Virus record (IMG/VR): IMGVR_UViG_3300005530_000069
Coordinates: 1 to 27,938 of that record
Strand: one strand, 5' to 3'
Source: a virus
DNA: 27,938 bases
How positions within the stretch are numbered: position 1 is the first letter of the stretch; each line of letters begins with the position of its first letter. The notes below the pieces were generated by a model, which had not been told where the DNA came from, did not search any database, and saw nothing but the letters and a program-made list of their open reading frames with translations. A program made the translations under genes and the position numbers. Shown here one piece after another: positions 1 through 27,938 of this stretch.

Positions 1-456
1 CCATGCATGCACCCCCTGTGCCAAGAGGACGCGCTTCGCAACGATGACCTGTTGCACGGGGGTAGCGTAGTCTGCCCGATTGGGGTAGCCCTGGGGTCGG
101 TACGCCAGCCAGGTGCCGGCGGTGAACTGCAACCCACCGTAGAACCCGTTGCCGGTGTTGATGTGCCAGTCTCCGGACGACTCGCACTCGGCCACGCGGT
201 ACCATACCTCGGCGATGGTGAACGTCTGGCGGACCAGTGAGCGGGTCGCACGCCGAGCTGCTGTACGACGGCGTGGCCGGACTCGATGCGAGCGGAGCTT
301 GGGAGGTGGTGGAGCGAACTGGTCGACCGTGCCTGCTGGGACGGGTGCAGGTTGCGAGACTGCGGACGGGGCATCTTGGGTGGTCGTAGCGACGTACGTA
401 CCTGCGGTCGCGACGCACGCTGTGGCGAGTACGCGGACCAGGTGGTTCCGGTGCAA
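1..456 (-). CDS. Secreted Rpf-like transglycosylase (partial, runs off left edge)
   Basis: Peptidoglycan-cleaving protein of the resuscitation-promoting-factor type. I start it at a TTG (456-454), which has AGGAG 6 nt upstream and lies just past the end of the helicase gene; no ATG in this frame fits. Residues 1-25 look like a signal peptide (HRNHLVRV then a hydrophobic stretch), followed by a Pro/Ala linker and a basic Arg-rich segment (about 55-72). The Rpf fold begins near residue 82: WYRVAECESSGDWHINTG, then FYGGLQFTAGTW. In this family the Glu after the Cys (E92 here) is the catalytic acid. The frame is open to base 1, so the C-terminus is missing. It is the last visible gene of the leftward unit starting near 3100. 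It could be a lysin, a virion muralysin or an exported host-modifying enzyme; the missing end prevents a choice. Confidence 0.85.
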   Translation of the reverse strand, partial: MHRNHLVRVLATACVATAGTYVATTTQDAPSAVSQPAPVPAGTVDQFAPPPPKLRSHRVRPRRRTAARRATRSLVRQTFTIAEVWYRVAECESSGDWHINTGNGFYGGLQFTAGTWLAYRPQGYPNRADYATPVQQVIVAKRVLLAQGVHAW

Positions 457-466
457 CGGCTTCTCC

Positions 467-1903
467 TCATGCGTTCTCCCCCATCAGGGCGTCCTTGCGT
501 ACTGTCCGGATGGTAGCGCGGTCGATCCCCTCCGCACGCATCTTCCGGACCCGAGCTACGGTTACGTCCTCTGACTTCGTCGCACGGATGGACTGCCAGT
601 ACACGGGCCTGGTCTGGCCACGGCGGCAGCTGCGGGCGATGCACTGCTCCATGTCCGACGGGAGTTCCGTCTCCTCGAGGAACATGATGCGGTTGCCCGC
701 TTGCAGGTTCACTCCTTCCTTCAGGCGTGCGATGTTCGCGACGATGACAGCACCGGGCGTGGCCTTCCACAGCTCGATGCGGTCGTCGATCTGGCGGTCC
801 GTGTCGTCACCGGTACACCGGACGACAGGTCGGGTGGTGGTCTTGCCGGGGTTGAGTCGCTTCCGCAACGCCTCTGCTACCATCGTAGCGGTGTCGCGGT
901 ACCAGCAGTACACGATGGTACGGTCTGCGACCGGTACGTCGTTGTACCAGTCGAACAGCGCTTCTAGCTTCGGGTTGGCCTGTGTCGGCGGGCGCGTGGT
1001 GATCTCCCGCAGCTTGTTGTACAGCGCACCGCCGCCGTCCAGGTACTCGTCGTGATCCAAGTCCGGGTGGGCGAGGATGTACTCCTTCTTCGCGCGGCGG
1101 ATGGTGTCGTACACCGACTTGGGTAGCGTCACCTCGATCGTGGGTAGCTCGATGCTCTCGAGCTGGGACAGCACAGGGTGCTCTGACGTCAGTCGCCTGA
1201 GGGCGAACTGGGACACCATCTTCCAGAACCGCTCCTCAAGCCCCTGCTTGAGCTGTCCGACCTCGAGCTCCCAGGGTGTCTGTGTGCAGACGCACCACTG
1301 CTCGACGAAGTTCCAGTACGAGGTGAACACCGTCTTGTCCATCAGCTTGAGCAGCGGGAAGATGTCCCCAGGGTCTCGGACCAGCGGGGTACCCGTCAGG
1401 AGCCACAGTGGGGTAGTTCGGTTGCGTGCGTCCACGTTCTGCGTGCGCCACAACTCCTTGGTCCAGATGCTGTTGCGCCCCCGGAGCCGGTGAGCCTCGT
1501 CGAACGCCATCGCGGACCACTTGCGGCGGTGTAGCTGCTGGTACCGGAGCTTCTTCGGCGCCTTGACCCCGTCCCCGTCGAACGTCGACCAGTTGTTGTA
1601 CGACGTGAGCACGAAGTGCGTGTTCGCCTCGAACGCTGCAGTGCGGGCGATGAACCCGTCACCGTTGGCTGCTGCGACCGTAGCGTCTTCACCGAACGAC
1701 GCACGGATCTCGCGGATCCAGTTCGGGATCAGGTACGCCGGTACCGTCAGCAGGATCGGGTGACCGTCCTCATACCGGTCCATGGCTGCGAACAGCGTCG
1801 GGTGTGTCTTGCCGTACCCCGGCTCGTCGAACAGGCACGCCCTGTCTCGGTCCCGCAGGTACCGGTGCGCAACCTGCTGCAGGTCGTCGAGGTAGATGGT
1901 CAC
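467..1903 (-). CDS. SNF2-type DEAH helicase / ATPase
   Basis: Superfamily 2 ATPase of the SNF2-like group common in phages, expected to move on or remodel DNA during replication or recombination. About 479 residues. Motif I is DEPGYGKT (26-33), motif II is DEAH (135-138), motif III is LTGTP (169-173), and a motif VI-like QCIARSCRRGQTR sits at about 420-432, preceded by EGVNLQAGNRIMFLEE as in SNF2 C-terminal lobes. I start it at the GTG at 1903, whose GTGA overlaps the stop of the upstream gene; an in-frame GTG at 1924 would add seven residues and a longer overlap. Its stop overlaps an ATG at 470, but the downstream gene is in another frame. The length is that of a minimal two-lobe helicase without accessory domains. 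Confidence 0.92.
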   Translation of the reverse strand: MTIYLDDLQQVAHRYLRDRDRACLFDEPGYGKTHPTLFAAMDRYEDGHPILLTVPAYLIPNWIREIRASFGEDATVAAANGDGFIARTAAFEANTHFVLTSYNNWSTFDGDGVKAPKKLRYQQLHRRKWSAMAFDEAHRLRGRNSIWTKELWRTQNVDARNRTTPLWLLTGTPLVRDPGDIFPLLKLMDKTVFTSYWNFVEQWCVCTQTPWELEVGQLKQGLEERFWKMVSQFALRRLTSEHPVLSQLESIELPTIEVTLPKSVYDTIRRAKKEYILAHPDLDHDEYLDGGGALYNKLREITTRPPTQANPKLEALFDWYNDVPVADRTIVYCWYRDTATMVAEALRKRLNPGKTTTRPVVRCTGDDTDRQIDDRIELWKATPGAVIVANIARLKEGVNLQAGNRIMFLEETELPSDMEQCIARSCRRGQTRPVYWQSIRATKSEDVTVARVRKMRAEGIDRATIRTVRKDALMGENA

Positions 1904-2118
1904 GACGGGTGTACCCGGTCGCACTCGGTCCGCAGGAACGACTTCAGATCGGACGCCTTCACAGTCGCGTAGATGATCCTCGACTCACCCAGTACCGTGG
2001 GTGCTGGCCCTTCGCCAGCGATACCGTCAACGAAGATGCGGATACGGACCCTGCGTCCCTTGAACCGGTTGACGACCGTTATCGCACGTTCGAGACCGGG
2101 CATGTCAGTGATGTTCAT
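1900..2118 (-). CDS. Small hypothetical protein
   Basis: 72 residues, no family recognised. The ATG at 2118 lies inside the end of the upstream gene (14-nt overlap), and the stop shares GTGA with the helicase start, so it appears translationally coupled on both sides. The sequence alternates hydrophobic and charged residues (ITVVNRFKGRRVRIRIFV in the middle), suggesting a small beta-rich fold. No cysteine clusters or membrane segment. Its position directly upstream of the helicase suggests an early function, but none can be assigned. Confidence 0.7.
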   Translation of the reverse strand: MNITDMPGLERAITVVNRFKGRRVRIRIFVDGIAGEGPAPTVLGESRIIYATVKASDLKSFLRTECDRVHPS

Positions 2119-2395
2119 CTGGCCACAGCTCCCTCGCGCGCTTCCGGCCGAGACGAATCAGCTCCGACTCGGACGTTCCCTGCGGCGCCATGTACATGAC
2201 CGACGACAGCCTCTCCCGGTGCCGGAGCGCTTCTGCGTAGCTGTGCTCCGCCGCATACGCGGACCCGTACATGGTCCCAAGCAGGTGTTCGCGCTTCGGT
2301 GTACCAGCGTGGCCGTACGGCAGGACGCACAAGTCGTCTGGACAGAGCGGGTTCACCAGCGTACAGCGTCCGGCGTCCTCTACCACCGCCGTCAC
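2105..2395 (-). CDS. Hypothetical protein with Cys-containing N-terminus
   Basis: 96 residues from a GTG at 2395 that forms a GTGA overlap with the stop of the 33-residue membrane peptide gene upstream. The open frame continues further upstream, but that part is low-quality coding and overlaps the membrane gene and a structured element, so the short form is preferred. The N-terminal third reads RCTLVNPLCPDDLCVLPYGHAG, with C11, C19, C24 and a His that could bind a metal. The C-terminal half is charged and helical. No family recognised. Confidence 0.65.
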   Translation of the reverse strand: MTAVVEDAGRCTLVNPLCPDDLCVLPYGHAGTPKREHLLGTMYGSAYAAEHSYAEALRHRERLSSVMYMAPQGTSESELIRLGRKRARELWPDEHH

Positions 2396-2493
2396 CGGCG
2401 CTTGTGCTTCTGCGCGACCAGTGCGATCACGACCAGCGATCCGAACGGCACTGTCCACCAGAACAGCGACTCCCAGAACGACACGACGTGCAT
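2392..2493 (-). CDS. 33-residue single-pass membrane peptide
   Basis: A very short gene with a strong ribosome-binding site (GGAGGTGAAGGGCA then ATG at 2493). The product begins MHVVSFWESLFWWTVP, continues with a hydrophobic stretch FGSLVVIALVA and ends in the basic tail QKHKRR, so one membrane segment at about residues 7-26 with a positively charged end is expected. Its stop shares GTGA with the next gene. Such peptides in phages are often membrane-active (holin-like, exclusion or inhibitor peptides); the sequence alone does not say which. Confidence 0.6.
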   Translation of the reverse strand: MHVVSFWESLFWWTVPFGSLVVIALVAQKHKRR

Positions 2494-2588
2494 TGCCCTT
2501 CACCTCCGTTGTGGTACGCCCGAATGCGTTCCGAGGGGCCGACGGCTCACGGGGGCAAACCGTCGACCCTTCGCAGCGCACTGAGCGG

Positions 2589-2689
2589 GTGCAGCTGGCG
2601 GTCGCGCCGGTGAGGAATCGAACCCCACTGGACCTGCCCGCGGACTCGTCGCGCAAACCCCATTACTCGAGGGGTCCCGCCAGCTGCAC
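2589..2689 (-). ncRNA. Cloverleaf-like structured element with tRNA-type T-arm
   Basis: A perfect 13-bp inverted repeat (2589-2601 with 2677-2689) closes a 101-nt non-coding element between two minus-strand genes. Read on the minus strand, it holds an ACCCC/GGGGT hairpin with a 9-nt loop in the D-arm position, a central CGCG-ACGAGTC-CGCG hairpin with a 7-nt loop, and TGGGG-TTCGATT-CCTCA, a textbook tRNA T-arm. The T-arm is not followed by an acceptor strand that pairs with the 5' side; eight extra bases intervene, and the central loop has C where tRNAs have U33. It may be a decayed or non-canonical tRNA, a tRNA-like structure or an unrelated stem-loop. The structure is seen; the RNA identity is a guess. 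Confidence 0.4.
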
Positions 2690-2700
2690 GTCTGTGGCGG

Positions 2701-3051
2701 CTACTTGGCCTTGCCCTTGGCGGCCGGCTTCTCGGTCTCGTCTGCAGCCGGCTCCGGCGTAGGAGCGGCCACGGGCTCGTCCCGGTAGGCGTCGATGGTG
2801 TCGACCGACGTGTGGCGCACCGCCATCGTCTTCGGCTCCGTGAGCCGCTTGCCGCTTGCCAGGACCTCACGTGCCACCTCGAGGTAGCGAGTGCCCAGCT
2901 TCTCGATGTGACCGACCACACGGCCCTGGTGGCCCTTGAAGTCGGTCTTGGTCAGCTCGACGAGCGTGTCCTTCGGGAACAGCTCCTCGAGGTTCGGCTG
3001 CTCGGGCTTCGCTGGCGCAGCCTGCGCCTCGTCCTGCGTGGTCTCCGTCAT
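2701..3051 (-). CDS. Hypothetical protein with KOW/SH3-like core and charged tails
   Basis: First gene of the leftward unit driven by the promoter at 3108-3137. I choose the ATG at 3051 because GGAGGG lies 7-8 nt upstream; an in-frame GTG at 3096 sits only a few bases from the predicted transcription start. 116 residues. The N-terminus (about 1-25) and C-terminus (about 95-116) are rich in Ala, Pro, Glu and Lys and probably disordered. The centre (DTLVELTKTDFKGHQGRVVG, then the hydrophobic RYLEV stretch) resembles a KOW or SH3-like beta barrel. That suggests nucleic-acid or protein binding, but this is inference. Confidence 0.75.
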   Translation of the reverse strand: MTETTQDEAQAAPAKPEQPNLEELFPKDTLVELTKTDFKGHQGRVVGHIEKLGTRYLEVAREVLASGKRLTEPKTMAVRHTSVDTIDAYRDEPVAAPTPEPAADETEKPAAKGKAK

Positions 3052-3107
3052 TGGAGTACCCTCCTGCTCTGGTTCGGGTTTGCGCCTGTCGCTCACCCTC
3101 TACTATG

Positions 3108-3137
3108 AGTATATGATGCGTCCACGCATCGAATCAA
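3108..3137 (-). promoter_or_regulatory. Leftward promoter, copy 6 (unit 2701 to left edge)
   Basis: Minus strand: -35 TTGATT (3137-3132), 18-nt spacer, -10 TATACT (3113-3108). The spacer contains a perfect inverted repeat GATGCG-N4-CGCATC (3115-3130 on the plus strand). It matches six other minus-strand promoters in the window. The TGA of the upstream gene's stop codon lies inside the -35 hexamer. Confidence 0.8.
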
Positions 3138-3664
3138 GGGGTTTTGCGTGGAATCTTCGAGGAATTTCCGTCGGGATCCGGACGTGGGGCGTGCTCTTTA
3201 TGTTGCCCCGTCGCCGATCCTCCCGTATTTTCCGGGAGAATCCCGCGGTTATGCGGTGGGATCTCCCAACCGAGTGCTGCCATCTGCATTCCGGTGTTCC
3301 CTCGCGCTGCGGGCCAGGCTTGCAGCCCTGTGCGGAGTGCCATCTCGACTTCAGAGCGCATCGCCACAACGTGAGGCCGGACATTCCACAGCACGATCGT
3401 CGCCCGGGCGCTGTCAACGCGCCACTTGGCTGACTGGCGTACGTGTACGTGTGGCTCCTGACAGTGGTCTGAGCACTGCCGTCGGACGTACCCGCGTTCG
3501 TCGACGGAGATCTCCACGCCAGTGAGTGCGGCGAGATGATGTAGCAGCCCGAGCCTGCGCGTAGTGACGGACAACCGTGGCTGTGGCTTGTCGTGCCGCA
3601 GGGAGACCTCAATGTGCCCTCGAGCGTCGATTACGCCCGCAAACCACTCCACGGGGACCGTCAT
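3134..3664 (-). CDS. LAGLIDADG-like protein, catalytic acid replaced
   Basis: 176 residues from an ATG at 3664 that overlaps the previous stop (ATGA). Residues 7-18 read WFAGVIDARGHI, the single-motif signature of LAGLIDADG-type endonuclease-like proteins found free-standing in actinophages, followed by a beta-strand-rich region and a SDHCQEPHVHVRQ segment that also fits those proteins. The usual second acidic residue of the motif is Arg (R15) here, so cleavage activity is doubtful. The last 45 or so residues are encoded by a repeated promoter-upstream module, and the stop codon TGA lies inside the -35 TTGATT of the next promoter. The C-terminus may therefore be a read-through extension rather than conserved protein. 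Confidence 0.75.
   Translation of the reverse strand: MTVPVEWFAGVIDARGHIEVSLRHDKPQPRLSVTTRRLGLLHHLAALTGVEISVDERGYVRRQCSDHCQEPHVHVRQSAKWRVDSARATIVLWNVRPHVVAMRSEVEMALRTGLQAWPAARGNTGMQMAALGWEIPPHNRGILPENTGGSATGQHKEHAPRPDPDGNSSKIPRKTP
3149..3260. repeat. Promoter-upstream module, copy A
   Basis: Sequence beyond the -35 of the 3108-3137 promoter that recurs at 12003-12112 and, in part, at 9262-9345. It holds an AATTT half-site (3163-3167), the box TTTATGTTGCCCCG (3197-3210; GGGGCAACATAAA on the minus strand) 60 nt from the -35, and GATCCTCCCGTATTTT followed by GGGAGAATCCCG, which can form a stem. It also encodes the tail of the 3134-3664 gene. Confidence 0.65.
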
Positions 3665-3825
3665 GCGATCAGCCGTCCGCAGTTCGGGCACGAGACCTCC
3701 GGCCGCGCGGCCATCCCGCAGAGGATGACGTGTCGGCACGTGTCGCAGGTGACGTAGTCCGGTTCCCGCTGAAGGCCTGCGAGATCGAAGACGAGGCGTT
3801 GCGGCCGACCGTCTGAGTCCTTCAC
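3661..3825 (-). CDS. Small zinc-ribbon protein
   Basis: 54 residues, from a GTG at 3825 that overlaps the previous stop (GTGA). The C-terminal half carries two Cys pairs, CDTC and CPNC, separated by about 18 residues, the spacing of a zinc ribbon. The N-terminal half is polar. Its stop shares ATGA with the LAGLIDADG-like gene. Likely a small nucleic-acid- or protein-binding factor; no named family recognised. Confidence 0.75.
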   Translation of the reverse strand: MKDSDGRPQRLVFDLAGLQREPDYVTCDTCRHVILCGMAARPEVSCPNCGRLIA

Positions 3826-4103
3826 GCTCGTGCAACTTGTGGGATGGACTGGATCTCTCCCCAGCCTGTGCCACGCTCGTCCTGCAGGCGGGTCCACTGG
3901 ACACGTTCCCCGAACTTGTCCTCGAGGTACGTCCGGGCGTACTCAACGGCGTCCGCGAACGAGCTGCCGCTCACGTCGAGTGCCTCGGTAGACGGATCCT
4001 CAGTCTTGTCCCGCGGCCACCACGTGATGTACAGCGTTGCCTCGCCGCGAGTCCTGCGTACGAGATCAAAGGTCGCAGCGGACCCCCGCTTCTTGTTCGG
4101 CAC
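3822..4103 (-). CDS. Hypothetical protein
   Basis: 93 residues from a GTG at 4103 with AAGGGA 9 nt upstream; a TTG at 4112 that overlaps the upstream micro-gene's stop (TTGA) would add three residues and is an equal alternative. The sequence is a mix of beta strand (ATLYITWWP) and a helix (ADAVEYARTYLEDKFG), ending in a Trp-containing segment. It has the look of a small alpha/beta phage protein. No motif recognised. Confidence 0.72.
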   Translation of the reverse strand: MPNKKRGSAATFDLVRRTRGEATLYITWWPRDKTEDPSTEALDVSGSSFADAVEYARTYLEDKFGERVQWTRLQDERGTGWGEIQSIPQVARA

Positions 4104-4108
4104 CTGCC

Positions 4109-4201
4109 TCAATCCCTTCCCAGCTCGACACTGTTGATGAACGCTCTCACGCCGTCGAGCGTCCGGTAGTGGCTTGCCTCTACCTTCTGGAGCCTAGGCA
4201 T
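4109..4201 (-). CDS. 30-residue micro-protein (tentative)
   Basis: A frame from ATG (4201) to TGA (4111-4109) fills the gap between two genes. Its ATG overlaps the upstream stop (GATGCCTAG), and its TGA overlaps a TTG start of the next gene (TTGA). The product, beginning MPRLQKVEASHYRTLDGV, is mostly helical and charged. There is no clear ribosome-binding site of its own, so translation would depend on coupling. The tight junctions support it; the length does not. Confidence 0.4.
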   Translation of the reverse strand: MPRLQKVEASHYRTLDGVRAFINSVELGRD

Positions 4202-4403
4202 CCTCGTCCTCCTCGTCCGGCCATGGGTTCTCCTTGCGCCTGATCTTGGCGATGGCCTCGCCCGTGCCGTGACTGCAGAAGCGCAGGATCCAGCCTGCCG
4301 GTGCCTCGTAGGTCATCACCGCGTCGTGACCGTCGACCTTGACTGCCTCGAGCAGACGCTCGATGAACTCGACCTTCAGGTCGCCCAGGTGGATGGCGTC
4401 CAT
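4194..4403 (-). CDS. Small acidic-tailed hypothetical protein
   Basis: 69 residues from an ATG at 4403 with GGAGG 9 nt upstream. N-terminal amphipathic helix (VEFIERLLEAVKVDG), central beta segment with one Cys and His, and a strongly acidic end (PDEEDEDA). No known domain recognised. It sits in a run of small genes with overlaps or 1-nt gaps. Confidence 0.72.
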   Translation of the reverse strand: MDAIHLGDLKVEFIERLLEAVKVDGHDAVMTYEAPAGWILRFCSHGTGEAIAKIRRKENPWPDEEDEDA

Positions 4404-4404
4404 G

Positions 4405-4473
4405 TCAGCTGACCTCCGCTAGAGTTGTGTCCTCCCGGTTGATGTCGACGACGATCGGTACGCGAACCTTCAT
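4405..4473 (-). CDS. 22-residue micro-protein (tentative)
   Basis: ATG at 4473 overlaps the stop of the zinc-finger gene (ATGA) and has a good ribosome-binding site (GGGAGGATGGTGCC). The product starts MKVRVPIVVDINRED and ends before the next gene's ribosome-binding site. The start signal is as strong as those of its neighbours. It might be a true micro-protein or a coupling leader for the gene at 4194-4403. Confidence 0.4.
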   Translation of the reverse strand: MKVRVPIVVDINREDTTLAEVS

Positions 4474-4631
4474 GGCACCATCCTCCCGTCGATTCGGAGC
4501 GGGCGTTGCTTCTGCGGGATCGGCTCCGGCAACTTGACGTGCGGGTGCTCTTGCCGGAAGTGGTCCCGGAACCCCATGAGGGGTACGTCCTGGTTGCACA
4601 GGGTGCAGTACCCGTTCCCGCGTTGGGTCAT
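4470..4631 (-). CDS. 53-residue C2H2 zinc-finger protein
   Basis: ATG at 4631 overlaps the upstream stop (ATGA), and its own stop shares ATGA with the next micro-gene. Residues 9-31 hold CTLC, a 12-residue spacer, and HFRQEHPH, a C2H2-type zinc finger of the sort common in small actinophage proteins. The C-terminal 20 residues are basic and Pro-rich. A DNA- or RNA-binding role is inferred from the finger alone. Confidence 0.72.
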   Translation of the reverse strand: MTQRGNGYCTLCNQDVPLMGFRDHFRQEHPHVKLPEPIPQKQRPLRIDGRMVP

Positions 4632-4894
4632 CTGTCAACGTCCTCTCGGATCGGTACGACACGGACCCAAGCGTCGACGCCGTGCTCGCCGGGTTCCCAG
4701 ACCTTCCACGAGCGGTTACCCCAACGCCGCCATTGGACGTGCCCCCAGTGTACCGAGAGCCGGCGAGCGTGAGCCTCCGCCAAGTCGCACGCTTCTGGTT
4801 CGCCCAGGCGCGCTAGCTCCAGCGTCTCTGTCTCCTCCCAGGAGCCGTCGTTCGCCTTGGCCTCGACGACCACGTTGTAGAAGGTGCCAGTCAT
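4628..4894 (-). CDS. Hypothetical protein
   Basis: 88 residues from an ATG at 4894 with GAGGAG 5 nt upstream and an ATGA overlap with the preceding stop. Begins MTGTFYNVVVEAKANDGSW, with a beta-strand N-terminus, a helix (PEACDLAEAHARRL) and a Trp-rich C-terminal half (HWGHVQWRRWGNRSWKVW). The Trp/Arg richness suggests a surface- or nucleic-acid-binding patch. No family recognised. Confidence 0.72.
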   Translation of the reverse strand: MTGTFYNVVVEAKANDGSWEETETLELARLGEPEACDLAEAHARRLSVHWGHVQWRRWGNRSWKVWEPGEHGVDAWVRVVPIREDVDR

Positions 4895-5127
4895 CGTTGC
4901 TCCTCTACCGGGCGCCACTGGCACTCCGTCGCGAGGACGAACCTGGGTGTCTCACCTTCGTGACCGATCCGGAAGATCATCACCCCTGGCTCCTCTGCGT
5001 CGTCCCGGACACACGTTCCGGGCACCCTGTGCGACGTGTCGTAGTGGAACACGACCTCGACAGACGCGTGGAGGTACTGTCCCTGAGCTGGGAACGTGTC
5101 GTGCGTGAGGGTTGGGTGACTGCCCAT
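4891..5127 (-). CDS. Hypothetical protein
   Basis: 78 residues from an ATG at 5127 overlapping the DUF2786 gene's stop (TGATG), with GGGAG about 10 nt upstream. Mixed beta-rich sequence with two Cys far apart and no motif. It ends in an ATGA overlap with the next gene. Function unknown. Confidence 0.7.
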   Translation of the reverse strand: MGSHPTLTHDTFPAQGQYLHASVEVVFHYDTSHRVPGTCVRDDAEEPGVMIFRIGHEGETPRFVLATECQWRPVEEQR

Positions 5128-5879
5128 CAGCGGATGGCTCCCTTTGACTGACCGAACCGAGTGTGACCCAGGTCTGCACGGTCTCCGGCCTCCCGGCCTG
5201 CTCTGCGACCGTGGCGTGACCCGATACCGTCGAGTGACCCGCGGGTGGTCTGACCTTCCCACTGCTCAGCGTACGCGCGGTCTACCGCCGAGCCCTTGTC
5301 CACCAGCGCCGGGAGCAGTGAGCCACCGAACGCCTCCACAGCCTCGGTCTGGGTACGTTCGTGTGCCTCCCGCAGGCGCGTGGTCACCCGGTCGAAGTAC
5401 CCGTACACGAACGCGCGTCGGAACTCCGTCACCTCGACGTGTGCAGGCTTGGTCGCCTTCAGCATCTCGTTGGTGCACTGGACCGACAGGGACGTGAACG
5501 TCAACTGCAGCCGTTCCACGTCGTGCTCGTACCCGGTGATCCACACCGACTGCCCAAGTACCACCCGGCGGTTGGATCCTGGCTTGAACTGCTTGGACCC
5601 CATCACCACTCGGCACTGGTGCAGGAACGACAGCCAGTGGATCCCCTGGATCTTCACGTCCGCGTGCGGTGCTGGCACGTCGACCTTGACGGTCACGATC
5701 TCCCCGAGAGACTTGAGCTTGCCCTGTGCTACCAGCTGCAGCTCGTCGATGGCGTACTTGGTCATCAGCTCCTGCGCTTTGGCCATGTACGCGTCGGCCT
5801 CGGCTGGGTGCGTTGTACTCTCCGCCTTCGCTAGTAGCGCTTGGATGCGCTCTGCCTGCTTGGCCTGGTCGTCGGTCAC
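5127..5879 (-). CDS. DUF2786-domain protein
   Basis: 250 residues from a GTG at 5879 that overlaps the upstream stop (GTGA); an in-frame start further upstream would overlap the previous gene extensively. Residues 8-45 (AERIQALLAKAESTTHPAEA, then MAKAQELMTKYAID) match the DUF2786 domain, widespread in actinobacteria and their phages and of unknown function. The rest (about 60-250) has alternating strands and helices and an Arg-rich C-terminal tail. It is the largest product of its transcription unit. Confidence 0.85.
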   Translation of the reverse strand: MTDDQAKQAERIQALLAKAESTTHPAEADAYMAKAQELMTKYAIDELQLVAQGKLKSLGEIVTVKVDVPAPHADVKIQGIHWLSFLHQCRVVMGSKQFKPGSNRRVVLGQSVWITGYEHDVERLQLTFTSLSVQCTNEMLKATKPAHVEVTEFRRAFVYGYFDRVTTRLREAHERTQTEAVEAFGGSLLPALVDKGSAVDRAYAEQWEGQTTRGSLDGIGSRHGRRAGREAGDRADLGHTRFGQSKGAIR

Positions 5880-6079
5880 TGGACCGTCTCCTTCGTCTTG
5901 CGGTAGGCAGTCACCGCTTGCTCCGCAACGAAGCACCACGCGAGCTGTGACTCCAGTGCGAGGTCCTCCCACCGTTGCATCGACCCGTACCGCGACTCGA
6001 CCTCGTTGTACGCTTCGAACGCGGCCTTGCCTGCTGCCGGGATCTGCGGTTCCTCGTAGTGGTCCTGCAGTGTCGGCAT
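5876..6079 (-). CDS. Small hypothetical protein, first gene of its unit
   Basis: 67 residues. The ATG at 6079 has GGAGGAGGG about 5 nt upstream and sits about 40 nt from the -10 of the promoter at 6118-6147. The sequence is helical, with the pattern GKAAFEAYNEVESRYG, then WEDLALESQLAWCFVAEQAV, which resembles short conserved actinophage proteins of unknown role. Its stop shares GTGA with the DUF2786 gene. Confidence 0.8.
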   Translation of the reverse strand: MPTLQDHYEEPQIPAAGKAAFEAYNEVESRYGSMQRWEDLALESQLAWCFVAEQAVTAYRKTKETVQ

Positions 6080-6117
6080 GTTGCCCTCCTCCGGTTCGCT
6101 TGTTGCCCGATGTGATA

Positions 6118-6147
6118 AGTATAAGGTGGGAACCCAGGAGGAATCAA
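6118..6147 (-). promoter_or_regulatory. Leftward promoter, copy 5 (unit 5876 to 3134)
   Basis: Minus strand: -35 TTGATT (6147-6142), 18-nt spacer, -10 TATACT (6123-6118). The spacer holds TGGG-AA-CCCA. The start region carries the shared leader ATCGGGCAA, also seen with other copies. Confidence 0.85.
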
Positions 6148-6158
6148 GTGGGGTCCGG

Positions 6159-6177
6159 AAATTCCCGGGAGGAATTT
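6159..6177. repeat. AT-rich inverted repeat upstream of promoter copy 5
   Basis: AAATTCC-CGGGA-GGAATTT, a 7-bp inverted repeat starting 12 nt beyond the -35. The same spacing recurs at 12003 and 25721. It resembles an operator or UP-type element more than a terminator, because no U-run follows it on the minus strand. Confidence 0.55.
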
Positions 6178-6187
6178 TTGCCGACGG

Positions 6188-6736
6188 CTAGCTCGCGTCG
6201 GCGACTGAGGCAAACGGCGCGTACGCGTACTCGCCGTCCCGCATCACGATCTCACCAGCTTCGAACGCGAGCTGGAAGCACGCTGGGCCCAGACCCAGCT
6301 TGACCGAGTCGTCGTTCCACAGGGGTAGGCCACACTTGAGGCACTGCGCCTTGACCTCGCGCTTCTCGAACGCCTCGCGCATCCTCTCCCGCGTCTCTGG
6401 GCGGGTAGCTACCCCCTGCCGTGGGTGGGTGTGCGTGGACCAGTACTCGCGCATCTTCTCGGACTGGATGGCCTTCTGCTCCGGGGTCCAGGCCCGGCCC
6501 TTGCGCGGCGGTGGAGCACAACGGTCCCAGATGCAGTCCGGGCAGTGTGGGGGAGCGTAGTGTGCCACGTGATCTGGCCCGGGACGTTGGCACCAGTACC
6601 CGTCGCGGCAGATCTGCCGGCGACCGTTGTCCCGGAGCTCTTGGGGTGGGATGGTCGCCCGTCCACAGCAGTCACAGACGGTGTACCCGACACTCTCGAA
6701 CGCTCGACCGTGTCTCCGCTCACGGTTGGGTGGCAT
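6188..6736 (-). CDS. Multi-zinc-cluster protein with NUMOD3-like middle and DUF6011-like C-terminus
   Basis: 182 residues from an ATG at 6736 with GAGGAG 7 nt upstream, overlapping the previous gene by 17 nt. The N-terminal third has CDCC, CRDGYWC and CPDCIWDRC clusters, probably two metal sites. The middle (GRAWTPEQKAIQSEKMREYW, then RPETRERMREAF) resembles the short helical NUMOD3-type DNA-binding repeats of homing endonucleases. The C-terminus (CLKCGLPLWNDDSVKLGLG, then PAC) matches the pattern of DUF6011. No nuclease core is visible. Probably DNA-binding; family assignments are from pattern memory. Confidence 0.75.
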   Translation of the reverse strand: MPPNRERRHGRAFESVGYTVCDCCGRATIPPQELRDNGRRQICRDGYWCQRPGPDHVAHYAPPHCPDCIWDRCAPPPRKGRAWTPEQKAIQSEKMREYWSTHTHPRQGVATRPETRERMREAFEKREVKAQCLKCGLPLWNDDSVKLGLGPACFQLAFEAGEIVMRDGEYAYAPFASVADAS

Positions 6737-6947
6737 TGGCGTGCTCCTCACTGCAGTAGGCTCCCGGCTGTGCCGAGCCGTTGACTACGCGGACGAAGGC
6801 GTTCCTGCCCCGCACCCAAGTCTCGCACTCCTCATGGAAGCACTCAGCCCACCCACCGAGGATCATCGGGTTGACCTGAGCGTCGCGTGGCGTGAGGCGC
6901 TTGATCTCCGCCAGGTACGCTTGCCTCAGCGGCTGGACTGTGAACAT
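6720..6947 (-). CDS. Small Cys/His protein
   Basis: 75 residues from an ATG at 6947 with GGAGGAG 5 nt upstream; first gene of the short unit from the promoter at 6988-7017. The second half has CFHEEC and YCSEEH, a possible zinc site of the FCS or MYM kind. The first half is helical. Function unknown; the partner gene 6188-6736 is also Cys-rich. Confidence 0.75.
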   Translation of the reverse strand: MFTVQPLRQAYLAEIKRLTPRDAQVNPMILGGWAECFHEECETWVRGRNAFVRVVNGSAQPGAYCSEEHANATQP

Positions 6948-6987
6948 GGGTCTCCTCCGGCTTCCGGTGCTTTTGCCCGATGAGGAA

Positions 6988-7017
6988 AGTATATGATGCA
7001 ACCCACGGACGAATCAA
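6988..7017 (-). promoter_or_regulatory. Leftward promoter, copy 4 (unit 6720 and 6188)
   Basis: Minus strand: -35 TTGATT (7017-7012), 18-nt spacer, -10 TATACT (6993-6988), leader ATCGGGCAA. No inverted repeat is seen beyond this -35. The stop codon of the upstream gene (7016-7014) lies within the -35. Confidence 0.83.
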
Positions 7018-7208
7018 GTGGATCGAGGAAACTCCTTCGGCGGCCGGAACTCGTCCTGCTGCATCCATGCGGGTAAGGAGTGAAGAACAGCTGCCGCCTT
7101 CGCTCTCAGCCCTGGGTCGTCGGTTGTGCGGTAGACGTGTCGCGCGCACGTCACGGCAGCGTACAACACCCCTGCAGGTACCGGAATCATGGTGCCGACG
7201 GTCAGCAT
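7014..7208 (-). CDS. Small protein with hydrophobic N-terminus
   Basis: 64 residues from an ATG at 7208 inside the end of the upstream gene; a TTG at 7217 is an alternative. The N-terminus (LTVGTMIPVPAGVLYAAVTCA) could be a signal anchor or a buried helix, and the remainder is basic and polar. Its TGA stop is embedded in the -35 of the next promoter. Function unknown. Confidence 0.65.
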   Translation of the reverse strand: MLTVGTMIPVPAGVLYAAVTCARHVYRTTDDPGLRAKAAAVLHSLPAWMQQDEFRPPKEFPRST

Positions 7209-7600
7209 CCCGGACAACCCGTGTAGTGTCCGCAGCCTGGGCCCTCAGGGTCGCAGCTACAGTGGCACCTTGCACAGTGCTGCTCGCTGTTGGGGTTCCC
7301 AAGCTGGTAGTCGTGCGCGGGCCGAAGCCGAATCCAACAGTTGTACGCGTGGTTGAGGTGGCCGTCCGGCATGACGGAGATCGTCTCCGCGAGCATGTCG
7401 ATCATACCCGCCAACGCGTTTATCGCTGCGGAGAGTTTGCCGTGTAGGTCCGCGACCGTTGCGCCGTTGAACGGGCGGCCGTCAGCTTCGCGTACGTCGT
7501 TCTCGACGTCTGCCTTGAGAACTTCGACCGTCGCGTGGATCCGTGACAGCAACTGTTGCCTGGTCTCGAGCCCGAGTCGTTTACTCGTTGCGTCGGCCAT
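7202..7600 (-). CDS. Helical protein with Cys-rich C-terminus
   Basis: 132 residues from an ATG at 7600 with GGAGGAG about 6 nt upstream. Residues 1-90 are helical (TRQQLLSRIHATVEVLKADV, then KLSAAINALAGMIDMLAETI), probably a coiled or bundled region. The C-terminal 25 residues contain CARCHCSC and CGHYTGCPGC, seven Cys and a His, a likely zinc cluster. Overlaps the previous gene by 20 nt. No family recognised. Confidence 0.75.
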   Translation of the reverse strand: MADATSKRLGLETRQQLLSRIHATVEVLKADVENDVREADGRPFNGATVADLHGKLSAAINALAGMIDMLAETISVMPDGHLNHAYNCWIRLRPAHDYQLGNPNSEQHCARCHCSCDPEGPGCGHYTGCPGC

Positions 7601-7841
7601 AGTGCTCCTCCTCGTCGGTGAGTGTGTTGCCCTTCCAGGACGCGTGGTCGTTCGCATTCTCGATGGCTCGGCTCACGCAGTTGTCGCACACGCAGTTCCA
7701 GAATGCGGGACCCCAGCGCTTGACGAACACGTCGATCACCTCCCGCCGGAGCATCGGCACCTGCAGGCAGTGTACTGCTCTCTCTGCAGCTGCGGCGGTC
7801 TCGTACGTTCGCCCACACTCCCGGCAGTTAGCCCTGGGCAC
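7581..7841 (-). CDS. Small zinc-binding protein
   Basis: 86 residues from a GTG at 7841 with GGAGG 8 nt upstream. Two Cys pairs, CREC near the N-terminus (6-9) and CVCDNC in the middle (about 50-55), with a helix between, could bind one zinc. The C-terminus is charged. Function unknown. Confidence 0.75.
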   Translation of the reverse strand: MPRANCRECGRTYETAAAAERAVHCLQVPMLRREVIDVFVKRWGPAFWNCVCDNCVSRAIENANDHASWKGNTLTDEEEHYGRRNE

Positions 7842-8031
7842 GGGGTTCCTCCTTCGGCTCCGGTTCCGGCACTGGCCACAGGGTGCAGTCGTCCGTGCAC
7901 AAGCGGTCGTAACGGTGGACGTGGATGAGAGTCCGCTCTCTGGACTGGTGGAACCGGACCTCCGCTTCTTGCTGGAACACGGACCGGTCGATGACGCCGG
8001 GGATGGCGTACACTTCGCGCTGGAAGGTCAT
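7828..8031 (-). CDS. Hypothetical protein
   Basis: 67 residues from an ATG at 8031 forming ATGA with the upstream stop. The N-terminal half is beta-like (TFQREVYAIPGVIDRSVFQQ), the middle has HVHRYDRLCTDDC, and the tail is Pro/Glu-rich. The CxxxxC-with-His pattern may be a weak metal site. No family recognised. Confidence 0.68.
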   Translation of the reverse strand: MTFQREVYAIPGVIDRSVFQQEAEVRFHQSRERTLIHVHRYDRLCTDDCTLWPVPEPEPKEEPRAQG

Positions 8032-8378
8032 GCGGTAGTAGTCTCCGGGTTCTCTCCGCGACACCATGCACACAGGTGTCGGAACTCCTCTTCGGTGCCC
8101 ACCAGGACCAGTTCCCGGCGGACCTTGGGCTTACGCTCTCTGCAACCCTCGCACATCCGCCACCCAGAGGTGTCGACTCGGAAGTCGTCCGGCGCGTCGA
8201 AGTCCCGCCCGCGCAGCGGCCGAGGGGTTGGCTGGGGGTCACACTCGCACGGGTCTCGGTTGACGCCGCACGGTGGGCACCAGAACTGCACGACCCCGTT
8301 CACCGTTCGCGTCTGCTTGGACACGAACTGGTGGTGGCAGGGGTGCAGCAGGAACCCCTCTGACACCTGCGCGCTCAC
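8028..8378 (-). CDS. Two-cluster zinc-binding protein
   Basis: 116 residues from a GTG at 8378 overlapping the previous stop (GTGA). Cluster one: HPCHHQF followed by FWCPPC and CEC. Cluster two: CEGC and CAWC, about 30 residues apart. The arrangement suggests two zinc ribbons. It ends in an ATGA overlap with the next gene. Role unknown. Confidence 0.72.
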   Translation of the reverse strand: MSAQVSEGFLLHPCHHQFVSKQTRTVNGVVQFWCPPCGVNRDPCECDPQPTPRPLRGRDFDAPDDFRVDTSGWRMCEGCRERKPKVRRELVLVGTEEEFRHLCAWCRGENPETTTA

Positions 8379-8578
8379 GCTGACACCGCCTGGTGGATCT
8401 CGCCCTTGCAGTGGCACACCACTGCTCGGTCTGTCCCTGGTCTCAAGCTCCCGGGGCAGTGTTGACAGCGCCTCTGCTTGCAGAACCCACACACGTACGC
8501 GTGGCACACGCACACGCACATCGTGTCCCTGCAAGCTCCGTGGAGTCCGCCCTTGCACCTCTCAGTGGTGTACGGCAC
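8375..8578 (-). CDS. Cysteine-dense small protein
   Basis: 67 residues from a GTG at 8578 with AGAGG 7 nt upstream. Eleven of 67 residues are Cys (8, 16, 21, 23, 25, 30, 33, 38, 41, 55, 57), with several His. This is far above its neighbours and consistent with two or more metal sites or a metallothionein-like fold. No signal peptide is seen, so disulfide stabilisation outside the cell is less likely. No family recognised. Confidence 0.72.
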   Translation of the reverse strand: MPYTTERCKGGLHGACRDTMCVCVCHAYVCGFCKQRRCQHCPGSLRPGTDRAVVCHCKGEIHQAVSA

Positions 8579-8720
8579 CGCAGTACCTCTCCTCTCCGTA
8601 GGTCCCGGGGGCGTGGTTACGCCACCAGTTGCACTGCCGGTCCTGCCCTTGCTGGAACGCGATCACCAGCGCCACTAGCGCCAGGGCCAACACCCCTGTG
8701 ATCAGCGCTACTCGCCTCAC
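8562..8720 (-). CDS. 52-residue membrane protein with two exposed cysteines
   Basis: GTG at 8720 overlaps the preceding stop (GTGA). MRR is followed by a hydrophobic helix (VALITGVLALALVALVIAF, residues 4-22). By the positive-inside rule the 30-residue C-terminus would lie outside, with C30 and C47 able to form a disulfide. It overlaps the next gene by 17 nt. Membrane location is clear; function is not, with entry exclusion or lysis accessory roles possible. Confidence 0.65.
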   Translation of the reverse strand: MRRVALITGVLALALVALVIAFQQGQDRQCNWWRNHAPGTYGEERYCGAVHH

Positions 8721-8848
8721 GCTTCACCCCGAGCACGCCTGGAGTCGAAGTCCTGTGGTTGGTGTGTGAACCCTCCGCGGGAGAACATCCATGCGATGTA
8801 CAGCTGCATCAGCCAGCACCTCCACTGGAGAAACTCCACCCCGTTCAC
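8717..8848 (-). CDS. 43-residue hydrophobic small protein
   Basis: GTG at 8848 overlaps the stop of the upstream gene (GTGA), and its stop shares GTGA with the membrane-protein gene. The N-terminal half (VEFLQWRCWLMQLYIAWMF) is hydrophobic and Trp-rich; the C-terminal half is polar and basic. Perhaps a peripheral membrane peptide. The double coupling is the main support. Confidence 0.58.
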   Translation of the reverse strand: MNGVEFLQWRCWLMQLYIAWMFSRGGFTHQPQDFDSRRARGEA

Positions 8849-9177
8849 GGGTGCAGCCAGCGTGCGTCTGGTGCTGCGCCTGCAGGAACCTTGATGTGCT
8901 GACCGTGAAGCACGTCCACCGTTGCGTGAACGTCGTACCCTAGCTCCCGCAGGTCGTCGTCGATCAGCGCTGCTTCGTGTGCGCGTTCGATGGCTGCTTC
9001 GAGGTCCCACTTGAGCGGTGTGACGATGGCCAACCACTCGTCCTTCGTCTGCTGCATGCTCCAGAACACCTCCTGGCCTGCGGCTGGGCCTACCTCTGCG
9101 ACGTATGCTGCAACCTCCGCACACCGCTCCTCGCTCCAGAAGCGGTCGACCCGCGCGAGGTACTCGTCCCGATCCAT
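8845..9177 (-). CDS. Hypothetical helical protein, first gene of its unit
   Basis: 110 residues from an ATG at 9177, about 40 nt downstream of the -10 at 9223-9218. Mostly helical and acidic (DEYLARVDRFWSEERCAEVA, then AAIERAHEAALIDDDLREL), ending in a short beta segment. No motif recognised. It heads a run of nine overlapping small genes down to 7014. Confidence 0.75.
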   Translation of the reverse strand: MDRDEYLARVDRFWSEERCAEVAAYVAEVGPAAGQEVFWSMQQTKDEWLAIVTPLKWDLEAAIERAHEAALIDDDLRELGYDVHATVDVLHGQHIKVPAGAAPDARWLHP

Positions 9178-9217
9178 GGTCTGCCTCTACCTCCGGTCTG
9201 TTGTGCCCGATAGGTAA

Positions 9218-9246
9218 AGTATAAGGTAGAACCCACTGGGTTTCAA
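9218..9246 (-). promoter_or_regulatory. Leftward promoter, copy 3 (unit 8845 to 7014)
   Basis: Minus strand: -35 TTGAAA (9246-9241), 17-nt spacer, -10 TATACT (9223-9218), leader ATCGGGCA. An inverted repeat AACCCA-C-TGGGTT (9230-9242 on the plus strand) overlaps spacer and -35. Confidence 0.83.
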
Positions 9247-9261
9247 GTGGATCCCGCAACC

Positions 9262-9345
9262 AATTTACGCGTCGATCGGTCCCACGCCAACAGTTTTGTG
9301 TTGCCCCGACGTCGATCACGGCGTATTCTCGATGCGGGGGACTCT
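9262..9345. repeat. Promoter-upstream module, copy B (shortened)
   Basis: Shares AATTTACGC-N2-CGATCGGT and the box TTTGTGTTGCCCCG (9295-9308) with the module at 12003. The box is 49 nt from the -35 rather than 60, and one AAATT half-site is missing; both are explained by one deletion of about 11 bp. It overlaps the end of the HTH gene. Confidence 0.6.
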
Positions 9346-9618
9346 CGGTCGTTGTGCACGTACCCACCCGTCGGGCCCCTTGGCGAGGTACCGCTTGATG
9401 CGGTTACTCACCGCTGGCTGGGTGAACCCGACTACCCGCCCGATGTGCCCCTGGGACACCCCAGCGCGGTACAGCTCCACCAGGTACTCGTCGAACCCGC
9501 CCAGCGCCTCGTGCATGGCGTTGTACCGCTGCACTAGCTCCCGCTCCTCGTCCGGGGTCAGGGGACGGATCTCGTGTCGGTGACCTTCGATGGCGCGGTG
9601 GTCGGTGTCACGGGGCAC
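9316..9618 (-). CDS. Small HTH DNA-binding protein
   Basis: 100 residues from a GTG at 9618 with GGAGG 9 nt upstream. A helical region (LTPDEERELVQRYNAMHEAL) is followed by a helix-turn-helix, GVSQGHIGRVVGFTQPAVSN, at about residues 53-75, of the sigma-region-4 or MarR-like kind with a clear recognition helix (QPAVSNRIKRYL). It is the only classical HTH in the left arm and so a candidate to bind the repeated promoter operators. Its C-terminal codons (ENTP and stop) fall within a promoter-upstream module and align in frame with the tail of the 3134-3664 gene. Confidence 0.8.
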   Translation of the reverse strand: MPRDTDHRAIEGHRHEIRPLTPDEERELVQRYNAMHEALGGFDEYLVELYRAGVSQGHIGRVVGFTQPAVSNRIKRYLAKGPDGWVRAQRPRVPRIENTP

Positions 9619-9865
9619 GTTCGGTAACCTCCCGGGTCAGCGTGTCGATGTTCACGACGATGTCGTGGTGCGGTTTGTGGTGAGTCAGCTTGCACCCGCA
9701 CAGCCGGTACTCGAAGCACCAGGGGTCGGCTGGCATGCCGGTACGGCAGCAGGCAGACCAGTCACACCACTTCCCCCGGGGTGTAGCACGTTTGAAACCG
9801 TGGTTTATCCTCGGGATCCGGAAGGATCCGCGGACCGGCAACATCTTTAGCACACGCCAAATCAC
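9608..9865 (-). CDS. Basic Cys/His protein
   Basis: 85 residues from a GTG at 9865 overlapping the GNAT stop (GTGA). The N-terminal 35 residues are basic. The middle has CDWSACC and CFEYRLCGCKLTHH, a plausible zinc site with several ligands in excess. The C-terminus is a beta segment. No family recognised. Confidence 0.7.
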   Translation of the reverse strand: MIWRVLKMLPVRGSFRIPRINHGFKRATPRGKWCDWSACCRTGMPADPWCFEYRLCGCKLTHHKPHHDIVVNIDTLTREVTERAP

Positions 9866-10194
9866 CCGGTTCTCCCGTCAAGGGTATCCCGGGGTGGCTG
9901 GGGTCGACGGAACATGTACCCAAGCTCGAGGTTCAGTCGGAACCCGTGTCGCTCGTACCACGCGCGGAGAGCATCGTAGTCGAGACCGTCGGATGGAGCG
10001 GGTTCCAGTGCGAGCACTACCCCATCCCGATCGGCGTCCTCGAGGATCTGCTTGAGGAGTGTGGAGCCGAGGCCCTGTCCCCGGTGCCGGTGCGGTACAT
10101 TGATGCGGGTGATGGTCCACGCGAACGTGAGTTCCCCAGGTGCGACCAGATCGGCGATGGACCGCGTCTCCCGGTCCACGTAGCACGTCTTCAT
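9862..10194 (-). CDS. GNAT-family N-acetyltransferase
   Basis: 110 residues from an ATG at 10194 overlapping the upstream stop (ATGA). The acetyl-CoA loop is R38-G-Q-G-L-G43, in VPHRHRGQGLGSTLLKQIL, preceded by the usual strand (TFAWTITRINV) and followed by ALEPAPSD and YERHGFRL, the GNAT motif B region. At 110 residues it is shorter than the usual 140-170, with a reduced N-terminus. Substrate unknown: modification of a host protein, an antibiotic-like molecule or phage DNA are all possible. Confidence 0.85.
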   Translation of the reverse strand: MKTCYVDRETRSIADLVAPGELTFAWTITRINVPHRHRGQGLGSTLLKQILEDADRDGVVLALEPAPSDGLDYDALRAWYERHGFRLNLELGYMFRRPQPPRDTLDGRTG

Positions 10195-10391
10195 GGGCGT
10201 ACCAGCGGCACGTCGTCCTGCGGGTGCCAGCTACGGATGTCCGTGCCACCGTCCTGCTCGTACCGCACCAGGGCCATCATGTACCGTTGGTACGGCGAAG
10301 TGCTGCGGTGTTCCCACGTCCGTTCGACCGTGTACACCACACCGTCGTCTACTCGGAGCTGGTCCCCGGGCTGGATGTCCTTGGCCTTCAC
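10191..10391 (-). CDS. Small hypothetical protein
   Basis: 66 residues from a GTG at 10391 overlapping the upstream stop (GTGA); the long upstream extension of the frame is out-of-frame shadow of the next gene. Begins MKAKDIQPGDQLRVDDGVVY, a beta-barrel-like opening reminiscent of small SH3-like or Hint-like barrels, ending in polar residues. It resembles the protein from 24823-25140 in this opening (LRVGDIVEY). No function assigned. Confidence 0.7.
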   Translation of the reverse strand: MKAKDIQPGDQLRVDDGVVYTVERTWEHRSTSPYQRYMMALVRYEQDGGTDIRSWHPQDDVPLVRP

Positions 10392-10753
10392 CCCCGCACC
10401 ACCTTGGCGTAGACACCGTACAACAGGCCGGTGTCCTTCACGTTGTGCGTCTCGACCTTGACGCCCATCCTCCGTGCGGCGTTGTAGATCCGCGCGCGGG
10501 CGTTGGGGTGGAAGTACGTCACCTCCCCGCGCTCCGCCAGCTGCCCCACGATCCATACCGTGTATGACGCCACGTTCGGAGGAAGGACCGCCTGCGCAGC
10601 GAGAGTGACCCTGGGCCTGTGGGTGAGGTTACTCCCCTCCTGCGGCTCGTACCGATGGGCGTACGTCCGGTGCTCGTCTACCTCGTCTTCGGTCCCGTCG
10701 AACCCACAGTCCGGGTAGGGACACCACCGGCGATCTTGTGCAGTTCGTCTCAC
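10388..10753 (-). CDS. C2H2 zinc-finger protein
   Basis: 121 residues from a GTG at 10753 that overlaps the preceding stop (GTGA) and follows GGAGGTGAGG. Residues 10-33 hold CPYPDC, an 11-residue spacer, and HRTYAH, a C2H2 finger. The remaining 80 residues (VASYTVWIVGQLAERGEVTY, then NARARIYNAARRMGVKVE) look like a winged-helix fold that could bind DNA. Role likely regulatory, by inference only. Confidence 0.75.
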   Translation of the reverse strand: MRRTAQDRRWCPYPDCGFDGTEDEVDEHRTYAHRYEPQEGSNLTHRPRVTLAAQAVLPPNVASYTVWIVGQLAERGEVTYFHPNARARIYNAARRMGVKVETHNVKDTGLLYGVYAKVVRG

Positions 10754-10905
10754 GACCTCACCTCCGGGAGAGCGGTTGGGCGCAGGTGCCCTGCTGCTGC
10801 AGCGAGCCACTCCGGTGTCTCGGCGTCCATTGCACAGGGGTGGCGCAGCATCGTCGCTGCCTGCCAGCAGTCCTCGGCGAGCTGCTTGTCGCAGTCGTGC
10901 AACAT
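10750..10905 (-). CDS. 51-residue helical protein
   Basis: ATG at 10905 overlaps the upstream stop (TGATG), and the TGA shares GTGA with the zinc-finger gene. Begins MLHDCDKQLAEDCWQAATML, with three Cys and a His early on, then an Ala-rich helix. No family recognised; the precise fit between neighbours supports it. Confidence 0.6.
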   Translation of the reverse strand: MLHDCDKQLAEDCWQAATMLRHPCAMDAETPEWLAAAAGHLRPTALPEVRS

Positions 10906-11228
10906 CACTCCCCCTCGTCCTCGGACCGCTGCTCCGGCAGCTCGATCACGTCAGTGACGAGTGTGCCCCGCTCCCAGCACTTCTTGCACGTGCGTGCGTG
11001 CTCTCGCAGGTGCCACTCGTACCCTCGGTGCACCTCACCGCAAGGTGTGACGAACTCCGGCAGCGGCTGTCCCGCCGGGCCTTCGTTCTCCTCCGACTCT
11101 GCCACCGTCGGCAGCAGGTCTCGGATGTCCGCCAGCAGCGTTCGCAGGTCGTCCTTCGTCGCCCGCGGCTGCTGCAGGACCTCCTCGATCCGGCCCTGCA
11201 GCTCCTCGACCATCGACATGTCGGTCAC
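10905..11228 (-). CDS. Helical protein with C-terminal zinc-binding motif
   Basis: 107 residues from a GTG at 11228 that overlaps the upstream stop (GTGA). Residues 5-45 form an acidic amphipathic helix or coiled coil. Then TPCGEVHRGYEWHLREH and CKKC give a Cys/His motif similar to the CGT-x-YxxHLRxGE-CxxC pattern often seen in small actinobacterial and phage proteins. The tail is acidic. Function unknown. Confidence 0.75.
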   Translation of the reverse strand: MTDMSMVEELQGRIEEVLQQPRATKDDLRTLLADIRDLLPTVAESEENEGPAGQPLPEFVTPCGEVHRGYEWHLREHARTCKKCWERGTLVTDVIELPEQRSEDEGE

Positions 11229-11902
11229 GCCCTCTCGTACCGACCGGTTGCCCGGGCGGCCGTCTCGTTCCACGGAAGTCCGTTGTGGCGTGCGCACTCC
11301 TCGCCGTACCCCAGCGCTCGGCTGATCGGGTTGGTCAGTGGACCGTCGTGGTACCCGCACCACCCAACCTGCAACCCGAACTCCGTCCGGCTCTCGTTGA
11401 CCCCCATGGCCACGATCTTGCGTGCGATGGCAGCGGCCACCTGGAGCGTGATCCGCTCCTTGACAAGACCGTCACCTCCGGCGACCAGCTGGTCCAGGTA
11501 CGTGATGCCCTTCTGGTCACCGTGCCAGGCACTCCAGAACGACCAGTGACCCTCCTCCGTCCGAACGGCGTACCTTCCCGTTGGGATCGAGTTGAGGATG
11601 GCCATCCCCTCGTTGTCCTTCGGCTGGCGCGTGATCACGTCGGCCCTGAGGCAGTTGAGGATCCCCCGGATCATTCCGACCGACAGGTCCTTCCCCTTGG
11701 CCCGGTGTGCAACCATGTCGTCCAGGTACGAGAAGCGCTCGCGCTGCTCCTCTCGGACTGCGGACTGGTAACCGTCCAGGTACGCCAGTGCGCCCTGTGC
11801 CAGCGTGACGTCCTCGTACACGTCTGTGTCGACGAACTTCCGTCCCCGTGCTGCAGCCACCTCCTCTGCGTGCTGCAGCGGTGTGCTCTCCATCGTCTGC
11901 AT
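11225..11902 (-). CDS. Phage protein with DUF6011-like C-terminal segment
   Basis: 225 residues from an ATG at 11902 with GGAGGAAGG 4 nt upstream; first gene after the promoter at 11962-11991. Residues 75-125 (LSVGMIRGILNCLRADVI) and the IPTGRYAV segment recall a common actinophage hypothetical family that often ends in a Cys motif. Here the end reads CGYHDGPLTNPISRALGYGE then CARHNG, a DUF6011-like pattern also present in the 6188-6736 product. No catalytic motif. Function unknown. Confidence 0.75.
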   Translation of the reverse strand: MQTMESTPLQHAEEVAAARGRKFVDTDVYEDVTLAQGALAYLDGYQSAVREEQRERFSYLDDMVAHRAKGKDLSVGMIRGILNCLRADVITRQPKDNEGMAILNSIPTGRYAVRTEEGHWSFWSAWHGDQKGITYLDQLVAGGDGLVKERITLQVAAAIARKIVAMGVNESRTEFGLQVGWCGYHDGPLTNPISRALGYGEECARHNGLPWNETAARATGRYERA

Positions 11903-11961
11903 TGCCCTTCCTCCTCCGGTGTGCGACGGCGCTCTGCCGTTCGCTTGTGCCCTATGTGATA

Positions 11962-11991
11962 AGTATAAGGTGGGATCCACCGTGGTTTCAA
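11962..11991 (-). promoter_or_regulatory. Leftward promoter, copy 2 (unit 11225 to 9316)
   Basis: Minus strand: -35 TTGAAA (11991-11986), 18-nt spacer, -10 TATACT (11967-11962). The spacer holds GGTGG-N3-CCACC (11969-11981), and the leader is ATAGGGCA. Confidence 0.85.
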
Positions 11992-12002
11992 GTGGGATCC
12001 GA

Positions 12003-12112
12003 AAATTCCCCACGGTAAATTTACGCAGCGATCGGTTTTGCGGTGTGCACTTTATGTTGCCGCGACACGGATCCTCCCGTATTTTGGTTGGGGAATCCCG
12101 GAGTTACGTCAG
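12003..12112. repeat. Promoter-upstream module, copy C (most complete)
   Basis: Begins 12 nt beyond the -35 with AAATT-N10-AATTT (12003-12022), then ACGC-N2-CGATCGGT, the box TTTATGTTGCCGCG (12051-12064) 60 nt from the -35, and GATCCTCCCGTATTTT with GGGGAATCCCGG. It lies between the promoter and the end of the next gene, and matches the module at 3149-3260. Confidence 0.65.
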
Positions 12113-12391
12113 TGCTTCCCGCGGCGGTGCGGTTTTCACCCGGTAAGTGACGCGCTTCTCGCACAGAATGTCCCGGGTTCCCGGCTTCACGTGTGCCCTT
12201 CCCCGGTTGATCATGCCGTCGTGGTCGTCAAGGCAGATGACAAGTGCGTCGATTGCACCCTCGTGCAGGGTGAACTCGCGGATACCCTTGTCCTTGAGTC
12301 CCTCGGCTACTAACCACGCGTTGAACTCGTCCCACAACCCGAGGCGTGGGAGGTCGCGTAGGTACCTGTCGACGTCGATCCAGTGGCTCAT
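12104..12391 (-). CDS. Hypothetical protein
   Basis: 95 residues from an ATG at 12391 overlapping the upstream stop (ATGA). N-terminal helices (DVDRYLRDLPRLGLWDEFNA), then a beta-rich half ending in a basic tail (REALT). Acidic centre (LDDHDG). It is the last gene of the unit that begins with the WhiB gene. No family recognised. Confidence 0.7.
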   Translation of the reverse strand: MSHWIDVDRYLRDLPRLGLWDEFNAWLVAEGLKDKGIREFTLHEGAIDALVICLDDHDGMINRGRAHVKPGTRDILCEKRVTYRVKTAPPREALT

Positions 12392-12591
12392 GCGACCTTC
12401 CGGAGCACGGTGGCTACCCACTTGCCGTGAGGGCGGTTCCACCAGTAGTCCTCGACAGACCACTTGAGGACGGTGTCCCACGTGACCGTGTGTAGGTCCT
12501 GAGGCATGTTGACTGCTGTCCTCAACCCGATGCTCTTCGCCCACACGAGCGGTGAACTGAGGCGACGTTCTTCAGGGGTAGTGCGTGGCAC
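12388..12591 (-). CDS. Small basic hypothetical protein
   Basis: 67 residues from a GTG at 12591 overlapping the peptidase stop (TAGTG). A GTG at 12624 would add eleven residues with a 34-nt overlap; neither has a clear ribosome-binding site. The sequence is basic, with a Trp-rich stretch (WDTVLKWSVEDYWWNRPHGK). No motif recognised. Confidence 0.62.
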   Translation of the reverse strand: MPRTTPEERRLSSPLVWAKSIGLRTAVNMPQDLHTVTWDTVLKWSVEDYWWNRPHGKWVATVLRKVA

Positions 12592-13436
12592 TAGGCGCCT
12601 GGGGCCAGGATTGGCAACGTCCACACCGGATCGTTCGCCGGTGGGTGCTTCACGTCAGCTAGCGTGTACCCCATCGAGGTGAGGACGGACATGGACGGGA
12701 TGTGGTCCAGGTGACCACCTGTCCACGCGTAGATCGCCTTCTCGCCGGGCTTCTGGATCAGGACCATTTTGTCCTCCAACGGGATCGGATGGGGTGTGGG
12801 GTTCGGGATGGGTGTTGGCTTGGCTGGGAGAACGACGGTGTCGAAACCGTGGCCGTTGTACGAGTAGACGCTCCCGGTGAGCTTGAACGCGGCGATCCAC
12901 TCCCAGGACAGGATGGCCCGTCCCTGGCATCCCCACAGCAGGCCCCAGCTGTTCTGCACGATGAGCCCGAGGGGTGTGTACCCTACGCCGGTGATGTCGT
13001 GAGACTCGAGCGGTTGGTCACCGTCGATCGGGTAGACGACAGGCAGCGAGGACTGCATGTACTCGACACCGAGGAACGCCTTGCTGTACGCCGGAACGGT
13101 GAACTCGATCACCGCGTTCTCGATGAGTGCTTCCTTCAGCGCCTCGGGCGACTGGTCGGTCGAGGTTGCTCCGTGCTTGGACCAGTAGTCGCTCGGGGCG
13201 AACTCGAACCGGTACCGACTGCCAGCGACGATGCCGTCCATGTAGAACGCACTGCTCGTCGTGTCCCAGGTGACGTCTGTGCCCTGGTACGTCTGGATGA
13301 CACCATCCCAGACCCTGCGGTACGCACTGAGTAGTGTCGCACGCGTCTCCAGCACGCAGTCCGGGGTCTGTCGCTGGTTGAGCACGTCCAACGGCGCGTA
13401 GTGCTCGTTGAAGTCGTAGCTGTCGGGTAGGGTCAT
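12591..13436 (-). CDS. Papain-like (C1-type) cysteine peptidase
   Basis: 281 residues from an ATG at 13436 with GGAGA 5 nt upstream. The catalytic pattern of papain-family enzymes is visible: Q21 (oxyanion) six residues before C27 in NQRQTPDCVLETR, H146 in SHDITGVGY, and N162 in QNSWGLLWG, with the typical GL-V-NSWG context. The catalytic Cys lies only 27 residues from the start, so there is no pro-region and no signal peptide; it should fold active in the cytoplasm. After a Pro-rich linker (about 203-221) comes a 60-residue domain (MVLIQKPGEKAIYAW onward), perhaps for targeting. It sits directly downstream of the primase/helicase. It could process a phage protein or attack a host one; the substrate is unknown. 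Confidence 0.82.
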   Translation of the reverse strand: MTLPDSYDFNEHYAPLDVLNQRQTPDCVLETRATLLSAYRRVWDGVIQTYQGTDVTWDTTSSAFYMDGIVAGSRYRFEFAPSDYWSKHGATSTDQSPEALKEALIENAVIEFTVPAYSKAFLGVEYMQSSLPVVYPIDGDQPLESHDITGVGYTPLGLIVQNSWGLLWGCQGRAILSWEWIAAFKLTGSVYSYNGHGFDTVVLPAKPTPIPNPTPHPIPLEDKMVLIQKPGEKAIYAWTGGHLDHIPSMSVLTSMGYTLADVKHPPANDPVWTLPILAPGA

Positions 13437-13446
13437 TCCGGTCTCC

Positions 13447-15861
13447 TCACGTCACTCGGTCGAACACGTAGCGTACTGCGTCGGCACCTTTGCGAGTCAA
13501 GGCTATCCCTTCTGCGTCGAGGAACCGGTCGAGCTGACCGAGCTTGATGCTCAACCCACGGGGGCTGGGCACGCGTTTGCGGAACTCGTCCCCGCCAGGG
13601 AACACGCTGAGTTCCAGGTGCAGTTGGGCTGGGGTAACCTCCCGCCCACGGTTGGCAGCCTTCTCCAGCCACTGGAGGAGCACGTACATCATCGGGTCCT
13701 CCTCGATGGCCTCCTTGGCTTGGTTGCCCTTGACGAACCGCAGCAGCGGCTCCAGGTCGAACCCCTTCAACTGCGAGGTCACGCTCAGGAGGGCAGCGAA
13801 GTCTGCCTGGCGGAAGTTCCCCTCGAACCTGGGGATGCCGTGGTTACGGATCCACCGCAAGATGGCGTTGATGTCCTCGAGCAGCTCACCCCACAGCTCC
13901 CCACGCCGGTTCTGGATCCGCTCGGTGATCTCCCGTTCGTTGACCAGCTTCGCAGCGAATGGCTGGACACGGATGGGGATGACCCGCTCCGCAACGTCGT
14001 CACGCATGAACCGGGGCGTGCGCGCGGTGAGGCCGATGAAGCAGCTGACGGTGTACGTCATCACGATGTTGTCGGTGTACAGCTTCCGGCGGGTGAACGT
14101 GTAGCTGGTGCTGGTCATGGCCAGCTTGTCTGGCAGCCAGGGCTTCCAGGAGTCGACGTTGTCGTAGAACAGCAGGTCGTTGACCGCCACCTGCAGGTTG
14201 AACTCCTCGTCCTCCTGCGGCAGGTCGTGGGCACCCATATGCTTGCCCTGGAGCACCTGTGCAATCCCCTTGAACACCGACGTCTTGCCAGACCCCGCCT
14301 CCCCATGGAGGAACAGGATGGGTTTGACGGGCATCAGTTCGCGGAAGAACTGCGACAGGACCCACGTACGGATGATGTGGTGGATCTGTCTCGGCTGCAG
14401 CCCCTCGGTCACCAGGTTCGCACACGAGAACACGAGTTCCTCCCACGGTCGGGTGGTCTTCGGCGTCTCGTACTTCCAGGGCAGGGCTCCAGGCGGGTTG
14501 ACGAAGAAGATGCCGTCGTGACCGTTCTGCAGGAGGGTGACGTCCTTGCCGTCCAGGCGGTACATGTGGTTGTCGAAGCGGTTCACGTACACGGCGTTGT
14601 TCGCGATGTCGTAGTGGGCTGTCCGGTACACTTTCACAGGGGTGTCGTCCTGGCACCGGGACATGACGTGCTCGAACAGCTGGAGGTACTCCGCCCCGCC
14701 GGCGTTGATCGCGTACCGGTCCAGGAGCAGCTTGCGGAACGGAGGTGCGGTCTTGTCCACCTGGTGGAGACACGTCTCCTCCTGGTCGAGGTAGTAGTAC
14801 TCGACGGGGTTCTCCGTCTGCATGAACAGCCCGTGCTTGGCCATGTCGTCGGTCAACAGCTTGCCGAGCTTGTGCACCTTGTCGGCGTTGGTGCCCTTCT
14901 CCTGGCGGGTCGCTTGCATCATGTCGATGATGCCACGGTCTTTCTGTCCCGCCTCGGACTGGTTGTACCCGGAGAGGATGTCCCGCCACAGGGACTGTTC
15001 ACCGTTGTACCGCTGCTCTGCGAACTTGTCGTTCGGGGTACCCTTGATGAGGAGGAACGCCTCCTCCCGGCTGAACCCCAGGCGGTAACACTCGTGGTAC
15101 ATCCACCACAGGGCGCTGCTGCGGTCTGGTTGCTTCCGCTCGAGCATGGTCAACAGCTTGACGGTCATCTTCTCCCGCAGCTGGTTGAACACGTACTCTC
15201 GCGGCACATCTGACTGGGGTATCGCTGTGGCGTCGACATCCACGTCTAGCAACAGCTGTGGGTGGTCGGGTAGCTTCGCGAAGTCGTCCAGCGAGTACCG
15301 GCGGTCGGCATCCAGGTGGACCATCTTGACGATCCACGGCGGTGTGTGCTTCGCGTTGACACCCGCAGGCAGCCGGAGGAGCTGGTTCCCGTCCCACCCA
15401 GAGTGGTCGCTGCCGAACGAGTACGCTAGCCGCCGGTTGTGGTACTCGAGGTTGACCAGCGTGACTGGGTTGTCGAGGAGCCAGTAGCAGTGGAACCGAC
15501 CCTCGGACGTCTGCACGACCACGCTAGGCTGCGGGGCTAGGTCGTACGGGTTCACCTCGGTGTCGAAGTCGACCCACAGGCACCCGGACTCGAGGATCGC
15601 GTCCTTCTGTCGACCCTGCTTGCTCAGCAGCGCTGGGACGAGGTACCACTCCTGAGTCCAGTCCAACTCCCCCAGGTCCGGGGCTTGGCCATCCCGTACT
15701 GCGTAGTACGCGGTCCGCATGTTCTGCCAGTCGGACTCGTGCCCCTCCCTGCCCGTTGACGTCACCGGCACCTGAATCACCGCCAGGTACCCGTTGGAGG
15801 TTGCCTTGAAGAGGGCACTGAGGAACTGCTGGACGGCTAGGGCTTCGGGACTGGTTGCCAC
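13447..15861 (-). CDS. RepB-type primase / superfamily 3-like helicase
   Basis: 804 residues from a GTG at 15861, with AGGAG 10 nt upstream; the gap to the previous gene is 5 nt. N-terminal part (about 90-175): GCLWVDFDTEV, TSEGRFHCYWLLD and QLLRLPAGVN, the signature of RepB-like primase or prim-pol folds, with D98 and D100 as likely metal ligands. Middle linker of 150 residues. C-terminal ATPase (about 495-720): Walker A GEAGSGKT (520-527), Walker B LLFYDNVD (563-570), and ARTPRFMRDDVAERVIPI with a likely arginine finger. This is the replication initiator or helicase of the phage, making primers and unwinding the template. No DNA polymerase gene is in the window, so host polymerase may be used. 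Confidence 0.9.
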   Translation of the reverse strand: MATSPEALAVQQFLSALFKATSNGYLAVIQVPVTSTGREGHESDWQNMRTAYYAVRDGQAPDLGELDWTQEWYLVPALLSKQGRQKDAILESGCLWVDFDTEVNPYDLAPQPSVVVQTSEGRFHCYWLLDNPVTLVNLEYHNRRLAYSFGSDHSGWDGNQLLRLPAGVNAKHTPPWIVKMVHLDADRRYSLDDFAKLPDHPQLLLDVDVDATAIPQSDVPREYVFNQLREKMTVKLLTMLERKQPDRSSALWWMYHECYRLGFSREEAFLLIKGTPNDKFAEQRYNGEQSLWRDILSGYNQSEAGQKDRGIIDMMQATRQEKGTNADKVHKLGKLLTDDMAKHGLFMQTENPVEYYYLDQEETCLHQVDKTAPPFRKLLLDRYAINAGGAEYLQLFEHVMSRCQDDTPVKVYRTAHYDIANNAVYVNRFDNHMYRLDGKDVTLLQNGHDGIFFVNPPGALPWKYETPKTTRPWEELVFSCANLVTEGLQPRQIHHIIRTWVLSQFFRELMPVKPILFLHGEAGSGKTSVFKGIAQVLQGKHMGAHDLPQEDEEFNLQVAVNDLLFYDNVDSWKPWLPDKLAMTSTSYTFTRRKLYTDNIVMTYTVSCFIGLTARTPRFMRDDVAERVIPIRVQPFAAKLVNEREITERIQNRRGELWGELLEDINAILRWIRNHGIPRFEGNFRQADFAALLSVTSQLKGFDLEPLLRFVKGNQAKEAIEEDPMMYVLLQWLEKAANRGREVTPAQLHLELSVFPGGDEFRKRVPSPRGLSIKLGQLDRFLDAEGIALTRKGADAVRYVFDRVT

Positions 15862-15866
15862 CGGGG

Positions 15867-16166
15867 CTACGCTCCTGTGTACGTTCGGATTCGACGGATG
15901 AGATGCGGGTCTTCCTGGCGAAGGAGAGCACCATGGGTGTCGCAAAGGTCACTCATGGACTCCAGGGACTTGTACGACGCCTCGGCGACGTCAATGACAG
16001 TGTCCGGGAGCTCCCACACCACAGTCAAGCTGGCCACCCCTGTGCAACGTGCGAACCCGTCGTCACCTCCGATAGCCCACCAGCAACACCGGCCATCGGG
16101 CATGGGTGACCCAGGCATCAAGGTGCCATCCGGTTCGACTAGCCGCTGGTCACACAGCACGTTCAC
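15867..16166 (-). CDS. Cys-containing hypothetical protein
   Basis: 99 residues from a GTG at 16166 overlapping the previous stop (GTGA). The first third has CDQRLVEPDGTLMPGSP and CCWWAIGG, and later CTGVA and CDTH, spread Cys residues that could form one metal site. The C-terminus (LLRQEDPHLIRRIRTYTG) is basic and helical. It lies 5 nt before the primase/helicase. No family recognised. Confidence 0.72.
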   Translation of the reverse strand: MNVLCDQRLVEPDGTLMPGSPMPDGRCCWWAIGGDDGFARCTGVASLTVVWELPDTVIDVAEASYKSLESMSDLCDTHGALLRQEDPHLIRRIRTYTGA

Positions 16167-16348
16167 GTGACGCTCACCAGGGTCATGTCGGGGTGGAGGC
16201 TCCGCAACGCATCCACGAGGGCCCGTGCTGCCTCATGGTCATCGCACAGGGTGGTCCTCTGGACTCGTTCGGTTTCGACGGTCGGACGCTTGCCGATGTG
16301 GTGGGTGACACGCTCTTCGGTTACCTCGTACACTACGGTGACACTCAT
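16163..16348 (-). CDS. Small hypothetical protein
   Basis: 61 residues from an ATG at 16348 overlapping the MazG-like stop (ATGA). Beta strands (SVTVVYEVTEERVTHHIGKR), a single Cys and a C-terminal helix (HEAARALVDALRSLHPD). The upstream extension of the frame belongs to the shadow of the MazG-like gene. Function unknown. Confidence 0.7.
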   Translation of the reverse strand: MSVTVVYEVTEERVTHHIGKRPTVETERVQRTTLCDDHEAARALVDALRSLHPDMTLVSVT

Positions 16349-16722
16349 GATGGCATCCCATGCCCCACGGAGTTCGTACGCCAGTCCCGCCGGTAGATGG
16401 TGTTCCAACGATCCCACACTGCTGGTCCGAGGTTGATGCCGTACCGTGAAGCCACCTCCGCAAGGAGGATGAACACGTCGCCAATCTCCTTCTGCATCTC
16501 CGCCAGCCACTCGTCCGGGGTGCCACGAATCCCCTGGTAGTGCTTGACCGCGCAGCGGGACAACTCACCGACCTCTTCCGTAAGGGCTAGTGCAACCAGC
16601 GTGGGTGGGCAAGCGTCGTTGTCACCGAAGTTGTGCACGTGCCACTCATGGATGTCCTTCTGGTACTCCCCAAGGGACTGCATTGACCAGCCTGGCGGTG
16701 GGATGTCTGCGTCGGTCATCAT
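16345..16722 (-). CDS. MazG-like nucleotide pyrophosphohydrolase
   Basis: 125 residues from an ATG at 16722 overlapping the upstream stop (TGATG), with GAGG 7 nt upstream. The metal-binding helices of the MazG/all-alpha NTP pyrophosphatase family are visible: EEVGE (49-53) and EIGD (79-82), giving the ExxE plus ExxD arrangement. Such enzymes hydrolyse NTPs or alarmone-type nucleotides to monophosphates and pyrophosphate, in phages to adjust nucleotide pools or blunt stress signals. Placed among replication genes, a nucleotide-pool role is likely. Confidence 0.87.
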   Translation of the reverse strand: MMTDADIPPPGWSMQSLGEYQKDIHEWHVHNFGDNDACPPTLVALALTEEVGELSRCAVKHYQGIRGTPDEWLAEMQKEIGDVFILLAEVASRYGINLGPAVWDRWNTIYRRDWRTNSVGHGMPS

Positions 16723-17075
16723 CACTTGTCCTCTAGGTCGCGGATGTCATCAGGTATGACCCCGGTGTGTTCGTTCCACCAGGCTGCCATGCGTTGCACT
16801 ACGTCTGCCTGCTCGTTGTCCACGTGCATGACCCGGACCTCACTGGGAGTGTCCTCGTCCAAGGTGCGGGTGTAGATGGTGACCTGGTGACCACCTTGCA
16901 CAGGGGCAGCGAACGTGATGGCCACGTTTACCGGGAAACCGCCGTCACCCTTCTCGTCAGCCTCGCGGAGGATCCGCATGGCAGCAGCCTGGGCTTTGAC
17001 CACCAGGGCCACGCGCAGCATGGCCATTCCCATCTCGTGGGCTGCCTTGTCCAGCGGTGACTCATCAGGGGGCAT
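16722..17075 (-). CDS. Hypothetical protein
   Basis: 117 residues from an ATG at 17075 with GGAGG 6 nt upstream, overlapping the WhiB-like gene by 11 nt. N-terminal long helix (KAAHEMGMAMLRVALVVKAQ), a beta-rich middle (VNVAITFAAPVQGGHQVTIY) and an acidic end. It resembles short alpha-beta phage proteins but no family is recognised. Second gene of the unit. Confidence 0.75.
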   Translation of the reverse strand: MPPDESPLDKAAHEMGMAMLRVALVVKAQAAAMRILREADEKGDGGFPVNVAITFAAPVQGGHQVTIYTRTLDEDTPSEVRVMHVDNEQADVVQRMAAWWNEHTGVIPDDIRDLEDK

Positions 17076-17442
17076 ACGGTTCCTCCAGGTCAGGCTGGGA
17101 CTTGTCCCAGTGGGTTAGGCGACGTCTGTACCGGGTCTGCTGTTCTCGATGCCGAGGGTCTTGTTCCAGGCGCAGGAGGTACGTCATCGAGTGATTCGCG
17201 GCCGAGCGCTCATCTTCATCGAAGCCACCCCAGATACCGTAGGCAATCCTCGCCTCGCAAGCTTCAGCCAGGCACGCTAGGCGGATGGGGCATGCCAGGC
17301 AAACAAGCTTGGCCTGCTCCCGTTCGAAGGTGTTCTTCGGTGCAAAGAACGCGTCTTGGTCCTCCAAGGGTAGCGCCACGCAGGCAGCATCTTGCCACTG
17401 CTCAACCCACGTGCTGAGAAGGTGTGTGCGGCTACCTCTCAC
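17065..17442 (-). CDS. WhiB-like [4Fe-4S] transcription regulator
   Basis: 125 residues from a GTG at 17442 with GGGGAG 7 nt upstream; a TTG at 17472 is excluded because it lies at the predicted transcription start. The four iron-sulfur cysteines are C21, C48, C51 and C57 (CLACPIRLAC), followed by GIWGG (69-73) and a basic C-terminal tail, as in WhiB proteins. These act with the host sigma factor at promoters and are restricted to actinobacteria and their phages. It is the first gene of the replication unit from the promoter at 17478-17507, so it could switch host or phage promoters early in infection. Confidence 0.92.
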   Translation of the reverse strand: MRGSRTHLLSTWVEQWQDAACVALPLEDQDAFFAPKNTFEREQAKLVCLACPIRLACLAEACEARIAYGIWGGFDEDERSAANHSMTYLLRLEQDPRHREQQTRYRRRLTHWDKSQPDLEEPYAP

Positions 17443-17477
17443 GCATTCGCTCCCCGTGTTTTTGCACCACAACGTCT

Positions 17478-17507
17478 AGTATATGTGGAAGGGGTGTGGG
17501 GCTTCAA
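17478..17507 (-). promoter_or_regulatory. Leftward promoter, copy 1 (WhiB and replication unit)
   Basis: Minus strand: -35 TTGAAG (17507-17502), 18-nt spacer, -10 TATACT (17483-17478). The shared upstream module is absent. Instead a perfect CGCAAA-N5-TTTGCG inverted repeat lies 17 nt beyond the -35 (17525-17541). Confidence 0.8.
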
Positions 17508-17883
17508 GCGATACCTGGGGGTTTCGCAAACTGGATTTGCGACCTGTAGAGCACGTGGGGAATTACTGGTCTACGTATAGCCAGGACTAGTGGTTTTTGT
17601 GCCCAGTATCCCTTATGCAAGAAGGTGCTGCGTTCCCCTGGAAATGGAGTCACGCAATAACCCGTAGTCCGGCGGCCAATCCGTTTCCTGCCCCCTGTAC
17701 TTAGCTCTCTCTGCCCCTATCCCATGTGGGTAGCTAACAGGGTAAAGAGAGAGCAAAACAGGGTGAATTATGCGGAATTGCGCGACCTGGGTTATCACGC
17801 GTTTATTCTCGCGGGTGTGCTTCGGGAATAAGTGACAGTACATCTCGCTTGATGGTCTCTGGGTCTTCCCATACCATTGAACC
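17508..17883. other. Non-coding divergence region between left and right arms
   Basis: About 375 nt between divergent gene blocks. It contains the CGCAAA/TTTGCG repeat (17525-17541) and a large stem-loop: GCTCTCTCT (17704-17712) pairs perfectly with AGAGAGAGC (17746-17754), with a further inner CCCAtgTGGG. The AT content is higher than in the genes. An origin, a packaging (cos or pac) site or regulatory RNA are all possible; none can be proved. The open frame on the minus strand that crosses it overlaps the terminase start and is not credible. Confidence 0.6.
17849..17877 (+). promoter_or_regulatory. Possible rightward promoter for a leaderless terminase transcript
   Basis: TTGATG (17849-17854), 17-nt spacer, TACCAT (17872-17877), with the terminase small-subunit ATG at 17884, the position where transcription would begin. 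No ribosome-binding site precedes that ATG, which fits a leaderless mRNA. The -10 matches consensus at only four of six positions. Confidence 0.4.
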
Positions 17884-18492
17884 ATGACCGAGAACGTTGC
17901 ACCCTCGACTGGTGACAGCGACCTGATGCCTGTGTCAGAGCGCTGTGTGATCAACGCCTCGCAAGCCATCCATCACCTTCGAAGCGGCCAAGACATTACC
18001 CCTCACGACCTGTCGTTCGAGAAGGGATCTCTCGATCACTGCGCCGTGGTAGATGTGGGTACGATCGTTGCGATCGTGAACACGTACCGCAAGGGGTTAT
18101 CTTCCGCCGGGGTGGCGGCACACATAGGTGTCGATCCTGCTACCCTAGGGGAGTGGCTGGCCTGGGGCCGGGAGCCGGGCCGGGAACCATACCACACGTT
18201 GGCTGTACTGGCGACCATGGCATTGCGATCCGTAGAGGGTAGAGCAGTCGATGCATGGACAGGTGCGTTCGACAAGGATTGGAGAGCAGCACAGCAGTGG
18301 TTGCAAGCACGGTTCCCTCAGGACTACGCTACAGGCCGGGTGCAGGTCGAGCATACCGGCGTGGTACAGCACCAGGTGTCACTGGAGCCCCTGACCCCTG
18401 CCGATGCCAGAGAGGTGGCGTCCATCCTGTCCACCGTTGGTGCACTTGACGAGGAACCGTTGGATGTCGAGGTGATCGACGATGACGGGTGA
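17884..18492 (+). CDS. terS: Terminase small subunit
   Basis: 202 residues. It recognises phage DNA for packaging and hands it to the large subunit. Residues 58-95 contain a helix-turn-helix (IVAIVNTYRKGLSSAGVAAH, then DPATLGEWLAWGRE). The segment DWRAAQQWLQARFPQDYA is typical of actinophage small terminases. The C-terminus is acidic and ends LDVEVIDDDG. It opens the rightward head module. The ATG has no ribosome-binding site; see the promoter entry. Assignment rests on the HTH, the WLQARFP pattern and position before the large subunit. Confidence 0.85.
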   Translation: MTENVAPSTGDSDLMPVSERCVINASQAIHHLRSGQDITPHDLSFEKGSLDHCAVVDVGTIVAIVNTYRKGLSSAGVAAHIGVDPATLGEWLAWGREPGREPYHTLAVLATMALRSVEGRAVDAWTGAFDKDWRAAQQWLQARFPQDYATGRVQVEHTGVVQHQVSLEPLTPADAREVASILSTVGALDEEPLDVEVIDDDG

Positions 18493-18856
18493 CCTGAGAG
18501 CGCACCCCGGCTGGTCGCCCACCCACGCGGCACGTGACCTCGCACCGGAAACGACGGGCACCTGGGGGGATCTGAGCACACCCGAGAACCAGACCAACAC
18601 CTGCCCGGAATGCCAGCACCCAGCGGGAGACCACACGCGGACGGGGATGCTAGCGTTCTGCCACCGCTACGGTTGCGGATGCATCCTCCCACAGACGGCC
18701 ACCGGGGTAGCATCCTCCGCCCTACCGATCCGGCGTCGCAGGAAGCGGCCTGTCATGCTGTCGCCGCTCGCTACCCCGGTGGTCTCACTTCCACCCTCAA
18801 CATCACCACGTCAGGCCTACACCAACCCCACACCGTCGAAGGAGCGCAGCGCATGA
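18482..18856 (+). CDS. Zinc-binding hypothetical protein
   Basis: 124 residues. The ATG at 18482 overlaps the end of the small terminase by 11 nt and has GAGGTG 7 nt upstream. Residues 41-68 contain CPECQHPAGDH and CHRYGCGC, a likely zinc site. The C-terminal half is Pro/Ser/Thr-rich and basic, probably disordered. Unusual between terminase subunits; function unknown. Confidence 0.7.
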   Translation: MTGDLRAHPGWSPTHAARDLAPETTGTWGDLSTPENQTNTCPECQHPAGDHTRTGMLAFCHRYGCGCILPQTATGVASSALPIRRRRKRPVMLSPLATPVVSLPPSTSPRQAYTNPTPSKERSA

Positions 18857-19017
18857 CCATGCCCGACGAACCCATGCCCGCAGAGACAACGACCAGCACC
18901 CCTGTGTTCAGCACTCCGACGATGAGCAACGACGAAACGCCGGACATGGACGGGGACGCGGACGACAACCTGCCGTTCGAGGGTGAACGGACCATTAGCC
19001 TGCCGTCAGCGCCGTAA
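18853..19017 (+). CDS. Small acidic disordered protein
   Basis: 54 residues from an ATG at 18853 overlapping the previous stop (ATGA), with GGAG 8 nt upstream. Rich in Met, Pro, Thr, Asp and Glu (MPDEPMPAETTTSTP, then DETPDMDGDADDN). Its stop overlaps the next start (TAATG). Likely unstructured; no function assigned. Confidence 0.62.
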   Translation: MTMPDEPMPAETTTSTPVFSTPTMSNDETPDMDGDADDNLPFEGERTISLPSAP

Positions 19018-19460
19018 TGGGCGAGCTGGCCTCAACCCTCTTGGAGCTCCCGCAAGCCTCACCACAAGACGCGGAGGAGCACTACGTGGGTCGCACTCAC
19101 GCTGATGCCGGGCGCACGTTGCCGCCTGAGGGAACGATGTGCGAATGCGTGGCCAACCACAACCCGCTGGTGCGCCCGGAGTCATTGCAGCCTTGGCCGC
19201 TGATTGGCGGACCGCTCTTGTGGGTGTGCCCCATCACGTTCATGAACACCCTGCTGCTCTTGGACGAGTACGAGGAGGAGCACGGCATGCCCCCGAGGGC
19301 AGTTACGTCCAAGTACAGCCTGTACACGCGGCAACTGGCGCAGGCTACCTGGCGCACGCTGGGCAGGCCGCCGAAGACCGTCCCGTTTGAGGACCTGTTC
19401 ACCATGCCGCTCCCATCACCGAAGCGGCATTCAAGGCGGACTCCTGGAGGCACACCCTGA
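19017..19460 (+). CDS. Degenerate HNH-like protein
   Basis: 147 residues from an ATG at 19017 (TAATG overlap). Residues 42-80 (CECVANHNPLVRPESLQPW, then LLWVCPITFMNTLLLLDEYE) follow the layout of actinophage HNH endonucleases that read HHxxPLxxGG...WVCPTTHxNxHxLL, and the following KYSLYTRQLAQATWR matches their helix. The catalytic His pair and the downstream His are replaced (NHN; FMN; L). So the fold may survive without nuclease activity. HNH proteins often support terminase; here that role may be structural. Assignment is tentative. Confidence 0.5.
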   Translation: MGELASTLLELPQASPQDAEEHYVGRTHADAGRTLPPEGTMCECVANHNPLVRPESLQPWPLIGGPLLWVCPITFMNTLLLLDEYEEEHGMPPRAVTSKYSLYTRQLAQATWRTLGRPPKTVPFEDLFTMPLPSPKRHSRRTPGGTP

Positions 19461-19825
19461 TGTCCACGTCTCCCTACTCCATCGACGACATCGCACAGGT
19501 GTGTCACGAGGCCAACCGCGCGCTCCAGCACGTGCAGAACGACCCCACGATTCCAGTGTCACCGCCGTGGGCCGAGGTCGATGAGGAGACACGGGAGTCA
19601 GCGCGGGCGGGCGTGGAGAATGCCCTGGCGGGTGCAACCCCGGAGCAGTCGCACGAGGCGTGGTTACAGTTCAAGCTCGCCAATGGTTGGCAGCTGGGTC
19701 CGGTCAAGGACGAGGGTCTGAAGCAGCACCCGCTGCTGGTCCCGTACCACGCCCTGCCGGAGTCACAACAGGTCAAGGACGAGCTGTTCACCTCGATCGT
19801 GCGCATTTTGGGTAGTGCGCCTTGA
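19460..19825 (+). CDS. RyR-domain protein
   Basis: 121 residues from an ATG at 19460 overlapping the previous stop (TGATG). It matches the ryanodine-receptor-type RyR repeat almost end to end: IDDIAQVCHEANRALQ, then PPWAEVDEETRESARAGVEN, then WLQFKLANGWQLGPVKDEGL, then HPLLVPYHALPESQQVKDEL. Such free-standing RyR proteins occur in phages and bacteria; their role is not well known, with nucleotide binding a common suggestion. It lies immediately before the large terminase, whose TTG overlaps its stop. Confidence 0.85.
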   Translation: MSTSPYSIDDIAQVCHEANRALQHVQNDPTIPVSPPWAEVDEETRESARAGVENALAGATPEQSHEAWLQFKLANGWQLGPVKDEGLKQHPLLVPYHALPESQQVKDELFTSIVRILGSAP

Positions 19826-21144
19826 GCGAGACCATCGAGCAGGAGATTGAGCGCCTTCGGCAGCTCATGACGCCACGCCTGACCAAGTACATCCCTAGCA
19901 AGCCCACTCCGAAGCAGGCAGCGTTCCTGCTACTGCCCCACCGTGAGGCGTTCTACGGCGGTGCCGCAGGCGGTGGCAAGTCCGAAGCCCTCCTCATGGG
20001 CGCCCTGCAGTACGTGGACCAGCCGGACTTCCACGCGCTACTCCTCCGGCGGACGTACTCCGACTTGTCCCTACCGGGAGCGCTCATGGACCGTGCGGAG
20101 TCATGGCTCCGGGGTACTGACGCGCGCTGGGTGGACAAGGACAAGACGTGGAAGTTCCCGAGCGGTGCAAGCCTGACCTTCGGGTACCTGGAGCACGAGG
20201 GCGACAAGTACCGGTACCAGTCCTCCGAGTTCCAGTACATCGGGTTCGACGAGCTGACGCAGTTCACCGAGACCATGTACACGTACCTCTTCAGCCGCCT
20301 GCGCCGGAAGTCGGAGAACGGCGTGCCTGGCCGCATGCGTGGTGCAGCGAACCCGGGTGGGCAAGGGCACCAGTGGGTGCACAACCGGTTCCTGGTCGAG
20401 GGACGCAAGAAGGGTCGCATCTTCGTCCCTGCGGGGTTGGTCGACAACCCACACCTCCAGCGCGAGGAGTACGAAGAGAACCTGCAGGAGCTCGACCCGG
20501 TCACGCGTGCACAGCTGCTCCACGGTGACTGGAACATCCGCGAGCAGGGGAACCTGTTCAAGCGTCAGTGGTTCAAGCTCGTGGACGAGCTCCCGAGGGG
20601 TGCAAAGCGTCTCCGGCTGGTCCGGTACTGGGACCTCGCTGCCACGGAGGAGAAGAAGGGCGAGGACCCTGACTACACCGCAGGCGTGAAGTTCAGCCTG
20701 TGCGAGGACGGGAACTACTACGTCGAGGACGTTGTCCGGTTCCGAGGCACCCCGGCAAAGAACGAGCAGGTGGTGCGCCTCACAGCCCTCCAGGACGGCA
20801 AGACGCTGTGTTCCATCTGGATGGAGCAGGAACCGGGCAGCGCAGGCGTGAACAACATCGACAACTACCGCCGCCACGTTCTCCGAGGGTGTGTCTTCCG
20901 TGGCGACAAGCCCACCGGTTCGAAGGTAGACCGTAGCCGCCCTGTGAGCGCCGCAGCGGAGAACCGCCTCATCCGAGTTGTCAAGGCGCCCTGGAACGAC
21001 GCGTTCTTCGACGAGCTCGAAGCATTCCCAACGGACGGGGCACACAAGGACCAGGTGGATGCCCTCAGCGGAGCGTTCAGCAAGGTCGCGAAGCGGTCGC
21101 GCTTCTACGACGGTGTCCGCCGCAACGTCAACATCTGGTCGTAA
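19822..21144 (+). CDS. terL: Terminase large subunit
   Basis: 440 residues from a TTG at 19822 that overlaps the RyR stop (TTGA). It drives DNA into the procapsid and cuts it. N-terminal ATPase: Walker A GGAAGGGKS (46-54), Walker B ending IGFDE (D143, E144), then the FTETMYTYLFSRLR helix and the ANPGG segment. C-terminal RNase H-like nuclease begins at about 265 with RYWDLAAT (D271) and has later acidic residues near HKDQVDALSG. Both domains look intact. Confidence 0.95.
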   Translation: MSETIEQEIERLRQLMTPRLTKYIPSKPTPKQAAFLLLPHREAFYGGAAGGGKSEALLMGALQYVDQPDFHALLLRRTYSDLSLPGALMDRAESWLRGTDARWVDKDKTWKFPSGASLTFGYLEHEGDKYRYQSSEFQYIGFDELTQFTETMYTYLFSRLRRKSENGVPGRMRGAANPGGQGHQWVHNRFLVEGRKKGRIFVPAGLVDNPHLQREEYEENLQELDPVTRAQLLHGDWNIREQGNLFKRQWFKLVDELPRGAKRLRLVRYWDLAATEEKKGEDPDYTAGVKFSLCEDGNYYVEDVVRFRGTPAKNEQVVRLTALQDGKTLCSIWMEQEPGSAGVNNIDNYRRHVLRGCVFRGDKPTGSKVDRSRPVSAAAENRLIRVVKAPWNDAFFDELEAFPTDGAHKDQVDALSGAFSKVAKRSRFYDGVRRNVNIWS

Positions 21145-21153
21145 GGAGCCCTC

Positions 21154-22632
21154 ATGCCCGTCGATACCCAGTACGCCATCTCCGAGACCCTGTTCCAGGA
21201 GAACATCGAGCAGGACCACTACCGGTCCCTCCAGTTCGCGAAGGCCTGGGAGGCGTACGAGGGGAGACTCCCGAAGCCCCTGAAGGTGGAGGGAGCGTTC
21301 GACGACAACGTGCGCATCAACCCTGCACAGGGGGTTGTGGACGCTGGTGTGTCGTTCCTGTTCGGCGACGAGCAGGGCATCCAGTGGACGTACCAAGGCG
21401 ACGATCCGACCAACCCTGAGGCAGCACCGTCTTGGTTGACTGCCCTGCGGCAGGCGTGGAAGGCCAACAAGCAGGACACGCTGCTCATGGGCGTCGGCAT
21501 CAACGGCGGCGTGTGCGGGCACGTGTTCATCAAGCTCCTGCCACGCGGCGCAGGTCGAGACGGGTCGTTCCCGCAGCTGGTGAACCTCGACCCAGGCAAC
21601 GTGCACGTGGACTGGAACCCGAACGATTGCACCCAAGCGTGGCGGTACACCATCACGTACACGACCGTGGACGAGACCGCTGAGCCGAAGCGCGCCCTGG
21701 CACGCCAGCAGGTGATCGACTCCGTCCGGGACGCGAACGACGTGATCCAGTCGTGGACCATCACCACGAACGAGCAGGACTTGACCGCCGGAGCACAGTC
21801 CCCGTGGCTACAGGTGGGCCCCACTGTGAAGTGGGACTACCGCTGGCCGCCGATCGCGGACTGCCAGAACCTCGTGGTGCCGAACCAGTACTGGGGCATG
21901 GCAGACCTTGAGGAACCCGTCGTCGACGTGATCTCGTCCCTCCAGTTCATGCTCAGCAACCTCAACAAGATCATCCGCATCCACGCCAACCCGAAGACGC
22001 ACGCGAAGGGTCTTACGCCGGACCTCGTGTCCGAGATCCAGATCAGCCCGGACGGCGTCATCGCGTTGCCAGACCCGGAGGCAGAGCTCAAGAACCTCGA
22101 GATGCACTCCGACCTGTCTGCAGCACAGGGCGTGTACAACGGTGTACGAGCAGCGTTCGACGAGATGACCCAGACGCCGGAGATCGTGCGTGGGCAGACC
22201 AACGCTGCGAGTTCCCAGCTGAGCGGTGTCAACCTGTCGATCCTGTTCGCACCGCTGCTCAAGCGGACTGCCAAGAAGCGCCGCACGTACGGCGACATGC
22301 TCCTCGAGTTGAGCTTGCGCATCCTGGAGCTGATGAGCGAGGACTTCATGGAGGCGGAGAACCTGCTGCAGATCCAGTGGCCTGACGTCATGCCCGGCAG
22401 CGCGTTCCTGCAGCGGCAGTCGCTCCTGGTGGACAAGCAACTCGGTGCGAGCACCGACACGCTGCTCGCGAAGCTCGGGTACGACCCAGCGACGGAGAAG
22501 GGCAACAACATGGCCGACATGGAGTCCCTCGGCCAGCTCCAGGCGAACAACGTAGGCACGAACATGAACCGCAACCCAGCCGGCGCAGGCCAAGGATTGG
22601 GGACGGAAGGTGCAGCCACTCAGACCTCTTGA
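21154..22632 (+). CDS. Portal protein
   Basis: 492 residues from an ATG at 21154 with AAGGAG 6 nt upstream. The portal ring occupies one capsid vertex and is the docking site for terminase. The order after terminase and before the MuF gene, the length and the SPP1-type character (opening HYRSLQFAKAWEAYEGRL, then DNVRINPAQGVVDAGVSFLF, a middle helix ISSLQFMLSNLNKIIRIHAN) support this. The C-terminus has a Gly/Asn-rich tail. Confidence 0.9.
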   Translation: MPVDTQYAISETLFQENIEQDHYRSLQFAKAWEAYEGRLPKPLKVEGAFDDNVRINPAQGVVDAGVSFLFGDEQGIQWTYQGDDPTNPEAAPSWLTALRQAWKANKQDTLLMGVGINGGVCGHVFIKLLPRGAGRDGSFPQLVNLDPGNVHVDWNPNDCTQAWRYTITYTTVDETAEPKRALARQQVIDSVRDANDVIQSWTITTNEQDLTAGAQSPWLQVGPTVKWDYRWPPIADCQNLVVPNQYWGMADLEEPVVDVISSLQFMLSNLNKIIRIHANPKTHAKGLTPDLVSEIQISPDGVIALPDPEAELKNLEMHSDLSAAQGVYNGVRAAFDEMTQTPEIVRGQTNAASSQLSGVNLSILFAPLLKRTAKKRRTYGDMLLELSLRILELMSEDFMEAENLLQIQWPDVMPGSAFLQRQSLLVDKQLGASTDTLLAKLGYDPATEKGNNMADMESLGQLQANNVGTNMNRNPAGAGQGLGTEGAATQTS

Positions 22633-22633
22633 C

Positions 22634-22801
22634 GTGCCCGCACAGCCCCCGCTGCGGCAGGTGCTGTTGGAGGCGTTCTGGGTCACCACGTACAGCGTCA
22701 CCGTGACACTCGTCGTACGTGGTCCCGCGTGGATCAAAGAGGAGGTGTGCCATGCCCGTGACTACGCCGTTCGACGAGGACGGAGCACTCTGGCCGCGTA
22801 A
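22634..22801 (+). CDS. Possible small protein between portal and MuF gene
   Basis: A GTG at 22634 just after the portal stop opens a 55-residue frame ending inside the MuF gene (50-nt overlap). The first half is hydrophobic (VLLEAFWVTTYSVTVTLVV). There is no clear ribosome-binding site and the long overlap is unlike the neighbours. It may only be the leader of the MuF gene. Confidence 0.28.
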   Translation: MPAQPPLRQVLLEAFWVTTYSVTVTLVVRGPAWIKEEVCHARDYAVRRGRSTLAA

Positions 22802-23801
22802 GCAGACCATTGCGTTGGCACAGCAACTCGACGACGAGTACACGCGCGTGCTGCAAGAGGTGCGTGCAGCAGAGAGAGCCTTGGACGCAGAGATCGCAGC
22901 GCGCAGAGCCGCTGGAGAGCCGATCACGGACGACTGGCTCCTCAAGAACGCCCGGTACCGAACCCTCGCGGCGCAACTGGAGCGGGAGATCGCAGACCTC
23001 GGGCCGGTGCTGTCCGCACGCACGCAGGCTGAGGCCCGGGACGCGGTGGAGGAAGCCATTGCGGTAGCACAAGACCTGACGCGAATCGGCCTGGCAGCGG
23101 ATGCCGGAGACCCAGCTACCGCTGTGAACAACCTCTGGGTCCGGGTACCTACCGCGGAGATTGAGTCCGTCATCCAACATCCCCTAGGAAAGTCCGCGGT
23201 TCAAACGCTGTATACGCGGTTAGGATCTCAGGCCGGCATAAATCTGCAGACCCAACTGACCCGGGCGCTAGTCCTAGGGTGGGATCCCGCAACAACCGCA
23301 AGAGCCATCCAGCAAGCGCTCGGTTTCGTGCAGTCGAAGGCCCTGACAATCGCCCGTTCCGAACTACTCCGGGCCTACCGGACCGCTACCCTCGAGTCGT
23401 ACAAGGCGAACTCCAGTTTGGTCACTGGGTGGATCTGGCACGCTGACCTGAGTGGGAGGACGTGCATTGCCTGCATCGCGATGAACGGCACTCGCCACCC
23501 GCTGACCGAGCAACTCGTGGGTCACCCCAACTGTCGCTGCGCCATGGTCCCGGATACGGTCTCGTGGGCCTCGATCGACCCGAGTCTGTCTTCCCTGGAC
23601 GGGGACAAGCCCACTGTGCCAGACGGTGACGCGTCTTGGGCCGCTCTCACGACTGACGAGCAGCTGGCCTCGCTCCCACAGCAGTACGTGAACCGGATCG
23701 CGTCGGGTGAACTGTCGGTGTCGGACTTCGTCCAGATGCACGACATCCCCGGGTACGGTCCCGTGTACCTCCCCAAGCCGCTTTCGCAGATCGGAGGGTG
23801 A
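22752..23801 (+). CDS. MuF-type minor head protein
   Basis: 349 residues from an ATG at 22752 with GAGGAGGTG about 5 nt upstream. The N-terminal 120 residues are helical (coiled). The MuF-like domain is at about 195-266: KALTIARSELLRAYR, then WIWHADLSGRTCIACIAMNG with C238 and C241, then HPNCRCAMVP with H258, C261 and C263. These proteins sit at the portal inside the head and may be injected. Unlike many, there is no C-terminal toxin domain; the last 75 residues are low in features. Confidence 0.9.
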   Translation: MPVTTPFDEDGALWPRKQTIALAQQLDDEYTRVLQEVRAAERALDAEIAARRAAGEPITDDWLLKNARYRTLAAQLEREIADLGPVLSARTQAEARDAVEEAIAVAQDLTRIGLAADAGDPATAVNNLWVRVPTAEIESVIQHPLGKSAVQTLYTRLGSQAGINLQTQLTRALVLGWDPATTARAIQQALGFVQSKALTIARSELLRAYRTATLESYKANSSLVTGWIWHADLSGRTCIACIAMNGTRHPLTEQLVGHPNCRCAMVPDTVSWASIDPSLSSLDGDKPTVPDGDASWAALTTDEQLASLPQQYVNRIASGELSVSDFVQMHDIPGYGPVYLPKPLSQIGG

Positions 23802-23802
23802 C

Positions 23803-24471
23803 ATGCCGACGCCCTGTTTCTGGATGGACCACACCGACACCGGAGAGGTTGCGCTACGACGCTACCACTCGCAGAAGGAGTCCGCGGGTTGGACGTGCGA
23901 AGCTGGGTGGCACAACGCGTTCGTGTTCATCAACGAGCGGGTGCCGTACACTCTTGCGGAGCACCACGACGACTCGGGCAACACGTGGTGGGCTTACCCG
24001 CTGGCCACAAGCGTGTTCCCGGAACTTGCGCACGACGACTCTCGCTGGCCGACAGAATGCCAGAAGGGTTGCGGCTACCGATTCACCGACGACGACCAGT
24101 GGCAGGTCTGGATCAGTGAGGTGATGCGTCGTGCTGACAACGGCGAGGAGCGCGTCCTGCACGGGAGTCACATCCCGCCGTCGATCCCGACCGCTGAGCC
24201 TGGTGGGTTGTGGAACGCCCTGTGGCAGCGCGGCGGTTGGACCAACCCCTCGAAGCCCGACGACGGCATCTGGCTGATGGCACGCTGTCCCAGCATCAGC
24301 GGTGGCTACGGCAACGACTGGGGCGTTGACCAGCGCGCGTCTAGCGGCGGTTACTGGGCACGTACCGGCGACCCGCGCAACCCGCCGAGTCTCACCGTCA
24401 GCCCGTCCATCCAGACCGGTGACTACCATGGCTTCCTGCAGAACGGCGTCTTCACCGACCACGTGGGGTGA
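23803..24471 (+). CDS. Phage structural-region protein of unknown function
   Basis: 222 residues from an ATG at 23803 with GGAGGGTG about 2 nt upstream of the start region. Contains CFWMDHTDTGE and a Trp-rich centre (WNALWQRGGWTN). The C-terminus (PPSLTVSPSIQTGDYHGFLQ, then NGVFTDHV) closely resembles the end of a recurrent actinophage protein family of unknown role, possibly related to DUF6527. Its stop overlaps the next ATG (TGATG). Confidence 0.75.
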   Translation: MPTPCFWMDHTDTGEVALRRYHSQKESAGWTCEAGWHNAFVFINERVPYTLAEHHDDSGNTWWAYPLATSVFPELAHDDSRWPTECQKGCGYRFTDDDQWQVWISEVMRRADNGEERVLHGSHIPPSIPTAEPGGLWNALWQRGGWTNPSKPDDGIWLMARCPSISGGYGNDWGVDQRASSGGYWARTGDPRNPPSLTVSPSIQTGDYHGFLQNGVFTDHVG

Positions 24472-24647
24472 TGCACATGCAGAGCAACCTCGACACGCAG
24501 TTCGTGCACATGACGTGCGACATCCACTGCGGGTGCCTGCCGGCTGTGTGGATCGAACCGAACCCAGCGGGCACCGGGATCGTGATGCACCTGTACCACG
24601 ACGCGACCGTCGCTCGGGTGCTGCGGTCCGAAGACGGTCACCCCTGA
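24471..24647 (+). CDS. 58-residue Cys/His protein
   Basis: ATG at 24471 overlaps the previous stop (TGATG); a second ATG lies two codons on. Contains HMTCDIHCGCLPAVW, with CxxxCxC and His residues, a possible metal site, then a beta segment. It is the last rightward gene before the reverse cassette, and its 3' end overlaps the reverse gene by 10 nt. Confidence 0.62.
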   Translation: MHMQSNLDTQFVHMTCDIHCGCLPAVWIEPNPAGTGIVMHLYHDATVARVLRSEDGHP

Positions 24648-24826
24648 AGCTCCGCTAGGGGTACGAGGGCGGCTACCTCTTCGATCGTGCGGACGGTCGC
24701 GATGAGGTAGCCCCACTCGTACACGTTGAAGCACGCTCCCTCAAGTGCCTGGGCGCATGCTTCAGCACCGCCCACTAGTGCGTACACCGCTGCCTTGACG
24801 CGCCAGCGCCCGTCCGCGGATCTCAT
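24638..24826 (-). CDS. Small Cys-containing protein, end of reverse cassette
   Basis: 62 residues from an ATG at 24826 overlapping the upstream stop (ATGA); a GTG at 24844 would add six. Mostly helical (VKAAVYALVGGAEACAQALE, then YLIATVRTIEEVAALV). Its end overlaps the rightward gene tail to tail by 10 nt, leaving no room for a terminator. Function unknown. Confidence 0.68.
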   Translation of the reverse strand: MRSADGRWRVKAAVYALVGGAEACAQALEGACFNVYEWGYLIATVRTIEEVAALVPLAELQG

Positions 24827-25140
24827 CGGTGTGAGTCCCGCCACTCCTGCAGCTGCCGCAGGCCTTCGATCTCCGCCTTGTTGAGCGGGCGGTGACCGAT
24901 CCGGTTCACCTTGAACGGCTCACCGAACTCCCGCAGCGGCCATTCCATCGACGGCGTACCCTCGAAGAACTCGACCCGCGTTTCACCTGTCGGACGACCT
25001 TCCCACATGGCCGGCTCGATCACCTTCACCCGAGCGGTGTACGTGTCCCACTGCTGCGTCTTCGCTCCCGGCGGGAAGGTGCACACCGAGTACTCGACGA
25101 TGTCCCCGACCCGCAGCTTGTCCACTGTCACCAATGCCAT
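24823..25140 (-). CDS. Hypothetical protein with beta-barrel-like opening
   Basis: 105 residues from an ATG at 25140 overlapping the upstream stop (TGATG), with GGGGAG 6 nt upstream. Begins with DKLRVGDIVEYSVCTF, a small-barrel pattern, then beta strands and a C-terminal helix (NKAEIEGLRQLQEWRD). No family recognised. Part of the four-gene reverse cassette. Confidence 0.75.
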   Translation of the reverse strand: MALVTVDKLRVGDIVEYSVCTFPPGAKTQQWDTYTARVKVIEPAMWEGRPTGETRVEFFEGTPSMEWPLREFGEPFKVNRIGHRPLNKAEIEGLRQLQEWRDSHR

Positions 25141-25355
25141 CAGAACTCCCCTCGATTCATCGCCTCGATGACCTCCATCTGGCGTTCGTGCTCGTACCCC
25201 TCTGGGTCCCACCTGCTGCCGGCGTCCTCCAACCAGCGCTCGTAACCCTGCTCCGCAGCCACCTCTGCCATCGCGTCGAGGTACTCACCGTACTCCTCGG
25301 CGGGGATGGTCACACCCATCCCGTCCCACACGATCGGCTCTGGCGTGTTCCGCAT
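25140..25355 (-). CDS. Acidic helical hypothetical protein
   Basis: 71 residues. I choose the ATG at 25355 (GGGAG 6 nt upstream) over the one at 25361, which abuts the ribosome-binding site. Acidic and helical (EEYGEYLDAMAEVAAEQGYE, then YEHERQMEVIEAMNRG). No motif. Fits between the two neighbouring cassette genes with overlaps. Confidence 0.72.
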   Translation of the reverse strand: MRNTPEPIVWDGMGVTIPAEEYGEYLDAMAEVAAEQGYERWLEDAGSRWDPEGYEHERQMEVIEAMNRGEF

Positions 25356-25366
25356 TGTCATCTCCC

Positions 25367-25636
25367 TCAGCTAGCTTCCGGCCAGCGGACCTTGATCCGA
25401 CGTGCGACCAACGAGTGTCGCACCTGGGCCGCGATGGACTGCAACGCCCAAGTCTTCCTCGCGGGCGATTCGCACATCCAACGTGCGGTATCCACGAAGT
25501 ACCCTCCCTCGGCGTTTGCCATTGCCTCGACTGTCTCGGCAACGGCTACCTCGATCTCGTCCCGGGTGTAGTACTTCGCGCGCAACGTGCGTGCGATGTA
25601 GTTCCCCATCGTCTCGACCGCGTCCTGCTTGTCCAT
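25367..25636 (-). CDS. Hypothetical helical protein, first gene of reverse cassette
   Basis: 89 residues from an ATG at 25636 with GGGGA 8 nt upstream and a promoter 45 nt before it. Helical throughout (TRDEIEVAVAETVEAMANAE, then ARKTWALQSIAAQVRHSLVA), basic C-terminus. Possibly a small DNA- or protein-binding helical protein; no family recognised. Confidence 0.75.
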   Translation of the reverse strand: MDKQDAVETMGNYIARTLRAKYYTRDEIEVAVAETVEAMANAEGGYFVDTARWMCESPARKTWALQSIAAQVRHSLVARRIKVRWPEAS

Positions 25637-25680
25637 CGTTCGTCCCCTTTGGGTCTGCGCCTGTTGTCCTTCTTACTTAA

Positions 25681-25709
25681 AGTATATGATGGTCGAGGGC
25701 AGCAATCAA
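25681..25709 (-). promoter_or_regulatory. Leftward promoter, copy 7 (reverse cassette)
   Basis: Minus strand: -35 TTGATT (25709-25704), 17-nt spacer, -10 TATACT (25686-25681). Sequence and spacing match the left-arm promoters, although it lies within the structural module. Confidence 0.83.
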
Positions 25710-25720
25710 GGGGTTCTGAG

Positions 25721-25739
25721 AAATTGCCGGCAGGAATTT
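25721..25739. repeat. AT-rich inverted repeat upstream of promoter copy 7
   Basis: AAATT-N9-AATTT, 12 nt beyond the -35, the same distance as at 6159 and 12003. The inner bases are largely symmetrical (GCC, GGC). Confidence 0.55.
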
Positions 25740-25896
25740 TCCGACGATGGGAATCCCCACCCGCCTGGGTCTTCCAGCGACAACGGGCAACCACCCTGTG
25801 CACACGCAACGCCTCGTCGGGCGGATCCGTCGGGGTGAAAACGGCTATACTGGAGGATACGCATCGAATTGTCCCGCGAACCGGTGAGGTGTGCTA

Positions 25897-25910
25897 CTTA
25901 TGTTGCCCTT
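25897..25910. repeat. Module box, copy D
   Basis: CTTATGTTGCCCTT, preceded by GTGTGCTA, matches the box at 3197 and 12051. Here it is 188 nt from the -35 of copy 7 and 113 nt before the scaffold start, so it may serve the rightward genes instead. Confidence 0.5.
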
Positions 25911-26022
25911 CGGAAAAAGTGCCGCTACTCCGATCCCAGGGGCGGGTGGGAATAGCACGGTAGATTCGGTTAGTGGACTCGAGGGATCCCACATACACTA
26001 ACTAGTGAGGAGGTGGTGCAGA

Positions 26023-26808
26023 ATGGCGCAGGACGCCAACACCACAGCACAGGGCCAGGTGCCCACCAAGGCGATGCTCGACTGGATCCAGCAGCGACTG
26101 GCCGTCAACCGGATCCTCTTCGGTGACGCGACCATGACGCTACCCGACCCACCGAGCGACCCTCCCCAGCCGCCGGCTCCAGCGGACCCTCCCGCTCCGC
26201 CACAGCCCCCGGCGCCAGAACCGCCCGCTCCGTCGGATCCAGGGCAGGACCCGAAGACCTTCGACGCGGCGTACGTTCAGCAGCTCCGTCAGGAAGCTGC
26301 CGCTCATCGAGTCAAGGCGAACGAGCTCCAGACGGAGCGAGACGCCCTGGCGGCCAAGGTCAAGGAGTTCGAGGACGCGAACCTCACGGACAAGCAGCGC
26401 CTGGAGCAACAGGTTCAGGAGCTGACGACCTCCGGAGCGACGCTGACGCAGCGGGCGCAGGACGCCTTCTTGCGGGCAGCGATCGCCGAAGGGTCGATCC
26501 GGACAGGTTGCGTCGATCCTGGAGCCGCTCTCGCCATCATCAAGACCGATCCGGCCTGGTGCCAGAAGGTCGTGTGGGATGGTGACAGCGTCACCAACAT
26601 CGACGTGGTCCTCACCGAGCTGCTGGAGCAGAAGGCGTACCTCAAGGGCGCCCCTGCGCCAACGCCACCTCCAGACCCAGGCGGCCCGACGAACGGTGCG
26701 CGGCCCGACGGAGGTGCAGCGTTGACTCGTGACGACATCAAGAAGATGACGCCGCAGCAGATCAACGAGCGTTGGCCAGAAGTCCAGAAGGTCCTCGCCG
26801 GGCCATGA
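26023..26808 (+). CDS. Capsid scaffolding protein
   Basis: 261 residues from an ATG at 26023 with AGGAGGTGG 6 nt upstream. Scaffold proteins fill the procapsid and leave or are degraded before DNA entry. Features are typical: a Pro/Ala-rich segment (about 41-78), a long coiled coil (about 85-145: LRQEAAAHRVKANELQTERD, then KQRLEQQVQELTTSG), a second Pro-rich stretch and a C-terminal helix (RDDIKKMTPQQINERWPEVQ) that would contact the coat protein. It precedes the coat gene by 23 nt. Confidence 0.85.
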   Translation: MAQDANTTAQGQVPTKAMLDWIQQRLAVNRILFGDATMTLPDPPSDPPQPPAPADPPAPPQPPAPEPPAPSDPGQDPKTFDAAYVQQLRQEAAAHRVKANELQTERDALAAKVKEFEDANLTDKQRLEQQVQELTTSGATLTQRAQDAFLRAAIAEGSIRTGCVDPGAALAIIKTDPAWCQKVVWDGDSVTNIDVVLTELLEQKAYLKGAPAPTPPPDPGGPTNGARPDGGAALTRDDIKKMTPQQINERWPEVQKVLAGP

Positions 26809-26831
26809 CTCGAAGGAGCTGAGCAGCCGCA

Positions 26832-27698
26832 ATGGCACTCGACAACTTCATCCCGGAGGTGTGGTCCGCGCGCCTCCTGGTGAACCTCTACAAGTCGATG
26901 GTGTTCGTGAACCTCGCGAACCGCGACTATGAGGGTGACATCCAGCAGGCCGGTGACACGGTCCGCATCACCTCGATCGGTGCAGTCACCGTCGGTGACT
27001 ACACCAAGAACACCAACATCGGGTCGCCGCAGGTCCTCACGGACGCGCAGGCAACCCTTACCATCTCGCAGCAGAAGTTCTTCAACTTCCAGATCGACGA
27101 CGTCGACGCTGCGCAGAGCAACATCCGCGTCATGGACGGCGCCATGGTGGAGGCTGCGTACGCACTCGCGAACGTGGCCGACGCCTATGTCGCGGGCATG
27201 TACGCGGACGCCGGGTCGACCGTAGCGTCGGACGCTGCGCCGGCGACGCTGAACACGTCCGGGACCACAGGTACCAGCGCTTACGAGCGTCTGGTCGACC
27301 TGTCGGTCGTGCTCGACGACAACAACGTGCCCGAGGACGGCCGCTGGGTCGTCGTTCCCCCGTGGGTCGAGGGGCTTCTGCTGAAGGACGCGCGGTTCGT
27401 GTCCTTCGGCACGCCCCAGAACCTCGACAACCTGCAGCGGGGCCGGATCGGGCAGGTGTCCGGGTTCACGGTGTACAAGAGCAATAACCTCGTGCACAAC
27501 GTGAACGGGTCGAGCCAGGACGTGTACAACATCATGGCCGGGCACTCGATGGCCATCTCGTACGCCGACCAGATCAACAAGGTCGTCGCGTACCGGCCGG
27601 AGCAGCGCTTCGCCGACGCGGTCAAGGGCTTGCACCTCTACGGTGCGAAGGTCGTTCGGCCGCAGGCCCTGGCTGTCCTCAAGGGCAGCACGACCTGA
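26832..27698 (+). CDS. Major capsid protein (P22 coat-like)
   Basis: 288 residues from an ATG at 26832 with AAGGAG about 13 nt upstream. The opening (LDNFIPEVWSARLLVNLYKS, then VFVNLANRDYEG, then GDTVRITSIGAVTVGDYTKN) matches the actinophage coat proteins related to P22 gp5, an HK97-type fold. Later segments, WVVVPPWVEGLLLKDARFVS and MAISYADQINKVVAYRPEQR, also fit. No long N-terminal delta domain, consistent with a separate scaffold. Confidence 0.92.
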   Translation: MALDNFIPEVWSARLLVNLYKSMVFVNLANRDYEGDIQQAGDTVRITSIGAVTVGDYTKNTNIGSPQVLTDAQATLTISQQKFFNFQIDDVDAAQSNIRVMDGAMVEAAYALANVADAYVAGMYADAGSTVASDAAPATLNTSGTTGTSAYERLVDLSVVLDDNNVPEDGRWVVVPPWVEGLLLKDARFVSFGTPQNLDNLQRGRIGQVSGFTVYKSNNLVHNVNGSSQDVYNIMAGHSMAISYADQINKVVAYRPEQRFADAVKGLHLYGAKVVRPQALAVLKGSTT

Positions 27699-27701
27699 GT
27701 G

Positions 27702-27740
27702 AGCGGGGTGGGCGTGGACCGGTAGCTACGCCCACCCGCT
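27702..27740 (+). terminator. Strong hairpin after the coat gene
   Basis: AGCGGG-G-TGGGCGT (27702-27715) pairs with ACGCCCACCCGCT (27728-27740), 13 bp with one bulge and a 12-nt loop, starting 3 nt after the coat stop. No U-run follows, so it may be a partial terminator, an mRNA-stabilising stem or a processing site that raises coat expression. Confidence 0.5.
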
Positions 27741-27790
27741 GACTCTGACCCCGTTCGACAAACTTCGATCCCTCTGGAGGGAAAGCAACC

Positions 27791-27938
27791 ATGGCACGTA
27801 CCGCCATCGCGGTCACGGATCTGCCGTTCGACGGCGGCGTGGCCGAGCCGGCCGGGACCAACGCGGACCCGACCAACGGCATGTTCCTCGACGCGGGTGG
27901 TGTCGACGACCGCGCACTACTGGTCGCGCACAACACTG
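27791..27938 (+). CDS. Head-associated (decoration- or stopper-like) protein, partial
   Basis: The ATG at 27791 has GGAGGGAA 7 nt upstream; the frame is open to the right edge (49 residues visible). The opening (ARTAIAVTDLPFDGGVAEPA, then LLVAHNT) resembles small beta-sandwich proteins coded right after actinophage coat genes, often head decoration. Only the N-terminus is visible, so the assignment is tentative. Confidence 0.75.
   Translation, partial: MARTAIAVTDLPFDGGVAEPAGTNADPTNGMFLDAGGVDDRALLVAHNT

What the first reader, a model, noticed from the sequence alone, without database searches (positions are those of the whole stretch)
12591..13436. Papain-like cysteine peptidase in the replication unit of a phage
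Q21, C27, H146 and N162 in papain-like contexts are visible, with no pro-region or signal peptide and an added C-terminal domain after a Pro-rich linker. C1-type peptidases are not a standard part of phage replication modules; head-maturation proteases are usually of other classes and lie in the structural module. A cytoplasmic, early-expressed enzyme could process a phage replication protein or disable a host defence.
Basis: partly seen in the sequence, partly recalled or inferred. Interest (0 to 1): 0.72.

Follow-up and report, generated by a model that had tools for sequence, protein, structure and literature searches.

The report
Divergent papain-like peptidase of an actinophage
An uncultured phage, probably of an actinobacterium, carries a strongly diverged papain-type protein-cutting enzyme joined to a small domain that may bind cell walls; relatives in other phages often sit beside, or are fused to, the enzymes that burst the host cell, so it is more likely a displaced lysis or envelope enzyme than a replication protein.

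Summary
Q21, C27, H146 and N162 are where stated, coding is real, and the predicted fold is papain's (Z 14.5 to cathepsin B; Foldseek's best hit is xylellain). There is no pro-region and no evident signal peptide. A Pro-rich linker leads to a ~60-residue C-terminal domain.

The novelty claim is weaker. Phage C1A peptidases are known: annotated 'cysteine protease' in cultured actinophages, PHROG 16701, and reported as xylellain-type acquisitions by Caudoviricetes. I collected about 80 non-redundant viral copies. In Gordonia, Arthrobacter and Thermoanaerobacterium phages they lie inside or beside the lysis cassette. Three uncultured copies are fused to Amidase_2 (next to a holin), to PG_binding_1 plus a sub-threshold NlpC/P60 match, or to an S-layer domain. 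The window's C-terminal domain, modelled at low confidence, best resembles cell-wall-binding PlyCB and EccB repeats.

Best reading: an accessory, envelope-directed lysis peptidase that moved into the primase operon (about 0.45). Rival: an early cytoplasmic host-takeover protease (about 0.3). The nearest relative phage lacks the gene, so it is accessory. The protein is an outlier in the tree; its substrate and timing are untested.

The parts
12591..13436 (-). Papain-like (C1A-type) cysteine peptidase gene, 281 aa, stop codon included
12822..13436 (-). Catalytic domain, residues 1-205; Q21 (13374-13376), C27 (13356-13358), H146 (12999-13001), N162 (12951-12953)
   Evidence: residues 46-91 are modelled poorly
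12771..12821 (-). Pro-rich linker, residues 206-222 (KPTPIPNPTPHPIPLED)
   Evidence: sequence
12594..12770 (-). C-terminal domain, residues 223-281; putative envelope-binding module
   Evidence: no sequence match; low-confidence model closest to EccB1 and PlyCB, Z 3.5-3.8
13443..13446 (-). Shine-Dalgarno GGAG of the peptidase gene
   Evidence: sequence
13447..15945 (-). Primase gene (RepB_primase N-terminal domain, probable ATPase/helicase part), directly upstream in the same direction; context, not part of the enzyme
12388..12591 (-). Gene of 67 aa whose GTG start overlaps the peptidase stop codon (TAGTG); no known family
   Evidence: sequence
12104..12391 (-). Gene of 95 aa overlapping the previous one (ATGA); no known family
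   Evidence: sequence

Best explanation
The gene encodes a papain-type (C1A, xylellain-like) cysteine endopeptidase of a phage of an actinobacterium, with the module order of a phage lysin: catalytic domain, Pro-rich linker, small putative envelope-binding domain. Inferred mechanism: it is made in the cytoplasm without a pro-region or signal peptide, crosses the membrane through the holin lesion like a typical endolysin, is held at the envelope by its C-terminal domain, and cleaves protein or peptide components of the cell envelope by Cys-His-Asn catalysis, helping the main peptidoglycan hydrolases. It is an accessory gene that has landed in the primase operon rather than in the lysis cassette. 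Shown here: the gene, the residues, the papain fold, the linker, and the lysis association of relatives. Inferred: activity, export, envelope binding, substrate, timing.
For: Papain fold and conserved catalytic residues. Relatives in lysis cassettes: Gordonia Aleemily, GMA2 (annotated 'putative lysin'), Sixama and Lilbeanie, between split lysin A genes and the holin; Arthrobacter Mufasa8 after lysin A; Streptomyces ZL12 two genes before an Amidase_2 gene; THSA-485A directly after a GH25 endolysin. Fusions: L184 C1 + Amidase_2 with a Phage_holin_4_1 gene upstream, L182 C1 + PG_binding_1 (+ sub-threshold NlpC/P60), L042 C1 + SLH. The window's C-terminal domain model has EccB1 and PlyCB as its ten best rows; EccB1 repeats and the wall-binding PlyCB were independently reported as similar. 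A C1 peptidase of jumbo phage XacN1 is listed among potential lytic enzymes (PMC5852040).
Against: In this window the gene follows the primase, with no holin or endolysin beside it, and probably is transcribed with early genes. The protein is an outlier (branch 3.88) outside the actinophage clade, so kinship says little about it. The C-terminal match is weak (Z under 4, pLDDT 58). In Mycobacterium phages, Shady, Sycamore and BillNye the gene is not in the lysis cassette, and neighbours in uncultured phages are diverse. C1 enzymes cut proteins, and no envelope substrate has been shown.
Confidence: 0.45

Rival explanations
1. A cytoplasmic host-takeover or counter-defence protease: expressed with the replication genes, it cleaves a host protein (defence effector, regulator, or proteins recycled for amino acids), with the C-terminal domain as substrate or partner adaptor.
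For: Place directly behind the primase with 10 nt spacing and overlapping downstream genes; no signal peptide; gene absent from the nearest relative, as expected of accessory genes; in Saguaro and Indlovu the C1 gene lies in the right arm among regulators and a HicA-like toxin gene.
Against: Lysis-cassette location and fusion to wall-hydrolase modules in many relatives; endolysins also lack signal peptides; no host target is suggested by any result.
Confidence: 0.3
2. The papain fold is kept but peptidase activity is lost or changed (binding protein, amidase or transferase).
For: Very long branch; Pfam score below cut-off; QGxxxxC has become QRQTPDC and GGH has become ESH; residues 46-91 are not modelled.
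Against: Gln, Cys, His, Asn and the Trp after Asn are all kept.
Confidence: 0.14
3. It processes a phage replication protein such as the adjacent primase.
For: Adjacency to the primase gene.
Against: The relative with a 61% identical primase has no C1 gene; the phage C1 family is not associated with primases in the contexts read.
Confidence: 0.06
4. Head-maturation or other virion-assembly protease.
For: Phage-encoded protease; in BillNye and some uncultured phages the C1 gene lies next to the terminase gene.
Against: Known head-maturation proteases are of other folds (general knowledge); the head genes of this phage, including a Mu F-like gene, are on the opposite strand.
Confidence: 0.05

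Closest known systems
Phage C1A 'cysteine protease' family (PHROG 16701; Gordonia Aleemily gp29, Sixama gp109, GMA2 Orf38; Arthrobacter Mufasa8 gp26; Streptomyces Sycamore; Mycobacterium Saguaro gp69)
   Same: Papain fold with Gln, Cys, His, Asn; no pro-region; C1 domain ends in a similar motif
   Different: The window protein has a linker and a further domain, lies behind a primase, scores only 15.1 bits to PHROG 16701 and falls outside the actinophage clade
Xylellain (PDB 3ois), short bacterial C1A peptidase
   Same: Best Foldseek hit; short bacterial type reported as acquired by Caudoviricetes (PMC10380794)
   Different: No counterpart of the C-terminal domain was identified; 19% identity over the aligned part
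Thermoanaerobacterium phage THSA-485A C1 peptidase, Tsac_2838
   Same: C1 domain, Pro-rich linker, short C-terminal segment
   Different: Lies directly after a GH25 endolysin with a similar C-terminal motif; different C-terminal sequence
C1 + Amidase_2 protein of L184 and C1 + PG_binding_1 protein of L182
   Same: C1 domain joined to another module in one phage protein
   Different: These carry recognised wall-hydrolase or wall-binding domains; the window protein carries an unrecognised one
PlyCB of the PlyC lysin and EccB repeat domains
   Same: Best structural rows for the C-terminal domain model
   Different: Z only 3.5-3.8, no sequence match, low-confidence model
N5 (C39-like) domain of mycobacteriophage lysin A
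   Same: Papain-superfamily cysteine peptidase domain in phage lysis enzymes (PMC3314691)
   Different: Another family (C39-like): OneUp gp43 has a YTCGP active-site motif, not the C1 pattern

Membership tests
Papain family C1A (Pfam PF00112) | Catalytic Cys, His, Asn and oxyanion Gln in order | tested here: met
   Q21, C27, H146, N162 invariant with 44 viral relatives; aligned with papain at H159 and N175
Papain family C1A (Pfam PF00112) | Papain two-domain fold | tested here: met
   Z 14.5 over 153 residues spanning 1-197; residues 46-91 poorly modelled
Papain family C1A (Pfam PF00112) | Catalytic residues brought together in space | not testable with these tools
Papain family C1A (Pfam PF00112) | Score above Pfam's gathering cut-off (a detection threshold, not a biological feature) | tested here: not met
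   15.5 against 20.7 bits; profiles of phage members recognise it
Papain family C1A (Pfam PF00112) | Thiol-dependent proteolysis | not testable with these tools
   Needs an assay with a C27 variant
Phage endolysin or lysis protein | Gene in a lysis cassette | tested here: not met
   Lies behind the primase; no holin or endolysin beside it; met by several relatives
Phage endolysin or lysis protein | Cell-wall-binding domain | tested here: inconclusive
   Weak structural resemblance of a low-confidence model to PlyCB and EccB
Phage endolysin or lysis protein | Cleaves cell-wall peptide or envelope protein | not testable with these tools
   Needs an assay on host envelopes
Head-maturation protease | Gene in the head module | tested here: not met
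   Head genes are at 19.8-27.7 kb on the other strand

The most novel reading that the evidence does not exclude
Papain-type endopeptidases form a proteolytic arm of phage lysis: holin-released C1A enzymes, targeted by their own wall-binding domains, strip envelope proteins beside the peptidoglycan hydrolases. The window enzyme would be a divergent form with a PlyCB-like targeting domain, made from the primase operon.
Probability: 0.3. Interest if true: 0.6.

Novelty: new variant of a known kind. Interest (0 to 1): 0.4.

Why it matters
Phage papain-type peptidases are widespread but, as far as the paper searches here showed, no function has been reported. The fusions found here (C1 + Amidase_2 beside a holin, C1 + PG_binding_1, C1 + SLH) make a testable proposal: that phages use true proteases on the envelope at lysis. 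The window protein adds an odd case, with an unrecognised C-terminal domain and a place in the primase operon, which can help separate the lysis reading from an early host-takeover reading by expression timing.

Tried and rejected
Close relatives by the protein's own peptides in viral contigs, by tblastn in phages (one weak hit that opened the family) and NCBIfam: nothing close. Relatives of the C-terminal domain in Pfam, PHROGs, PDB sequences, phages, viral contigs, 296 actinobacterial genomes and all fetched loci: nothing; the one viral-contig hit (L202) is a chance 12-residue match. Pfam's EccB model in 12 actinophages: nothing. OneUp 'endolysin' gp43, a BFVD hit, was rejected as a C1 member: its sequence has the YTCGP-type active site of C39-like domains. 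Bacterial hits from genome contigs have other architectures and did not help placement. Terminase relatives gave one 3.4-kb near-copy of the window's terminase end and no second copy of the C1 gene. A neighbour tally over 119 proteins showed no dominant partner, so 'always next to a lysis gene' was rejected. Head-maturation protease was rejected on context. BFVD hits of the C-terminal model are not significant and serve only as a hint.

Full report
What was checked. The finding places a papain-like peptidase at 12591-13436. The plus strand there has several stops; the reverse strand is one open frame of 281 codons from ATG, with a GGAG ribosome site at 13446-13443 and the primase stop codon 10 nt upstream of the start. 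Base composition by codon position (0.58, 0.45, 0.85) is like that of the primase (0.63, 0.39, 0.86), and of six frames only this one scores as coding against the phage's own codon usage. The gene is real.

Is it a papain relative? Q21, C27, H146, N162 and W164 are present. Pfam's Peptidase_C1 stays below its cut-off (15.5 against 20.7 bits) and PDB sequence hits are marginal, but they align H146 and N162 with papain's H159 and N175. A profile built from viral C1 proteins scores the protein 61 bits, the best of 1000 shuffles 3. Most of those proteins had been selected by similarity to the query, so I built a second profile only from cultured-phage proteins not selected that way: 19.5 bits against 8.2 for the best of 2000 shuffles. 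With 45 viral sequences aligned, Q21, C27, H146 and N162 are invariant. The AlphaFold2 model from that alignment is confident for 1-43, about 91-117 and 140-185, and it matches papain-family structures over 1-197 with Z up to 14.5; the best Foldseek hit is xylellain.

The rest of the protein. The catalytic domain ends with DTVVLP, where actinophage C1 proteins end with forms such as GDVTVP. A linker KPTPIPNPTPHPIPLED and about 60 further residues follow. The extension has no sequence match in any library tried. Modelled alone it is poor (mean pLDDT 58) but gives three strands and a helix. Among 752 solved chains compared, the ten best rows are all EccB1 (Z up to 3.8) and PlyCB (Z up to 3.6, 51-52 residues aligned); other folds stay at 2.7 or less. 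A paper reports independently that an EccB1 repeat resembles PlyCB, which ties the PlyC lysin to the cell wall (PMC4769845). BFVD's top rows for the same model include several amidases and lysins, none significant. I take this as a weak hint of an envelope-binding module and no more.

Surroundings. The record is a 27.9-kb fragment. Its minus-strand arm runs from a WhiB gene (17065-17472) and a MazG-like gene past the primase, the peptidase and two small genes with overlapping start and stop codons down to a helicase gene and, cut by the contig end, a Transglycosylas (Rpf-like) gene at 1-456. WhiB, the Transglycosylas domain and terminase similarity to Gordonia phages point to an actinobacterial host. 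The closest phage found, L140, has a 61% identical primase; its 60-kb record has no C1 gene. The peptidase is thus an accessory gene in this lineage.

Relatives. One weak phage hit opened a large family. Viral-contig scans gave about 80 non-redundant C1 peptidase loci, and 51 phage records match the Streptomyces phage Shady protein, many annotated 'cysteine protease' or 'peptidase'. A published survey already states that xylellain-type C1A peptidases were acquired by Caudoviricetes (PMC10380794). The kind is known; I found no report of its function.

What relatives suggest. In four inspected Gordonia phages (Aleemily, GMA2, Sixama, Lilbeanie) the gene lies behind the split lysin A genes and directly before the holin; the small gene just before it in Aleemily matches the C-terminal part of endolysins. 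In Arthrobacter phage Mufasa8 it is three genes after lysin A, in Streptomyces phage ZL12 two genes before an Amidase_2 gene, in Thermoanaerobacterium phage THSA-485A directly after a GH25 endolysin with a similar C-terminal motif. L184 fuses C1 to Amidase_2 and has a Phage_holin_4_1 gene directly upstream; L182 joins C1, PG_binding_1 and a sub-threshold NlpC/P60 match; L042 joins C1 and SLH. Against this, Mycobacterium phages Saguaro and Indlovu carry the gene in the right arm, Shady and Sycamore in a tRNA array, BillNye behind the terminase, and a tally of 119 neighbours in uncultured phages shows no dominant partner. The gene is mobile, with lysis as its clearest recurrent association.

Placing the window protein. 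In a tree of 99 proteins the eleven actinophage sequences form one group (100/100) and the window protein is outside it on a branch of 3.9 changes per site, with no supported neighbours. Function by kinship is therefore weak, and loss or change of activity cannot be excluded, although all catalytic positions are kept.

Conclusion. A divergent C1A-type peptidase with an added, possibly wall-binding domain. Envelope-directed lysis helper: about 0.45. Early cytoplasmic host-takeover or counter-defence protease: about 0.3. Altered or lost activity: 0.14. Replication-protein processing or virion assembly: about 0.1 together. Expression timing, wall binding of the C-terminal domain and a C27 variant would decide.

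Noticed in passing
L008, L009, L011, L014, L016, L019, L027, L030, L031, L037, L041, L045, L054 (also L002 7258-7581, L010, L015, L021, L038): A conserved pair, probably in phages of Bacteroidota: a small lipoprotein gene (about 105-156 aa, lipobox Cys, often a DYE-type motif) directly upstream of the C1 peptidase gene; 16 of 80 non-redundant loci by a simple rule. It could be an inhibitor or an anchor.
   Followed up: partly
L184 7197-9020; L182 7388-8917; L042 1918-2787: C1 peptidase domains fused to Amidase_2 (with a holin gene directly upstream), to PG_binding_1 plus a sub-threshold NlpC/P60 match, and to an SLH domain.
   Followed up: partly
L006 7023-8777: In THSA-485A the GH25 endolysin and the following C1 peptidase end in a similar Pro/Gln-rich linker and short motif, as if sharing a targeting tail.
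   Followed up: no
L025, L028, L036, L051, L058: C1 peptidases with a C-terminal hydrophobic segment, some after a Pro-rich stretch: possible membrane-anchored forms.
   Followed up: no
window 1-456, minus strand: A Transglycosylas (PF06737, Rpf-like) domain behind a signal-peptide-like start, cut off by the contig end.
   Followed up: partly
L203: A 3.4-kb viral contig from another sample is 99.97% identical to window 17903-21308.
   Followed up: no
L003 5929-6555, L004 5932-6558: Prevotella Lak phages carry a C1 peptidase gene that is open only when TAG is read as an amino acid; it lies just after a portal-like gene.
   Followed up: no
L035 7254-9566; L061, L063, L064, L070: A C1 domain followed by a long region with a GHSAG motif (hydrolase-like) in one viral contig and several bacterial genomes.
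   Followed up: no
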